Below are positions 1 through 64,000 of a DNA stretch of 64,000 nucleotides, in pieces (the stretch's first letter is position 1; each line of letters begins with the position of its first letter). The translations under genes and the position numbers were made by a program. This DNA is from Marinobacter salicampi. Lineage in GTDB: Bacteria > Pseudomonadota > Gammaproteobacteria > Pseudomonadales > Oleiphilaceae. The notes beneath the pieces are model-generated. The model searched no databases and had not been told where the DNA came from. It saw nothing but the letters and a program-made list of their open reading frames with translations. The stretch covers positions 62,001-126,000 of the forward strand of contig NZ_JAAMPF010000008.1 in the NCBI RefSeq assembly GCF_011074795.1, given 5' to 3'.

Positions 1-586
1 CCAGGGTCATCTGGCCCAGCTCTTCATTGAATGCAGTGGTGCCCGAAGGGCTGGTAACAATCCACTTGGCCAGAATATAGTTCATGATGGACGAGAACAG
101 AAAAGTACCCGCGAACAGATAGCTGGCTTTCAGCAGGCGGGCCTCGAACACGTCCTCTGTGCCCCTCTCCACCAGCGTGCGATGGATCTTGTCCACATCG
201 AGGACCGCTGGATTGTAAAGTAGCGTCCTTACCAGCGGATACTTGGTCCGGGTTGAAGCGAGCACGGCCAGACCAATGACCGCTGGCACGGCAGCCTCCT
301 TGATCGCGAGCCACTGGGCATCCAGCGCCAGCAGGCCGATGCCTCCGGTCAGGCCAACGCTGATAACCCCGAGCACGGCGATAAAGTTGTATTTGCGGTA
401 TTTGATCAGTTCAAACAGCCCCCAGCCCAAAGGAAAGGCCAGACCGATGAGCAGTGCCCAGGTTGCACCAAGGTAGTCGTTACCACTGAGCTTCATGAGG
501 ATTACTGACGGGATGATGATACTGACCAGCAAGTCCACCCAAGGCCGGGGCTTGTGGGTAGGTATTTCGGTATTACTCGTGGACAT
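1..586 (-). CDS. VC0807-family membrane protein, 3' end beyond window
   Basis: Reading from the ATG at 586 gives an open frame that runs off the left edge with no stop, at least 195 residues. It starts MSTSNTEIPTHKPRPWVDLL and has four or more hydrophobic helices (about residues 18-33, 42-60, 68-87 and 98-112, then another near 155-175). The layout and wording match the VC0807 family of small integral membrane proteins, whose function is unknown. It lies downstream of nuoN on the same strand after a 162-bp gap, so it is probably a separate unit. I saw no convincing promoter in that gap, only a TATACT at about 656-661. The family call is from memory of the sequence type. Confidence 0.65.
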   Translation of the reverse strand, partial: MSTSNTEIPTHKPRPWVDLLVSIIIPSVILMKLSGNDYLGATWALLIGLAFPLGWGLFELIKYRKYNFIAVLGVISVGLTGGIGLLALDAQWLAIKEAAVPAVIGLAVLASTRTKYPLVRTLLYNPAVLDVDKIHRTLVERGTEDVFEARLLKASYLFAGTFLFSSIMNYILAKWIVTSPSGTTAFNEELGQMTL

Positions 587-748
587 AGGCAACCTGCAGT
601 AGGGCCGGGACACCAAGTCTGGTGAAGATTACCCGGGCAATGAAACGAGGGGTTAGTATACGACGAAGCCAACCGGCACTATAACCCCGAGGTTCAATCT
701 ATAAGCCTATACTCCCCGGCTCTCCCAACCTGTCCTTAAAACTGGCCC

Positions 749-2182
749 TCACAGCCCGGCGGTCCAGTTTATAAGCGGCGTTGGGTAAAGCCCAAGCACC
801 ACCACCAGGAACGCGAGGCCGATAACCACCAGACCGCCGGCCTGCAGGCCCCAGTTCGGAGTAGCGTCCCGATGCCGCATACCCGGCTCAACCAGGAACA
901 GCGTGACCATAACCCGGAGGTAGTAAAACAGACCAATGGCGCTGGCCGCGATTATCCCGCCCACCAGCCACCAGCGGGCGCCTTCCACCGCCAGGGCAAG
1001 AATATAGAACTTGCCGATGAAACCGGCGGTAAAGGGAATCCCGGCAAGGGAGAGCATACTCACAGTGAGAACGGCTGATAGATAGGGCCGGCGCCAGAAC
1101 AGCCCCCGATAATTATGGAGCGCGGCGGCGTCCTCTCCCTGGTAGGGGCTCGACACCAGGGTAACGACCCCGAAAGCTGCGAGGGTGGCGACCAGATAAG
1201 TCACCAGATAGACCCCGGCGGTTTCTACTGCCAGGTTACTGGTGACCACCAGGGATACCAGCAGATAGCCGAAATGGGCAATGGACGAATAACCCAGCAG
1301 CCGCTTGAGGTTTGACTGTTGCAGGGCCAGGAGATTGCCGACCAGCATGGTCACCAGCGCCAGCACCGCCAGGAGCTCGCGAATCCAGTCGCCCTGGAAC
1401 GCCGGCGCTGATATCACCAGCCTGAGCAGTACTACAAACACGGCAAGCTTGCTGACCGATGCCAGGAACAGGGTGGCCGGCCCCGGGCCGCCCTCATAGA
1501 CATCCGGCGTCCAGAGGTGAAACGGCACGATCGATAGCTTGAAGCCAAGACCCACCAGCATCATGACGGTTCCAGTCAGCCCGATGATGCCGCCTTCGAC
1601 GCCAAAGCCGGCGGCTGCCAGTCCTGGAAGATCCAGTCTCCCGGTCTGGGCATAGAGAAAGGCCATGCCAAAGAGCAGAAACGCCGTGCCCGCCGCCGAA
1701 AGCACCAGGTATTTGACCCCCGCCTCAAGGGAGCGGCGCTCCCTGAAACTGTAAGCCAGCATGCCATAGAGGGGCATCGACAGTAGTTCCAGGCCAAAGA
1801 ACAGGGTCGCCAGGTGGCGGCTGGCGACCAGCACCATGGCACCTGCGGTTGCCGTCAGTAGCAGAAGGTAGAACTCTTCCTTTGGACCCTTATAGCCTTC
1901 GAGGTAGGCGTGGGCCATAGTGCCACAGGCCAGGCTCGAAACCAGGATCAGCACCCAGGAAAACAGCGTTAACGAGTCAATGGTCAGCAGCGGTGTGTCG
2001 ACGGGCTCGTTGCCCAGCGCAAAGATGACAAGGATCAGTGCCAGATTAAGCCCGATGGCCGTGCCCAGAGCGCTCCCGCCGTGGTTGCGGCGCCAGGCAA
2101 TCCCCAACATGACGGCGATGGCCGATGCGCTGATCAGGATCACCGGCAGCAGGGCCTGCAGATGGCTGAGGGTTAGAGTCAT
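749..2182 (-). CDS. nuoN: NADH-quinone oxidoreductase subunit N
   Basis: One of the three antiporter-like proton-pumping subunits in the membrane arm of respiratory complex I. The 477-residue protein is hydrophobic throughout (about 14 helices). It carries the conserved TM5 glutamate in FFGLELLSMPLYGM (near residue 125) and a central conserved lysine region (GLGFKLSIVPFHLWTPDVYEG) typical of NuoN. Its start overlaps the end of nuoM by 4 bp (ATGA), so the two are probably translationally coupled. It is the last gene of the nuo operon. Length and order match the family. Confidence 0.97.
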   Translation of the reverse strand: MTLTLSHLQALLPVILISASAIAVMLGIAWRRNHGGSALGTAIGLNLALILVIFALGNEPVDTPLLTIDSLTLFSWVLILVSSLACGTMAHAYLEGYKGPKEEFYLLLLTATAGAMVLVASRHLATLFFGLELLSMPLYGMLAYSFRERRSLEAGVKYLVLSAAGTAFLLFGMAFLYAQTGRLDLPGLAAAGFGVEGGIIGLTGTVMMLVGLGFKLSIVPFHLWTPDVYEGGPGPATLFLASVSKLAVFVVLLRLVISAPAFQGDWIRELLAVLALVTMLVGNLLALQQSNLKRLLGYSSIAHFGYLLVSLVVTSNLAVETAGVYLVTYLVATLAAFGVVTLVSSPYQGEDAAALHNYRGLFWRRPYLSAVLTVSMLSLAGIPFTAGFIGKFYILALAVEGARWWLVGGIIAASAIGLFYYLRVMVTLFLVEPGMRHRDATPNWGLQAGGLVVIGLAFLVVVLGLYPTPLINWTAGL

Positions 2183-3720
2183 GGACTATCCTCCCCGCCA
2201 AGGCTGTCCGCTGGCGGACCGGCTTCCAGGAAGAGCACCTCGACCTGGGCCATTACACTGCCGGTGGTATCCAGCAGGGGTTGAGGATAAAGGCCGAAGA
2301 ACAGCACCAGTGCCAGAATGCTCAGCATCATGCCGTATTCACGCCGGTCCAGCCCCGCCAGCGGCTCCGAAGCCTGGCTGGGTCCGTAGTGAACCCGCTG
2401 CATCAGTATCAGCGAATAGATGGCGGCCAGCACCAGGCCGCCGCTGGCAATCACCACCACCACTGGAGCAACGGGGAAAGTGCCGAACAGAATCATGAAC
2501 TCGCCAACAAAGTTGGCGGTCCCCGGCATGCCCAGGGAGGCAACCACAAAGCACAGGGTAAAGCCGGGCAGGCTGCCCAGGCGCCCCCAGAGCCCACCCA
2601 TCAGACGCATGTCCCGGGTATGCAGCCTTTCGTACAGCTGTCCGCTGAGAATGAACAGGCCGGCGGAGGAGAAGGCATGGGCCAGCATCAACACCACGGC
2701 GCCCTGTAGCGCAAGCTCTGAGCCCGAGTAGATGGCAATCAGCACAAAACCCATGTGGGAAATACTGGTGTAGGCAATCAGGCGCTTGATGTCATGTTGA
2801 CCGCAGGCCAGGACCGCACCATAGAAAATACCCACCAGGCCGAGCGTCATGGCTATGGGCGCAAATTCAGCGGACGCCTCCGGAAAGAACGGCAGTGCAA
2901 AGCGCAGCATCCCGTAGGCTGCGGTCTTGAGAAGTATGCCGGCAAGATCCACGCTGCCGGCGGTGGGCGCCTGGGCGTGGGCATCCGGCAGCCAGCCGTG
3001 GAGCGGGACCACAGGGAGTTTGACCGCAAACGCGATGAAAAAGCCCAGCATCAGCCAGGTCGATGCAGTTTCAGAAAGCTCGGTCTGGCGAAGGGCTTCA
3101 TAGGCGAAGGACCAGTTGCCGGTATTGGCCTGGTTGATAAAGGCCAGCGCCAGAATGGCCGCCAGCATCAGCAGCCCGCTGGCCTGGGTATAGATAAAGA
3201 ACTTGGTCGCGGCGCGGATACGGGTCTTACCTTCCGACCCGCTGTGACCCCACAGCGCTATCAGAAAATACATGGGCACCAGCATCATTTCCCAGAACAC
3301 GAAGAACAGGAACAGATCCAGGGCCAGGAAGACACCCACGACACCGCCAAGGATCCATAGCAGGTTCAGGTGAAAGAAGCCGACCCGACGCACGATTTCC
3401 TGCCAGGAGCAAAGCACCGCCAGCACCCCCAGAAATCCGGTCAGAGCGATGAGCACAAGCGACAGGCCGTCCAACGCCAGATGAATCTCGATCCCAAAGC
3501 GGGGTATCCAGGGCACGCGCCATTCGTAAGCCCATTGCCCGGGCTCGGTCACGGTCGTCAGGGTAAAGTCACCCACCCACCATAGCCCCAGACTGATGAC
3601 CAGTACAAAGGCCATGGTTGCCAGGGCAATCCAGCGAGGAGCCTGGGGCCCCCAGCGCTCTGCCTGCCAGCACAGCAGCCCCCCCAGAAAGGGGATGAGG
3701 ATCAGCCACACCAGTATCAT
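2179..3720 (-). CDS. nuoM: NADH-quinone oxidoreductase subunit M
   Basis: Antiporter-like proton-pumping subunit of complex I, 513 residues from the start chosen here. Two ATGs lie 6 bp apart (3726 and 3720). The GGAGG at about 3727-3731 abuts the first and sits 6 nt before the second. The protein from 3720 begins MILVWLILIPFLGG, which lines up with the known E. coli NuoM N-terminus, so 3720 is preferred. FWEMMLVPMYFLIALWG (TM5 Glu) and the PLHGWLPDAHAQAPTAGSV loop are diagnostic. It follows nuoL after an unusual gap of about 110 bp and overlaps nuoN by 4 bp. Confidence 0.97.
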   Translation of the reverse strand: MILVWLILIPFLGGLLCWQAERWGPQAPRWIALATMAFVLVISLGLWWVGDFTLTTVTEPGQWAYEWRVPWIPRFGIEIHLALDGLSLVLIALTGFLGVLAVLCSWQEIVRRVGFFHLNLLWILGGVVGVFLALDLFLFFVFWEMMLVPMYFLIALWGHSGSEGKTRIRAATKFFIYTQASGLLMLAAILALAFINQANTGNWSFAYEALRQTELSETASTWLMLGFFIAFAVKLPVVPLHGWLPDAHAQAPTAGSVDLAGILLKTAAYGMLRFALPFFPEASAEFAPIAMTLGLVGIFYGAVLACGQHDIKRLIAYTSISHMGFVLIAIYSGSELALQGAVVLMLAHAFSSAGLFILSGQLYERLHTRDMRLMGGLWGRLGSLPGFTLCFVVASLGMPGTANFVGEFMILFGTFPVAPVVVVIASGGLVLAAIYSLILMQRVHYGPSQASEPLAGLDRREYGMMLSILALVLFFGLYPQPLLDTTGSVMAQVEVLFLEAGPPADSLGGEDSP

Positions 3721-3785
3721 GGGCATCCTCCGTCAATGCAGGAGAGGCTGCCGGGTTGTCCCGGCGTCCGATGTCGGGCGGTCAT
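3717..3785 (-). other. possible 22-codon ORF in the nuoL-nuoM gap
   Basis: The nuoL-nuoM gap holds a short frame starting ATG at 3785 and coding for MTARHRTPGQPGSLSCIDGG plus two residues. Its TGA stop overlaps the nuoM ATG as ATGA. An AGGA lies about 10 nt before its ATG, and a small GC hairpin (GCCGGG-ACAA-CCCGGC) lies inside it. It may couple translation across the gap or be chance, as nothing else supports it as a gene. Confidence 0.2.
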
Positions 3786-3829
3786 GGAGATTGCATCCTT
3801 ATACGTGGGTCTGTTGCAGAGATGTCTCG

Positions 3830-5701
3830 TCATGGGCCCACCCCCCAGGTAAAGGCGAGTGTGGCAAGAATCAGCACGGTGCCCAGGGCCATGGCGCTGG
3901 CATAGTGCCTTATACGGCCATTCTGTGTTCGGCTGAGGCCCGCATTCAGAACGACCGCCAGGGCAGCGGGAAGCCTGACGACGGCATCAATAAGGTCGTT
4001 GCGCAGCCAGCGGACCAGTGTGCGGAAAGGCATGACCAGCGTCGCCGCGAAGAGTGAATCGAAATACCAGGACCGGTGCCAAAGCGCCCAAAGGTGCAGG
4101 CCGGCTCCCTCCTGGGTATGGCGCTCAAGCCACTGACGGCGCTTCAGGAAAAGCCAGAGGGCGATACCGAGTCCGATCAGGACCACCGCGCTGGCCACAA
4201 GCTCCAGGGCTGTATGACCCGCGTCACTGCCTTCACCGGGGCCTGCCGGTAGGACTCCGCCGAGCCCCGGGTAAACCCACGCCCCCAGCAGGGTCGACAG
4301 CAGAGCCAGCACTATCAGAGGCAGGTTATGGGCCAGGCCCCGGCCGGCGTGGGCAGTTCGTGCCTTGTCACTGCCTGGCTGGCCATGGAAAGTGCCAATG
4401 ATCAGACGAACCGTATAAAGAGCGGTCAGGAAGGCCCCGAGCAGCCCGGCAATAACCAGCCCGTGGCGGTCCGCGGCCAAGGCCTGCCACAGAATCTCAT
4501 CTTTGCTGTAGAAGCCAGCGCTGACCAATGGCAGGGCCACCAGCGCGGCACCGCCAATCACAAAGCCGCCATAAGCCAGTGGCAGCCGTCGCCAGAGGCC
4601 GCCCAGGCGTTTCATGTCCTGCTCGTGGTGGCAGCTCACGATGACAGCGCCGGCGGACAGGAACAGTAGGGCCTTGAAGAAGGCGTGGGTGACCAGATGA
4701 AAGATGGCAGCATCATAGGCTCCGACGCCCAGGGCGAGGAACATATAGCCAATCTGGCTCATGGTGGAATAGGCCAGCACTCGCTTGATGTCGGTTTGTG
4801 CGAGAGCGGCGAAGCCCGCCAGCAGCAGCGAGGCGGCGCCAATGATGCCAACTAGCAAGAGCACGTCTGGCGCCAGTTCGAACACGCCGTGCATGCGGGC
4901 GATCAGGTAGACCCCGGCGGTAACCATGGTGGCGGCGTGAATCAGGGCAGAGACCGGCGTGGGGCCTGCCATGGCATCGGGCAGCCAGGTATGAAGCGGC
5001 ACCTGGGCGGATTTGCCAATGGCCCCGCCGAGGATCAGTAATGCTGCCAATTCAGCATTGGTGCTGCCCTGCTGCCAGACCTCAGGAGCTGTGGCAAGAA
5101 TCTCCTGGATATTGAGGGTTCCCATGTCCCGGAACAGCAGGAACAGGCCAATGGCCAGAAAGACATCCCCTATGCGGGTAACCAGAAAAGCCTTGAACGC
5201 GGCTCGGCCATTGGCGCTGTTCTGGTAGTAGTAACCGATCAACAGGTAACTGCAGAGCCCTACCCCTTCCCAGCCGAGGAAAAGCAGCAGCAGGTTGTCC
5301 CCGAGTACCAGCAGCAGCATGCTGAACACAAACAGGTTCATGTAAGCAAAAAAGCGGGTACTGCCGGCGTCCCCTTCCAGGTACCAGCCGGCAAACAGGT
5401 GAATCAGAAAGCCCACCCAGGTTATAACCGCCATCATCACCAGCGCCAGCCCATCCGCCGCCAGGCCCATGGTGGGTTCAAAGTCACCGACGCGAATCCA
5501 GGTCCACAGGGTAAGGTTGACGGCCTCCCCGTTTCCCACGGTGAAGCCGTAAAGCACCAGCGCTGTAACCAGGGCCGCCAGGCCTATACTGACAGTTCCT
5601 ACCCAGGCGCTGGCCCGGGGCCCCAGGCGCCCCCCCGAAAAGGCCAGGATGAGCGTGCCCGCCAGGGGTAACAGGAAACTCAGCGGTAGTAACTGGGTCA
5701 T
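3830..5701 (-). CDS. nuoL: NADH-quinone oxidoreductase subunit L
   Basis: The largest antiporter-like subunit, at the distal end of the complex I membrane arm; 623 residues. It shows FLGWEGVGLCSYLLIGYYYQ (functional TM5 Glu near residue 145), PLHTWLPDAMAGPTPVSALI and the lysine-bearing QTDIKRVLAYSTMSQIGYM helix, all NuoL hallmarks. The C-terminal part (about 510-623) corresponds to the long lateral helix and last TM. A GGAG lies 5 nt before the ATG. nuoK lies 24 bp upstream. The gap downstream to nuoM (about 110 bp) is wide for this operon. Confidence 0.97.
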   Translation of the reverse strand: MTQLLPLSFLLPLAGTLILAFSGGRLGPRASAWVGTVSIGLAALVTALVLYGFTVGNGEAVNLTLWTWIRVGDFEPTMGLAADGLALVMMAVITWVGFLIHLFAGWYLEGDAGSTRFFAYMNLFVFSMLLLVLGDNLLLLFLGWEGVGLCSYLLIGYYYQNSANGRAAFKAFLVTRIGDVFLAIGLFLLFRDMGTLNIQEILATAPEVWQQGSTNAELAALLILGGAIGKSAQVPLHTWLPDAMAGPTPVSALIHAATMVTAGVYLIARMHGVFELAPDVLLLVGIIGAASLLLAGFAALAQTDIKRVLAYSTMSQIGYMFLALGVGAYDAAIFHLVTHAFFKALLFLSAGAVIVSCHHEQDMKRLGGLWRRLPLAYGGFVIGGAALVALPLVSAGFYSKDEILWQALAADRHGLVIAGLLGAFLTALYTVRLIIGTFHGQPGSDKARTAHAGRGLAHNLPLIVLALLSTLLGAWVYPGLGGVLPAGPGEGSDAGHTALELVASAVVLIGLGIALWLFLKRRQWLERHTQEGAGLHLWALWHRSWYFDSLFAATLVMPFRTLVRWLRNDLIDAVVRLPAALAVVLNAGLSRTQNGRIRHYASAMALGTVLILATLAFTWGVGP

Positions 5702-5725
5702 GGGAGCTCCGTCATCATGGTTCCG

Positions 5726-6034
5726 TTATCCTCGCATCCGACTGGCGGCATCGATATCCAGGGTCTTGAACCGGCGTTGCAGCTGAATCAACAGGGCAAG
5801 CCCGACGCTGGCCTCCGCCGCCGCCAGAGTGATTACCAGCAGGAACATGGCCTGGCCCTCGGGCTGGCCCCAGGCGGTACCGGCAACGATGAAGGCAAGG
5901 CCGGCGGCGTTCAGCATGATCTCCAGGCTCATCAGCACGAACAGCATGTTGCGTCGAATCATCAGCCCCGCCAGACCCAGAACAAACAGGGTAGCCGCCA
6001 GTATCAGCCCGTGCTCCATGGGTATGCCGTTCAT
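5726..6034 (-). CDS. nuoK: NADH-quinone oxidoreductase subunit K
   Basis: Small three-helix membrane subunit of complex I (102 residues, usual 100-110), homologous to MrpC. The conserved acidic residues of the proton path are visible in [16 protein letters not shown] (TM2 Glu near 37) and [15 protein letters not shown] (TM3 Glu near 73). Its ATG overlaps the nuoJ stop by 4 bp, so it is translationally coupled to nuoJ. Confidence 0.97.
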
Positions 6035-6573
6035 GACCGCCCTCCGTTTTCGCTGATTTTCGAGCCGGTCTGGGCCTTCGCTGACGTTACCTTACCCACG
6101 TGGGAGGCGGTGACCAGCGCCGCCAGAAGCAGCATGGCGGCCAGTTCCACCACCATCAGCCAGGGCCCGAACAGAATCAGGGCTACAGCCTTGGCGGTCA
6201 GGAGCTCACCGGCAATTACCCGGCCCGGCTCGTCACCCATCAGGCCGGCAAGCAGCAGACCCAGCAGTACAGTCGCCAGTACCGAGGGTCCGATCCAGGT
6301 TACGGGCCGCAGCCATTGCCGCTCCTGGGCCTGGGCGTCGCGGCCCAGGTTAAGCATCATCACCACGAACACAAACAGCACCATGATGGCGCCGGCGTAG
6401 ACGATGATTTCCAGCACCCCGGCAAAGGGCGCCCCCAGGGCGAAGAACACCATGGCCACCGCAATCAGGGAGATGATCAGGTAAAGCACCGCATGGGCCG
6501 GGCTGGTGCCGGTAATAACGCCCAGAGTCGCCAGTACCGCCACCAGGCCGCTGATGTAGAAAGCGATTTCCAT
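6031..6573 (-). CDS. nuoJ: NADH-quinone oxidoreductase subunit J
   Basis: Complex I membrane subunit with five predicted helices (180 residues, usual 165-185). The signature TM3 region [22 protein letters not shown], containing the pi-bulge helix involved in coupling, is present near residues 53-74. It lies 82 bp downstream of nuoI and overlaps nuoK by 4 bp. Confidence 0.96.
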
Positions 6574-6655
6574 AACACGATTCCTTCGTCGGTTGTCGCC
6601 TGTTCAGGCCCTCTGCCCTGTGCGGCCCTTTTAAGGGCGATGTTAAAGGCAGAGC

Positions 6656-7195
6656 CTAGGGCAACAGGGTCTTGACGTCTTTGGGCTCCTGCTCGTTCTG
6701 GGCCCTGCCCTTGTCCTTGCCACCAATAGCCATACCGGCCACTTTGTAAAAGTGATAGTCATGATCCTTGCCGGGCCCGTTGATCAGCAGGTCCTCTTTT
6801 TCGTAGACCAGTTCCTGGCGCCGGTATTCACTCATTTCGAAATCCGGTGTCAGCTGAATAGCCGACGTTGGGCAGGCCTCCTCGCACATGCCGCAGTAGA
6901 TGCAGCGGGAAAAATTGATGCGGAAGAACTCCGGATACCAGCGGCCGTCTTCCTGCTCGCCTTTTTGCAGCGAAATGCAGTCCACCGGACAGGCGACCGC
7001 GCACAGATTGCAGGCCACACAACGCTCCTCGCCGTCCGGGTCCCGGGTCAGGATAATCCGGCCCCGGTAGCGGGGCGGCAGGTAGACTTCCTCGTCCGGG
7101 TAGTTGACGGTTTCCCGTTTGCGAAAGCTGTGCATGAACACCAGCCCCATGGTGCGTAATTGGGACCAGGTGCCGGTTATCAGCCACTTGAGCAT
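6656..7195 (-). CDS. nuoI: NADH-quinone oxidoreductase subunit I (2x[4Fe-4S])
   Basis: Peripheral ferredoxin-like subunit that carries clusters N6a and N6b and passes electrons from NuoG towards NuoB. Both [4Fe-4S] motifs are intact: [14 protein letters not shown] and [12 protein letters not shown]. The protein has 179 residues, as in E. coli. An amphipathic N-terminus ([20 protein letters not shown]) fits docking to the membrane arm. It sits between nuoH and nuoJ in standard order. Confidence 0.98.
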
Positions 7196-7241
7196 AGTGT
7201 CCTCCTCCAGTTCAGTGCCCTTGCCCCGCCCATCGCTTGTC

Positions 7242-8219
7242 TCAGCCCGGAACGAGCAACACCACCGCCCCGGTCACCAACAGGTTCACCAGGGTCAGTG
7301 GCAGGCAGACTTTCCATCCGAAGCTCATGACGCGGTCGTAGCGAGGCCGCGGTAACGAGCCCCTAAGCAATATGAAGAAGATCAGGAAAAACCCGGTTTT
7401 GAGGGCAAACCAGACCACGGGCGGCAGCCAGGGACCGTGCCAGCCGCCAAAGAACAGGGTCACGATCAGCGCCGATACCAGCACCATGCCCACGTACTCA
7501 CCGATAAAGAACATGCCGAACTTCATGCTGGAATATTCCACATGGTAGCCATCGGCCAGTTCCTGCTCGGCTTCCGGCTGGTCGAAAGGATGCCGGTGGG
7601 TAACTGCGATGCCCGCGATAAGGAACGTACAGAAGCCAAAGAACTGCGGCACGATGAACCACAGGTCAGCCTGGGCGTTGACGATCTCGCGCATGTTGAA
7701 CGAGCCGGTGATGGCCACCACGCCCATGAGCGCCAGGCCCATGAACACCTCATAGGACAGGGTCTGGGCGGACGCCCGCATGGCGCCGATCAGGGCGTAC
7801 TTGTTGCCGCTGGCCCAGCCCCCGAAGAGCACCGCGTAGACGTTGATACCGGCCATGGCGAAAAAGAACAGCAAGCCGATATGAAGATCTGCGATACCCC
7901 AGCCGGGGGTGATGGGAATAATAATGAACGACAGCAGCAGGGAGGCCATGGCGATGGCCGGCGACAATACAAACAGGGTGCGATCGGCGAACGGAGGTAT
8001 CCAGTCCTCCTTGAAGAAGATCTTGATCATGTCGGCGACCAGCTGCAGAGAGCCAAAGGGCCCCACCCGGTTGGGGCCGTAGCGGTCCTGCCAGAGGCCC
8101 AGCAGTCGGCGCTCAATCACGGTAAGCACGGCCCCGAGCAGGACAGCGCCCAGCAGGATGACCAGGGCCTGACCCATAGCCAGCAGGTTGGCTTGCCACT
8201 GGGGCGTCAACCATTCCAT
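7242..8219 (-). CDS. nuoH: NADH-quinone oxidoreductase subunit H
   Basis: Membrane subunit at the junction of the complex I arms, forming much of the quinone chamber; 325 residues, about 8 helices. Visible family features are the [21 protein letters not shown] loop near residue 42 and the acidic quinone-site loop [20 protein letters not shown]. Its start lies inside the 3' end of nuoG (13-bp overlap). Confidence 0.97.
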
Positions 8220-10978
8220 GGGCGTGCCTCCCCGGCTCCGGCAGGCCTGTTATGCCGGTTGCCAGCCGGTACCAGCTCAACCATGAAACCGTTGGCCCAG
8301 CCCCCACCAATACCTCCAGACAGGCCAGCCAGACCATCGGGCCAGCCCGGGTCGACGTGAACCGGCAGGACCACTTCACCGACGTCCGCCGTGATCCCCA
8401 CAGGAAGGCCCTCACTGACCCCAAGCCGCTCGGCATCCCGTTCCGACAGTGTAAGGTGCGCCGGTTCAGCCCGTTCCTGCATCGGTTCCGCCCTGCTGGA
8501 GGTTTCGTCACCGCCAAACAGGCGGGCCATCATGACCAGCTGCCAGCGGTCCGGTTGGCGTTGGAATGCGTCCGGCAAGTTCCCGGCATAGTCATGGTGG
8601 CCCGGTATCAGGGGCATGACTTTGGCGCCTGGGTCTCCGCCCCTCAGGTGGCCGCCCACTTCGTCTGTGAACTTGTTCCAGGCCTGGGGCGAATTCCAGC
8701 CCGGGGCCCAGGCAAAAGGCACCTGCTGACGGGGCCGGCCGTGTCCACTGTAACCCTCCATGGAGAAGCTAAATGGCGTGTCCGGGTCCTGCAAGGGTCT
8801 GGGTTCGGCAACGGCCTGGTCAGCCCGCATGGAGGTCCTGCCGCTGTAACGGTGGGGTTCCCGGGCGAGGCGCAGGCCTTCGATGCGGAAGTTGGCACCG
8901 GGTGCAGCCTCAACTATGCCCGCGAGCATGGGGTGGGCTTCGGCGCACCCATGGGTGACGTCATCAAGGGTGATGTCTGACGCGGGTCTACGGTGCAGAC
9001 TGGCCCCCAGGGCGTGCAGCCAGCGCCAGCTTTCATGAATCCGCGATTGCGGCCGAATGTAGCGAGGGTCATAGACCTGGAAAAATCGTTGTGCCCGACC
9101 CTCAAGGTTGACCAGAGTACCGTCACCTTCGGCGAAACTGGCCGACGGCAGCGCCAGGTGGGCCCGGGCCAGAGTGCGGGTATATTGGTGGTCCAGAACC
9201 ACAAGGGTCTGGACCTTGGCCAGGGCCTGATCCACCCGGTCGCGGGGCGCCCGGTCATAAAGATCGTTCTCCACGACCACCACGGCATCTGCAGACTGCC
9301 CGGTAAGCTCATCCAGTGCCCACTCGAGACTGTGCCCGCCCATCAAAGCCAGGCCGGTGCTGTTGGCTTCCGGCCTGACCAGCATGAGCCCTCCTCGGGC
9401 TGCCCGCCGGGCCAGGGCGCGGGCGATATTGCCAGCGGCGTCCAGAACCGAGGTGGAACCCAGGGAAGCGCCACTGATTATCAGTGGTCGGCTGGCGGCT
9501 TTAAGGGCCTGGGCTATGGTCCGGGCGGCCTCGGCCATGTCACTGTCAAGGTCGTCTACCGCAGGGGCGGCCGGGTCTATGGCATGGGCAACCGCAAAGC
9601 CGAGCCGGGCAATGTCGTTCGGGGCCAGGGCATGGCGCCGGACGGCGACCGGATCAAGCCCGGTAGCTGACGGGTAAGCTATGAACAGGGGATGGAGCCG
9701 GTCCTGGCCGTGGGTTTTTACGGCGTCGGTGTTCCAGGTGGGGATGCCCAATTTGCTTGCCAGGTCATGACGCCGGGCTAGGGTCGCCTGGCGGACCGAC
9801 AGCCCGAGCCTGGCAGCGCTCTGGATCAGGTCTTCGCCCAGTACGAATATAGCATCGTGAGCCTCCACATCCCGCAACGATGGCGTGGGCAGGCCACAGG
9901 TACGGTTCAGCTCGGTCATCCGCTCAAGGCCGGCCTGCTCCGGGGCACTGATGCCGGTTGAGAAGTTGTCCGCCCCGACCAGCTCCCTTAACTGATGGTT
10001 GCTCTCAAGGCTGGCCCGTGGCGACCCAATGCCGATGATACGCCGGGCAGCCCGCAAGGCGGACCCGCCATGCCCGAGAGCGGCGTCCACATCCAGCTCG
10101 ACAGGGTCGTCCTTGCTCTGACTCCGCCAGGCTGGTACCCGGGGCCGGTCGGTCCGGTTAACATAGCCATAGCCGAAACGGCCGCGGTCACAGAGAAAGT
10201 GACCGTTCACTTCGCCATGGTAGCGGTTCTCTATGCGGCGGATTTCACCATAACGTTCGCCGGGGCTGATGTTGCAGCCCACAGAGCACTGGTGGCAGAT
10301 ACTGGGGGCGAATTGCAGATCCCACTTGCGGGTGTAGTGGTCAGAGTGGGTCTGGTCGGTGAAGACGCCCGTTGGGCAGACTTCGGTCAGATTGCCGGCG
10401 AATTCGTTCTCCAGCACGCCGTCCTGGTGGCGTCCGAAGTAAATGTTGTCGTTGGCACCAAAGGCTCCGAGATCCTCGCCGCCGGCGTATTCATTGTAGA
10501 ACCGGACACATCGGTAGCAGGTGATGCAGCGGTTCATTTCGTGGGCAATGAATGGGCCCAGATACTGGTTGCGGTGGGTGCGCTTGCGAAATCGGTAGCG
10601 GCGGCGGTCATGGCCGGTCATGACCGTCATGTCCTGAAGGTGACAATGGCCGCCTTCCTCACAGACCGGGCAGTCGTGGGGATGGTTGATCATCAGCCAT
10701 TCCACCACACTGGCGCGGAATTCCCGGGCCTCGTCATCCTCAATGGAGATACGGGTCCTGTCGGCGGCCGGGGTCATACAGGACATCACCAGCATGCCCT
10801 TGTCGTCGTCCTCATCCTTGTACTGGCGCACCGCGCACTGACGGCAGGCCCCGACGCTACCCATGGCCGGATGCCAGCAGAAGTACGGAATGTCGAGCCC
10901 CAGGGACAGGCAGGCCTGCAGCAGGTTGTCAGCGCCATTGACCTCGTAGGCCTTGCCATCCACGTGAATCGTCGCCAT
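8207..10978 (-). CDS. nuoG: NADH-quinone oxidoreductase subunit G
   Basis: The large iron-sulfur subunit of the complex I peripheral arm, 923 residues. The N-terminal [2Fe-2S] domain has [17 protein letters not shown]. Next come the His/Cys cluster region ([18 protein letters not shown]) and two ferredoxin-type Cys groups (CITCYRC and CPTGVF). The extra N7 cluster motif CHQCSVGC plus a later FLC is present, as in E. coli. The rest is a molybdopterin-oxidoreductase fold without cofactor. The frame stays open 50 codons upstream, but [13 protein letters not shown] at 10978 is the natural start. It lies 19 bp after nuoF. Confidence 0.96.
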
Positions 10979-10997
10979 GACCTCTCTCGCTCCTTGC

Positions 10998-12365
10998 TTA
11001 GATTTCCCCGACCGGAATCGGATCGGCGTGGGCGGCCCTTCGGGGATGGCGGATACCCTGCTCGAACTCGTGCCGGAAGTGCTTGAGGGCGGTTTCCAGC
11101 GGCATGGCCGCCCCCGGGGCGTGGGCACAGAACGTCAGGCCGGGACCGTTGTCCTTCGCCAGTTTGGCCAGCATTTCGATGTCGCCTTCCTCGCCTTCCC
11201 CGCATTCCAGCGCCTGCAGCAGCTTGACCACCCAGGGCAGGCCATCCCGGCAGGGGGTGCACCAGCCGCAGGACTCCCGGGCAAAGAACTGCTCCAGGTT
11301 ACGCATCACCGACACCATGCTCTGATCCTCAGTGACGACCGTCAGCAGTCCCGTACCCAGCCGGCTGCCCTCCTTGCCCACGGTGTCGAAATCCAGCGGC
11401 AGTTCCAGATGCTCGGGTATCAGAAAGCCGGTACTGGCGCCTCCGGGCAGCCAGGCTTTCAGTTTGCGTCCGTTCCTGACACCGCCGGCCAGCTCCAGTA
11501 TTTCCTGACCCGTGGTGCCCATGGGCAGCTCCCATAGGCCGGGCCTTTGCACGGGCCCCGAAACCCCATAAAGCTTGGTGCCACCGTCGTCGGTACGGTC
11601 GCCGGAAAGTTGCTGGTACCAGTCAGACCCCTTGAGCATGACCGCCGGCACGTTACACAGGGTCTCGACGTTATTGACCACCGTAGGCTTGCCCCAGGCT
11701 CCGGATTGACCGGGAAACGGCGGTTTGGCACGGGGGTTGGCGCGCTTGCCTTCAAGTGAGCTGATCAGGGCGGTTTCCTCGCCACAGATATAGCGACCGG
11801 CCCCGCTATGGAGCACGATGTCGAAGTCGAAACCGCTGCCGGCGATGTCCGTTCCCAGCCAGCCCGCTTCACGGGCTTCGGCAAGGGCCTGATTCAGGAC
11901 GTGGGCGCATTCCACATACTCTCCCCGCAGGAAGATATAGCCCATTTTGGAGTTGTTGGCGTAGGCACCGATGATCATGCCTTCGATCAGCAGGTGGGGT
12001 TGCTGTTCCATCACCAGCCGGTCCTTGAAGGTGCCCGGCTCCATTTCGTCGGCATTACATACCAGGTAGCCCCGGGGCATATCGCCACCCTGCAGGGTGA
12101 GGCTCCATTTCAGGCCCGCCGAGAAACCGGCGCCGCCCCGGCCGCGTACATTGGCCTCTTTCATCGCGGCGATGACAGCCTTGGGGTCTCCCTTCAGAAC
12201 CGCCTCCAGCGCTTCATAACCTTCCTGGGCCCGATAATCCTCGAGGTTCACCACGCGCCCGTCATCATGCAGTCGCCAGGTCAGGGGGTGGGTTTCGGGC
12301 CTGCGTTCGTCTTCGGACTGCAGGATACGGCTACGGTATCTCAGGGCCTTTCGGCGATCGCTCAT
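10998..12365 (-). CDS. nuoF: NADH-quinone oxidoreductase subunit F (NADH/FMN)
   Basis: Entry point of complex I: it binds NADH and FMN and passes electrons to cluster N3. The NADH-binding glycine-rich stretch [13 protein letters not shown] (about residues 74-86) and the C-terminal [4Fe-4S] motif [12 protein letters not shown] are intact. It has 455 residues, near the usual 440-450. The ATG overlaps the nuoE stop by 4 bp. Confidence 0.98.
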
Positions 12366-12883
12366 GGGTAGGCCTCCAGCAAGTCGTTCAGGTCCTTGGG
12401 CAAAACCGGGCCATAGGTATCCTGATCAATCATCAGAGCCGGACCTCCGTCACAGGCGCCCAGGCAACAGACCGGCAGCAGGGTGAAGCGGCCGTCTTCA
12501 GTGGTCTGACCAAACTCAACGCCAAGCTGATCAACAAGCCCCTGGCGCAGCTCATCGAAACCGGTGAGAAAACAGGAACTGCTGTCGCAGACCAGGATCA
12601 CGTGGCGACCCACCGGCTGGCGGAAGATCAGGCTGTAAAAGGTGGCCACACCTTCGATGGTAGCCGGGCCCAGGCCAAGGGCATCGGCTATGGCGGGAAT
12701 GGCACCGTCCGGTACCCAGCCCTCCCGGCGCTGTACGATCTTCAGAGCCTCCACGCAGGCAGCCTGGGGCTGCTCAAAATGATGGAGCTCGCCCCTGATG
12801 GCCTCAAGGTCATCGGGATGAAGGCTGAACCCGTCGCCATCGGTGGCAATGGTTCTGGGGGGCATGGAGTTGGAAGGGTTCAT
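12362..12883 (-). CDS. nuoE: NADH-quinone oxidoreductase subunit E ([2Fe-2S])
   Basis: Thioredoxin-fold 24-kDa subunit that carries cluster N1a next to the FMN site. The four cysteine ligands appear as CDSSSC and, about 35 residues later, [10 protein letters not shown]. It has 173 residues, normal for the family. It overlaps nuoCD upstream and nuoF downstream by 4 bp each, so the C-D-E-F block is tightly coupled. Confidence 0.97.
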
Positions 12884-14655
12884 CGGTCTACGTCCGCCAT
12901 AACGAAATCAATGCTGCCCAGGTGGGCGATCAGGTCCGGTACGAATCCGCCGCGCATGAGCGCTGGTATCTGCTGCAGATGCGGGAAGCTCGGCGTCCGG
13001 ATACGGGTCCGGTAGCTCATGGTGTTGCCGTCGCTGGTCAGGTAATAGCTATTGATGCCCTTGGTGGCCTCCACCATCTGCATGGACTCGTTGGGCGGCA
13101 GCACCGGCCCCCAAGACACCTGCAGAAAGTGGGTAATCAGGGTTTCAATGTGCTGCAGCATCCGTTCCCTGGGCGGTGGCGTGGTCAGGGGATGGTCGGC
13201 CTTGTAGTCGCCGGCGGGCATGTTGTTGACGCACTGCTGGATGATCCTCAGGCTCTGGCGCATCTCCTCGATACGGATCTGGCCGCGGTCGAAGACATCG
13301 CCGTTGGCTGCCAGGGGCACCTCGAACTCAAAGTTGTCATAGCCTGAATAGGGGCGCTGCTTGCGCAGGTCGAAGTTGCATCCGGTGGCCCGCAGATTGG
13401 GTCCGGTAACGCCCCACTCGATGGCTTCGCGGGTATTGAAAGGCGCAACATTGCGGGTACGCTCAAGGAAGATGGTGTTCTCCATCATGGTGCGTTCGTA
13501 TTCCCGCAAACGCTTGGGCATCCAGTCGAGAAAACCCTGGACCAGCTTTTCCCAGCCGGTGGGCAGGTCCTGCATGACGCCACCAATCCTGAACCAGGCC
13601 GGGTGCATGCGGAAACCGGTGATACCCTCGATCACCTCGTAGGCCTTCTGCCGGTCAGTGAATGTGAAGAACACTGGCGTCATGGCGCCGAGATCCTGCA
13701 GGTAGGTGCCCAGGAACAGCAGGTGACTGCTGATGCGGAACATTTCGGCCATCATCACCCGGATGGTCTCAACCCGCGCTGGCACCTGGATGCCGGCGAG
13801 TTTCTCCACCGCCAGTATGTAGGGCAGGTTATTCATCACCCCGCCGGTGTAGTCGATCCGGTCAGTATAGGGAATGAAACTGTGCCAGGACTGGCGCTCG
13901 GCCATCTTCTCAGCGCCCCGGTGGTGGTAGCCGATGTCGGGCACGCAATCGATGATTTCCTCACCGTCCAGTTGCAGCACGATGCGGAACGCGCCGTGGG
14001 CGGACGGATGGTTGGGCCCCAGATTGAGGAACATGAACTCGCTCTCGCCCCGCTCCCGTTCCATGCCCCAGTCCTCCGGCTCGAACTTCAGGGCCTCCTG
14101 GTCCGCCTGCTGGCTCTCTAGGGTCATGGTGTAGGGGTCGAACTCGGTGGCACGGGCCGGATAATCGCGCCGCAGCGGATGGCCGGACCAGTTGGGCGGC
14201 ATGAGTATGCGGGTCAGGTGGGGGTGGCCGGTGAATTCGACACCGAACATGTCCCACACCTCTCGCTCGTACCAGTTGGCGCAGGGAAATACCGAAACGC
14301 AGCTGGGCAGACGCAGACTGTCTTTGTCGAGTGCCACCTTGAGCATGATGTCGGCATTACGATCAATGGACATCAACTGGTAGAAAACCGTGAAATCGGA
14401 AGCGGGCAGACCCTGGCGATTATTCCGCAGGCGCTCATCGACGGCAGACAGGTCGAATAGCAGGTTGAAGGGGGCGGACATGTCACGCAGGAACTGGAGC
14501 GAGCCGATCAGGCGCTCGGCGGTTACCCATACCACCGGCATACCGGTGCGGGTGTCCTGACGCACAAAATGCTCATCGCCAAAGCGCTGGGCCAGGGCGG
14601 AGTAGATGTCGTAACCGGTATTTGCCGGTGGTGTGACAGTCGTTGCTTCATCCAT
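12880..14655 (-). CDS. nuoCD: NADH-quinone oxidoreductase subunit C/D fusion
   Basis: Fused 30-kDa (NuoC) and 49-kDa (NuoD) subunits, as in enterobacteria and Pseudomonas. The NuoC part covers about residues 1-180, ending near [14 protein letters not shown]. The NuoD part covers 200-591, with [20 protein letters not shown] and the quinone-site [11 protein letters not shown] place the start at ATG 14655 (591 aa). A TTG at 14670 in the same frame would add five residues, but neither has a well-spaced ribosome site, so the start is not settled. It lies 86 bp after nuoB. Confidence 0.95.
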
Positions 14656-14741
14656 GATTACGTGGCTCAACTTCTGATAAATCAGCAGCGGAACGACGGG
14701 TACTGCGTTATCCCCTCGGCGTTATCCCTCGGCTCGGGCCT

Positions 14742-15422
14742 TCAAAGTTTGTCCGGTGTTCGCAGTTCTGTGGTCTGAATGCGCCTGGCCCGGTGCTTCT
14801 CCCGCTGGGATGGCATGTCAGCGCGATAGACGCCCTGGTCCCCCACGACCCAAGACAGCGGACGCCGCTCTTCCTGGATGGAGTCCTGCAGCAATTGGAG
14901 GCCCTGCAGAAAAGCTTCCGGCCGGGGTGGGCAGCCCGGCACATAGACATCCACGGGCAGGAACTTGTCCACCCCCTGGACCACCGAATAGATATCGTAC
15001 ATCCCCCCTGAGTTGGCACAGGAGCCCATGGAAATAACCCATTTCGGTTCCAGCATCTGATCGTAGAGCTGCTGAATAACCGGCGCCATCTTGATGAAAC
15101 AGGTACCGGCAATCACCATGAAATCGGCCTGCCGCGGGGAGGCCCGGATAACCTCGGCACCAAAACGGGCAATATCATGGGGCGAGGTAAACGCCGTGGT
15201 CATTTCGACATAACAGCAGGACAGCCCGAAGTTGTAAGGCCAGAGGGAGTTCTTGCGGCCCCAGTTGACGGCGTCATTCAAGACATCGCTGAGCTTGCCG
15301 GTGAATACGTTGCGCTCCAGCTGCTGCTTGACCGGGTCCTCCACCCTCTGGCGCCGCTCAAGCGGGTACTGGCTGTTGTCCTTGGCAATGGCATCGTCGG
15401 CTCGCGTCAACGTGTATGACAT
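14742..15422 (-). CDS. nuoB: NADH-quinone oxidoreductase subunit B (N2 cluster)
   Basis: Carries the terminal [4Fe-4S] cluster N2 that reduces quinone. The unusual tandem-cysteine motif is visible in [12 protein letters not shown], with the other ligands in [10 protein letters not shown] and [10 protein letters not shown]. At 226 residues it matches the E. coli protein (about 220). The C-terminal 40 residues are basic and less conserved. It follows nuoA after a 79-bp gap. Confidence 0.98.
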
Positions 15423-15501
15423 GAGGTTCCTCCCTAGGACGAGACATAATCCGGATGACAGCCTGACTACCCGAAAACGTTAGTTAAACTCGGCAATAGA
15501 T

Positions 15502-15912
15502 TCAACTGCTGCGCTGGGGACGGGGCCGTGGGCTGGGAGCCCAGTCCAGCGCGCCCACTCTGGCATCATAGAGCAGCCCGGCCAGCAGAATGAAAATAAA
15601 CACCGCAGCCCCCCAGAAACCGGGCCAGCCCAGCTCTTCAACCGCCACAGCCCAGGCAAACAGGAACACCGCTTCAATATCGAAAATGACGAACAGCATG
15701 GCGACAAGGTAGAACTTGACCGAAAAGCGCTGGCGCGCGCTGCCAGTACCGATGATACCGGACTCGAAAGGTAGATTCTTGCTGGGCCCCTTGCCGCGTC
15801 CGCCCAGCACGCTGGAGGCGCCAATCATGAAGGCACACAGACCCAGCACGGCAAGAATATAGAACCCGATGGCCCAGTTCTGGGCAATGCTTTGCTGGAT
15901 CTGATCGGCCAT
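15502..15912 (-). CDS. nuoA: NADH-quinone oxidoreductase subunit A
   Basis: First gene of the nuo operon; a three-helix membrane subunit, 136 residues. It has the NuoA signature [20 protein letters not shown] in the first loop, followed by [20 protein letters not shown] (conserved acidic residues D and E in TM2). A strong GGAGGGACGA precedes the ATG at 15912. The upstream 129 bp to the tRNA hold a candidate promoter. Confidence 0.97.
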
Positions 15913-15950
15913 TCGTCCCTCCGTTGGACTTATTGACTGAACCGGAAACT

Positions 15951-15979
15951 ATTAAAAAACTAACAGGAGGAAAGGTCGA
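15951..15979 (-). promoter_or_regulatory. candidate sigma-70 promoter of the nuo operon
   Basis: On the minus strand TCGACC (15974-15979, 4/6 to consensus) lies 17 nt before TTTAAT (15951-15956, 5/6). It would start transcription about 30 nt before the nuoA ATG. Read-through from the tRNA-Pro promoter is an alternative. Confidence 0.4.
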
Positions 15980-16041
15980 GAGCAAATCTGCATATTCAGA
16001 GGGGGAAGCTAAGAGCGGCAAAAACCGGGAAAATCAGGAAT

Positions 16042-16118
<77 letters not shown>

Positions 16119-16129
16119 ATATGCGCGGT

Positions 16130-16158
16130 ATTATACTGAACAGTGTGATGAATACCAG
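16130..16158 (-). promoter_or_regulatory. promoter of tRNA-Pro
   Basis: A perfect TATAAT (16130-16135) is preceded, 17 nt away, by CTGGTA (16153-16158, 3/6). The GC-rich stretch ACCGCGC after the -10 fits the discriminator of stable-RNA promoters under stringent control. The start would fall a few bases before the mature tRNA 5' end at 16118. Confidence 0.55.
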
Positions 16159-16188
16159 TGGGCCCCGCGAACCGCGGACCAGTTCCGA

Positions 16189-16740
16189 CTAGCTGGCATC
16201 CGCCATCACCAGATGATCCGTCAAGCTCTGAAGATCGTCAAATACGTTGACCTGGCTCAGGGGCCGCTTTTGCAGATGATACTCGGTATCACGGCCGTTT
16301 CCGGTCCGTACCAGATAGGGCCTGCAGCCCGCCGCCAGCCCCGCCTCAAGATCCTTGCGACTGTCGCCGACCATGATGCTGCCGGAAAGATTTTTCAGGC
16401 CCAGGGCATCGCGGATCTCATGGAGAAGGCCTGGCAGTGGCTTGCGGCACGTGCAGCCATCATCTGGATGATGCGGACAGAAGGCGATGTGATCTATGCA
16501 ACCGCCTGCTCTGCCAACCAGTTGGTTGAGGCGTTCGTGCATGGCCCCGAGGGCATCCCGGTCGTACAGGCCGCGGCCAATACCCGACTGGTTGGTGGCC
16601 ACCGCTATGCGGTGGCCGGCCCGACACAGCCGGCCAATGGCTTCAATGCTGCCGGGCAAAGGCTGCCACTGGGCCACCGAACAGATGTAGTGGCCATCGT
16701 ACTGGTTAATGACTCCGTCCCGATCAAGAATGATCAGCAT
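16189..16740 (-). CDS. gmhB: D-glycero-beta-D-manno-heptose-1,7-bisphosphate 7-phosphatase
   Basis: HAD-family phosphatase that removes the C7 phosphate in ADP-heptose synthesis for the LPS inner core. HAD motif I is DRDGVIN with nucleophile D6 and acid D8. Motif II is VATNQSG, and motif III/IV is [11 protein letters not shown] near residue 137. The zinc-binding loop [14 protein letters not shown], which separates GmhB from other HAD enzymes, is present near 91-104. It has 183 residues, as usual. It follows glyS by 8 bp, so it is in the glyQS transcript, an arrangement common in pseudomonads. Confidence 0.93.
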
Positions 16741-16748
16741 CGCAAACC

Positions 16749-18830
16749 TTAGCTTGTACCAGGCAACAACGAGATATCTGCCACCCTGAGGAACAGGTTA
16801 CGCAGGCGATTCAGCAAGGCGAGCCGGTTGTTGCGTACGGCATCGTCCTCGGCCATGACCATCACTTCGTCAAAGAAACGGTCTACCGGCGCACCCAACT
16901 GCGCCAGCGAGCTCAGGGCAGCCCCATAGTCGCCCTGTTCGAACAGGGGCGCGACTTGTCCGGCCTGATGTTCGACCTGTTGTGCCAGGGCCCGCTCGGC
17001 ATCGTCCTGAAGCAGGCCCGTGTCAACCTGTTCGCCGATAACATCCCCGCCCTGTTTGGTGAGAATGTTGGAGACCCGCTTGTTGGCAGCGGCCAGGGCC
17101 TGGGCTTCCGGCAGGCGACGGAAGGCCTCTACCGCCCGCACACGCTGGTCAAAGTCCAGGGGCCGTGTGGGCCTGCGGGCGTGGACCGCCAAGTAGACTT
17201 CCGCGCCAATGCCCTGCTCGTCGTAGTGGGCCCGGAACCGCTCCAGCATGTAATCGACCACGGCGCTGGCCGGGTCCCGGGCCGGCAGGTTGTCGAAGTT
17301 TTCCGCAGCCCACTCGCAGCAGACCTGCAGATCCAGGGCCAGGCCCCGTTCGACGATGATCCGCAGTACGCCAAGGGAGGCACGGCGCAGGGCGAAGGGA
17401 TCGCGAGTGCCGGAAGGCGGCTGGTTAATACCGAACAGCCCGACCAGGGAATCCAGGCGATCGGCGATGGCGACGGCACAGCCGGTCAGCGTAGCGGGCA
17501 GGTCATCACCGGCAAACCGGGGCATGTACTGCTCGTTCAGGGCCTTGGCCACATCCGCATGTTCGCCGTCATGAACGGCGTAGTACTGACCCATGATGCC
17601 CTGGAGTTCGGTGAATTCCAGCACCATTTCGGTGACCAGATCGGTCTTGGCCAGCATCGCCGCCCGTTCTGCCAGGGCCGGGTCTGAACCAATGGCGTCT
17701 GCAATCCGGCGTGCAAGGGCGGCGACCCGCACGGATTTATCGTAAATACTGCCCAGCCTATCCTGGAAGACGATCGGCTTGAGCCGCTCGATCCGGTCTT
17801 CCAGCCGCACCTTGCGGTCGGTTTCATAGAAAAAGGCGGCGTCCGACAGGCGCGGACGTATGACCTTTTCATTGCCGGACACTACCTGGGACGGATCTTT
17901 GCTTTCCAGGTTGGCCACAGTGATGAACAGAGGGAGCATGCGTTCCTGGCTGTCCAGCACGTGGAAATATTTCTGGTGTTCCTTCATGGAGGAGATCAAC
18001 GCCTCTGGCGGAACGTCCAGAAAGCGCTCGTCAAACCGGCCAAGCAGCGGCACCGGCCATTCGTTCAGCGCTGTGACCTCATCCAGCAGGTCGTCGTCAA
18101 TCACGGCGGTACCGCCGCCCTGCTTTTGTGCGATCTCTTCGACCCCCGCACGGATTTTGGCCCGGCGCTCGGCAAAGTCGGCAATGACCCAGCCTTCCTT
18201 CTTCAGCACCACCTCATAGTCATTTGGCGTCGGGATGATGAGGGATTTGGGACAATGGAACCGGTGGCCGTGGGTCTTGTTGCCCGGAGTCAGCCCCATG
18301 ATGGGATGGTCGAGGACTTTGTTGCCCACAAGCATGATGACCCAGTGCACCGGGCGGACGAATTCAGTTCTGTGAGCGCCCCAACGCATCCGCTTGGGTA
18401 TGGGCAGGTTTGCCAGGGACTGCTCGATCAGGCCGGGCAGCAGTTCGGTGGTGCTCCTGCCCTGCTCAACGGTGCGATAGACCACCCAGGCGCCCTTGTC
18501 AGTTTCCAGGGTATCCAGCTGATCCGGAGCCACGCCCAGCGACGTTGCAAAGCCGGTCAGTGCCCGGGTGGGGTTGCCGGCGTCATCGAAGGCTGCCTTG
18601 ACCGCAGGGCCGCGGCGTTCCACCGCTTTATCCGGCTGCGACCCGGCCAGATCACGAACCCGTATGGCCAGACGCCGGGGTGCCGCGAAAGATTCGATCC
18701 GGGCAAAGCCGATGCCGGCTTCCTCGAGACCTTTGCCAAGGCCGTCGGTAAAGGCCGCGGACAATGACTTCAATGCCTTGGGTGGCAGCTCTTCGGTACC
18801 GATTTCGACGAGAAAATCCTGTGTCGCCAT
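16749..18830 (-). CDS. glyS: glycine--tRNA ligase beta subunit
   Basis: Beta chain of the bacterial alpha2beta2 glycyl-tRNA synthetase; it binds tRNA while the alpha chain activates glycine. The 693-residue protein begins [20 protein letters not shown], the classic GlyS N-terminus, and includes the family block [13 protein letters not shown] near residue 280. The C-terminal anticodon-binding region covers roughly 570-680. It begins 2 bp after the glyQ stop. Confidence 0.98.
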
Positions 18831-18832
18831 GA

Positions 18833-19810
18833 TTATGGGTTCCCTCTCTCGATTTCGGTTTCACTATCCGCCAGCATTTCCTGACGCAGATTGTCAGGTG
18901 CCATGGGGAAGCCCAGCGTCTTGCGGCTGTCGAAGTAGGCCCGGGCGACCGCGCGGGCCAGGGTCCGGACCCGAAGAATAAAGCGCTGGCGCTCGGTGAC
19001 GGATATGGCGTGCCGGGCATCCAGCAGGTTGAAGGTGTGAGACGCCTTGAGCACCTGCTCGTAGGCCGGCAGGGCCAGCCCTACTTCGATCAGGCGCTGA
19101 CTTTCGCGCTCGTGGACGTCAAAGCTGTGGAACAGGAACTCGGTGTCAGCCTGCTCGAAGTTGTAGGTGGACATCTCCACTTCGTTCTGGTGAAACACAT
19201 CGCCGTAGGTGACAATCCCGTCGGGACCGTGGGTCCACACCAGGTCGTAGACGCTGTCCACCCCTTGCAGGTACATGGCAATTCGCTCGAGCCCATAAGT
19301 AAGCTCACCGGTGACCGGATAGCACTCCAGGCCGCCCACCTGCTGGAAATAGGTAAACTGTGTCACTTCCATACCATTGAGCCAGATTTCCCAGCCCAGG
19401 CCCCAGGCGCCCAATGTCGGCGACTCCCAGTTGTCTTCCACGAAACGGATATCATGGACCAGAGGATCGAGTCCGAGGGCGCGCAGGGAATCCAGGTAGA
19501 GCTCCTGGATATTGTCCGGTGACGGCTTGAGGACCACTTGGAACTGATAGTAATGCTGCAGACGGTTGGGGTTCTCGCCGTAACGGCCGTCGGTTGGACG
19601 CCGGCTGGGCTGGACGTAGGCGGCGTTCCAGGTCTCCGGACCGATGGCACGGAGAAACGTGGAGGGATGAAAGGTACCGGCGCCGACTTCCATATCCAGG
19701 GGCTGGAGTACGACACAGCCGTGCCTCGCCCAAAAGGTCTGCAGAGCCAGAATTAGGCCCTGAAAAGTCTCGACATTCTGATTTTTATCGAATTTTGCCT
19801 TGTCTGTCAC
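18833..19810 (-). CDS. glyQ: glycine--tRNA ligase alpha subunit
   Basis: Catalytic alpha chain of glycyl-tRNA synthetase. [21 protein letters not shown] and [20 protein letters not shown] are family blocks. The frame is open up to ATG 19864, but the perfect -10 box ends only about 15 bp before that codon. The GTG at 19810 (325 aa) leaves a normal leader and gives a length nearer the family's 300-315, so I choose GTG. The ribosome site there is weak (AGGC). It is the first gene of glyQ-glyS-gmhB. Confidence 0.93.
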
Positions 19811-19878
19811 GACGATTGCCTGCTGCGCTGTCTGTGTGTTGTGCCGGGAAATCCACCCCTGCACATCGAAGGGTCGGC

Positions 19879-19907
19879 ATTATACGCTGCTCAGGCCGCT
19901 ATTTCTA
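19879..19907 (-). promoter_or_regulatory. sigma-70 promoter of glyQ-glyS-gmhB
   Basis: TAGAAA (19902-19907, 4/6) and a perfect TATAAT (19879-19884) are separated by 17 bp on the minus strand, just after the trkA stop. The predicted start near 19872 gives a leader of about 60 nt to the GTG at 19810. Confidence 0.65.
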
Positions 19908-19933
19908 AGCAGTCGCAGAAAACCTGCCCGGCC

Positions 19934-21307
19934 TCAGAAAAATGTCAGGCCCACCTGGAACAGCCGTTCCACGTCCCGGATACGGGACTTGTCCACCAGG
20001 AATAGGATGACATGGTCGTCCGGCTGAACCCGGATATGGTCGTGAGCAATCAGCACTTCATTGTGGCGAACAATCGCGCCAATGGTGGTGCCTTCCGGTA
20101 GCTGGATTTCATCAAGGCGTTTGCCGACCACTTTCGAGGAGCGATGGTCCCCGTGGGCAATGGCTTCGATGGCCTCCGCCGCGCCCCGGCGCAGGGCGTG
20201 CACATTGACCACATCGCCCTTGCGGACGTGGGTTAGCAGGCTGCCGATGGTGGTCTGCTGGGGCGAGATGGCAACGTCGATTTCACCGCCCTGGATCAGG
20301 TCCACGTAGTCAGGATTATTGATCAGGGTCAGGACCTTACGGGCACCAAGGCGTTTGGCCAGCAGCGAGGCCATGATGTTGGCTTCGTCGTCGTTAGTGA
20401 CTGCGCAGAAAACGTCGATGCGCTCGATATTCTCTTCTAGCAGGATGTCCTTGTTGGCGGCGTTGCCCTCCAGCACGATTGTCTTGCGCAGGCTCTCGGA
20501 CAGCATCACACAGCGCTCCCGGTCCCGCTCCAGCAGCTTAACCTGATAGCGGTCCTCCAGGGTTCGGGCCAGGCGCTGGCCGATGTTGCCGCCACCACAG
20601 ATGAAGACCCGCTTGTAGGGTTTTTCCAGGGGCTGCAATTCGCTCATGACCTTGCGGATGTGATCGGTGCCGGCAATGAAGAAGACTTCGTCGCCATCCT
20701 CAATCACCGTATCGCCCTGGGGAATGATGGGTCGGTCCTTGCGGAAGATGGCCGCCACCCGGGTATCGGTCTTGGGCATGTGGGAGCGTAGGAAAGCCAG
20801 CTCGTGGCCCACCAGCGGGCCACCCTTGGTGGCGCGGATGGCCACCAGCCTGACCAGGCCCTTGGAGAACTCCAGAACCTGCAACGCGCCGGGATATTCG
20901 ATGAGCTGGGTAATGTGCTCGGTGACCACCTGCTCGGGACTGATCAGTACATCCACCGGGAAGCCGGAGTCCCCGAACAGCTCCTTGCGCGCCAGGTAGG
21001 CGTTGGCCCTGACCCGGCTGATCTTGGTCGGCGTCTTGAACAGGGAATAGGCGACCTGACAGGCGACCATGTTGGTCTCGTCGCTGTTGGTCACGGCAAT
21101 CAGCATGTCGGCGTCTTCGGCGCCGGCCTGGCGCAGGATGGTCGGGTAGGAGCCCCGGCCCTGGACCGTGCGGATGTCCAGGCGATCCTGCAGTTCGCGC
21201 AGGCGCTGGCCATCACTGTCGATAACAGTAATGTCGTTGGCTTCGTTGGCGAGGTTTTCGGCCAGAGTCCCGCCGACCTGACCTGCCCCTAGGATGATGA
21301 TCTTCAT
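19934..21307 (-). CDS. trkA: Trk potassium transport system peripheral protein TrkA
   Basis: Cytoplasmic NAD(H)-binding regulatory subunit that gates TrkH/TrkG potassium channels. The 457 residues show the expected duplicated architecture. RCK-N 1 starts at [20 protein letters not shown], followed by RCK-C near 145-225. RCK-N 2 starts at [19 protein letters not shown] (about 233), followed by a second RCK-C. It lies 15 bp after rsmB, the same def-fmt-rsmB-trkA order found in many gammaproteobacteria. Confidence 0.97.
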
Positions 21308-21322
21308 AATCCGTTACCTTGG

Positions 21323-22672
21323 TCAGACATCTGTTGCGTGCTCAGGGGTCGACTCTTCGCGCTCCAGTACCCCGTAGAAAAAACCGTCATGGGCCTGAGG
21401 GTCGGGTAGCAGCTGGCGTCCGTAGCCGGTGTCCGTGCCCCAGGTGACCTGGGGCTGGATCAGTCGGGCGTCGGCCTGTTGGCGAAGAAACCGCTGAATT
21501 ATACGGTGGTTCTCCTGGGGGAATACAGAGCAGGTAGCGTATACAAGGCGCCCCCCGGGTTTCAGTATGCGCCAGAGATTCGCCAACAGCCCCAGCTGTA
21601 TTCCGGCCAGCGGTGTAATGTCCGCTTCCCGGCGCAGCAGCTTGATGTCCGGGTGACGCCGGATCACACCGCTGGCGCTGCAGGGCACGTCGAGCAGAAT
21701 GCGGTCGAACGGCTCGTTATCCCACCAGCTTTCGATATTGGCGGCATCGGCCTCGGTCAGGGTTGCGCTCAGGCAGAGGCGATCCAGGTTTTCCTGAATC
21801 CGTGGTAGCCGAGACGCAGACTGGTCAATAGCGACCACTTCGGCCAGGTCCGGCCCCTGCTCCAGAATCGCGCAGGTCTTACCACCGGGGGCTGCACAGG
21901 CGTCCAGTACCCTCTGGCCCGGCTTGAGGTCCAACAGCAGCGTACACAGTTGCGCCGCTTCATCCTGGACACTGACGGCACCGTCGCCAAAACCCGGCAG
22001 GCGCTCCACAGGCACCGGCTGGGCCAGCTGTATGCCATAGGGCGCCAGCCTGGTTGGCTGTGCTTCGATACCGGCTTCGGTAAGCCATTGCAGATACTGT
22101 TCACGACTGCCCTGCTCCGCATTCACCCTCAGGGTCATGGGAGCCTGGACGTTATTGGCTGCCAGAATGGCCTGCCAGTGCTCAGGCCAGTTGTGACGTA
22201 ACTTTTCCACAATCCAGTCCGGATGGCTGAAGCGGGCGCCCGGCTTCTCCGGCTCGGGCTCGCCATCGCGCTGGGCCGCACGCAATATGCCGTTGACCAG
22301 GCCGGTGAGGTGAGGCCGCCCCAGGGTACGGCAGGCTTCCACGGTCTCGTTGAGCACGGCGTAGCTGGCCTGTTGGCTGTGGCGAAGCTGAAACAGCGCC
22401 ACGATCATGAGTTGGTGGATAACCCGGTCCGACTTGCGCAGGGGGCGCTTCATACGCGGGCTCAGTTCGGCGTCCAGGCGGTGGTACCAGCGACAGGCGC
22501 CGTAGCACAGAGCCTGCAGTTCCGGTCTTTCCGAAGCGTCGACGCTGGCCTGGCCCAAGGGCAGGCATTGGGACAGGGACTGCCCGTCTTCCACCGCCTG
22601 CAGCACCATGGCGGCAGCCGCGCGAACCGGTTGCTGCGACGGGATCGACCGGTACTCGGGTGAGTTGGCCAT
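21323..22672 (-). CDS. rsmB: 16S rRNA (cytosine(967)-C(5))-methyltransferase
   Basis: SAM-dependent enzyme that makes m5C967 in 16S rRNA. The N-terminal NusB-like RNA-binding domain covers about residues 1-150. The methyltransferase domain follows, with VLDACAAPGGKTCAILE (SAM motif I), DVPCSASGVIRRHPD (motif IV with a catalytic-region Cys) and YATCSVFPQEN (motif VI, nucleophile Cys). It has 449 residues, close to the usual 430. Its ATG directly follows the fmt stop codon. Confidence 0.96.
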   Translation of the reverse strand: MANSPEYRSIPSQQPVRAAAAMVLQAVEDGQSLSQCLPLGQASVDASERPELQALCYGACRWYHRLDAELSPRMKRPLRKSDRVIHQLMIVALFQLRHSQQASYAVLNETVEACRTLGRPHLTGLVNGILRAAQRDGEPEPEKPGARFSHPDWIVEKLRHNWPEHWQAILAANNVQAPMTLRVNAEQGSREQYLQWLTEAGIEAQPTRLAPYGIQLAQPVPVERLPGFGDGAVSVQDEAAQLCTLLLDLKPGQRVLDACAAPGGKTCAILEQGPDLAEVVAIDQSASRLPRIQENLDRLCLSATLTEADAANIESWWDNEPFDRILLDVPCSASGVIRRHPDIKLLRREADITPLAGIQLGLLANLWRILKPGGRLVYATCSVFPQENHRIIQRFLRQQADARLIQPQVTWGTDTGYGRQLLPDPQAHDGFFYGVLEREESTPEHATDV

Positions 22673-23608
22673 TCAGTGCAGCTCCTGGCCCGGCAACAGC
22701 AGGGCTTTGCCACCATTGATCAGATCGCTTGCGGACTGGGGCCGGGCACCGGGCAGTTGCAGTCGCTCTATGCGAAGAATGCCCTTGCCGCAGGCGACAT
22801 CAATGCCCTCCCGGGTTCGATCGATAACGGTTCCTGGAGTTGCATCGGACGAGCGGTCAAGGGGCTTCGCCTGGTGAATGCGCAGGCGCTGGTCCCCCAG
22901 GTCGGTGTAGCTTCCGGGCCAGGGATGAAACGCCCGGATCTGACGTTCGATTATATCGACGGGCTGGCTCCAATGGATCCTGCCTTCGTCCTTGGACAGC
23001 TTGTGGGCGTAGCTCGCCTGGGCATCATCCTGGGGTTCAGTTGGCAGCTCCCGGGCTTCAAGCCTGTCCAGGGCAGCAACAATGGCCCGGGCGCCCATAT
23101 CGGCCAGGCGGTCATGGAGGCTGCCGCCGGTGTCATCCGGCTCAATGGCTGTAGTGGCTTTCATCAGCATGTCGCCGGTATCCAGGCCTTCCGCCATCTG
23201 CATGATGGTGACTCCGGTTTCCCGGTCACCGGCGGCAATGGCCCGCTGGATGGGGGCAGCCCCCCGCCAGCGCGGTAACAGGGAGGCGTGGATATTGAGA
23301 CAGCCGTGACGGGGAATCTCCAGCACAACTTTCGGCAGGATGAGGCCGTAAGCGGCCACAATCATGACGTCGGGACTCAGGCGCGCGAGCTCGGCCTGGG
23401 CTTCGGGGTTTTTAAGGCTTTCGGGCTGGAAAACAGGCAGCCCGGATTCAAGGGCGACCTGCTTGACGGCGCTGGCTACCAGTTTGCGGCCTCGTCCGGA
23501 GGGCCGATCCGGCTGGGTGTAGACGCCAACCACTGTATGGCCGGAGCTGATCAGGGCTTTTAACGCAGTGGCTGCGAAGTCGGGTGTACCAGCAAAAACG
23601 AGGTGCAC
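22673..23608 (-). CDS. fmt: methionyl-tRNA formyltransferase
   Basis: Formylates initiator Met-tRNA using 10-formyl-THF. The N-terminal catalytic domain (about 1-190) has the family block CLNIHASLLPRWRGAAPIQRA with the catalytic Asn/His/Asp environment. The C-terminal OB-like domain follows. It has 311 residues, as usual. The start is GTG (MHLVFAGTPDFAA), with GGAG 11 nt upstream. It lies 114 bp after def. Confidence 0.96.
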   Translation of the reverse strand: MHLVFAGTPDFAATALKALISSGHTVVGVYTQPDRPSGRGRKLVASAVKQVALESGLPVFQPESLKNPEAQAELARLSPDVMIVAAYGLILPKVVLEIPRHGCLNIHASLLPRWRGAAPIQRAIAAGDRETGVTIMQMAEGLDTGDMLMKATTAIEPDDTGGSLHDRLADMGARAIVAALDRLEARELPTEPQDDAQASYAHKLSKDEGRIHWSQPVDIIERQIRAFHPWPGSYTDLGDQRLRIHQAKPLDRSSDATPGTVIDRTREGIDVACGKGILRIERLQLPGARPQSASDLINGGKALLLPGQELH

Positions 23609-23722
23609 AGGGGCAGAATCTCCATGTCTTCCGGGCAGGTCCGCAGCAGGACCCCTTGGATACGAAAAGACCGGGCATGCACCCGGTCTGGAACTGAATA
23701 TTATACCTTGCCCACGCTCATC

Positions 23723-24226
23723 TCAGGCACGGATCTTATGCTGCTTCTCCAGCTTTTTGCGAATACGGGTGCGCTTGAGCGGGCTCAGATAATCCACGAA
23801 CAGCTTGCCTTTGAGGTGGTCCATCTCGTGCTGGATACAGACCGCCAGCAACCCGGTGACTTCCCGCTCGAATGGATTACCATCCCGATCCAGGGCTCTG
23901 ACCAGGACATGATCGATTCGGGTAACGTCTTCATAGAAGCCGGGAACCGACAGGCAACCTTCCTGCATGTCCTGGTAGTCACCCGCAAGTACTTCGACTT
24001 CCGGATTGATCAGCACCAGCGATTCGCTGCGGTCGTCGGACAGGTCGATCACAATGATCTGGCGGTGGACATTCACCTGGGTCGCAGCCAAGCCGATGCC
24101 CGGCGCATCGTACATGGTCTCGAACATGTCATCGATGAGCCTGCGGGTCTCGTCTGTAACTTCTTCCACCGGCTTTGCAACGGTCCGTAACCGCGGGTCC
24201 GGGAATTCAAGTATGTCTAGTATCAT
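23723..24226 (-). CDS. def: peptide deformylase
   Basis: Metal-dependent hydrolase that removes the formyl group from nascent N-termini. All three motifs are intact: GIGLAATQ (residues 43-50), EGCLS (89-93, metal ligand C91) and HEMDH (133-137, two His ligands and the catalytic Glu). It has 167 residues, typical of gammaproteobacterial type 1B enzymes. First gene of def-fmt-rsmB-trkA, so the enzymes adding and removing formyl groups are made together. Confidence 0.98.
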
Positions 24227-24558
24227 AGCGCCTTCGGATTACCTGCTGCCTGGGTGACTGCCTGGAGAACTTTGTCCCTGAAATGCGACCGTGTACTGCG
24301 CAATTCCATGGGCCACGACTATTATTGTCGGGTCGTCTGGCCAGGTTTCAAGTTGGCTCCGTGTCGAATGAGCCTATTATCTCTCATCTTATCCATTGAG
24401 TACAAACTGAGCAGTGATAGGTAGAATTCACTGGAAGAACAAAAGATAACATCACAATCAGTCGGACTTCTTCTATAGTAGGGTATTAGGCTTCGGTAGG
24501 CGGTCTGGAATCAGCCAGCGAGTCCATCGAATAAGGCAAGCGATCAAGGACTTACACA
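24227..24558. other. divergent intergenic region between def and the LysM gene
   Basis: 332 bp without a credible ORF, AT-richer than its surroundings, separating def (-) from the LysM gene (+). It holds a candidate def promoter at 24324-24351. On the plus strand TATAGT at about 24474-24479 could be a -10 for the LysM gene, but no good -35 precedes it. No RNA gene or riboswitch was recognised. Confidence 0.5.
24324..24351 (-). promoter_or_regulatory. candidate promoter of def-fmt-rsmB-trkA
   Basis: TTGAAA (24346-24351, 5/6) is followed after 16 bp by GACAAT (24324-24329, 4/6) on the minus strand. An overlapping AATAAT with 19-bp spacing is an alternative -10. The leader would be about 90 nt. 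Confidence 0.4.
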
Positions 24559-25578
24559 ATGCGGAAACTGCTGTACGCTCTGGCAGCCACTATGCTGCTG
24601 ATAACCTCATGGGCGCAAGCGGCCAGCCCTGAATTCCGGTCTGACCATCCTGAGCGTTATACTGTTGTAAAGGGTGATACGTTATGGGATATCTCATCCC
24701 GCTTCCTGAACAATCCCTGGTACTGGCCTGAGATATGGCATGTTAACCCGCAGGTCCGGAATCCTCATCTGATCTATCCGGGCGACGTTCTGGCACTGGT
24801 CTATGTCGAGGGCGAGCAGCGGGTGACCAAGGTCAGCAGCGACAACGTCGTGAAGCTGTCACCTCAGGTCCGCTCTGAACCCATTGAAACACCCATACCG
24901 GCCATTCCCCTGGATGCCATCAGCAGCTTCCTGTCGGATACCCGTATTGTCGATCCTGAAACCCTGGAAGATGCCGCTTACGTGCTGGAAGGGGAAGACG
25001 GCCGCATTATCATGGGTGCTGGGGACAAGATCTATGCCCGGGGTGACAAGCCCGCGGACAAGGTGGGTATTTTCCGTCGCAGCAACAGCTACGTGGACCC
25101 CGAAACCGGCGAATTCCTGGGTCTCGAAGCCCGTGCCATCGCCCAGGGAAAAATCACCGAAGAAAATGGCGATGTCCTGACACTCCAGCTCAAGCGGTCC
25201 GTTGAGGAAGTTCGCATTGGCGATCGTTTGCTGGCAAGTGAAGACAGGACCATCACGGCCCAGTTCAACCCCAGCGCTCCCGGTGACCAGATCGAAGGTC
25301 AGATGATTGCCGTGGAAGGCGGGGTCAAGCAGATCGGCCAGTATGATGTGGTGGCGATCAACCGTGGTGCCCGGGAAGGCCTGGAAGCTGGCAATGTCCT
25401 GGCCGTGTTCCGCGCCGGCAATGTGGTTAAGGATCCCTACACCAATGAAAAGGTCCAGCTTCCCGCTGAGCGTGCCGGGGTATTGATGATTTTCCAGACC
25501 TACGAGAAACTCAGCTACGGTCTGGTGCTTAATGCTACCCGCCCTCTCGCCATTGGAGACATTGTGCGTAACCCCTGA
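24559..25578 (+). CDS. secreted LysM-domain protein
   Basis: 339 residues with a clear Sec signal (MRKLLYALAATMLLITSWAQA) and one LysM domain at about 33-80 (YTVVKGDTLWDISSRFLNNP then HLIYPGDVLAL), which binds peptidoglycan. The remaining 250 residues contain no catalytic motif that I recognise. Proteins of this build sit just upstream of dprA in many pseudomonads and relatives, usually annotated only as LysM proteins. It is followed by a good intrinsic terminator, so it is probably monocistronic. Periplasmic cell-wall association is inferred from the signal and LysM. Confidence 0.85.
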   Translation: MRKLLYALAATMLLITSWAQAASPEFRSDHPERYTVVKGDTLWDISSRFLNNPWYWPEIWHVNPQVRNPHLIYPGDVLALVYVEGEQRVTKVSSDNVVKLSPQVRSEPIETPIPAIPLDAISSFLSDTRIVDPETLEDAAYVLEGEDGRIIMGAGDKIYARGDKPADKVGIFRRSNSYVDPETGEFLGLEARAIAQGKITEENGDVLTLQLKRSVEEVRIGDRLLASEDRTITAQFNPSAPGDQIEGQMIAVEGGVKQIGQYDVVAINRGAREGLEAGNVLAVFRAGNVVKDPYTNEKVQLPAERAGVLMIFQTYEKLSYGLVLNATRPLAIGDIVRNP

Positions 25579-25620
25579 ACCACCGCGTTCAGGTAACAAT
25601 GCATCAGTAAGACGAAATCA

Positions 25621-25650
25621 GAACGGGAGCCGAAACGGTTCCCGTTTTTA
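25621..25650 (+). terminator. Rho-independent terminator after the LysM gene
   Basis: Stem AACGGGAGCC / GGTTCCCGTT (10 bp with one G-U pair) and loop GAAAC, followed by a T run (25645-25649), about 45 bp after the stop. Confidence 0.85.
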
Positions 25651-25701
25651 TGTATAGACACGCAGGTTGCCAGGACGGCAACCCGATCCAAGGATGGAAC
25701 C

Positions 25702-26922
25702 ATGACCCAAGCCCCTGCTTTGCCGGCTACCGGCACTTCCCTGTTTGCGGATCCTGATGGTTGCTGGCTCCTGCTGAGCCGGTTGCCCCGAATGGGCGTC
25801 AGGCGCTGGCAGGCTGTGAAAGAAAATCTGGCCTGCCCACTTGAGTTGCTCGCCATGGACCCGGCTACACTGCGGTCCCTGGCGCTGCCGCCAGAGGCCT
25901 GTGATGCGATCGCAGCCTGGCAGGTTGCGGATGCCGGCGACGCTACGGTAGCGGAAGCGGGGCGAATCCTGTCGGCCTGCAGGGCCAAGGGCATCAGTCT
26001 TATTGGGTGGGACAGTGCTCAGTATCCGGAAGCGCTGGCCAACATCCACGACGCTCCTTTATTGCTGTACGCCAGGGGTGATACCGGGCTCCTCCAGCGC
26101 CCCCAGATCGGTATTGTCGGAAGCCGAAGCGCGACCAGGGGTGGTCTGGAACACGCCAGGCAGTTCGCGGCGGCGCTCAGTGAAAGCGGTTTTCTGGTAA
26201 CCAGTGGCCTTGCCCTAGGCGTCGATGGTGCGGCTCATGCAGGTGCACTGGACGCGGGCTTTCCCACGGCCGCTGTGGTCGGCACCGGGCTTGATGTCAT
26301 CTACCCTCGCCAGCACAGCAAGCTGACCGAAGACATTGCCAGCCAGGGTGTCATTGTGTCAGACCTGCCGCCGGGTACGCCGGCCCGGCCAGCGCACTTC
26401 CCCCAGCGCAACCGCATCATCAGCGGTCTGAGCCGTGGCGTTCTGGTGATCGAGGCGAGCCCGCGCAGCGGTTCCCTTATAACGGCCCGGCTGGCCCTCG
26501 AACAGGGTCGTGAGGTATTCGCCATCCCCGGCTCCATTCACAACCCCCAGGCCCGTGGCTGCCACCAACTGATCCGTCAGGGCGCGACTCTGGTCGAGTC
26601 GGTGGCGGACATCGAGGCTGAACTCAGCGCCTGGGGGGTAGTACAGAGACCGATCCGGATCCGTCCGAAACCGGAGCGCAGGGAGGACTCGGTGCCCAAG
26701 GCGCCTGTTTCCGGCGACGCCGCATCCTCGTCGTTCGCTGAGAGTAATTTGGCTGCTCGGGAAATAGTGGTGTTGAAGGCATTAGGGTATGATCCAGCCT
26801 CGACCGATCAACTGTGCGCGACGACCGCTCTGCCCGCTGAAGAGCTGATGCAGTCCCTGCTTCTGCTGGAAATGGAAGGGCTGGTTACTCCGACGCCGGG
26901 AGGATTTCAGCGGCTTGCCTGA
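25702..26922 (+). CDS. dprA: DNA-processing protein DprA
   Basis: Binds incoming single-stranded DNA and loads RecA during natural transformation. The 406 residues hold an N-terminal SAM-like part, the Rossmann-like core (about 115-320; QIGIVGSRSATRGGLEHARQ, then SGLALGVDGAAHAGAL and FPQRNRIISGLS) and a C-terminal winged-helix DML1-like domain (about 345-406). Start at ATG 25702 with GGA just upstream. It heads a compact dprA-tsaC-hemF-aroE run, a widely conserved order. Confidence 0.96.
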   Translation: MTQAPALPATGTSLFADPDGCWLLLSRLPRMGVRRWQAVKENLACPLELLAMDPATLRSLALPPEACDAIAAWQVADAGDATVAEAGRILSACRAKGISLIGWDSAQYPEALANIHDAPLLLYARGDTGLLQRPQIGIVGSRSATRGGLEHARQFAAALSESGFLVTSGLALGVDGAAHAGALDAGFPTAAVVGTGLDVIYPRQHSKLTEDIASQGVIVSDLPPGTPARPAHFPQRNRIISGLSRGVLVIEASPRSGSLITARLALEQGREVFAIPGSIHNPQARGCHQLIRQGATLVESVADIEAELSAWGVVQRPIRIRPKPERREDSVPKAPVSGDAASSSFAESNLAAREIVVLKALGYDPASTDQLCATTALPAEELMQSLLLLEMEGLVTPTPGGFQRLA

Positions 26923-26950
26923 ACCGCTTTTGGCTGGATAATAACCCATC

Positions 26951-29284
<2,334 letters not shown>

Positions 29285-29391
29285 TCGGGAATTCTTGGTC
29301 TATTCTTGAGGTCCAGATGGCCTGATATGGGTATCGGAAGGCTCCAAGAGCTCGCAGTTTCCAAGAGATATTACATGGCCAGAGGTATTAC

Positions 29392-30165
29392 ATGGACATC
29401 CTGACCCTGGTGGGCCTGATTGCCGGCATTGTTATCGTGTTGCTGGCCATGCTTGCCAACGCCAGCCTGCTCACTTTCATGAACCTGCCGGGCCTGGCCA
29501 TTGTCCTGGGCGGCACCCTGGCAGTGACCCTGATCAAGTTTCGACTGCACACGGTCGTGAGTTCCTTCCGCCTGGCGTTCGCCACTGCCTTCAAGGACCG
29601 GGTGGAAAAACCGGTTGATCTCATTCAGGAAGTCAGTGCCTTGGCGCGGGTTGTCCGCAAGGAAGGTATCCTGGGCCTGGAAAGCCACCATACGGAGAAC
29701 GAGTTTCTTCGCAAAGGCATTAACCTGTGCGTCGACGGTCATCCCCCTGAATTGATTACCGAAGCCCTGACCCAGGACATTCAACAGACCATGGAGCGGT
29801 ATGAGGTGGCGGAGCGAGTCTTCCGCGGCATTGGCGAGTCAGCGCCTGCCATTGGCATGCTGGGCACCTTGGTTGGCCTTGTGCAGATGCTCAACACCCT
29901 TGATGACCCGGCCTCCATAGGGCCAGCCATGGCAATCGCGCTTCTCACCACGCTTTATGGCGCTTTTCTGGCGCAGCTGGTGGCTTTGCCGCTGGCGGAC
30001 AAACTGCAGCTCAAGGCCGAGGACGAGCAGCGCAACCGGCTGCTGATAGCCACCAGCATCGAGAACATCATGCAGGGTCAGAACCCCCGGGTAATGACCG
30101 AATTGCTATCCGCCTTCATTACACCTGACCAGCGCATGGCCCTGGCCCGGGAGCGGGAGGCCTGA
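29392..30165 (+). CDS. pomA: flagellar stator protein PomA/MotA
   Basis: Ion-channel stator subunit that drives flagellar rotation. The 257 residues have four TM helices (about 5-22, 30-50, 150-172 and 182-202). The long cytoplasmic loop carries the conserved charged residues that touch FliG. The blocks APAIGMLGTLVGLVQMLN, DDPASIGPAMAIALLTTLYG and GQNPRV are closer to Vibrio PomA than to E. coli MotA, suggesting Na+ coupling (inference). GAGG lies 6 nt before the ATG. pomB follows after 3 bp. Confidence 0.88.
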   Translation: MDILTLVGLIAGIVIVLLAMLANASLLTFMNLPGLAIVLGGTLAVTLIKFRLHTVVSSFRLAFATAFKDRVEKPVDLIQEVSALARVVRKEGILGLESHHTENEFLRKGINLCVDGHPPELITEALTQDIQQTMERYEVAERVFRGIGESAPAIGMLGTLVGLVQMLNTLDDPASIGPAMAIALLTTLYGAFLAQLVALPLADKLQLKAEDEQRNRLLIATSIENIMQGQNPRVMTELLSAFITPDQRMALAREREA

Positions 30166-30168
30166 GCC

Positions 30169-30999
30169 ATGGCGGTCCTGTTGGCCAAACGCAAGCGGAG
30201 CCCCCGGGGCGCACCCTCCTGGATCGTGACCTTTGCCGATCTGGCCACGCTGCTGCTGACGTTTTTTATTTTATTGCTGTCATTTGCTGAAATGGACATT
30301 GAAAAATATCGCGCCATGGCCAATTCCATGTCGGTGGCCTTCGGCAGCGATAATGTTCTGGCTGACGATAAGGGTGGCTCTCCCCTTACCCTGATCGAAA
30401 GCGACTCGGTTTCGTTGCCGGACCCGGGTAATGCGTTGGAAGATCAGCCCGAGTTCATTGACGAGCGGGGTGCCAATGGCCCCCGGACAAGGGTCCCTGA
30501 GGGTATTGTGGAGCTCGCCTCACGACTGATTCGGGAATTGGAGGCCGAGGTGGCCTCGGAAGCGCTGACGGTCAACTACGATACCGAGAAGGTCGTTATC
30601 CGATTCTCCGAGGACGCCACCTTTCGCTCCGGGGAAGCCGCCATCAAGCCGGAGATGATTCCCATCATTGAGCGTGTGGTGGAGGTTCTGGCGGTCTGCA
30701 GCGGCGAGGTACTGGTGGCCGGCTACAGCGACGACCGTCCGGTCGCCAGCGGGCGCTACCGGTCAAACTGGGACCTGTCAGCGGCCCGAGCGGTGTCCGT
30801 GGTCCATGAACTGGTACTCAACCGGCAGGTGTCCGCGGACCGTGTGACGGCGGCAGGTCGGGCCGAAACCAATCCCCTGGTGCCCAATGACAGCGCCGAG
30901 AACCGGGCTCGTAATCGACGGGTTGAGATCGCCATCAGGGATCCCGAGTGCATGGCTGCCACAGATACACAGAGTCCTGCGGTGGAAATTTTGCCCTGA
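30169..30999 (+). CDS. pomB: flagellar stator protein PomB/MotB
   Basis: Partner of the preceding stator subunit; anchors it to peptidoglycan. One N-terminal TM (about 22-42) contains the essential channel Asp in TFADLATLLLTFFILLLSF, followed by the EMDIEKYRAMA plug region. A C-terminal OmpA-like domain (about 150-265) includes VLVAGYSDDRPVAS and NRARNRRVEIAI. It has 276 residues, usual for MotB/PomB. Confidence 0.9.
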   Translation: MAVLLAKRKRSPRGAPSWIVTFADLATLLLTFFILLLSFAEMDIEKYRAMANSMSVAFGSDNVLADDKGGSPLTLIESDSVSLPDPGNALEDQPEFIDERGANGPRTRVPEGIVELASRLIRELEAEVASEALTVNYDTEKVVIRFSEDATFRSGEAAIKPEMIPIIERVVEVLAVCSGEVLVAGYSDDRPVASGRYRSNWDLSAARAVSVVHELVLNRQVSADRVTAAGRAETNPLVPNDSAENRARNRRVEIAIRDPECMAATDTQSPAVEILP

Positions 31000-31110
31000 C
31001 GGGGCCTTATAGCTCAGGGTGAATACCTCAGATTCAATTCATATAACATAACATCCGGTAGCCCGTTATACTGTCGCCCCTTAATACGCAGGCGAGATGA
31101 GAGCAAGACC

Positions 31111-31431
31111 ATGAGCGGACCGGAAAAACCGAAGGTTATCGGGGAAGAATGGAGCGATGAGCGAATAAAGAGCTTTCTCTTCCTAAGCCCCTATGACGCC
31201 CGAATCAATCCGGACTTCCATGTTCTGATCAAGGCCTACCAAGCCATGAGGGCATTTGACTTTGCTCGCTTCGTGGACTTTTTCACCGAAGCGGGTCGTG
31301 ATCTCAATGCCAGAAATGAACTGGGCCAGACCATCCTGGACCATGTAAGCGAACACCGGCGAAGTGTGCAATACGCCGAGATCCTGCGGGCGGCGGGCGC
31401 GAAAAAAGCAGCAGAACTGGACCAGGCCTGA
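31111..31431 (+). CDS. PA4642-family small protein, unknown function
   Basis: 106-residue soluble protein, MSGPEKPKVIGEEWSDERIK at the N-terminus, without signal or TM. The SPYDARINPDFHVLIKAYQAMRAFDF core and ELGQTILDHVSEHRRSVQYA match the uncharacterised family named after P. aeruginosa PA4642; the C-terminal half resembles a degenerate ankyrin-like helix pair. It has its own spacing (111 bp) from pomB. Its last codons overlap the hairpin that terminates hsp20 from the other strand. Confidence 0.75.
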   Translation: MSGPEKPKVIGEEWSDERIKSFLFLSPYDARINPDFHVLIKAYQAMRAFDFARFVDFFTEAGRDLNARNELGQTILDHVSEHRRSVQYAEILRAAGAKKAAELDQA

Positions 31432-31446
31432 CCTGATCCAGTTCTG
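31402..31446 (-). terminator. Rho-independent terminator of hsp20, inside the end of the PA4642-like gene
   Basis: A 16-bp stem with one mismatch (31411-31426 / 31432-31447) and loop CCTGA. In the minus-strand direction it is followed by a T6 run (31402-31407). The plus strand has no T run after it, so it serves hsp20. Confidence 0.8.
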
Positions 31447-31469
31447 CCAGCCAGTCACTCAGATCTGGC

Positions 31470-31925
31470 TCAATCCACATCCACTTCGATGGCCTTGGGC
31501 TCGGCCGGTTCCGTTTTGGCCAGGGTGAGGGTCAGTATGCCATCCCGGAAGCTGGCCTTGATACTGTCCTCGTCGACATTGTCGGGCAGCGTGAAACGCC
31601 TCAGAAATTTCCCATAAATCCGCTCTACCCGGTGCTGCCGGTCATCTGAGGTATCTTCTTCTTTCTTGCGTTCGCCCTGGATGCTCAGAACACCATCCTG
31701 AACCGTTACCTTGACGTCATCCTTGCTAAGGCCAGGAAGTTCAGCGGCGATCTCGAAATGCTCGGAATTCTCTTTTATGTCAACTGCGGGAGCCCAGTCG
31801 CTTCGGCTGAACAGATCCTTGCCTTCCCGCTCGCCATTCGGATTACTGACCCCAAAGTAACGGTTGTACCTGTCCAGCAGATCCTCGAACTCGGAAATCG
31901 GATTCCAGCGTGTGATGTTTGCCAT
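31470..31925 (-). CDS. small heat shock protein Hsp20 (IbpA-like class A)
   Basis: ATP-independent holdase chaperone. The alpha-crystallin domain covers about residues 40-140, with the A-x-x-x-G-V/I-L signature region FRDGILTLTLAKTEP. The tail KAIEVDVD supplies the short I-x-V oligomer motif. It has 151 residues, normal for class A bacterial sHsps. A strong TAGGAGGAG precedes the ATG, but a hairpin can cover it. A sigma-32-like promoter lies about 100 bp upstream and a good terminator follows. Confidence 0.95.
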   Translation of the reverse strand: MANITRWNPISEFEDLLDRYNRYFGVSNPNGEREGKDLFSRSDWAPAVDIKENSEHFEIAAELPGLSKDDVKVTVQDGVLSIQGERKKEEDTSDDRQHRVERIYGKFLRRFTLPDNVDEDSIKASFRDGILTLTLAKTEPAEPKAIEVDVD

Positions 31926-31931
31926 AGTGAA

Positions 31932-31969
31932 ACTCCTCCTAGAAGTACTGAGATCAATGTTTGATATCA
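31932..31969 (-). promoter_or_regulatory. candidate RNA thermometer / SD-covering hairpins in the hsp20 leader
   Basis: Two adjacent hairpins precede the ATG. The upstream one pairs 31961-31969 with 31949-31957 (8 of 9 bp, loop ACA). The downstream one pairs ACTTCT (31941-31946) with AGGAGT (31932-31937), six pairs including one U-G, with loop AGG. Part of the Shine-Dalgarno is in the stem and part in the tight loop. Weak, SD-covering hairpins of this kind occur in thermometers of bacterial sHsp genes; the assignment here is inference. Confidence 0.4.
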
Positions 31970-32027
31970 GCGTTGCCCGGGGAACAGCTCCACATCTTCA
32001 GGGTAACCCCGATGCTTGCTTCCTGTT

Positions 32028-32055
32028 AGATGAGAGCGCGAGGGGAAAATTCAAG
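32028..32055 (-). promoter_or_regulatory. sigma-32-like heat shock promoter of hsp20
   Basis: CTTGAA (32050-32055), a 14-bp spacer, then TCTCATCT (32028-32035), against the sigma-32 consensus CTTGAA-N13-15-CCCCATNT. The -35 is perfect and the -10 matches at five of seven defined positions. Distance to the ATG is about 100 nt. Confidence 0.6.
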
Positions 32056-32133
32056 AGGCCGGCACAAAACAAAATTCGAGTAAAAAATATTCAAAAATAA
32101 AGGTCTGAAAACCAAAAGCTCGAAAGCCAAAAG

Positions 32134-32664
32134 CTATTTTAGATATTCATTTTTTAGATGGACGTAATTGGCGGCCGTATAGACAAAAAAACCACGTTCC
32201 TGGTCGGATAGCCGGCGGGCCTGACGGCACGGAGAACCCATATACAGATAGCCTGACGCCAGGGTCTTGCCTGGGGGCACCAGACTGCCGGCGCCGATGA
32301 TGACTTCGTCCTCCACCACTGCCCCGTCCATTATGATGGCGCCCATGCCAATCAGTACCCGGCTGCCGATGGTGCAGCCATGCAACAGGGCTTTGTGGCC
32401 AACGGTGACGTCATTACCCAGGGAGGTGGGCCAGCCGCCAGGGTTGTAATCGCTGGCGTGGGTGATGTGGACCACGGTTCCGTCCTGAAGGCTACAGCGG
32501 GCCCCAATGCGGATTTTATGCATATCGCCCCGAATGACCGTCAGGGGCCATACCGAACAGTCGTCGCCCAGAATAACATCTCCGATCACCACAGCGCTGG
32601 GGTCCACCCAGGTGCGCGAACCGATTTTTGGCGTGTTACCCTTGTGAGTACGTAAATGTGCCAT
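32134..32664 (-). CDS. gamma-carbonic anhydrase family protein (YrdA-like)
   Basis: Left-handed beta-helix hexapeptide-repeat protein, 176 residues. The repeats run from about 12 to 150 (IGSRTWVDPSAVVIGDVILG onward). Metal-ligand histidines are in VVHITHAS and VGHKALLHGC, and the RGDMHKIRIG block is typical of the YrdA/CaiE-like branch. Whether it has carbonic anhydrase activity is unknown for this branch. AAGG lies 8 nt before the ATG. It is divergent from prlC. Confidence 0.88.
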   Translation of the reverse strand: MAHLRTHKGNTPKIGSRTWVDPSAVVIGDVILGDDCSVWPLTVIRGDMHKIRIGARCSLQDGTVVHITHASDYNPGGWPTSLGNDVTVGHKALLHGCTIGSRVLIGMGAIIMDGAVVEDEVIIGAGSLVPPGKTLASGYLYMGSPCRQARRLSDQERGFFVYTAANYVHLKNEYLK

Positions 32665-32705
32665 TACATATACCTTATCGATGTCCGTATGTAGAACAGA
32701 TGAGA

Positions 32706-32733
32706 TTTACACTCAAGCTACCTGACATTTAAA
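32706..32733 (+). promoter_or_regulatory. candidate promoter of prlC
   Basis: TTTACA (32706-32711, 5/6), a 16-bp spacer and TTTAAA (32728-32733, 4/6), about 20 bp before the prlC ATG at 32752. AAGGGA serves as its ribosome site, so the leader would be short. Confidence 0.35.
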
Positions 32734-32751
32734 AGACTGAGAAGGGACCCT

Positions 32752-34797
32752 ATGAACAATCCGTTGTTGACCGATGAGCTTCTGCCGCGCTTCGACCATG
32801 TCCGTACCGAACACATGGAGCCGGCGATTGATCAGATCCTCAGTGAGAACAGGGTCAAAATCCAGTCGCTGGCGACCCAGGAGGACCCGAGCTGGCATAC
32901 CCTCGCGCTGCCGATGCAGGGTCTGGATGACCATCTGAACAACGCCTGGTCTGTGATCTCCCATCTCAACAGCGTGATGAATTCCGATGAGCTGCGTAAG
33001 GTTTACAAGAGCTGCCTCGACAAGCTGACCGAGTACAGCACCGAACTGAGCCAGAACGAAACCCTGTGTGAGGCCTACAAGAAGCTTGCAGCCCGGGACG
33101 ATTTCAGTGATTTGAGCCAGGCCCAGCAAAAAGCCATCGAAAACACCCTCCGTGATTTCCATCTTGGCGGCGTCGACCTGCCCGCCGAGGATAAAGCCCG
33201 ATACGCCGAGCTGAAAATGGAGCTGGCGGATCTGGGTAATCGCTTCAGTGACAATGTGCTGGACGCCACCCAGCACTGGAACCGCCATATTACCGATGCC
33301 GACGAGCTGGCGGGTCTGCCGGAAACAGCCCTGGCCGGGGCCCGGCAGGCTGCCAAGCAGCGTGACCTTGACGGCTACCTGATTACCCTGGATTTTCCCA
33401 GCTTTCACCCGGTCATGACCTACTGCGATAACCGGGATCTACGCCGGGAGGTCTACGAGGCCTTTGTCACACGGGCCTCAGATATGGGACCTGATGCGGG
33501 CACCTGGGACAATACCCCGGTTATGGCCGAGATTCTCAAGCGCCGGCATGCTCTGGCACAACTGCTGGGCTTCGATAACTACGCCCAGCGTTCCCTGGAA
33601 ACCAAGATGGCCCGCACCACTGATGAGGTGCTGGATTTTCTGAACCAGCTGGCCGACAAATCTAAGCCGGTTGCGCAAAAAGACATCGAGGACCTCAAGG
33701 CCTTTGCCCGGGACGAGCACGGCGTTGACGAATTGGAAGCCTGGGATATCGGCTATTACAGTGAGAAGCTGCGCCAGCAGCGTTACGACATTTCACCGGA
33801 GACGCTGCGCCCATGGTTTCCGGCAGACAAGGTAGTATCGGGTCTGTTCAAGGTCACTGAGCGCCTGTTCGGCGTCCAAATTGAAGCCAAGACCGACTGT
33901 GAAACCTGGCACGAGGACGTGACCGCCTACTGCATCAGCCGGGACGGCGAGCCGGTGGCCTACTTCTACCTGGATCCCTTTGCCCGCCAGGGCAAGCGGG
34001 GTGGCGCATGGATGGCCGACTGCCGGGTCCGGTGGCGCAACCTGCGCGGCCATGTACAGCTGCCGGTGGCGTTCCTGACCTGCAACTTCACCCCGCCGGT
34101 CGATGGCCAACCCTCCCTGCTGACCCATGATGAGGTCACCACCCTGTTCCATGAGTTCGGCCACGGTCTGCACCATATGCTGACTCAGGTGGACGTAGCC
34201 GATGTCTCTGGCATCAATGGGGTGGCCTGGGATGCTGTGGAGCTACCTAGTCAGTTCCTGGAAAACTGGTGCTGGCACCCTGACTCCCTGGCATTGATTG
34301 CCTCGCACCATGAGACAGGCGAACCCTTGCCCCAGGATCTGCTGGACAAACTGCTGGCGGCCAAGAACTTCCAGGCTGGAATGCAGCTGGTTCGCCAGCT
34401 GGAGTTCTCGTTGTTTGATTTCCGGTTGCACGCCGAATTCACGCCCGATGCGCCGACCAATCCCCTGGATACCCATCGTCAGGTCCGGGACGAGATCGCG
34501 GTCATCAAAACGCCCGAGTTCAACCGCTTCCCGAACAGCTTTTCCCACATCTTTGCCGGAGGTTACGCTGCCGGCTACTACAGCTACAAATGGGCGGAAG
34601 TTCTGGCAGCGGATGCGTTCTCGCTGTTCGAGGAACGAGGTATTTTTGACCCGGAGACCGGCAGGTCATTTCTGGAGAACATCCTGGAGAAGGGCGGCTC
34701 CCGCGAGCCCATGGAGTTGTTCAAGGCATTCCGCGGCCGGGAGCCGAAGGTCGACGCCTTGCTCCGCCAGACCGGCATTGCCTCGGAAGCGGCCTGA
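32752..34797 (+). CDS. prlC: oligopeptidase A (M3 zinc peptidase)
   Basis: Cytoplasmic zinc metallopeptidase that degrades short peptides such as cleaved signal peptides. The M3 active site HEFGHGLHHML starts at H467 (HExxH plus a downstream Glu in the AVELPSQFLENW region). 681 residues, equal to E. coli PrlC. The helical N-terminal half (MNNPLLTDELLPRFDHVRTE) is characteristic. A perfect 12-bp hairpin follows the stop before the YheV-like gene. Confidence 0.97.
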   Translation: MNNPLLTDELLPRFDHVRTEHMEPAIDQILSENRVKIQSLATQEDPSWHTLALPMQGLDDHLNNAWSVISHLNSVMNSDELRKVYKSCLDKLTEYSTELSQNETLCEAYKKLAARDDFSDLSQAQQKAIENTLRDFHLGGVDLPAEDKARYAELKMELADLGNRFSDNVLDATQHWNRHITDADELAGLPETALAGARQAAKQRDLDGYLITLDFPSFHPVMTYCDNRDLRREVYEAFVTRASDMGPDAGTWDNTPVMAEILKRRHALAQLLGFDNYAQRSLETKMARTTDEVLDFLNQLADKSKPVAQKDIEDLKAFARDEHGVDELEAWDIGYYSEKLRQQRYDISPETLRPWFPADKVVSGLFKVTERLFGVQIEAKTDCETWHEDVTAYCISRDGEPVAYFYLDPFARQGKRGGAWMADCRVRWRNLRGHVQLPVAFLTCNFTPPVDGQPSLLTHDEVTTLFHEFGHGLHHMLTQVDVADVSGINGVAWDAVELPSQFLENWCWHPDSLALIASHHETGEPLPQDLLDKLLAAKNFQAGMQLVRQLEFSLFDFRLHAEFTPDAPTNPLDTHRQVRDEIAVIKTPEFNRFPNSFSHIFAGGYAAGYYSYKWAEVLAADAFSLFEERGIFDPETGRSFLENILEKGGSREPMELFKAFRGREPKVDALLRQTGIASEAA

Positions 34798-34805
34798 CCT
34801 GAACC

Positions 34806-34835
34806 GGGCTGGGCAAGGTAGATCTTGCCCAGCCC
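34806..34835 (+). terminator. perfect 12-bp hairpin between prlC and the YheV-like gene
   Basis: GGGCTGGGCAAG (34806-34817) and CTTGCCCAGCCC (34824-34835) pair exactly around loop GTAGAT. No T run follows, so it may be a weak or Rho-assisted terminator or an mRNA stabiliser rather than a canonical terminator. Confidence 0.45.
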
Positions 34836-34856
34836 ACTGATTATGGAGTAGTCCTC

Positions 34857-35171
34857 ATGGCGACCCCGAAACGTTTTATAGCCGGCGCTGTCTGTCCCCG
34901 TTGCGCGGAAATGGACAAGATCACTATGTATACAACGGAGGAAGGCCAGTTCCGGGAGTGTGTCGCCTGTGGCTTTGCTGACAAGGAGGGTGAGTCGAAT
35001 ACGCCGGCTGAGGGTGCCACAGCGGCGGAACTGCCAGCTGCCGAACTGTCTGTTGCCGAACTATCTGTTAGCGAACTACAGACCCGCGTGAATACCCGCA
35101 AGAACACTGATGATCATACGGTCAAGCAGGTCGTGTTTTTCAAGGCAGGGGGGGACAGTGCCGATGACTGA
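34857..35171 (+). CDS. YheV-family putative zinc-ribbon protein
   Basis: 104 residues with two CxxC knuckles, CPRCAEMD (about 13-20) and ECVACGFAD (about 35-43), that would bind one zinc. In E. coli yheV also sits next to the prlC/kefB region. This copy has an acidic alanine/glutamate-rich insert (about 57-74) made by an in-frame 15-bp tandem repeat, which lengthens it relative to the usual 65-80 residues. Function unknown. Confidence 0.8.
   Translation: MATPKRFIAGAVCPRCAEMDKITMYTTEEGQFRECVACGFADKEGESNTPAEGATAAELPAAELSVAELSVSELQTRVNTRKNTDDHTVKQVVFFKAGGDSADD
35025..35078 (+). repeat. 15-bp tandem repeat, 3.6 copies, coding A-E-L-S-V
   Basis: Units start at 35025, 35040, 35055 and 35070 (last partial). 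The middle two differ at one base. In frame they code AELPA, AELSV, AELSV and SEL inside the YheV-like protein, probably a slippage or unequal-exchange expansion. Confidence 0.85.
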
Positions 35172-35183
35172 CCCGATGGTGTT

Positions 35184-35414
35184 CTAGCTGTCCTCGGACG
35201 CGCCGATGAAGGCAAACCGTGGCACCTGCTCCCCAGCCACCTCGACGGTTTCTCTGAACATGGCCAGCGGCCTGACCCATAGGCTGTGATCGCCATACAG
35301 GCAGCGATAGACCACCATATATTCCTCGGTTTCACTATGCCGAGCTGTTCCAATGACCTCGTAGTTTCTGCCCTTGTAGTGGCGGTAAACGCCGGGCTTC
35401 AGGTTCGCTGGCAT
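35184..35414 (-). CDS. DUF1653 domain protein
   Basis: Small soluble protein of unknown function; the core YRHYKGRNYEVIGTARHSETEEYMVVYRC identifies DUF1653. The frame is open to a GTG at 35468. ATG 35414 has GGAG 9 nt upstream and gives MPANLKPGVYRHYKG, 76 residues, the usual length, so I choose it. It follows the DoxX gene on the same strand and converges on the YheV-like gene with a 12-bp gap. Confidence 0.82.
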   Translation of the reverse strand: MPANLKPGVYRHYKGRNYEVIGTARHSETEEYMVVYRCLYGDHSLWVRPLAMFRETVEVAGEQVPRFAFIGASEDS

Positions 35415-35485
35415 CGCGTCTTTCTCCACAGTTTCCGCAGTTGGCAGGGTGCCGGCAATGGCTGTCACATGGCCTTTTTCATGAC

Positions 35486-35872
35486 CTAGCTTTTAAGCTT
35501 GTAACGCCCGGGGCCCAGGAACACAAGCGCCAGTGCGATAAACAGGAAGAAACCCTGCAGTTCCAGCGACCAGCCGCCGGAGCCGGCCAGGCTCATCAAC
35601 TGGTGGCCGTGTGCCAGAGCAATGGCGACCAGCATGTTGAATACGATCAGTAGGGCGCCGATCCGGGTGTGGTAGCCCAGGATAACCATGAGGGGCGCAA
35701 TCAGCTCGCCAATGAAAACGCCGTAAGCGAAAAAGCCGGGAATACCATGGGCCGATAACATGGCTTCTATGCCACTGACGCCGTTAAACAGTTTGGCCAC
35801 GCCGTGGAACAGCATCAGGCCGCCCAGGGTCAGCCTGATGATCAGCTTTCCAAGATCTGTATTCTCTAACAA
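35486..35872 (-). CDS. DoxX family membrane protein
   Basis: 128 residues, four TM helices (about 10-27, 48-66, 70-92 and 104-122), with the family patterns RLTLGGLMLFHGVAKL and GELIAPLMVILGYHTRIGAL. DoxX-like proteins are linked to redox or thiol stress in some bacteria, but this one has no assigned role. The only start covering TM1 is TTG at 35872, with AGGAAA 8 nt before it. Same strand as the globin gene upstream (117-bp gap). Confidence 0.85.
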   Translation of the reverse strand: MLENTDLGKLIIRLTLGGLMLFHGVAKLFNGVSGIEAMLSAHGIPGFFAYGVFIGELIAPLMVILGYHTRIGALLIVFNMLVAIALAHGHQLMSLAGSGGWSLELQGFFLFIALALVFLGPGRYKLKS

Positions 35873-35989
35873 CGTGATGATTTCCTGATTTGAAAAAATG
35901 GGATGACGACTGCCCCGTGAGTCTGGGCACTATTCTGGCGGCCAAGCTTATCGTGGGCCTTGCCGCGAAACCAGCCCGGTGTCGGGACA

Positions 35990-36439
35990 CTAGGGTGCAA
36001 CAATGTCCCCATGCATGGGGGCGAGCTGTGCCAGCAACTGATTCTGGGCTGCGGTGGAGATGCCGTTGCGCTCCAGAGCCAGTACCAGGTTCTCGACCAG
36101 GGCATTGAACTGGGTTTCGGTAATGGCCATGGCCTGGTGGGATTCTGCCATGGAACGGCCCGTGTAACGGCAGGGCCCACCGGCAAGCCCACAGATCTGG
36201 TCACTCAGCCTGGAATGAAAGCGGTTCACGTCCAGGCCCCGGAACTGGAAAGCAATTCGGGTGTCATCGACGATCAGGTACATAAGGTCTTCCACAATGG
36301 CTTCTATACCTGCCCGCTGGCCCAGAGCGTCGTATAGATTAGCATCCCGTTCTGCCCCCGCTTCACCGGTGACCGGAGTCTGACAGGCCGTCAGCAGGAC
36401 AGCCAGAAAACAGCCGGAAATAAGCCGTATGAACGTCAC
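35990..36439 (-). CDS. lipoprotein group I truncated hemoglobin
   Basis: 149 residues. A type II signal peptide ends in LLTAC (lipidated Cys near 19), then a 2-on-2 globin domain of about 115 residues (NLYDALGQRAGIEAIVEDLM; GGPCRYTGRSMAESHQAM with the proximal His in ESHQAM; ALVENLVLALERNGI). GTG start with GGAG 8 nt upstream. Most truncated globins are cytoplasmic; here the signal places it on the envelope, where it might bind O2 or NO. It follows the DUF3034 gene by 17 bp. Confidence 0.88.
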   Translation of the reverse strand: MTFIRLISGCFLAVLLTACQTPVTGEAGAERDANLYDALGQRAGIEAIVEDLMYLIVDDTRIAFQFRGLDVNRFHSRLSDQICGLAGGPCRYTGRSMAESHQAMAITETQFNALVENLVLALERNGISTAAQNQLLAQLAPMHGDIVAP

Positions 36440-36456
36440 CAGAGATACTCCATCAG

Positions 36457-37320
36457 CTAGAAACTGCCCTGTAAGGAAAGATACACGCCGCGCTGGTCGG
36501 GTAGCCCCGCGATCCCGCCGAGATCAACAAAAGCGGCGGTCACGGCGAGTCGACGATCGGGCACCCAGGCCACAAACAGATCATGCCAGTCATCTTCTTC
36601 AGCAAAGCTGAGGTTGTCTGGTTTCTGGCGATACTCCACCCCGGCCAGCCAGTGCCGGTTCATAAACAGGGCCACACTGGCCTCCAGCATGAGTTCGTGG
36701 GCCCGGCTTCGGTCACCCCCGAAACCCAGCAGGCCCCCCTGGTTAGCCCGGGTACCACGGGCGGTCAGGTTAACCAGCAGGTTGCGGCTGGCGAGCGCTG
36801 CGAAAAACAGCTTGCTGCCACTGAGGTAGATGTCGGTGCCACTCTCATCCCGCGCCCCTACCGCGGATGGTACGGTGAAATGGCGGTTGCGTTTATGCTG
36901 AAGCCCCAGGGACCACTGGCCATAGGTGCCATAAAGGACATCTCCGGCCAGCCGGGCCTTGGCACCGAAAATATCCTGTGCCAGTTCATCCTGTCCCAGG
37001 GTGGCGCCCAGAGTACCCAGGTCCAGAGTCTGGCGGCCTGCGCTCAATTCCAGGCGGTTACGCCAGTTAACGGTGACGCCGGCAAATCCCAGGGTGAAGT
37101 CGTCCACTTCTGCGCGACTCAGCGCCAGGGTTCCGCCCCACTCCTCGTCGCTGGCATAGCCGCTGAGCAGTGCCCAGGGCACAAGACCGCCGCCGGCGGT
37201 GCCCTCAATGGTCGTTACGCCCCCCGTGGCCCACAGGCGGCTGCCGGGCGCACCTTGCACATGAGTTGCGAGCGCCAGCACCAGTATCATTGCCATAGGC
37301 AGATCCCGTGCCAGCGTCAT
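36457..37320 (-). CDS. DUF3034 family envelope protein
   Basis: 287 residues with a Sec signal (MILVLALATHVQGA, cleavage near 23-24). The mature part is beta-rich, with alternating aromatic and polar strands and a C-terminal aromatic residue (VYLSLQGSF), which suggests an outer-membrane barrel. GGVTTIEGTAGGGLVPWALLS near the N-terminus is the family hallmark as I know it. No function is established. It overlaps the EAL gene by 4 bp (ATGA), implying coupled translation. Confidence 0.8.
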   Translation of the reverse strand: MTLARDLPMAMILVLALATHVQGAPGSRLWATGGVTTIEGTAGGGLVPWALLSGYASDEEWGGTLALSRAEVDDFTLGFAGVTVNWRNRLELSAGRQTLDLGTLGATLGQDELAQDIFGAKARLAGDVLYGTYGQWSLGLQHKRNRHFTVPSAVGARDESGTDIYLSGSKLFFAALASRNLLVNLTARGTRANQGGLLGFGGDRSRAHELMLEASVALFMNRHWLAGVEYRQKPDNLSFAEEDDWHDLFVAWVPDRRLAVTAAFVDLGGIAGLPDQRGVYLSLQGSF

Positions 37321-39698
37321 GTACCACCACCTTCGGGCTCAGTTTCCGGCGCCAGTTCCCCGGCCCGGAGACAAAATTCGCCGGCCCAGTCGGAGAGCAG
37401 TTCCGGCTTCATGGGCCGGCCCAGATAGAAGCCCTGGGCCATATCACATCCCCACTGTTGCAGGAGATGCCAGCTCACCGGATCTTCGATACCCTCGGCC
37501 ACCACACGCAGACCCAGGCGGTGGGCCATATCGATGGTGGACTGCACAATGAGCTGGTCCTGGAGCTCAGTAGCAAGCTTGAGCACGAAGGATTTGTCGA
37601 TCTTGAGCTCATCAACGGGCAGGGACCGCAGTTGAGCCAGGGACGAGTAGCCGGTGCCAAAATCATCAATGGAAATCCTGAAACCCAGGCCCCGGAGTTT
37701 TTCCAGGGTCTGAATAGCGAGGCCGGCATCCAACATCACGGCACTTTCTGTTACCTCGAAGGTGATGCGCTCCCGGTGGTCCTGCCAGCTGGCGAAGGTG
37801 GAGATCACCATGTCAGCCAGAGAGCGATTGGTCAGGTCCAGAGCCGAAAGGTTAATGGCTACCCCAATATCCAGCCCCGCCTTGCGCCAGACACACGCAT
37901 CATCGGCGATGCAGCGGAGGATAAAGCCGGTCAACTGGTGGATCTGGCCTGAGCGCTCGGCCAGGAGGATGAATTCGTCTGGATTGACAAAGCCCAGCTC
38001 AGGATGATGCCAGCGCACCAGAGCCTCTACCTGATGAAGCTCTACAGTCTGGAGGGTGATCTTGGGCTGGTAATGCATGAACAGATCGCCATTGGCCATG
38101 GCTGGATGCAGGTCTCTGATCAGGCGTAATTCGCGCAAATGGCTCTCATCGCCACCGGGCCGATAAAAAGCAATCTGGTGGTCGGCTTGGGGGGCGATTT
38201 CCATGGTCAGGTTGAGTCGCCGGCGGACTTCATCCGGTGTCGCGCCCTGTTCCGGCAGGCTGATGACCGCCACGTGTATCTGTAGATGTATCGGGGTGTT
38301 GTAGACCACCACACAATCTTCGGTATGGGCTTTCAGTCGCATGATCAGGTGTTCCAGCTGATCGCGGCTATGGTTGGGAACCAGTGCCATGAACTCGTTG
38401 CCGCCTGTTCGCCCGAAGTGACATTGGGGGGGTAGCTGTCCGCGCAGGCGCAGCCCGGTGGCGATAATAACCTGGTCCCCGAAGGCGAACCCGAGGGTAT
38501 CATTGACAGCCTTGAAGTCCGCCAGCGCAAACGCAAGGGCGAAAACCGGCGTTTGCTGTCTGAGGAACTTGGCCAGTTGCGCATCAATGGCCTTGCGGTT
38601 CTGCAGGCCTGTCAGCTCGTCATGCAGGGCTTTGTGTTCAAGGCGGTGCTCACGCTCCCTTATCCGGAGCAGCATTTCCATAAGCGCCCTTTTCAACACG
38701 CCAAGCTCGCCGCCGGGGCTGACTTTTGGCGGAGTTGCCGGCCGTCCTTCGCCAATGGCACTGGCGAAATTGGCCAGCTCCAGTACCGGTCGCCCGAATG
38801 CCCGGGCCGTGGCCAGCACCAGAACCCCCGCCACCCCAAGCGCTGCCAATACGATAATGCCGATCTCCTTGGCCAGGGTGTAGTAGTTATCCAGGGCGGC
38901 GTCGCGACTGCTAAGCATCACAATATGAATGGCTTGGCTGGGGTCCCGGTTTACCGTCATCGACTGGCTGAAGTAAGGCCCGCTTTCAAGCAATGTCCGG
39001 GTCGAGCCGCCGCTGGTCGATCGGGCGAGGGTATCCATCAATGCGGCATCAAACGAAGCCGGCGGCAGACTGCTGGCCAGAATGTTGACCCGGTTTCCGT
39101 TCTTGTACTGGAACACCACGTCGCTGGCCGTGAGGTCGCTGATTGCCCCGGCTAGCGCATCGTCAAGCAGAAAGCCGGCGATCAGCCAGGCCTTCAGTCC
39201 GGCGCCTTGGACCGGTACCACAATCAGCTGGTACGCTCGCCCCTGCCAGAGTTGAATATCGTCGGCGTAGCCGTCGTTCCGGGCTTCTGCAAGCAGCTCC
39301 TGGAAAGGCGTCGGGGTGCCGGAGCTCATAAGATCCGGGCCAGCCACGACAAGGCCCTGGTTATTGGCCAGCACGGCCATGTCTGCCTTGGCCCGGGCGC
39401 TGTGGTTGTCCAGGGCACTGGTCATGGTGGGCAGATCACCGCTGGCGACAGCTGAGCGGAAACCAAAGTCCTCCACCAGCACCTTCAGGCGCGACGCCAG
39501 CAATTCGGTCCGGCGCGCCAGAACCTCTCTGGCGACGCCATCGGCAATGTTGAGTTGCTCCCGGGCCCTGGATTTTTCCGCTTCGAACAGATTCAGCAGC
39601 AGCAGGCCAGCGATACCGATGACGGTAATAAGCACGATGGCGAGCATGGTGATCAGCAGGCGGGCACGAAAACCCAGCAATATCCGGGGATACGGCAT
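37317..39698 (-). CDS. membrane GGDEF/EAL protein, probable c-di-GMP phosphodiesterase
   Basis: 793 residues. TM1 at about 14-34, a periplasmic sensor of about 245 residues (Cache-like; no further match), TM2 near 285-303, HAMP-like linker, GGDEF (about 365-525) and EAL (about 540-785). The GGDEF is degenerate: TGGNEF replaces GGDEF and ALADFK replaces the metal-binding DLDxFK, so cyclase activity is unlikely. The EAL set looks complete (VEALVRW, INLSA, FEVTES, DDFGTGYSS, KIDKSF, AEGIE). The ATG shares a base with the upstream stop (TGATG); GGAG is 5 nt before it. A GTG one codon earlier is possible. Confidence 0.92.
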   Translation of the reverse strand: MPYPRILLGFRARLLITMLAIVLITVIGIAGLLLLNLFEAEKSRAREQLNIADGVAREVLARRTELLASRLKVLVEDFGFRSAVASGDLPTMTSALDNHSARAKADMAVLANNQGLVVAGPDLMSSGTPTPFQELLAEARNDGYADDIQLWQGRAYQLIVVPVQGAGLKAWLIAGFLLDDALAGAISDLTASDVVFQYKNGNRVNILASSLPPASFDAALMDTLARSTSGGSTRTLLESGPYFSQSMTVNRDPSQAIHIVMLSSRDAALDNYYTLAKEIGIIVLAALGVAGVLVLATARAFGRPVLELANFASAIGEGRPATPPKVSPGGELGVLKRALMEMLLRIREREHRLEHKALHDELTGLQNRKAIDAQLAKFLRQQTPVFALAFALADFKAVNDTLGFAFGDQVIIATGLRLRGQLPPQCHFGRTGGNEFMALVPNHSRDQLEHLIMRLKAHTEDCVVVYNTPIHLQIHVAVISLPEQGATPDEVRRRLNLTMEIAPQADHQIAFYRPGGDESHLRELRLIRDLHPAMANGDLFMHYQPKITLQTVELHQVEALVRWHHPELGFVNPDEFILLAERSGQIHQLTGFILRCIADDACVWRKAGLDIGVAINLSALDLTNRSLADMVISTFASWQDHRERITFEVTESAVMLDAGLAIQTLEKLRGLGFRISIDDFGTGYSSLAQLRSLPVDELKIDKSFVLKLATELQDQLIVQSTIDMAHRLGLRVVAEGIEDPVSWHLLQQWGCDMAQGFYLGRPMKPELLSDWAGEFCLRAGELAPETEPEGGGT

Positions 39699-40390
39699 CA
39701 CAGCTCCCGGAAGCGTTTTTGCAGGCCCTCAAGGCCGGAAATCCCTGGTTTTTTTGGAACAAGGTCCAGGACCACCCTGTGTCGAACAGGCCAGGGACCG
39801 CTCAGGACCCAGGGCTCACTGGCAGTATTGTCTGCAAGCCGCGAATGCCAGACCTTTACCTGGAGTTCGCCGGCAGAGCTCATGAGTTCTGCCGGAACCT
39901 CAAGGCGGGCAATGCCGGCGGCACCAGATCTGGCCACATGAGCGCTGTCTGTCACGACAATGAAAGCCTGCATCTGGTCGTGGATGTTGCAGCCGAGCTC
40001 AACCACTCCCGGTTTGTCGAACAGAACAGGGGCCTCCGGTTGGTCGGCATAGAGCTCGATATTAAAGGGCTTTGGCGTCGAAAACGAATACACATGGTGC
40101 TGGGTATTGTCGTTATTGGGAAAGGCCACTTCGGCGCCCTGGGGAATCACTGTCAACGCAGGATCAAACGCCCGGTTCATTTGGGACACCGTAAAGAGCC
40201 CGGGTCCGGTTGAAGCTTTGGTGTCGACTTCCCCCTGGCGGGCTCGGGAATTTACTTCAACCACGACCACAACATCAGGCAGGGGGGCGCCGGTTTCGTC
40301 TCCGAACCTAAGCTCGACAGTGCCAGCGAGACTGGGCGGGACCCAGGCAAGCATCAATCCAGACACAAAACTGCGGATGCTAAGTGACAT
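39698..40390 (-). CDS. periplasmic cupredoxin-like protein (methylamine utilisation-type)
   Basis: 230 residues from ATG 40390 (AGAG just upstream; a GTG 30 bp earlier is also open). Signal peptide to about residue 22 (MLAWVPPSLA). An N-terminal Ig/CNA-like segment is followed by a plastocyanin-type domain. Candidate type-1 copper ligands are His in NNDNTQHHVYSF and C, H, M in GCNIHDQM. Such proteins are often annotated 'methylamine utilization protein', but no mau genes are here. It is coupled to the EAL gene by the overlapping TGATG. Confidence 0.8.
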   Translation of the reverse strand: MSLSIRSFVSGLMLAWVPPSLAGTVELRFGDETGAPLPDVVVVVEVNSRARQGEVDTKASTGPGLFTVSQMNRAFDPALTVIPQGAEVAFPNNDNTQHHVYSFSTPKPFNIELYADQPEAPVLFDKPGVVELGCNIHDQMQAFIVVTDSAHVARSGAAGIARLEVPAELMSSAGELQVKVWHSRLADNTASEPWVLSGPWPVRHRVVLDLVPKKPGISGLEGLQKRFREL

Positions 40391-40433
40391 GCATGCTCTC
40401 TTACGTACTCGCTGCGGCACGTCTTCCTTAACT

Positions 40434-41126
40434 TCAGGTCAGGTCCTTCGGTCCGAGATTGAACTGTATGCGGTTGCGCAGCAACAGGTTTTCCCAATAT
40501 TCCCGCATCCAGTCCCAGGCTGCATGCTTAACCTGTTCTACGAAGGGATCCAGATTCAGTTCATAGTAATCGGGGGTGCCCGCTATCTGGAGTACAGTAA
40601 TGGTGATCGATTGGTCTAGCTCGTTGGCGAAGGGCTCGCCTATGAGCTGGTGAGCCAGCAGGTTCGCCTGGGTGGCTTCGATGTCGACCAGCTTGCCGCT
40701 TCGGATGGAATGATTGTTGTCGTTCATCTCTTCCATCAGCCGGTGACACAGGTAAGCCCGTATGAGCAGGCCGTCCAGGCCGTCGTAACGCGCCAGCAGA
40801 ACGGAAGGCTGGGTGAAATACCGGGTAGCGGCCTGAATAAAGGGTGCGAACAGCTCCAGAATATCTGCCTCGCGCGCGCAGGCCTCCACGCACTCAATGA
40901 GTCGCGGGGCCATTTCGATGTATTCCACGGCAAACTGGAACAGGCAGGTCGCGGGCTGGCTGCAGTCCACTTCGATAGTGGCAGGAAGCCCGTCTGCTTT
41001 TGCCTGAAGCTGTCGCAGAAATGTTCCCGACCTCGCCTCACGACGACGAGCCTGGTCGATGATGTCCAAAACTGCCGCTGGTGTCATGTCAGGAGATGCC
41101 GGTGTGTGCACTGAAAAGGGTCGCAA
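40434..41126 (-). CDS. hypothetical protein, unknown function
   Basis: 230 residues, soluble, without signal or TM. Mostly helical and acidic, with notable stretches HRLMEEMNDNNHSIRSGKL and AAWDWMREYWENLLLRNRIQF. I do not recognise a family. The start at TTG 41126 has GGAGG only 4 nt upstream; ATG 41087 lacks a ribosome site. It ends 43 bp before the cupredoxin gene on the same strand, so it may be the first gene of that operon. Confidence 0.6.
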   Translation of the reverse strand: MRPFSVHTPASPDMTPAAVLDIIDQARRREARSGTFLRQLQAKADGLPATIEVDCSQPATCLFQFAVEYIEMAPRLIECVEACAREADILELFAPFIQAATRYFTQPSVLLARYDGLDGLLIRAYLCHRLMEEMNDNNHSIRSGKLVDIEATQANLLAHQLIGEPFANELDQSITITVLQIAGTPDYYELNLDPFVEQVKHAAWDWMREYWENLLLRNRIQFNLGPKDLT

Positions 41127-41244
41127 CGCGCCTCCACGATCCTTAGCTGGCCAAGATCAAGCAGCCCCGTATCCCACTGATACGTTGTGCTGCCGTTTCT
41201 GAATAGTGTAGTTGAGATTTTGGCGGCTGCCCGGCCAGGGCTGC

Positions 41245-42576
41245 TTATGTGAACCAGGTGTCATCTCTGGTATATCGCAGGAATAGCCAGCCCATGGTTA
41301 GGGCCCGGGCGAGCATCAGGAAAATCAGCGAAAACCACAGGCCATGGTTGCCCCAGCCAGTAGTAAGCCACCAGACCGGCAGGAAAATACCCAAGGCGGA
41401 CAGCAACATGGTGTTCTGCATTGCCCGGGTTCGAGTAGCTCCAATAAAGATGCCATCCAGGGCAAAGCCCCAAACCGCGGCCAGGGGCAGTGCCCACAGC
41501 CAGGGGAGATAGGCCCTCGCGGTTTCACGCACCTCCGGCATGCTCGTCAGCAGCCCGATAAGGGTGTGTCCCGCGGCTATAAAAACAATTGTGAAAAGTA
41601 CAGCGCCCCAGAGCGACCAACGGAAGGTGGTGCTGAAGACCTGCTTGAGCTGGCCCCTGCTTTTCTGCCCTACCGCCTCGCCTACCAGCGCTTCAGCGGC
41701 ATTGGCAAAGCCATCCAGGCCGTTTGAAATCATCAGTAGAAAGGTGAGCAGCACGGCATTTGCGGCCAGTATGACATCCCCCTGGCGGGCGCCCTGGGAA
41801 ACAAAGAAGGCGATGACCAGAAGCAGCGTTACGGTGCGAACAAGTATGTAACGGTTGACCCGCAGAATCGCAGCATAGTCTGCCAGCCTGCCAAGTAATG
41901 CCCGGTCACGTTTCACGCCAGCAGGAAAACGCTTCAGCACCAGCACAAAGCCGAGGGCCGCGGCCGAGTACTCCGCGATCACAGTTGCAATGGCGACACC
42001 GGCGCTGTTCCAGCCCATCACGACCACGAAAAACACATCCAGCAGAATGTTGAGGGCGTTGGCGGTGATGAGCATCAGCATCGGACCGCGGGGAAACTGG
42101 GTGCCGATCAGCCAGCCCACCAGGGTGTACTGACACAGCACGGCTGGTGCGCTCCAGATCCGGATATGACCGTATTCAGCAGCCAGAAGCGCTACCTCAG
42201 GGCTGGGGTTCATCAATGCGATGCCGATAGCGATAAGCGGCCGGTGAAACAGAATGAGCATCAGGCCAACCGCTATGGCCAGAAGTACTGAGCGCACCAG
42301 CAGTCCAGCCTGGCCAGTCCGGTCGTTGCGGCCAAACGCCTGGGCTGCAAGCCCTGTTGTTCCCATGCGCATAAACCCGAAGGTCCAATAGAGTATGGTA
42401 AACAGGTTGGCCCCAATGGCCACCGCGCCCAGGTAAACCGGATCGTCCAGATGGCCAAGTACCGCCGTATCCACCAGCCCCAGCAGTGGCACGGTCAGAT
42501 TGGTGAGCATGAGCGGCCAGGCCAGTGCCCACAGCCGGCGGTCGGTGGTCGAAACAGCTGAGCCCGGGCCTGGCAT
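41245..42576 (-). CDS. MATE family efflux transporter (DinF-like)
   Basis: 443 residues, 12 predicted TM helices in two homologous halves. RLWALAWPLMLTNLTVPLLGLVDTAVLG at the N-terminus and the GLAAQAFGRND loop are typical of the DinF branch of MATE Na+- or H+-coupled drug and organic-cation exporters. The substrate cannot be read from sequence. It is divergent from the cox operon across a 344-bp region and lies 118 bp upstream of the unknown protein. Confidence 0.9.
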   Translation of the reverse strand: MPGPGSAVSTTDRRLWALAWPLMLTNLTVPLLGLVDTAVLGHLDDPVYLGAVAIGANLFTILYWTFGFMRMGTTGLAAQAFGRNDRTGQAGLLVRSVLLAIAVGLMLILFHRPLIAIGIALMNPSPEVALLAAEYGHIRIWSAPAVLCQYTLVGWLIGTQFPRGPMLMLITANALNILLDVFFVVVMGWNSAGVAIATVIAEYSAAALGFVLVLKRFPAGVKRDRALLGRLADYAAILRVNRYILVRTVTLLLVIAFFVSQGARQGDVILAANAVLLTFLLMISNGLDGFANAAEALVGEAVGQKSRGQLKQVFSTTFRWSLWGAVLFTIVFIAAGHTLIGLLTSMPEVRETARAYLPWLWALPLAAVWGFALDGIFIGATRTRAMQNTMLLSALGIFLPVWWLTTGWGNHGLWFSLIFLMLARALTMGWLFLRYTRDDTWFT

Positions 42577-42920
42577 GGCTTAGGTGGCCTTTTTGATTGA
42601 TTGAAAAGCGGCGTTATTACATTTAGGTCTAAGAGGCTTTGTTGTAAGTCCCTTAAATTTTACCCAATATTTTGAGACTTTCGCGGTCATCTGGCTATAC
42701 TGACGCGGACTATCCGTGAGTAAAGACTTCCGGGCAGGTTTTCAGAGTGTGTGCGAGCACCTGTTAATCCCGTTTCGAGAAGCCCAACTTCCTCCAGCAG
42801 GAAGTGTCACGCAGAATTTTTCGGGCAGTAACCCACGACGCGAGTTCGCCAAGGAACGTCTGGTTAGCCGGACATCCGGTTTACTGTCACAACAAGAACA
42901 ACACTCTGTGGAGACACGGT
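42577..42920. other. regulatory region between the MATE gene and coxB
   Basis: 344 bp without a likely gene. It holds a good plus-strand promoter (42672-42701), so the coxB leader is about 210 nt. The leader contains a perfect 7-bp hairpin ACTTCCT / AGGAAGT (42787-42805, loop CCAGC), with a T5 run about 12 nt beyond. It also contains CCGGA-CA-TCCGG near 42870. Frames in this stretch continuous with coxB do not resemble CoxB. I saw no clear promoter for the MATE gene. Confidence 0.5.
42672..42701 (+). promoter_or_regulatory. sigma-70 promoter of the cox operon
   Basis: TTGAGA (42672-42677, 5/6) and TATACT (42696-42701, 5/6) with an 18-bp spacer. Transcription would start near 42708. Confidence 0.65.
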
Positions 42921-44045
42921 ATGCACGTGCACGCTAAGCGGGCAAGCGTTTTTATGGGCGCATGTCTGGCATCTAACCAGGCCCTTGGGGACTGGACGCT
43001 CAATATGGCACCGGGAGTAACCGGTTCCAGCAATGAAATATTCGATCTCCACATGACGATTCTCTGGATCTGTGTGGTGATTGGCATAGCCGTGTTCGCG
43101 GTCATGTTCTGGTCGATCTTCGCCCACCGCAAGTCCAAGGGCTACAAACCCGCCCATTTCCATGAAAACACTGTTGTGGAAGTGCTCTGGACCATCATTC
43201 CTTTCGTCATTCTCGTCGTTATGGCCATACCCGCCACCGCCACGCTAGTGGATATGTACGACTCCAGTGAGTCGGATATCGACATCAAGGTCACCGGTTA
43301 CCAGTGGAAGTGGAAATACGACTACCTCAATGAGGAATTCGGCTATTTTTCCAACATGAAGACCTCCCAGGACGAGATCTATAACCGGATCCAGAAAAAC
43401 GAGCATTACCTTCTGGATGTGGATAACCCGATGGTAATTCCAGTTGGCAAGAAAGTTCGCTTCCTGTTGACTGCCAACGACGTGATTCACTCCTGGTGGG
43501 TACCTGCATTTGGTGTCAAAAAGGATGCCATCCCGGGGTTCATTAACGAAACCTGGACGCGGGTTGATGAGCCGGGCATCTATCGTGGTCAGTGCACCGA
43601 ACTGTGCGGACGCAACCATGCCTACATGCCGGTAGTTGTCAAGGCGGTGCCCGAGGAAGAGTACAACGAGTGGGTTGCAGAGCAGCAGGCGTCCGCGGAA
43701 CGGGAGCGTGAACTGACCGAGAAAGACTGGTCCCTGGAAGAGCTGATGGAGCGTGGCGAACAGGCTTATCAGACCGCCTGCGCCGCCTGTCATCAGGCCG
43801 ATGGTAGTGGCATGCCACCGGCGTTCCCGGCACTCAAGGGTAGCCAGATGGTGCTTGAAGATGTACAGGCTCACCTGGATGTCGTGGTCAACGGTGTACC
43901 GGGTTCTGCCATGCAGGCGTTTGGCGACCAGCTGAGCGAAGTTGATCTTGCCGCTGTCATTACCTACGAGCGTAACGCCTGGGGTAACGATACTGGAGAA
44001 GTGGTAACGCCGAAGCAGGTGTTCGACTACAAAAACGAAGAATGA
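42921..44045 (+). CDS. coxB: cytochrome c oxidase subunit II with fused cytochrome c domain
   Basis: Receives electrons from cytochrome c. 374 residues from ATG 42921 (GGAG 8 nt upstream; the frame is open further back but not CoxB-like). Signal to about residue 22, two TM helices (about 45-65 and 85-105). The CuA site has C225, C229, H233 and M236 in GQCTELCGRNHAYM. After it comes a c-type cytochrome domain, CAACH at 287-291, with the Met ligand probably in the GSAMQAF region. The extra heme domain is seen in many marine gammaproteobacteria. Confidence 0.97.
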   Translation: MHVHAKRASVFMGACLASNQALGDWTLNMAPGVTGSSNEIFDLHMTILWICVVIGIAVFAVMFWSIFAHRKSKGYKPAHFHENTVVEVLWTIIPFVILVVMAIPATATLVDMYDSSESDIDIKVTGYQWKWKYDYLNEEFGYFSNMKTSQDEIYNRIQKNEHYLLDVDNPMVIPVGKKVRFLLTANDVIHSWWVPAFGVKKDAIPGFINETWTRVDEPGIYRGQCTELCGRNHAYMPVVVKAVPEEEYNEWVAEQQASAERERELTEKDWSLEELMERGEQAYQTACAACHQADGSGMPPAFPALKGSQMVLEDVQAHLDVVVNGVPGSAMQAFGDQLSEVDLAAVITYERNAWGNDTGEVVTPKQVFDYKNEE

Positions 44046-44138
44046 TTGCAGTGGCGGCGCCATCGGCTCCGGCACTGACACGTTCGCCAGCTAATACACG
44101 TCGCCAATAAAGCATAACAGGGCGTCTAGGGGGTTTTC

Positions 44139-45725
44139 ATGAGTGCGGTCATCGATACCCACGACCAGGATCATCACCACGGTCCGGCCAAGGGTTACAT
44201 TACGAGGTGGTTGTTTACCACCAACCACAAAGACATTGGGAGCATGTACCTGATCTTCAGCTTTGCCATGTTCCTGCTGGGCGGAACCATGGCGATGGTC
44301 ATCCGGGCGGAGCTGTTCCAGCCCGGGCTGCAGATTGTGGAGCCTGAGTTTTTCAACCAGATGACCACCATGCACGGCCTGATCATGGTCTTCGGCGCCG
44401 TCATGCCGGCCTTTGTCGGCCTCGCCAACTGGATGCTGCCGCTGATGATTGGCGCGCCGGACATGGCCCTGCCACGGATGAATAACTGGAGTTTCTGGCT
44501 GCTACCCTGCGCATTCCTGATCCTGGTTTCCACCCTCTTCATGGAAGGCGGCGCACCCAACTTTGGTTGGACTTTCTATGCGCCCCTGTCGACGACCTAC
44601 GGGCCACCAAGCACCACTTTCTTCATTTTTGCAGTCCACATCATGGGTGTATCTTCGATCATGGGTGCCATCAACGTGATCGCAACCATACTGAATATGC
44701 GTGCCCCCGGCATGACGCTGATGAAAATGCCCCTGTTCGTGTGGACATGGTTGATTACCGCGTTCCTGCTGATCGCCGTTATGCCGGTTCTGGCGGGTGT
44801 GGTCACCATGATGTTGATGGATATCAACTTCGGTACCAGCTTCTTCGACGCGGCCGGTGGCGGCGACCCGGTCCTGTTCCAGCATGTCTTCTGGTTCTTC
44901 GGGCATCCCGAGGTCTACATCATGATCCTGCCGGCGTTTGGTGCGGTGTCCCACATCATTCCGGCCTTTTCCCGCAAACCCCTGTTTGGCTACGCCTCGA
45001 TGGTGTACGCCGTGGGCGCCATTGCGCTGCTGTCCTTCGTGGTATGGGCTCACCACATGTTCACCGTGGGCATGCCCATTGCCGGGCAACTGTTCTTCAT
45101 GTACGCCACCATGCTGATCGCTGTGCCGACCGGGGTGAAGGTCTTCAACTGGGTGGCCACCATGTTCCGGGGCTCACTGTCCTTCGAGACGCCGATGCTG
45201 TTCGCAGTTGCGTTCGTCATCCTGTTCACCATCGGTGGTTTTTCGGGCCTGATGCTGGCCATTGCACCGGCCGACTTTCAGTACCATGACACCTACTTCG
45301 TGGTCGCACACTTCCATTACGTGCTGGTTCCAGGCGCCATCTTCGGGATTTTCGCTTCGGCGTACTTCTGGCTGCCAAAATGGACCGGCCACATGTATGA
45401 CGAGACTCTCGGCAAAACCCACTTCTGGCTATCATTCATTGGCATGAACCTGGCGTTCTTCCCGATGCACTTTCTGGGCCTTGCCGGTATGCCGCGGCGT
45501 ATCCCGGACTACGCGCTGCAGTTTGCCGACTTCAACATGGTTTCCAGCGTGGGCGCCTTCATGTTCGGTGCGACCCAGATCCTGTTCCTGTGGATTGTGG
45601 TCAAATGTGTTCGTGGTGGTAAGAAAGCCGAGGCCAATCCCTGGGATGGTGCCGAAGGGCTGGAGTGGACGATTCCTTCACCGGCGCCGTACCACACGTT
45701 CTCAACTCCGCCGGTGGTCAAGTAG
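44139..45725 (+). CDS. coxA: cytochrome c oxidase subunit I
   Basis: Catalytic subunit with heme a and the heme a3-CuB site. The 528 residues have 12 TM helices. Ligands are visible in TTMHGLIMVFG (low-spin heme His), FWFFGHPEVYIMILPAFG (CuB His and cross-linked Tyr, with Glu of the D-channel nearby), VWAHHMFTVG (two CuB His) and DTYFVVAHFHYVL (heme a3 and heme a His). It starts 93 bp after coxB. Confidence 0.98.
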   Translation: MSAVIDTHDQDHHHGPAKGYITRWLFTTNHKDIGSMYLIFSFAMFLLGGTMAMVIRAELFQPGLQIVEPEFFNQMTTMHGLIMVFGAVMPAFVGLANWMLPLMIGAPDMALPRMNNWSFWLLPCAFLILVSTLFMEGGAPNFGWTFYAPLSTTYGPPSTTFFIFAVHIMGVSSIMGAINVIATILNMRAPGMTLMKMPLFVWTWLITAFLLIAVMPVLAGVVTMMLMDINFGTSFFDAAGGGDPVLFQHVFWFFGHPEVYIMILPAFGAVSHIIPAFSRKPLFGYASMVYAVGAIALLSFVVWAHHMFTVGMPIAGQLFFMYATMLIAVPTGVKVFNWVATMFRGSLSFETPMLFAVAFVILFTIGGFSGLMLAIAPADFQYHDTYFVVAHFHYVLVPGAIFGIFASAYFWLPKWTGHMYDETLGKTHFWLSFIGMNLAFFPMHFLGLAGMPRRIPDYALQFADFNMVSSVGAFMFGATQILFLWIVVKCVRGGKKAEANPWDGAEGLEWTIPSPAPYHTFSTPPVVK

Positions 45726-45752
45726 CCCTTAACCTTTAATGGAGTGCGCGCC

Positions 45753-46334
45753 ATGGCAGAATCCCGACGTTCCAATACCCGAGTGGTGGGGTGGTGCCTG
45801 GGTGGCGTGGTTGGCATGTTTGCCTTCGGTTTTGCCCTGGTTCCCCTGTATGACGTGTTCTGCGAAATTACCGGGATCAATGGCAAGACCGGCGGGCGCT
45901 ATGAAAGTACCGAGGTCGCGGTCCGAGACGAAAACCGCCTGGTAACGGTGCAATTCGTAGCCCAGAACGGTCCGGACATGCCCTGGTTTTTCCAGCCGGT
46001 CACCAGAAGCATCAAGGTCCATCCGGGCGAGCCGACAACGGTTCAGTTCCGGGCTGAGAACCCGACTGGCCAGACCATGACAGCCCAGGCCATTCCCAGC
46101 CTGGCGCCATCTGAAGGAGCGCTGTATTTCCATAAGACAGAGTGCTTCTGCTTTAATCAGCAGGAACTGAAGGCCGGGGAAGGCGTGGACATGCCGCTGG
46201 TCTTCATTGTCGATGCGGATTTGCCCGCCGGGATCCATAAGCTGACGTTGTCCTATACCCTCTACGACCAGCAGAGGTTGCAGAAGGTATCGGACGTGGA
46301 TCAGGCCAACACAACAACAAATGACAACGGATAA
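45753..46334 (+). CDS. ctaG: cytochrome c oxidase assembly protein CtaG/Cox11
   Basis: Membrane-anchored copper chaperone that delivers CuB to subunit I. 193 residues from ATG 45753 (GGAG upstream; a GTG 9 bp earlier is less likely). One N-terminal TM (about 15-35), then the Cox11 beta domain with the copper-binding ECFCFNQQ (Cys-x-Cys). LYDVFCEITGINGKTGG is the conserved post-TM block. It lies 27 bp after coxA. Confidence 0.96.
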   Translation: MAESRRSNTRVVGWCLGGVVGMFAFGFALVPLYDVFCEITGINGKTGGRYESTEVAVRDENRLVTVQFVAQNGPDMPWFFQPVTRSIKVHPGEPTTVQFRAENPTGQTMTAQAIPSLAPSEGALYFHKTECFCFNQQELKAGEGVDMPLVFIVDADLPAGIHKLTLSYTLYDQQRLQKVSDVDQANTTTNDNG

Positions 46335-46350
46335 GCCGTCGGAGACTGCG

Positions 46351-47241
46351 ATGTCGACTAATCACCAGACTTATTACGTACCCGAACAGAGCAAGTGGCC
46401 CATTATTGCAACCGTGGGCATGGGCCTCACTTTCTATGGCCTGGCCTCGATCATGGTGAACAACTCAGCCGGCGAATCAACCACCGGCGCCTGGATTACC
46501 TTTGGCATCGGCGGCCTGATCATGGTCTACATGCTGTTCGGCTGGTTTGGGAATGTCATCCAGGAGAGCCGTGAGGGCCTGTACAGCCCCCAGATGGATC
46601 GTTCGTTCCGCTGGGGCATGAGTTGGTTCATTTTTTCAGAGATCATGTTCTTCGCGGCATTTTTCGGTGCCCTGTTCTACGCCCGGACCTTTGCCATTCC
46701 ATGGCTCGGCGGTGAGGGTGATCGGGGTAGCAGCCAGATGTTATGGGAAGGTTTTACCGCCAGTTGGCCACTTCTGAATAACCCGGACCCGGAAGCCTAT
46801 CCGGCACCCAAGGGCGTTATCAATGCCTGGGGTCTGCCTCTGCTCAACACCATCTTGCTGGTTACCTCGTCCTTTACCGTGACGGTGGCGCATCACGCCC
46901 TCAAGAAGAACGATCGGCGTAAGGTCAAACTGTGGTTGGGCGCGACCATTCTGCTGGCTCTGGTGTTTTTGTTCTTCCAGGCTGAAGAATACGTGGAAGC
47001 CTACTCAGAACTGGACCTGACCCTGGCTTCAGGTATCTATGGCAGCACCTTCTTCATGCTGACCGGTTTTCACGGCGCCCACGTGATCCTCGGCACCCTG
47101 ATGCTTGTAATCATGTTCATAAGGATTCAGAAGGGCCATTTTACGGCCGATAACCACTTCGGCTTTGAGGCTACCAGCTGGTACTGGCATTTTGTGGACG
47201 TGGTATGGCTGGGGCTCTTTGTGTTCGTCTATATTATCTAG
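46351..47241 (+). CDS. coxC: cytochrome c oxidase subunit III
   Basis: Seven-TM subunit without metal that stabilises proton uptake in subunit I. 296 residues from ATG 46351 with GGAG 7 nt upstream. An ATG 30 bp earlier overlaps ctaG and is possible, but its extra residues are not typical. SKWPIIATVGMG at the N-terminus and GFHGAHVILGTLML and TSWYWHFVDVVWLGLF near the end are family blocks. Confidence 0.97.
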   Translation: MSTNHQTYYVPEQSKWPIIATVGMGLTFYGLASIMVNNSAGESTTGAWITFGIGGLIMVYMLFGWFGNVIQESREGLYSPQMDRSFRWGMSWFIFSEIMFFAAFFGALFYARTFAIPWLGGEGDRGSSQMLWEGFTASWPLLNNPDPEAYPAPKGVINAWGLPLLNTILLVTSSFTVTVAHHALKKNDRRKVKLWLGATILLALVFLFFQAEEYVEAYSELDLTLASGIYGSTFFMLTGFHGAHVILGTLMLVIMFIRIQKGHFTADNHFGFEATSWYWHFVDVVWLGLFVFVYII

Positions 47242-47265
47242 CGCCGGAACAGCAGTTGGTATCTG

Positions 47266-47472
47266 TTAATAGGGCGTGGGGTTCAGGGACAGGTCCCCAT
47301 GCCAGAGCGAGATCAGAATCAGAGCCAGCAGCAACACGCTGAGCCCGACCCGAACGGCCAGGGAGTTGACCACCCGCCGGGACTTGCCCCCGTCCTTGAT
47401 CAGGAAGAACAAGCCGGAGAACAGGCTGACGATCACCGCCAGTAACAGTACAACGATAATCACTTTGAGCAT
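47266..47472 (-). CDS. DUF2909 twin-TM protein
   Basis: 68-residue two-helix membrane protein: TM1 MLKVIIVVLLLAVIVSLFSG (helix about 3-24), loop LIKDGGKSRRVVN, TM2 LAVRVGLSVLLLALILISL. The frame is open to 47532, but 47472 starts the conserved part. It is encoded opposite to the cox genes between coxC and SURF1. As I recall, the same opposed placement occurs in pseudomonads, which hints at a conserved, unproven link with oxidase assembly. Confidence 0.82.
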   Translation of the reverse strand: MLKVIIVVLLLAVIVSLFSGLFFLIKDGGKSRRVVNSLAVRVGLSVLLLALILISLWHGDLSLNPTPY

Positions 47473-47530
47473 GCGCCAGTGTCCTTTTCCGGTTCGGGGT
47501 ATGTCGATTCCTAGGCCACTATAGCAGAGC

Positions 47531-48256
47531 ATGACGAATCACAAACCGGCAAAGACAAGACGTTGGCACTTTGACTGGCGGCTTCTGGTGTTCTCCGGGC
47601 TGTTCCTGCCACTGCTTCTGATCCTTGGGTTCTGGCAACTGGACCGGGCCGCCGAAAAGCAGGCCCAGATGGACCGTTGGCAGCAAGAGTCGGAAGCACT
47701 GACCTGGTCTGCGCAGCTCCCAGAGGATCTGGTTGAAGGTCAGCCGGTCGAAATCAGGGGTCACTATTCCAGTCGCCACCACTGGTTGCTGGACAACCGG
47801 ACAAGGGATGGCAGGCCCGGCTACGAGGTTCTGACGCTCTTTTATCCTCAGGCCGGCAAGCCCGTGGTGGTGAACCGGGGGTGGGTCGCTGCCCTGAACC
47901 GTCGCCAGCAACTTCCAGCGATAACGACACCTGAGAGCGAAGTGGTCCTGGAAGGCCGCTTGAGCGAGTTTCCAGAGCCTCCGGTGCTGGCCGATTCGGC
48001 CTCAGAAACCGGCTGGCCCAAACGGGTTCAGGCGCTTTCGCCGGAGCAGGCCCGTGATACCGAAAAAGAGCTGGCGGACATGGTGATCAGGCTCGCCGGT
48101 TCCGGCCAGCCAGGTGCGTTCACAGCGGATTGGGCCCCAGACCGTATGGGCGCACAGACCCATTATGGCTATGCGGCCCAATGGTTTGCACTGGCCCTGG
48201 CCCTGGTAGTCCTGACCCTGATTGCCAGCTATAAAAAACCGGATTCAAAGGTATGA
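47531..48256 (+). CDS. SURF1 family cytochrome oxidase assembly protein
   Basis: Assists insertion of heme A into subunit I. 241 residues with the SURF1 plan: TM1 (about 17-36, LLVFSGLFLPLLLILGFWQL), a periplasmic domain with PVEIRGHY and VVVNRGWVA, and TM2 near the end (about 212-233) after THYGYAAQWFALA. Its end overlaps the next gene by 4 bp. Confidence 0.94.
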   Translation: MTNHKPAKTRRWHFDWRLLVFSGLFLPLLLILGFWQLDRAAEKQAQMDRWQQESEALTWSAQLPEDLVEGQPVEIRGHYSSRHHWLLDNRTRDGRPGYEVLTLFYPQAGKPVVVNRGWVAALNRRQQLPAITTPESEVVLEGRLSEFPEPPVLADSASETGWPKRVQALSPEQARDTEKELADMVIRLAGSGQPGAFTADWAPDRMGAQTHYGYAAQWFALALALVVLTLIASYKKPDSKV

Positions 48257-48888
48257 CATCGAGCATGGCTGACACAAACGAACCCAGATTATCCCCAGAC
48301 CAGGTGCGCCGGGGCCGGCGTATGGCCCTTATTCTTTTTGCCGTGGGGTTCGGGCCGATGATCCTGGCGACGGCGATGTATTACACCGGCTGGCTCAACC
48401 CGGATGGCTATTCCAACAAGGGCGAGCTGGTGTCGCCTGCCTACCCGGTCGCCGAACTGGATCTCAAGGGCCCTGATGGCGAGCCTCTTGAGGCAAGGTT
48501 TGGCCCGGAAGTAAGCGACCCCGACTGGCTGATGCTGGTGGTGGCAGGTATCTGTGAGATGGAGTGTCAGGAACTGCTGTATCTCGCCCGGCAGGTAAAC
48601 GTTGCCTTGGGCAAGAACGCTGACAGGGTCAGCAGGGCAGCCTATCTGGAGCAGATACCAGCAGACCTGGATAATCGCTGGAGTGAAGAATACCCCTCCA
48701 TGGAGCGTCTGCAGAGTACTGGCGAGCGGGTGCCCGGCTGGCCGCCCGGAGTGAGCCCGGAAGAACAGCCGCAGATTCTGCTGGTGGATCCATTCGGCAA
48801 TATCATGATGCGCTACACCCCAGAGCATAGCGGCAAGAACATGCTTGAAGACCTCAAGCATCTGTTAAAACTGTCCCAGATCGGCTAA
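48253..48888 (+). CDS. membrane-anchored thioredoxin-like CxxxC protein in the cox cluster
   Basis: 211 residues: TM helix at about 24-45, then a periplasmic domain with C101-E-M-E-C105 at the position where SCO proteins carry their copper-binding CxxxC (LMLVVAGICEMEC). It ends with the thioredoxin-fold stretch ILLVDPFGNIMMRYTPEH, like VDPxG in SCO. The third SCO copper ligand (His in DHS) is not evident. Usually annotated hypothetical. I infer a SCO-like thiol or copper chaperone for the oxidase. Coupled to SURF1 upstream. Confidence 0.75.
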   Translation: MTSSMADTNEPRLSPDQVRRGRRMALILFAVGFGPMILATAMYYTGWLNPDGYSNKGELVSPAYPVAELDLKGPDGEPLEARFGPEVSDPDWLMLVVAGICEMECQELLYLARQVNVALGKNADRVSRAAYLEQIPADLDNRWSEEYPSMERLQSTGERVPGWPPGVSPEEQPQILLVDPFGNIMMRYTPEHSGKNMLEDLKHLLKLSQIG

Positions 48889-48912
48889 CGGGACCAGGTT
48901 GAGGTAACCGGT

Positions 48913-49992
48913 GTGAACAGAACCACAGCATCTGCTGATCGCTTTCGGGTTATGGCCCGCTGGGCCCTGGCGGCTTCTTTGCTAGCAGTTGTCGTCGTTA
49001 TGTTGGGCGCCTGGACCCGGCTGGTTCATGCGGGCCTGGGCTGCCCTGACTGGCCGGGCTGCTACGGCTTCCTGTCAGTGCCCCAGGACGCCGACAGTAT
49101 CGCCATCGCCGAGGCCCGCTTCCCGGACTCACCGGTGGACGTTTCCAAGGGCTGGCCGGAAATGATTCACCGTTATGCCGCAGGCATTCTGGGGCTGGTG
49201 GTGTTCGGCCTGTCGGCGTACGCCGTTCGCCACCGGAAACTGGGCGTTCCGGTCAAGCTGTCCCTGTTCATCGCCGGTTTCATCGTCCTGCAGGGGGCAT
49301 TCGGCATGTGGACTGTGACCCTCAAGCTCTGGCCTCAGGTGGTTGCCCTGCACTTGCTGGGCGGCTTCACAACCTTGAGCCTGTTGTGTCTCCTGACGTT
49401 GAGGCTTTACGGTGGTGCCGATCCGCAGCAGCCCCAGAGAGACCGTGGCCTGGCCCGGTTACGACCCTGGTTGTACGGTGGTCTGGCCCTGGTTGTCATG
49501 CAGATCGCCCTGGGTGCCTGGACGGCGGCCAATTATGCAGCCGTGGCCTGTACCGACCTGCCTACCTGCCAGGGTGAATGGTGGCCCGAGATGGACTTCG
49601 AGCATGGCTTCGACCTGACCCAGACGGTGGGCCCGAACTATCTCGGCGGCCAGCTGGTGGCGGAAGGCCGGGTAGCCATCCATCTCACACACCGAATCGG
49701 TGCTTTAGTGGTACTGGTTTACCTTGGTGCCCTGCTTGCGGCACTATGGCGCAGGGGAGATGAAGCAGGCGTCCGGGGGGCGGTTGCTCTGGCAAGCCTG
49801 GCTCTTGCCAGCCAGATCCTGCTTGGCCTGGGCAACGTGGTATTCAATGTCCCGCTGGGCATCGCGGTGGCCCACAATGCCATGGGGGCGGGCCTGTTGC
49901 TGACACTCATTTATTTGATATGGCGCCTGAAAGGTTATCGATTGGGCGTCCCTGCTCAAGCTACAACAATACGTTATGAGGCAACTGCATGA
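48913..49992 (+). CDS. ctaA: heme A synthase CtaA/COX15
   Basis: Oxidises heme O to heme A. 359 residues, 8 TM helices in two four-helix halves. Conserved histidines are visible in WTRLVHAGLGCPDWPGCYG, MIHRYAAGILGL, VALHLLGG, IHLTHRIGAL and AVAHNAMGA. GTG start with GAGG 8 nt upstream. Its stop overlaps the ctaB start by 4 bp. Confidence 0.96.
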   Translation: MNRTTASADRFRVMARWALAASLLAVVVVMLGAWTRLVHAGLGCPDWPGCYGFLSVPQDADSIAIAEARFPDSPVDVSKGWPEMIHRYAAGILGLVVFGLSAYAVRHRKLGVPVKLSLFIAGFIVLQGAFGMWTVTLKLWPQVVALHLLGGFTTLSLLCLLTLRLYGGADPQQPQRDRGLARLRPWLYGGLALVVMQIALGAWTAANYAAVACTDLPTCQGEWWPEMDFEHGFDLTQTVGPNYLGGQLVAEGRVAIHLTHRIGALVVLVYLGALLAALWRRGDEAGVRGAVALASLALASQILLGLGNVVFNVPLGIAVAHNAMGAGLLLTLIYLIWRLKGYRLGVPAQATTIRYEATA

Positions 49993-50900
49993 GCGAGCAC
50001 ATCAAAACCCTGGCCCTCGACACGGCAGAGCGCGCACCGGTGTCCTGGCGGGACTTTCTTGAGCTGACCAAGCCGAAAGTCGTGGCGTTGATGATGCTAA
50101 CGGCCGTTATAGGCATGCTGCTTGCCCGCCCGGGCGTGCCCAGCTGGACGGTGCTGGTGTTCGGCAACATCGGTATTGCTCTTCTGGCAGGCGCTGCCGC
50201 AGTTATCAACCACGTTGTTGACCAGAAAATCGATACGGTCATGGCTCGTACCCGCAAGCGTCCGGTCGCCACCGGGAAAATAAGTCCTTTTGATGCCCTC
50301 ATGTTTGCCGCCGGCCTCGCGCTGGCCGGGATGCTGGTCCTAGTCTGGCAGGTCAACGCGCTGACCGCCTGGCTGACCCTGGCCTCACTAGTGGGTTATG
50401 CCGGGGTCTATACCCTGTTCCTGAAGCGGGCGACGCCCCAGAACATCGTCATTGGCGGACTCGCGGGCGCCATGCCACCGTTGTTGGGCTGGACCGCGGT
50501 CACCGGCCAGGTAGAGGGCCATGCCTTATTGCTGGTGCTGATCATATTCGCCTGGACCCCTCCCCACTTCTGGGCCCTGGCCATTCACCGCAAGGAAGAG
50601 TACGCCCAGGCCGGCATTCCCATGCTGCCGGTTACCCACGGCAACCGGTACACAGAGCTGCATATCCTGCTCTATACCCTGATGCTGCTTGCGGTCAGCT
50701 TTTTGCCTTTTGTGACCGGCATGTCCGGGCCCGTCTATCTGGTGGGTGCGCTTCTGCTTGGCTTGCGCTTCCTGCAATACGCCGTGCGCCTGCTGCGGGG
50801 CGATGACCGGCGGGTGGCACTGGCGACGTTCAAATATTCAATCACTTACCTGATGGCCCTGTTCGTGGTGCTTCTGGTAGATCATTTCCTTTTCTTCTAA
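49989..50900 (+). CDS. ctaB: protoheme IX farnesyltransferase (heme O synthase)
   Basis: UbiA-type prenyltransferase that converts heme B to heme O. 303 residues, about 9 TM helices. The first Asp-rich site is INHVVDQKIDTVMARTRKRPVATG (about 76-99), and the second region is APHFWALAI-like (TPPHFWALAIHRKEEYAQAG). Works directly with CtaA encoded upstream. Confidence 0.97.
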   Translation: MSEHIKTLALDTAERAPVSWRDFLELTKPKVVALMMLTAVIGMLLARPGVPSWTVLVFGNIGIALLAGAAAVINHVVDQKIDTVMARTRKRPVATGKISPFDALMFAAGLALAGMLVLVWQVNALTAWLTLASLVGYAGVYTLFLKRATPQNIVIGGLAGAMPPLLGWTAVTGQVEGHALLLVLIIFAWTPPHFWALAIHRKEEYAQAGIPMLPVTHGNRYTELHILLYTLMLLAVSFLPFVTGMSGPVYLVGALLLGLRFLQYAVRLLRGDDRRVALATFKYSITYLMALFVVLLVDHFLFF

Positions 50901-50926
50901 ATGCCCAAGGCCCGGCCGGAGACTGC

Positions 50927-51592
50927 ATGGACACTTCAATTCGTCGCACGCTGATTGTTCTGGTGCTGGTTGCAGCACTTATTTTCGGCGTGGTGGTGGC
51001 ACGGCAGCTGATGCTGGCGGACGAGCAGAAGGTTGCCCCGGCCCCGGAGCTGACCCATCTGAACACCTATGTCTATGACGAACCCAGGCCCCTGGCCGAC
51101 TTTCAGCTACAGGACGAAACCGGTGCAACAGTTGGACCAGACAGCCTGAAAGGCCGCTGGACCATCGCATTTCTGGGCTATACCAATTGTCCGGATGTAT
51201 GCCCGGCTACCATGGCAACACTGAAGCGAACCGACAGACTTATTCCCCAGGATCTACCGCAGCCTGAGTTCCTGCTGATTTCAGCCGACCCGGAACGGGA
51301 CACTCCCGAAAAGCTTCAGTCCTACCTCGGATTCTTCGGCTCTGATTTCCGCGGTCTCACCGGCGACGAAGAAGACCTCAGGATGCTGGCTAAAAGCCTC
51401 AATGGCGTGTTCGTCGAGCGCGACACTGAGGAAGACATGGTTCTGGTGGACCACAGTGCCCACCTGACAGTGATTGATCCGGAAGGCCGCATGATTGCCG
51501 TTATCCAGCCTCCCCACAAACCTGAGGAAATTGCCGAGGCGTTCGAGGAAATCTACCAGTGGGCCAGGTTACGTCACCCAAGGGCCGGCTGA
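50927..51592 (+). CDS. SCO family copper chaperone
   Basis: Delivers copper to CuA of subunit II or reduces its cysteines. 221 residues: N-terminal TM (about 8-27), thioredoxin fold, CPDVC with C88 and C92, and the third ligand H176 in VDHSAHLTVIDPEG. Complete ligand set, so likely functional. Last gene of the cox cluster, 26 bp after ctaB. Confidence 0.96.
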   Translation: MDTSIRRTLIVLVLVAALIFGVVVARQLMLADEQKVAPAPELTHLNTYVYDEPRPLADFQLQDETGATVGPDSLKGRWTIAFLGYTNCPDVCPATMATLKRTDRLIPQDLPQPEFLLISADPERDTPEKLQSYLGFFGSDFRGLTGDEEDLRMLAKSLNGVFVERDTEEDMVLVDHSAHLTVIDPEGRMIAVIQPPHKPEEIAEAFEEIYQWARLRHPRAG

Positions 51593-51683
51593 ACCCCGGC
51601 TGACTTTTGGACCATCGACGGCTTTCCCCCGACCGCTTAAGACTCTAGACTGACCGGCTTCTTCATAGCACGCTGGTTCCACC

Positions 51684-52913
51684 ATGACCTCTTCGCCAGA
51701 CTCGCGGTCACCGAGTTCGTTAACGACCGCTTCGGATCGAGAAACCCTTACCGTCCTGATTGCCGGCGCCACCTTGCTGCTTGTGGTCCATACCCTGGGT
51801 CGATTCTTCTTTACGCCCCTGCTGCCCTATCTGGTTGAAGATGGCCAGCTTGATGCTGGACAGGGCGCCGTTGTCGCCACCTGGAACTACCTCGGTTATC
51901 TCATGGGTGCGCTGCTGGCTATCCGCTGGCATCGGGTTGACCAGATCAGGGTGCTGTTGCCGCTGGCGTTGCTTGTCCATGTCATCACCATGCTGGCTCA
52001 GACCCAGGCCGAGGGTGTGCCGTTATTGTCAGGCTTGAGGTGGCTGAACGGCGTGGCCAACGGCGTCGTGTTTGTGCAGGCGCCAGCCCTGATCCTGGAA
52101 TGGCTGGTGTTACGGAACCGGGCGGCTCTGAGCGGTCTGGTGTATCTGGGTGTGAGCTTCGGGCTGCTGCTTTCCAGCGGACTGGTTTCGCTGACTTCGG
52201 AGCTTCTGACCGGTGCTGAGCGTTGGTGGCCGGCTGCTATACTTTCCATTCCGCTGGCCTGGTGGGGTGTTCATCGTCTGAGACGCCTTGATGTCCCGGT
52301 ACGGGTAGCGGGCACAGGAATCCCGACGCAAACCAAAGGCCCACTGCTGGACCGCGGCAGTCTGGCCCTCTTTTCCGCCTACGCCGGTGCGGGGCTGGGC
52401 TACATACTGCCCATGACCTTCCTGCCCCTGTTTGCCCAGGCACAGCTGGCCAAAGGCGACTGGCTGATCGATGGTTCCTGGCTCGTGGTGGCCCTGGCGA
52501 CCATTCCTTCGGTTTGGCTCTGGAACCACCTTGGCGCCAGGTTCGGGGATCTGGCCGCACTCCGGGTCAATTTTCTTATCCAACTGCTGGGCGTGCTGGC
52601 AGCGGTATTGCTGCCGGGCCCCCTGGGCATCCTGCTTTGTGCGGCCCTGGTGGGCAGCACCTTTATTGGCACGGTGCTGCTGACACAGCGTATCGGCCGT
52701 GCGCTTCACCCCCATCAGGGCCCCCGGCTTTCGGCCGCACTGGTCGCCCTGTATGGCCTGGCACAGATGGCCGGGCCCTGGCTGGCGCGGGAATGGATCA
52801 TGATCGGCGGCACCCTGGAGACCGCGTTCTGGATTGGTGTTGTGGCCCTGGCCTGGGGTCTGGTCTTTACGCTGATGGTGCCAGAACCGGAGGTGTGGCA
52901 CAGCCGTGGATAG
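51684..52913 (+). CDS. YbfB/YjiJ family MFS transporter
   Basis: 409 residues, 12 TM helices. RFFFTPLLPYLVEDGQLDAGQGAVVATWNYLGYL near the N-terminus is typical of the YbfB/YjiJ branch of the major facilitator family. Substrate unknown. The end overlaps hrpB by 8 bp. It lies 91 bp after the SCO gene and is probably not part of oxidase assembly. Confidence 0.86.
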   Translation: MTSSPDSRSPSSLTTASDRETLTVLIAGATLLLVVHTLGRFFFTPLLPYLVEDGQLDAGQGAVVATWNYLGYLMGALLAIRWHRVDQIRVLLPLALLVHVITMLAQTQAEGVPLLSGLRWLNGVANGVVFVQAPALILEWLVLRNRAALSGLVYLGVSFGLLLSSGLVSLTSELLTGAERWWPAAILSIPLAWWGVHRLRRLDVPVRVAGTGIPTQTKGPLLDRGSLALFSAYAGAGLGYILPMTFLPLFAQAQLAKGDWLIDGSWLVVALATIPSVWLWNHLGARFGDLAALRVNFLIQLLGVLAAVLLPGPLGILLCAALVGSTFIGTVLLTQRIGRALHPHQGPRLSAALVALYGLAQMAGPWLAREWIMIGGTLETAFWIGVVALAWGLVFTLMVPEPEVWHSRG

Positions 52914-55395
52914 ACCTGATCTCCCTATTGACGCCCTTTTGCCGGATCTGCTTGCGGCACTGGAATGTTGCTCCACGGTGTTACTGCAGGCGGCCCCTGG
53001 TGCCGGCAAAACTACTCGTGTGCCTCCTGCCCTGTTGACTGCGCCATGGCGTCAGGAACGGAAGATTCTGATGCTCGAACCCAGGAGGCTGGCCGCCCGG
53101 ACGGCGGCGAGGTTCATGGCGCGGCAACTGGGGGAGGAGCCGGGGCAGACAATCGGCTATCGCACCAGGCTGGATAGCCGCATCTCGGCGCAGACAGTGG
53201 TCGAAGTGGTCACTGAAGGCATTCTCACCCGTCTGATCCAGGAAGACCCGGCATTGGAGAACTATGCTGCCGTTCTGTTTGACGAATTCCACGAACGCTC
53301 TCTGCAGGCCGACCTGGGCCTGGCTCTGGTTCGGGAATCCCAGCAGGCGTTGCGAGAAGATCTGCGTGTGGTGGTGATGTCTGCAACGCTTGATACCGCG
53401 CCGCTGGCACAGGTTCTTAACGGCGCGCCTGTTCTGAGCAGCACCGGACGAGCCTACCCGGTAGCCGTGCATTACCGCCCGCCGTCGCCACGGGAACGGT
53501 TGTCGGACCAGGTCGCCCGTATCGTGATTGAAGCCCTGACGACCGAAACCGGCTCCCTGCTGGTGTTTCTTCCGGGGGTGAAGGAAATTCGCTGGGTGGT
53601 TCAGGCATTGGCAAACCGGCTCCCTGCGAACGTGCACCTGGCGCCGTTGTACGGCAACCTGGGGGCTGACGAGCAGGATCGGGCCATTGCCCCTACGCCT
53701 GCCGGTGAACGCAAGATCGTGCTGGCAACCGCCATCGCCGAGACCAGTCTTACCATCGAAGGCGTTCGGGTGGTTATCGACAGCGGCCTGCAAAGGCGGG
53801 CAGTGTTCGATGCCAACAGCGGCATGACCCGTCTGGTCACCGGCCGCCTGTCCAGGGCTGCAGCCGAACAGCGAAAGGGACGCGCTGGCCGCACCCAGTC
53901 CGGCGTCTGTTATCGACTTTGGGGTGAAAGTGAACATTTCGGGCTCGCAGAGCATGCTGCGCCGGAAATACTGGAAGCCGATCTTGCACCCCTGGCACTG
54001 GAGCTGGCCCAATGGGGGGCGCGGAGCCCGGATGATCTTGCCTGGCTGGATCCACCGCCCGGGGCCCACTGGCAGCAGGCAGTGGACCTGTTGCAATGGC
54101 TGGACATGCTGGATGATACCGGCGCCATTACCGGGCATGGCCAGGCTGCCCAGGCTTTGCCCTGCCACCCACGTCTGGCTCATATGGTGCTCCAGGGACG
54201 CAAACTGGGCTGGCCTGTACTGGCAGCCAATCTTGCGGCTTTACTGGAAGAGCGTGATCTCCTGGGAGCTCGGGCTGGCGCTGATATAAGCCTGCGCCTG
54301 CAGATCCTGAGGGGAGACATTAACGACGCCGCCGTCGACCCTGGACGCCTCAGGATGGTGCGGGAAAATGCCCGTCGGCTGGTGAGGCCCGGGTCCTGTG
54401 ACCGACAGCCCGGGTTCAGCGCAACCGACGCCGGCAGGCTTCTCGCTCAAGCCTTCCCGGATCGTATTGCCCGCCGGCGCTCAGGTCAGGGTGCCCGCTT
54501 TGTGCTGAGCAACGGCCGCGGAGCCTACCTGCAGGAAGAAGATCCGCTGGCGCAACAGCAATGGCTGACCGCCGCTGACCTTGACGGACAGGCCCGGGAG
54601 GCAAGGATATACCTGGCTGCAGCTCTGGATCAGTCAACTTTAACGGAGGATCTCGCCCACCATATCCGCGACGTCACCGAGTCTGTTTGGGACGATCGAA
54701 GAGGCCGGGTGGTTGTTCGCCGGCAGCAGCGTCTGGGTGAACTGGTCCTGTCCCAGGCCGAGTTGCCTGACCCACCGCCGGAGCAGATGCAGCAGGGCCT
54801 GCTCAATGCGATCCGAACCCGTGGCATGGGCAGCCTGCCCTGGACAGAGGCGTCCCGCCAATGGTGTGCCCGGGTCACGCTGCTGCGTCAATATGAGCCA
54901 GAAGGTTGGCCTGATGTCAGCGACAAGGGACTGATGGCGGGCATCGACGACTGGTTCGGCCCTTTTCTGGCGGGTATGACCACCTGGTCCCAGGTCCAGC
55001 GCATGGATCTCATGACAGTGCTGCAGAGTATGCTCTCCCACGACCAGCAACAGGCCCTGGCCCGGCATGCTCCGACGGACATGGTGATTCCTACGGGCCA
55101 GTCGGTAAGATTGGATTACACCAGTGAATCCGGACCTGTGCTGGCAGCGAAGCTGCAGGCTTTATTCGGCTGGGTTGAAACGCCCCGGCTCGTCCATGGC
55201 CGACACCCGGTGGTGTTGCATCTGCTATCTCCGGCCGGTCGTCCCCTGGCAGTCACGTCTGACCTTCAGAACTTCTGGCGCAATGTCTATCCGCAGGTTC
55301 GCAAGGACACCCGCGGGCGCTACCCGAAACATCCCTGGCCTGAAGACCCGTTCAGCGCACAGGCCCGGGCAGGGACCAAGAAGCAGGGTTACTGA
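52906..55395 (+). CDS. hrpB: ATP-dependent helicase HrpB
   Basis: DEAH-type RNA helicase-like protein, 829 residues. Walker A is APGAGKTT (residues 30-37), and the DExH box is DEFH (125-128). Motif III is VMSATLD, and motif VI is EQRKGRAGRTQSG. A C-terminal HrpB-specific region extends to the end (PQVRKDTRGRYPKHPWPEDP). Cellular role is poorly defined. GTG start within the end of the MFS gene. Confidence 0.95.
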   Translation: MDRPDLPIDALLPDLLAALECCSTVLLQAAPGAGKTTRVPPALLTAPWRQERKILMLEPRRLAARTAARFMARQLGEEPGQTIGYRTRLDSRISAQTVVEVVTEGILTRLIQEDPALENYAAVLFDEFHERSLQADLGLALVRESQQALREDLRVVVMSATLDTAPLAQVLNGAPVLSSTGRAYPVAVHYRPPSPRERLSDQVARIVIEALTTETGSLLVFLPGVKEIRWVVQALANRLPANVHLAPLYGNLGADEQDRAIAPTPAGERKIVLATAIAETSLTIEGVRVVIDSGLQRRAVFDANSGMTRLVTGRLSRAAAEQRKGRAGRTQSGVCYRLWGESEHFGLAEHAAPEILEADLAPLALELAQWGARSPDDLAWLDPPPGAHWQQAVDLLQWLDMLDDTGAITGHGQAAQALPCHPRLAHMVLQGRKLGWPVLAANLAALLEERDLLGARAGADISLRLQILRGDINDAAVDPGRLRMVRENARRLVRPGSCDRQPGFSATDAGRLLAQAFPDRIARRRSGQGARFVLSNGRGAYLQEEDPLAQQQWLTAADLDGQAREARIYLAAALDQSTLTEDLAHHIRDVTESVWDDRRGRVVVRRQQRLGELVLSQAELPDPPPEQMQQGLLNAIRTRGMGSLPWTEASRQWCARVTLLRQYEPEGWPDVSDKGLMAGIDDWFGPFLAGMTTWSQVQRMDLMTVLQSMLSHDQQQALARHAPTDMVIPTGQSVRLDYTSESGPVLAAKLQALFGWVETPRLVHGRHPVVLHLLSPAGRPLAVTSDLQNFWRNVYPQVRKDTRGRYPKHPWPEDPFSAQARAGTKKQGY

Positions 55396-55486
55396 GTATG
55401 GTGCCGGCTCGGCTGCAATAATGCTTGCCAAACATCAAAAGCACTCTAAAATGCCGCTTCCTCTCCTTGCTCAGTTTTTAGCCGTT

Positions 55487-56305
55487 ATGCGCCTGATTTC
55501 CTTTGATGTATTCCGTACGCTCGGCTTCCCCGATACCCAGGTGCTCAAGCCCGATCAGTTCCTGCGGCATAAAGAAGCGCTCCAGGGTGCGGATTGGGTT
55601 CTGTTTCCCGAATACTGGCAGCTCAATGCGCTGGTCCACGGGCTTAAATGCCGGGTGTTTCCCAGTGTCGCCAGCTACCGTATTGGTCACGACAAGATCG
55701 AGATGACTCGCGCTTTCCAGGCTGTCGCGCCCGGCAATACGCCCTGGACGCTTATCGAAGCCAACGGACCACGTCAGCAGCAGGACCTGTGGGATACCAT
55801 GGTAGCGCCGTTCGTGGCCAAGAATCCCCGGTCCAGTATGGGGGAAGGGGTATGGTTGATCGAAAGCCGGGCCGATTGGGCCAGATATTGTGGCCAGGCG
55901 GAGGTTCTGTACGTTCAGGAGTACCTGCCCATCGACCGGGATATCCGCGTCGTCGTCATTGGTGAGCAGGTGGTGACAGCTTACTGGCGCCACCAGGCGG
56001 ATCAGGGCTTCTACAACAACCTGGCCAAGGGCGGCCGGGTTGATCATGCCGGGGTTCCGCTGGCAGCAAAAAGCCTGGCCTTGCAGGTTGCCCGTGATCT
56101 CGGGGTAGACCACGCCGGCTTCGATATTGCCATGGTGGGCGGTAACCCTTACCTGCTTGAGTTCAATCGCCTGTTTGGCAATCAGGGTGTCAACCACTCG
56201 GGTGTGCTAAGGGAGACAATGCTGGCCTATCTGGCAAAAACACTGTCACCCGGGGACCCCGATACTCCGGTGGAACCCACGCCCACCTGGCCAGTCGCGG
56301 TTTAA
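55487..56305 (+). CDS. ATP-grasp protein, RimK-like
   Basis: 272 residues from ATG 55487 (MRLISFDVFRTLGFPD). In-frame ATGs at 55451 and 55421 add non-typical residues, and none has a clear ribosome site. ATP-grasp features: KIEMTRAFQAV (nucleotide-lid region), VAKNPRSSMGEGVWLI, VQEYLPIDRDIRVVVIG and the metal-binding end YLLEFNRLFGNQGVN. Related to RimK/alpha-L-glutamate ligases that join amino acids to peptides or cofactors. The substrate is unknown and no acceptor gene is adjacent. Confidence 0.82.
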   Translation: MRLISFDVFRTLGFPDTQVLKPDQFLRHKEALQGADWVLFPEYWQLNALVHGLKCRVFPSVASYRIGHDKIEMTRAFQAVAPGNTPWTLIEANGPRQQQDLWDTMVAPFVAKNPRSSMGEGVWLIESRADWARYCGQAEVLYVQEYLPIDRDIRVVVIGEQVVTAYWRHQADQGFYNNLAKGGRVDHAGVPLAAKSLALQVARDLGVDHAGFDIAMVGGNPYLLEFNRLFGNQGVNHSGVLRETMLAYLAKTLSPGDPDTPVEPTPTWPVAV

Positions 56306-56371
56306 GCGCTTTTCTTCTACAGACCGAAGGGTTAAGTTGTCCGCTGGGTTTTCAACAGGAGGAAGAATGAC

Positions 56372-56575
56372 ATGGCAGTTCAGAAGCTTTTAGGCGTAGT
56401 TCTACTGGTGGTGGGCATTGCGCTGATCTTTTTCGGCTGGCAGTCCACCGAATCGGTGACCGAACAGGTATCCGAAACCCTGACCGGGCGTTTTACCGAT
56501 GAGACCATGTGGTACCTGATCGGTGGCGTGGCGTCGGCGGTTGCCGGTCTGGTGATGCTGTTCATGAAACGCTAG
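56372..56575 (+). CDS. DUF3185 small membrane protein
   Basis: 67 residues with two TM helices (about 4-23 and 46-64) separated by a polar loop with TGRFTDETMWYLIGG. Matches DUF3185, function unknown. An excellent AGGAGGAAG precedes the ATG. Stand-alone between the ATP-grasp gene and the decarboxylase. Confidence 0.85.
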   Translation: MAVQKLLGVVLLVVGIALIFFGWQSTESVTEQVSETLTGRFTDETMWYLIGGVASAVAGLVMLFMKR

Positions 56576-56750
56576 TTGTCACGGTGCCAGACCCAGCGGG
56601 AGGTGTACCACTCCTGGTTTTATGGGTAGATATGCTCATAGTGTGAGACGTGGAAAAACCCTAATGTCGCCGTCGCTTCCGCCCTGGGATTCTGACGCAG
56701 TGCGGGTTCCGTTGCCAGCTTATGCCCCGTTGGAGGAAATACCCAAACCC

Positions 56751-57926
56751 ATGACTGATCAAACCGCTATCAAGCTGAGTGATTACTACGACGCCGAAAC
56801 CTTTGGCCGCATCAAGGCGTTCGCCGACACCAAGGAAACGCCGTTTGTGGTTATCGATACCGCAACCATCAGCCGGCAGTACGACGAGCTGATTGATGGC
56901 TTTCCCTATGCCAGCGTTTACTATGCCGTAAAAGCCAACCCGGCGCCGGAAGTCATCACCCTGCTGCGGGACAAAGGGTCGAACTTCGATATTGCGTCAA
57001 TCTATGAGCTTGAAAAGGTCATGCAGCACGGGGTTTCTCCGGACCGCATCAGTTACGGCAACACCATCAAGAAGAGTCGCGATATCCGTACCTTCTTCGA
57101 GAAGGGCGTGCGGATGTTTGCCACTGACTCCGAAGCGGACCTGCGTAACATCGCCAAGGCCGCCCCGGGCTCGAAAATCTATGTCCGCATCCTCACCGAA
57201 GGCACCCTGACAGCCGACTGGCCGCTGTCACGGAAATTCGGCTGCCAGACCGATATGGCCATGGACCTGCTGATCCTTGCCCGTGACCTGGGCCTGGTGC
57301 CCTACGGTGTGTCCTTTCACGTGGGTTCCCAGCAGCGTGAAATCGGCGCCTGGGACGCGGCCCTGGGCAAGGTCAAGATCATTTTCGAGCGCCTGAAGGA
57401 AGAAGACGGCATCGAGCTCAAGATGATCAACATGGGTGGCGGCTTTCCGGCCAACTACATTAATCGGACTAACGAGCTGAAGACCTACGCGGAAGAAATC
57501 GAGCGGTTTATCCGCGAGGACTTCGGTGATGATTTTCCCGAGATCATCATTGAGCCCGGCCGCTCGCTGATTTCCAATGCCGGCGTTCTGGTCAGTGAGG
57601 TGGTTCTGATTTCCCGCAAATCCCGTACCGCCCTGCACCGCTGGGTGTTTACTGACGTGGGCAAGTTTTCCGGACTGATCGAGACCCTGGACGAATCCAT
57701 CAAGTTCCCGATTCACACCGAGAAGCAGGGTGAGCATGAAGACGTGGTGATTGCGGGGCCCACCTGTGACAGCGCCGATATCATGTACGAGCACTACAAA
57801 TACGGCCTGCCCCTGAACCTCGCCATCGGCGACCGGCTTTACTGGCTGTCTACCGGCGCCTATACCACAACCTACAGTGCGGTGGAGTTCAACGGGTTTC
57901 CGCCCTTGAAAGACTACTACCTCTAA
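56751..57926 (+). CDS. speC: ornithine/lysine decarboxylase, fold type III PLP enzyme
   Basis: Makes putrescine from ornithine (or cadaverine from lysine). The alanine-racemase-fold decarboxylase has the PLP lysine K61 in YYAVKANPAPEV, the phosphate-binding GGGFPANY region, IIEPGRSLIS and the active-site Cys in GPTCDSADIM. 391 residues from ATG 56751, like P. aeruginosa SpeC (about 387). The frame is open to 56622, and GGAGG lies 14 nt before the chosen ATG, slightly far. The symbol reflects the Pseudomonas-type enzyme, not the larger E. coli SpeC. Substrate preference is not decided. Confidence 0.87.
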   Translation: MTDQTAIKLSDYYDAETFGRIKAFADTKETPFVVIDTATISRQYDELIDGFPYASVYYAVKANPAPEVITLLRDKGSNFDIASIYELEKVMQHGVSPDRISYGNTIKKSRDIRTFFEKGVRMFATDSEADLRNIAKAAPGSKIYVRILTEGTLTADWPLSRKFGCQTDMAMDLLILARDLGLVPYGVSFHVGSQQREIGAWDAALGKVKIIFERLKEEDGIELKMINMGGGFPANYINRTNELKTYAEEIERFIREDFGDDFPEIIIEPGRSLISNAGVLVSEVVLISRKSRTALHRWVFTDVGKFSGLIETLDESIKFPIHTEKQGEHEDVVIAGPTCDSADIMYEHYKYGLPLNLAIGDRLYWLSTGAYTTTYSAVEFNGFPPLKDYYL

Positions 57927-57943
57927 TTCAGTCGCATGTGATT

Positions 57944-57969
57944 CCGGGGCCGGCGCAGGCCAGCTCCGG
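57944..57969. terminator. GC-rich hairpin between speC and the convergent MFS gene
   Basis: Arms 57944-57954 and 57959-57969 pair at 10 of 11 positions (one G-U, one mismatch) with loop GCAG. Neither side has a T run, so it would be a weak, possibly bidirectional terminator. Confidence 0.35.
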
Positions 57970-58006
57970 ACGACTTTGGCCAATGCTTAAAGCTCCCCTT
58001 GCCCCT

Positions 58007-59215
58007 TCAGCTCATTGCTTCAGCCGGCGCTTTGCCCCGCCTGAGGTTCAGCGTCCAGGCTACCGGTAGCACCAGCAGCCCATAGGCCAGAATAACCCCC
58101 AGGGCGAAGCGCGTATCCCCGGTGGCATCGGCGACAAATCCGCCTGTCATGGGCACCACAAAAGAAAGGGTATAGCCTACCGTGAAGTTGCCGGCCGACA
58201 GACGCCCGGTATCACTGCTGTGGCTGAGCAACGGCGGCAGGGCCACCAGCAGGATCAGCTGAATGCCAGCGGTAAAACTCATCGCCACCGCAAAAAGGAT
58301 ACTGACCCAGCCTTCGGTCATGATAACGCCCGTCAGGAAGACCAGGCTAGCGGCAATCAGGATCACGAGCAGGGATTTGCGGCCGACCCACCGCCTGGCC
58401 ATCAGCAGCATCAGCAGCGACGCCGCCACCTGCGCGAGATTAAACCAGAACAAGGCATTGTCCAGATTGGCCAGCTCGTCCCTTTGTGCCAGGAGACTGC
58501 CCAGATAGGCGTTGACGCCAAAAAATAGTGACCCGGAACAACCCAGGAGCAGACCCAGCCTCAGGGTCAGGGGGTTGCGCCAGTCGGGCAGCCAGGCGGG
58601 CCGCTTGACCGGGCGGTTGCGCTCGCGGACCGGCAGGTACAGAAGCCCGACCACCACAAGCGCAGGCAAGGACCAGGCGAGCAGGGTCAGGCGCCAATTG
58701 CCGTCGAACATGGGCATGATGACAGGCAAGGTGAGACCGGCACCGATGAATTCCCCCATCAGCATGCCGTTCATGTAGACCGCAGAGCCCAGGGCCAGGT
58801 GATGGGGCTGGAGCCAGCGCGGCAACAGGGCAGGCAGGGCGGGCTGCATCATCGCCACACCCAGGCCCATGACGGCACTGGTGGCCAACAGGGTCAGAAT
58901 GTCAGGTGACAGGCCCCGGGCGGCAGAGCCGAGGGCGGCGATCAGAAGCGCCATGGCCAGGGTATTGCGAGGTCCGAATCGGGAGATGGCCAGGGAGCCG
59001 GGCATGGCGCCAATAGCCAGCATAAGCACCGGCACCGCCGTCAGAGCGCCGACAAGCGCCTGAGTGAGGGCCATTTCGTCAGCAATAAACGGCGCCAGGG
59101 CCGGCGCTGCCAAAATGGGAATACGCAGGTAAAGGCCACTCAGCCAGAGCAAGCCTGCAATCAGCAACAGGCTTGCTCTGGTAGGCGCGTGGCTTTGATC
59201 AGGGTGGTGCTGCAA
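58007..59215 (-). CDS. CynX/NimT family MFS transporter
   Basis: 402 residues, about 12 TM helices. LLWLSGLYLRIPILAAPALAPFIADEM and AVPVLMLAIGAMPGSLAISRFG match the CynX/NimT branch (cyanate, nitroimidazole or related small molecules). Substrate unknown. The longest frame starts with TTG at 59215, inside the T run of the ectC terminator and without a ribosome site. The true start is unsettled and the first residues may be wrong. Confidence 0.85.
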   Translation of the reverse strand: MQHHPDQSHAPTRASLLLIAGLLWLSGLYLRIPILAAPALAPFIADEMALTQALVGALTAVPVLMLAIGAMPGSLAISRFGPRNTLAMALLIAALGSAARGLSPDILTLLATSAVMGLGVAMMQPALPALLPRWLQPHHLALGSAVYMNGMLMGEFIGAGLTLPVIMPMFDGNWRLTLLAWSLPALVVVGLLYLPVRERNRPVKRPAWLPDWRNPLTLRLGLLLGCSGSLFFGVNAYLGSLLAQRDELANLDNALFWFNLAQVAASLLMLLMARRWVGRKSLLVILIAASLVFLTGVIMTEGWVSILFAVAMSFTAGIQLILLVALPPLLSHSSDTGRLSAGNFTVGYTLSFVVPMTGGFVADATGDTRFALGVILAYGLLVLPVAWTLNLRRGKAPAEAMS

Positions 59216-59238
59216 AACAGGCTTTAATTCAAAGCCTG
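59214..59238 (-). terminator. Rho-independent terminator of ectC
   Basis: Perfect 8-bp stem CAGGCTTT / AAAGCCTG (59218-59225 with 59231-59238), loop of 5, followed in the minus direction by TTTT (59214-59217), directly after the ectC stop. Confidence 0.65.
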
Positions 59239-59239
59239 A

Positions 59240-59641
59240 TTACTCGTCTTCAACAACCAGATTGTAGGCGCCGTCCGCATCGTGGGTTTCACGGCCGGTA
59301 ACCGGGGGGTTGAAGGCACAGATAAGGCGCATGTCTTCGGTGCCGCCGTGAAGCTGGTGACGGTCGTTCTTGTCCAGTGCGTAGAGCGTACCGTCGGTTA
59401 TCTGGTGGGTCTCGCCGGTTTCAAGGTCGGTGATCGAGCCGTTGCCTGCGACGCAATAGACGGCTTCCAGATGGTTCTTGTACCAGAACTGGTGTTCAGA
59501 CCCGGCAGGAATGATGGTTTCATGAAATGAGAAGCCCATGCCGTCCTTCTTCAGCAGCAGGCGGCGGCTGGCCCATGGTGATTCTGTGCCTCTGACTTCC
59601 CGCTCGGTGCCGATAATGTCCTCAACTCTGACTATTTTCAT
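59240..59641 (-). CDS. ectC: ectoine synthase EctC, solitary
   Basis: Cupin enzyme that cyclises N-gamma-acetyl-diaminobutyrate to ectoine. 133 residues (usual 128-137). [16 protein letters not shown] and [20 protein letters not shown] match the EctC N-terminus, and the cupin core includes [20 protein letters not shown] and [19 protein letters not shown] precedes the ATG. The usual partners ectA and ectB are not in this window, and it has its own promoter and terminator, so this is a lone copy. It may use another substrate or work with an ectAB elsewhere. Confidence 0.93.
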
Positions 59642-59679
59642 GCTAATCCCTTCCTGAAATATCCAGTGACAAGATCCAC

Positions 59680-59710
59680 AGTATACACACCGATGCTAGT
59701 GGGAATTCAA
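59680..59710 (-). promoter_or_regulatory. candidate promoter of ectC
   Basis: TTGAAT (59705-59710) and TATACT (59680-59685) on the minus strand with a long 19-bp spacer. The -35 overlaps the end of the DUF3482 gene. The start site would be about 32 nt before the ATG. Confidence 0.35.
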
Positions 59711-61135
59711 CTGCCATTCGTCGTAAGCATCGAAAGCCGCTTCGATAGCATGGGCCAGACGCTGCCGCGAGGCGGTGTCGAGTCCGCGTTTTTTCCGGCA
59801 CAGATCAAAGGCCCGCTGGATTTCCCGACGGCTGGCGCGGTCGAGCCGGGTGAGCCAGTGGGACTCGGTTGGCTCAAGGTCGAGCGGGTCGCGCCCGGCA
59901 TGGTTACGCTGGCTGATACGCCACCAGTGATCCACTGCCCGGCCCAGTACCACATAACCGAATTGGCTGTCCTGGACCGGGCCAAAACTGGCGGTCTGCA
60001 AGCCCTGGTGCCAGTCACCCAGCTTGAGGGCTGACAGTGTCAGCCTGTCGCCATAGTAAAAACTGCCGGCAGCGCCAATCAGACCTCCGATCAGGGCACC
60101 GGCACCCAGGGAGTGGCCCAGGGTGAGGGCATCAATACTGACGCCGCCGACGGCCCCGGCTCCGAACCCTGCAGTAGTAAGGTACGATCTGCTCACGCCC
60201 CACGCCTGCCGGCTGTCTTCACTGAACAGGTCATGTTCGTTGTGCCAGGTCAACTCGGCTTCCTGGCGAGTGATGCGGGTGTGCTGATACAGGTGCTCGA
60301 CCGCAAGCCGCAGGGTCTGTTCCCGTTGGCGCTGATACTGGTACCAGAGCTGGCGAAGTTCTTCGGCCAGTGTCTCGGTGGACAGGCTCGCGGCCTGATT
60401 GGCTGTCAGAGTTCGGGTTTCCCGCCGTGAGAGCATGTCTTCCAGGGCCTGGGCGGTCAGTCTGGCAGCGTCTTTGCGACGCTGTGCGCGTTGCTGGGAC
60501 AGGTGAAGAGTCGCCCTTTCAAGAGGCTGCTCCCAACCGGGCTCAAGCTGGCCAAATGCCTTCAGCAGGCTGAGGTGCTGGTCAAAAGGCGCCCGCACCG
60601 CGTCGAACCGTCTTACGACCTGGAAGAACTGCCCCAAAGCAGCCACCCACGCCGCGCTGTGATCATCGCTGCCAATGCTGTTCACCAGGGCAAGGTTGGG
60701 TTTTCCGGTCCACCTGAGAATGGTCATCTCGGCTTCGTTTTCTGCACTGTAGGGGACTGAGCCGTCCACAACATAGATAATACCCGCGCCTTCGATAAGC
60801 GGGGTGAGAAGCTCGCACTCATCATGGAAGCGCGGGTCATCCCGGTGCTGTTGGACGAAGGCGGCCACTGTTTCGGCGCGGTCTGAGGCGGATATGCTGT
60901 GGGCTTCGAGCCAGGCCAGTACCCTGCGGGGACGCTGAAAGCCGGGTGTATCCACCAGGGTGTAAAGCACCTCACCGTCGACTGTGAGCGGGTAGGCCTG
61001 CCGGCTTCGGGTGGTGCCCGGCTCAAGCGCGATTGCAATGGCATCGTTTTGCGACAGGGTGGCCACGACACTGGACTTACCCTTGTTGGGGTGCCCAACA
61101 ACCGCAAATACCGGCGTGCGGTTGACGCCAGTCAT
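59696..61135 (-). CDS. DUF3482 GTPase
   Basis: 479 residues. The N-terminal Era/TrmE-like GTPase has G1 GHPNKGKSS (about 14-22), switch G2 Thr in EPGTTRSRQA and G3 VDTPG. The G4 position reads LVNSIGSDD rather than NKxD, so guanine selectivity may be altered. The C-terminal DUF3482 part (about 290-479) has a glycine-rich hydrophobic hairpin (GVSIDALTLGHSLGAGALIG) that could insert in membrane. Its ATG overlaps the DUF2868 stop by 4 bp. Function unknown. Confidence 0.85.
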   Translation of the reverse strand: MTGVNRTPVFAVVGHPNKGKSSVVATLSQNDAIAIALEPGTTRSRQAYPLTVDGEVLYTLVDTPGFQRPRRVLAWLEAHSISASDRAETVAAFVQQHRDDPRFHDECELLTPLIEGAGIIYVVDGSVPYSAENEAEMTILRWTGKPNLALVNSIGSDDHSAAWVAALGQFFQVVRRFDAVRAPFDQHLSLLKAFGQLEPGWEQPLERATLHLSQQRAQRRKDAARLTAQALEDMLSRRETRTLTANQAASLSTETLAEELRQLWYQYQRQREQTLRLAVEHLYQHTRITRQEAELTWHNEHDLFSEDSRQAWGVSRSYLTTAGFGAGAVGGVSIDALTLGHSLGAGALIGGLIGAAGSFYYGDRLTLSALKLGDWHQGLQTASFGPVQDSQFGYVVLGRAVDHWWRISQRNHAGRDPLDLEPTESHWLTRLDRASRREIQRAFDLCRKKRGLDTASRQRLAHAIEAAFDAYDEWQLNSH

Positions 61136-62595
61136 GAATAAATCTCCGGCCCGCCGGAAACCGCGAATCTAGCGCCATCGATACCAGAGGCGTTCAGACT
61201 GCGAAAGGGGTGACAGATGCGCAGGCGCAGGTCAGGACGTCGCTCAGCGAAGCGTAGCCACTGTCCCAGCTGGTGATCCGGGGGCGGCTCCGCCAGACTG
61301 TTATGCAGCGGTACAATGGCGATCAAGCTGTCGTTCGGCCAGCATTCGCGGGCTTCTTCCAGGAAATCCGATAATTCCCCGGTGGGCGGTTCCCAGGAAC
61401 GCGTGGCCAGCAGAACATTACGACGGTCACCGTCAAGATAGCCCCGGACCTCTTCAAGGACCCGTTGGTCCTCCTGCAGTGAGTTGGCCCCGCCGGCGTT
61501 GACTGTCAGGCTATTTTTGCCATCCAGAAGGTCGGCTTCGTCAGGAACCGTTGCCCCCGCCCATCGCACCAGTACCCGGCTTGAAGGCACCTCGGCAACC
61601 GCCAGTCCGGTTGACAGATCAGGTTGATCAGCACTGTCGGCAGGCCCCGTTCCGGTCTCCAGTGCTGGCGTTTCCATCCGGTACTGCAGCGCTATGCGGC
61701 CAGGGTGGCTGGCAAGCAGACGTCGCACCCGCAGCCGCAGGTGGCTGACGGTAAGCAGCAGCAGCAGCACCCGCGGAAAAACGATGTACACCAGCCAGCT
61801 CATGGCTACAAACGGCCACCAGTCACCCCAGCGGGTGGGTGCCAAGGTTGCTGCAGATTCGTCGAGTCGGTAAAAACGGGACTCGCTGACCAGCTCGGGT
61901 GAGGGCACGGCCGCAGGCCAGAGTTGTTGCCAGGGTGAAGCCACAGCAGCTACCAGAGAGTGAAATGATCCCGGCGCGGTGTCCAGGGTAGTGCTCCAGC
62001 CGAACGCAAGGTCCTGGACCACAATCAGGAACAGCAGGGTGACGAGCCCGAAGAGCCCGAATACGAGTCCGCCCAGATGTGCCGCCCGGGCTGCAAGCTG
62101 TGGCTGCAACTGCTCCAGAATCGTGGAGCCGGACTCGTCTGCGGGTCCCTGGCCCAGGCGCCGCTGCAGTGTCTTTACGAGGCCAGACCAGGGACGCCAG
62201 CCGAGAAATGACTGTGCGGTCGTGAATATCGCAAGCAACAACTGAAGAAAAATAAACGCCAAAATGACCGTAACGTTGATCTGCTGGCTGCCGTCATAAT
62301 AGAGCAGCCCCAGCATGGCAAGCATGCCCAGCATTGCTCCCAGTCCTGCAAAGACGAGGGCTATCCGGCGCCAGGGTTTGAGGCGGGGGTCCCGATCTGG
62401 TACTTCCCGACCGCGGCTGTGACTGAGCCGGGCCAGGTAATCCAGCCAGTGTTCCGCGTCTGGGTTCTGTTTATCCGCTTCACAGGCCAGCGCAAACCGG
62501 CGGTCACGCCTGTGTAGAAATGTCGCCGGCTGGGCCCGGTCGCGACGGACCTGGTCGTCAAAATCCAGCAACAGCGTCAAGGGTGCTTTGGCCAT
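61132..62595 (-). CDS. DUF2868 membrane protein
   Basis: 487 residues from MAKAPLTLLLDFDDQVRRD at 62595; a longer frame upstream is not credible. An acidic soluble N-terminus is followed by TM helices near 83-103, 110-130, 185-207 and 275-295. The cytoplasmic C-terminal region (about 330-487) carries RVLVRWAG and AIVPLHNSLAEPPPDHQLGQW. DUF2868 proteins commonly pair with a DUF3482 GTPase, as here (coupled by ATGA). Role unknown. Confidence 0.83.
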   Translation of the reverse strand: MAKAPLTLLLDFDDQVRRDRAQPATFLHRRDRRFALACEADKQNPDAEHWLDYLARLSHSRGREVPDRDPRLKPWRRIALVFAGLGAMLGMLAMLGLLYYDGSQQINVTVILAFIFLQLLLAIFTTAQSFLGWRPWSGLVKTLQRRLGQGPADESGSTILEQLQPQLAARAAHLGGLVFGLFGLVTLLFLIVVQDLAFGWSTTLDTAPGSFHSLVAAVASPWQQLWPAAVPSPELVSESRFYRLDESAATLAPTRWGDWWPFVAMSWLVYIVFPRVLLLLLTVSHLRLRVRRLLASHPGRIALQYRMETPALETGTGPADSADQPDLSTGLAVAEVPSSRVLVRWAGATVPDEADLLDGKNSLTVNAGGANSLQEDQRVLEEVRGYLDGDRRNVLLATRSWEPPTGELSDFLEEARECWPNDSLIAIVPLHNSLAEPPPDHQLGQWLRFAERRPDLRLRICHPFRSLNASGIDGARFAVSGGPEIYS

Positions 62596-62716
62596 GAAAG
62601 GTCCTGAACATAAGTGATACCGCGAGTGTAACCTGATCCATCCCCGGGTCGCCAAACCCTGGCGGCAGAAGTGGTAACATGGCTGCACGAGCCCCAGCCA
62701 ACAGCAGACAGTATTT

Positions 62717-63076
62717 ATGCCCTATCACCTGATGAATCTGAGACACGTACCTGACGATGAAGCCGATGAGATCCGTGCTCTGTTTGAAGCCCATGAGGTT
62801 CGCTATTACGAGACACCGCCAAGCCGCTGGGGCATCAGCATGGGTGGTTTCTGGGTGCACGACAGGGCAGAGGCAGCCAGGGCCCGTGAGTTGTTGAAAG
62901 CTTATCAGGGTGAGCGCTTCGGCCGTCAGCGGGAGGAGTACGAAAAAGCCCGCGCCTCCGGCCAGGTGCCCGGGTTCTGGCTCAGGCTCCGGCGCAAGCC
63001 GCTGAGTGTCGTGTTTGTATTGCTGGCGGCGGTCTTCATTCTGGTGCTGAGTCTGGCCCCGTTTCTGGGTCTTTGA
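62717..63076 (+). CDS. DUF6164 family protein
   Basis: 119 residues: a soluble ferredoxin-like N-terminal part (MPYHLMNLRHVPDDEADEIR; FEAHEVRYYETPPSRWGISMGGFWV) and one C-terminal TM helix (about 97-117). Matches DUF6164, function unknown. Divergent from the DUF2868 gene. Its last 41 bp overlap the 3' end of the hydrolase gene on the other strand. Confidence 0.8.
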   Translation: MPYHLMNLRHVPDDEADEIRALFEAHEVRYYETPPSRWGISMGGFWVHDRAEAARARELLKAYQGERFGRQREEYEKARASGQVPGFWLRLRRKPLSVVFVLLAAVFILVLSLAPFLGL

Positions 63077-63992
63077 CCTGGTCCCTGTCCGGCCCGGACG
63101 TACTGTGGCGCAGCAGAAACGAGGCGGCTTCGTCGAGCACTGTCCCTGCGGTCAGAAAACTGGTGATATGACCTCGCAAGCGCATGATATACAGTTGGTT
63201 TTCAATGTCATTTGCGGCGAGTTTGGCACGGAAAGCGGTGGCCTGCTCCAGCGGCACCAGCGAATCCATGGCGCCGTGAAACAGAAAGAACGGCGGCGTT
63301 TCAGGACCCACATGAGTAATCGGTGAGGCGTTCCGGTAGGCGTCAGGCTTTTCGGCCAGCGTACCGCCCAGCAACTGCTTCAACAGCTTGCCGGTACCGA
63401 AGGCGGGCAGGTCGGCCGGCAACCCCCCGGCTACCACGGCTTTCGGCCGCAGCCGGGCTCCGCCGTAGGGCTCATCCAGCTCATGTCCGCTGCCGGCAAG
63501 AGCCGCCATGAGACTGATCAGATGGGCACCGGAGGAGAATCCGAAGGCCGAAATAGCTTCCGGGTCCAGCGCCAGGTCTGCGGCATGGTCGTGAAGCCAT
63601 GTCATGGCGACCTGCACATCATAAAGCTGAGCTGGAAAGGTGGCTTCCGGGGCAAAGCGGTGGTCAATGTTCATCACCATGAAACCCCGGCCCGCAAGCT
63701 CTTCGGCTATCCAGTCCATGTCCTCGCGGGAGCGGCGCTCCCATCCGCCGCCGTGGACCATGAGCACAGCGGGTGCGGGATCCTCGCGCCGGGGCCGGTA
63801 CAGATCTGCCTGCAGGGCCTGAGGCCAGTCCGGGGGCGTGAAGACTAGGTTGTGCTCAACGTCGTAGTCTGTCGTGGGCGTAGACAGCGTACTGTCCGGT
63901 TGGTTTATATGGGTGGCGCAGCCGGAAACCAGCAGGCTGGTAAGGGCGCAGAACAGCGTAAGTCCGGGGTATTTCCGCAATGGACGCACCAA
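63036..63992 (-). CDS. lipoprotein alpha/beta hydrolase (esterase)
   Basis: 318 residues. Lipoprotein signal with lipobox LLVSGC (Cys near 25), then an HSL/BD-FAE-like esterase fold: oxyanion loop MVHGGGWERRS, nucleophile elbow GFSSGAHL, acid in HGAMDSLVPLEQ and His in LRGHITSF. Likely envelope esterase, substrate unknown. The frame begins TTG-GTG at 63992/63989 with no ribosome site visible in the 8 bp left in the window, so the true start could lie beyond the edge. Confidence 0.82.
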   Translation of the reverse strand: MVRPLRKYPGLTLFCALTSLLVSGCATHINQPDSTLSTPTTDYDVEHNLVFTPPDWPQALQADLYRPRREDPAPAVLMVHGGGWERRSREDMDWIAEELAGRGFMVMNIDHRFAPEATFPAQLYDVQVAMTWLHDHAADLALDPEAISAFGFSSGAHLISLMAALAGSGHELDEPYGGARLRPKAVVAGGLPADLPAFGTGKLLKQLLGGTLAEKPDAYRNASPITHVGPETPPFFLFHGAMDSLVPLEQATAFRAKLAANDIENQLYIMRLRGHITSFLTAGTVLDEAASFLLRHSTSGPDRDQVKDPETGPDSAPE

Positions 63993-64000
63993 CAGTCGTG

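Follow-up and report, generated by a model that had tools for sequence, protein, structure and literature searches.

A cassette of four genes that is conserved and travels together as a real unit was identified in a 64,000-nucleotide stretch of Marinobacter salicampi DNA (hereafter, the window), and the cupredoxin that it encodes (CUP) represents a family coupled to one family of membrane sensors with swapped outputs. The pairing of CUP with the sensor is established by genomics, and similar pairs occur in many bacteria. With a probability of roughly 0.57, the cassette encodes a trans-envelope signalling module, in which the periplasmic CUP would act as the dedicated partner of a dCache-type inner-membrane receptor.

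The four genes lie on the minus strand. The CUP gene occupies positions 39698..40420 as an open reading frame from a GTG start, although translation more likely begins at an in-frame ATG, at 40390. A TGATG stop/start overlap (39696..39700) joins it to the gene for a GGDEF-EAL sensor (37317..39701, ATG start at 39698), which in turn is joined through an ATGA overlap (37317..37320) to a DUF3034 gene (36457..37320), assigned from its open reading frame and by Pfam as PF11231. A gap of 17 bp (36440-36456) separates the latter from the gene for a group-1 truncated globin (35990..36439, GTG start). The original prediction had described four minus-strand genes with these overlaps and this gap, and inspection of the sequence and its open reading frames found the description correct to the base. 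Upstream, a gene encoding 230 amino acids (40434..41126, minus strand) ends 13 bp before the CUP GTG, so that the transcript start may lie further up. Since this gene is kept in Marinobacter both with and without the cassette, it was considered a flank and not a cassette member, perhaps sharing the cassette transcript. The DoxX-family gene downstream (35486..35872, minus strand, assigned by Pfam) is also a flank, because it is kept at the empty site in 7/8 cassette-free genomes. Membership of the 230-aa gene or of the MATE gene in the cassette was rejected, as both remain in 8/8 cassette-free genomes and the surroundings of the L037, L039 and L041 cassettes gave no match to either. A search of PHROGs returned no match for the 230-aa gene or DUF3034.

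The inheritance of the cassette as one unit is evident from its distribution. Among the named loci found via the DUF3034 protein, all four genes occur in the same order in 15/15, three of these loci belonging to Halomonadaceae or Halovibrio and having different flanks. In the genus Marinobacter, CUP and DUF3034 are present in an identical set of genomes (67/120), and a short empty site lies between the same flanking genes in seven of the eight cassette-free genomes checked. Conserved adjacency of three or more genes, counted from the first, had been named in the original prediction as support for a system, and it was recovered far beyond close relatives, and the contrary outcome that it had named, neighbours without conservation, did not occur.

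CUP has a signal peptide, recognised by eye, and a type-1 copper domain that is preceded and followed by extra beta strands. The ligands H108, C144, H147 and M150 (numbered from the GTG start) are identical in 103/103 aligned rows, and their order, His, Cys, His and Met, is plastocyanin-like, as in type-1 copper sites. The AlphaFold2 model (pLDDT 80.9) has a cupredoxin fold and best matches 4hcf (Z 11.9, 83 residues, rmsd 1.7), followed by plastocyanins and NirK; in a search of PDB sequences at E 0.01, a copper nitrite reductase was the only match. Thus, the copper-site cupredoxin proposed from the sequence is upheld by the modelled fold and the ligand set, on which CUP is a predicted type-1 copper protein. 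Fold and ligand set are common to plastocyanin, pseudoazurin, amicyanin and the cupredoxin domain of NirK. However, CUP differs from these proteins in the strands added around the copper domain at both ends, in matching no Pfam model at E 0.01 and no NCBIfam model in the case of the window protein, and in having a sensor, not a redox enzyme, as its most constant neighbour.

The sensor comprises a periplasmic dCache_3-like domain, a degenerate GGDEF domain (Pfam, E 3e-21) and an intact EAL domain (E 6.6e-65). The window protein scores 21.8 bits against dCache_3 (PF14827; E 1.6e-4), which is under the cut-off of 25.7 bits passed by the family members L065 (41.6 bits), L076 (26.2 bits) and L077 (36.8 bits). 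The residues E, N, E, E, D, D, K, E and Q at nine positions, which we take to be the EAL catalytic set, are identical in 48/48 rows, window included, L030, L037 (internal stop) and L035 (broken frame) having been left out of the alignment. The GG[DE]EF signature is absent from the window sensor, which carries GGNEF (RTGGNEF), and the metal-site Asp of the motif was seen by eye to be replaced; a canonical GGDEF was found in 17/48 rows by alignment and in 14/48 by a position-limited pattern. Because of this degenerate domain, the window sensor is most likely a phosphodiesterase only, and a bifunctional cyclase and phosphodiesterase is disfavoured.

DUF3034 matches PF11231 with 342.8 bits (cut-off 25; E 1.7e-102) and has a very conserved Gly-rich N-terminal segment. 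It had been noted as beta-rich, but more can be said: its model, which is moderately confident (pLDDT 66.5, pTM 0.69), shows a membrane barrel of 12 antiparallel strands, and DUF3034 is accordingly predicted to be a 12-stranded outer-membrane beta-barrel. The model matches FapF (Z 18.5, rmsd 3.1, 215 residues aligned) and KdgM (Z 17.8, rmsd 2.2, 170 aligned). The predicted fold is common to FapF, KdgM/NanC and other 12-stranded outer-membrane channels, but identity to FapF, KdgM and NanC is just 8 to 12% in the structure-match rows. The fold gives no indication of the cargo. The likeness to FapF is a match of the modelled fold only; no amyloid (fap) genes were noticed by eye in the part of the window read, and no relative of DUF3034 was found at E 1 among the sequences of solved structures.

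The globin matches the bacterial globin family PF01152 (E 1.6e-12) and group-1 structures with E down to 7.8e-19. It shares its sequence family and the proximal His (H101, in 51/51 rows) with group-1 truncated globins of the HbN type. In contrast to HbN, it appears exported, the window protein having a lipobox, recognised by eye as LLTAC, and 32/51 rows a lipobox-like pattern, and it has two conserved cysteines, Cys83 and Cys90. Moreover, when the columns were read at the positions of what we take to be the HbN-type distal pair, Tyr B10 and Gln E11, the former held L, I, V or M in 50/51 rows and N in one, and the latter L, I or F in 51/51, giving an apolar distal pocket. A role as an HbN-type NO dioxygenase is disfavoured by this pocket.

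Outside the genus, 73 strong CUP loci were tallied from class-wide and phylum-wide profile matches. Weaker matches (E 2.8e-22 or worse), many of which are short cupredoxins, were left out (43/66 class-wide and 8/66 phylum-wide rows), as were the window's own class-wide row and, phylum-wide, four own-genus and three shared rows; L075-L079 stand outside the tally and are described separately. At E <= 1e-10 the CUP profile matched in 52/321 genomes class-wide and in 60/398 phylum-wide, some of these matches not being full-length members. A sensor of one family was found in 62/73 loci (five on weak evidence), and in 55/73 its gene lies directly downstream of CUP, within 100 bp. The outputs of the 62 sensors are GGDEF-EAL in 48, a Ser/Thr kinase in six, a class III nucleotide cyclase in five and a histidine kinase in three, the GGDEF-EAL labels being based on local profiles from our own alignment, with Pfam checks confined to the window, L065 and L076. 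In the CUP tree, even if only well-supported branches are considered, no fewer than three gains or losses are needed to explain the cyclase label. The envelope sensor setting c-di-GMP that had been proposed from the sequence stands as the best reading for the window, but c-di-GMP is just one of several outputs elsewhere. Five non-EAL sensors (L149, L150, L151, L201 and L202) have a periplasmic part whose sequence cannot be recognised as that of the same domain (E 0.07 to 0.23, or no match). When the sensor region was used as the query instead, CUP was adjoining or within 0.9 kb in 16/20 places, and three sensor genes (L203-L205) had no adjoining CUP.

Additionally, a barrel-like outer-membrane gene, from one of four families, is present in 57/73 CUP loci (DUF3034 in 35, other families in 22), and a globin in 34/73, every time with DUF3034. 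No sensor was found in the stretch read of 11/73 loci, one of which (L182) is cut by a contig end. A barrel-like gene is kept in eight of these 11 (L069, L160, L168, L176, L180, L182, L184 and L189), and in L069, L075 and L168 CUP is found with DUF3034 and the globin but no sensor. Since they are kept in sensor-less loci, the barrel, DUF3034 and the globin may belong to CUP and not to signalling.

The distances between CUP proteins were also compared with those between their partners. In 47 loci, the Spearman correlation was 0.55 with the periplasmic part of the sensor, 0.38 with GGDEF and 0.30 with EAL, and the partial correlation with the periplasmic part given EAL was 0.50, against a permutation maximum of 0.22 in 300. 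Separately, in 31 full cassettes, CUP was seen to co-vary with the globin (partial correlation 0.49) at least as well as with the sensor (0.37).

In the signalling module proposed here, we infer a contact between CUP and the sensor, a signal consisting of copper, redox state, O2 or NO, and roles for the barrel and the globin. CUP would dock on the receptor differently according to its copper or redox state, or when a ligand is brought to it, and the receptor would then set the cytoplasmic output. In the window this output would be c-di-GMP hydrolysis by the intact EAL domain, so that the module probably lowers c-di-GMP, and the degenerate GGDEF domain could be retained as a regulatory domain. 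The DUF3034 barrel may admit the stimulus into the periplasm or anchor the complex, and the lipoprotein globin may bind a gas or heme-reactive ligand or tune the redox state of CUP. A broader and less probable possibility is that trans-envelope receptors of a widespread and so far undescribed class are built from a dedicated barrel, a CUP messenger and a dCache receptor with interchangeable outputs (c-di-GMP hydrolysis, cyclic nucleotide synthesis, His kinase or Ser/Thr kinase) under a redox or copper-state signal, to which the lipoprotein globin would add a gas input in the DUF3034 branch; CUP would then be a redox-gated receptor ligand and not an electron carrier.

Other explanations of the gene order have to be weighed against the signalling module. 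Chance or house-keeping order with no joint function might be suspected given that the GGDEF/EAL protein has 56 matches in the genome, which makes such genes common as neighbours. Yet 56 matches per 4.35-Mb genome lead to an estimate of about one chance adjacency in 73 loci, against the 55 observed, and the order is conserved across orders and classes, besides the identical presence in Marinobacter; conservation and absence as one block refute a chance operon, and such an origin is extremely improbable. A rather unlikely alternative, which nevertheless has several observations in its favour, is that CUP, globin and barrel form an envelope redox or transport pathway (electron transfer, NO or O2 detoxification, or substrate uptake), encoded with a co-regulated sensor that detects its own ligand. 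The genes would then lie side by side only to synchronise production of the pathway with that of the lifestyle switch suited to it. Electron transfer is the usual function of type-1 copper sites, a barrel-like gene or DUF3034 plus globin stays with CUP in 8/11 sensor-less loci and in L075, and CUP distances track those of the globin in full cassettes. Redox-like neighbours were also seen by eye (glutathione-reductase-like in L187, thiol-peroxidase-like in L160 and cytochrome-c-like in L079). However, it is the sensor that accompanies CUP most constantly (62/73, versus 57 for the barrel and 34 for the globin), no recurrent redox enzyme was seen by eye among the same-strand neighbours listed for loci without DUF3034, and CUP co-varies more with the periplasmic than with the cytoplasmic sensor parts.

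Less probable still is a system for acquiring and reporting copper or a copper chelate, in which the barrel would admit the metal, CUP store it and the sensor report its loading. The invariance of the copper ligands and the barrel-like protein as the usual companion of CUP are in agreement with it, as is the copper transporter PcoB among the barrel matches (Z 11.8), but PcoB, at rank 41, is far below FapF and KdgM, which indicates an unspecific match, and reading through the listed neighbours by eye revealed neither a copper ATPase nor a copper chaperone. Motifs for FNR/Anr, NsrR-like, CueR-like, sigma-54 and DNR-like regulators were sought in the 300 bp upstream of the 73 CUP genes, and none was clearly enriched: CueR-like sites, in a loose test, occurred in 35/73 versus a shuffled mean of 44.2, which also argues against copper acquisition; FNR/Anr, sigma-54 and DNR-like sites were at about shuffle level or fewer; and NsrR-like sites numbered two versus 0.3 in shuffles, too few to use.

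To our knowledge, no signal is known for most membrane GGDEF-EAL proteins, and a whole GGDEF-EAL subfamily is found here to have a conserved, purifiable periplasmic partner; as the CUP copper site should be visible by spectroscopy, the signal is directly testable. A periplasmic, predicted copper-binding protein probably controls a signalling enzyme inside the cell. The findings also suggest a role for copper proteins as ligands that signal across the envelope, their outputs having been exchanged in the course of evolution. Among the papers listed from open-licence PubMed Central literature, PMC3770913, PMC12548924 and PMC4255298 included, none seemed to describe the gene set or such pairs, and no described function was found for DUF3034 or the CUP family. 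The module provides a first functional hypothesis for both.

The arrangement resembles known pairs of a periplasmic accessory protein and a membrane receptor with GGDEF-EAL or kinase output, namely NspS-MbaA, LuxP-LuxQ and TorT-TorS, in which the periplasmic protein is likewise encoded beside the receptor, and the CUP of the proposed module would similarly bring a signal to it. In contrast to those pairs, the accessory protein of the cassette is a predicted type-1 copper cupredoxin and not a solute-binding protein, one cupredoxin family serves several outputs, and a barrel-like protein and often a globin come along. YfiB-YfiR-YfiN is a trans-envelope c-di-GMP module whose components, also encoded together, are likewise placed in the outer membrane, periplasm and inner membrane and end in a c-di-GMP enzyme. 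However, YfiN makes c-di-GMP, whereas the cassette would hydrolyse it, and YfiR is no copper protein and YfiB no barrel.

The cassette consists of four minus-strand genes, and the junctions claimed in the original prediction (overlaps of TGATG and ATGA, then a gap of 17 bp) were found to be exact according to the sequence and its ORFs. The first gene (39698-40420) encodes an exported cupredoxin with a type-1 copper motif, the second (37317-39701) a 794-aa membrane sensor with a periplasmic dCache_3-like part and GGDEF and EAL domains, the third (36457-37320) a DUF3034 protein, and the fourth (35990-36439) a truncated, exported globin with a lipobox; the signal peptides and the lipobox were recognised by eye. 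On the other strand, at 42804-44045, a gene encodes a protein that resembles cytochrome c oxidase subunit II and has a C terminus of the cytochrome c type, also named by eye. It starts some 2.4 kb from the cassette on the upstream side and lies outside the block; a similar gene start is seen at the Marinobacter loci L208-L210.

When relatives were searched with the DUF3034 protein, most of the named ones belonged to Marinobacter, and the four genes occurred in the same order at 15/15 named loci. Twelve of these were titled Marinobacter, and the other three were a Halomonadaceae MAG, Vreelandella utahensis and Halovibrio salipaludis, where none of the window's flanking genes (a MATE gene and a 230-aa gene, 40434-41126, upstream; a DoxX gene, 35486-35872, downstream) was found. 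Some copies are damaged: at L030 the cupredoxin ORF is short and the EAL gene is interrupted by a stop, L035 has a broken EAL frame and L037 a stop. Among 120 genomes of the genus, cupredoxin and DUF3034 were each present in 67, and the genome lists, compared from hand-copied versions, were identical. Additionally, in the cassette-free genomes (n = 8) the MATE and 230-aa genes were adjacent in every case, and in seven the DoxX gene lay 65-131 bp from the 230-aa match. This co-presence, together with the flanks kept in cassette-free genomes, therefore indicates that the genes come or go as one block. Decaying cassettes with truncated cupredoxin or DUF3034 were identified at L208 (genome G738), L209 (G004) and L210 (G794), the last reduced to the sensor N-terminal part and a DUF3034 fragment, which suggests cassette loss in progress.

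In wider samples, the cupredoxin profile had matches at E <= 1e-10 in 52 of the 321 genomes drawn from the class and in 60 of the 398 drawn from the phylum, and the neighbourhood tally comprised the 73 strong matches outside Marinobacter, weaker profile rows being left out. A sensor-family gene was present at 62 of these loci, and at 55 of the 73 it was directly downstream of the cupredoxin on the same strand, within 100 bp. Its outputs were GGDEF-EAL in 48 cases (assigned by local profiles, one frameshifted), and Ser/Thr protein kinase in six, class III nucleotide cyclase in five and histidine kinase in three, all labelled by Pfam; L077, beyond the 62 tallied, carries a further sensor with cyclase. 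The periplasmic part was recognisably alike in 50/50 EAL ORFs and all six cyclases, and that of the plain histidine kinase matched at E 3.5e-20. The match was weaker in three of the six Ser/Thr kinases (E 1.7e-8, 1.2e-5 and 9.1e-4), and in the other three (E 0.07-0.17) and two hybrid histidine kinases (E 0.23; no hit) the part was not recognisable, these proteins being assigned by gene order and by weaker matches over the whole region. Of 15 other GGDEF/EAL ORFs from these loci, taken as a control, none matched the periplasmic part at E < 1e-3, and the 55 other matches to the sensor in the window's genome all started past it, from residue 293 onwards. In a tree built from 81 cupredoxins, at least three gains or losses of the cyclase label are needed even when trust is placed in well-supported branches alone, and the six kinase loci formed a single group, weakly supported by SH-aLRT (98/32). 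Searching in reverse, with the sensor region, returned 20 places in 19 of the 321 genomes, 16 with a cupredoxin adjoining or at most 0.9 kb away and one at a contig start (L207); L203-L205 encode GGDEF-EAL members of the sensor family with no cupredoxin adjoining, and genomes G208 and G349 had no cupredoxin among the class-wide matches at E <= 1e-10. At L154 (4765-7200) and L162 (8293-10689), a second GGDEF-EAL protein of the same family lies directly upstream of the cupredoxin, and therefore one cupredoxin may serve two receptors.

DUF3034 was found at 35 of the 73 cupredoxin loci and globin at 34, every time with DUF3034. A barrel-like gene of any family occurred at 57, since other exported barrel-like proteins often substitute where DUF3034 is absent: a ~410-aa family at 15 loci (Porin_4 in 5 of 13 members scanned, the rest weaker), a ~300-aa family replacing DUF3034 at six, which we infer to be a barrel from its signal peptide, aromatic C terminus and neighbours, and a Porin_5-like protein at L200. 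DUF3034 itself was present in 16 of 321 class-wide sampled genomes (window included) and in none of 14 control genomes. Within the stretch read, nine of the 15 loci besides the window carried a cupredoxin, L066 had a globin beside DUF3034 at a contig end, and L070-L074 showed neither cupredoxin nor globin, L074 being cut by a contig end; G296, one of the five genomes behind L070-L074, has cupredoxin and an EAL gene on another contig (L206). The DUF3034 proteins of L070-L073, without nearby cupredoxin, are divergent. DUF3034 is modelled as a 12-stranded barrel (pLDDT 66.5), with FapF (Z 18.5) and KdgM (17.8) as its nearest matches and autotransporter barrels only ~1-2 Z below, and therefore the fold implies no cargo. 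A Gly-rich segment after its signal peptide, among the family's most conserved stretches and outside the modelled strands, is a possible plug or docking site.

The four copper ligands were identical in 103/103 cupredoxin rows (from 78 loci and from the 25 sequences in alignment A1, a few genes occurring in both). In the cupredoxin model, residues ~63-148 match plastocyanins, a Bacillus cupredoxin and NirK, and the strands that flank this stretch may make up another small domain; the L069 cupredoxin gave a below-cut-off CarboxypepD_reg match. Nine EAL residues were identical in 48/48 sequences and the canonical GGDEF motif was kept in only 17/48 by alignment (14/48 by position-limited pattern), which marks hydrolysis as the conserved activity. 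In the globin, the proximal His and two cysteines, Cys83 and Cys90, were invariant in 51/51 rows, and these cysteines could form a disulfide near the distal helix.

Across 47 loci, cupredoxin distances correlated more with the sensor periplasmic part (0.55) than with GGDEF (0.38) or EAL (0.30), and the partial correlation with the periplasmic part given EAL was 0.50, against a permutation maximum of 0.22 in 300. In 31 full cassettes, partial correlations with the cupredoxin were 0.49 for globin, 0.37 for sensor, 0.34 for DUF3034 and 0.08 for GGDEF. This co-variation would fit contact between the envelope parts, without being proof of it.

The most economical reading is that the genes form a signalling module, where the cupredoxin would act as periplasmic partner of a membrane receptor with exchangeable cytoplasmic outputs, and the barrel and globin would serve as input parts. 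As the chief alternative, the genes would belong to a redox or transport pathway of the envelope, next to a co-regulated sensor. This alternative is kept in play by the strong co-variation of globin with cupredoxin, by L075 and by eight loci (L069, L160, L168, L176, L180, L182, L184 and L189) with cupredoxin and a barrel-like gene and no sensor in the stretch read, L182 being cut by a contig end. At L176, L180, L184 and L189, the ~410-aa barrel-like protein immediately follows the cupredoxin, perhaps as a sensor-less or trans-acting form.

The gene set was described in no paper found in the open PubMed Central literature; the term DUF3034 occurs in two papers there, neither of which, in the passages on it, concerns the family's function. 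HbN-type NO dioxygenases have a distal Tyr/Gln pair, whereas the cassette globin is apolar at the positions that we take, from an alignment, to be B10 (50/51) and E11 (51/51). The proposed signalling module would work like the periplasmic accessory proteins of membrane receptors.
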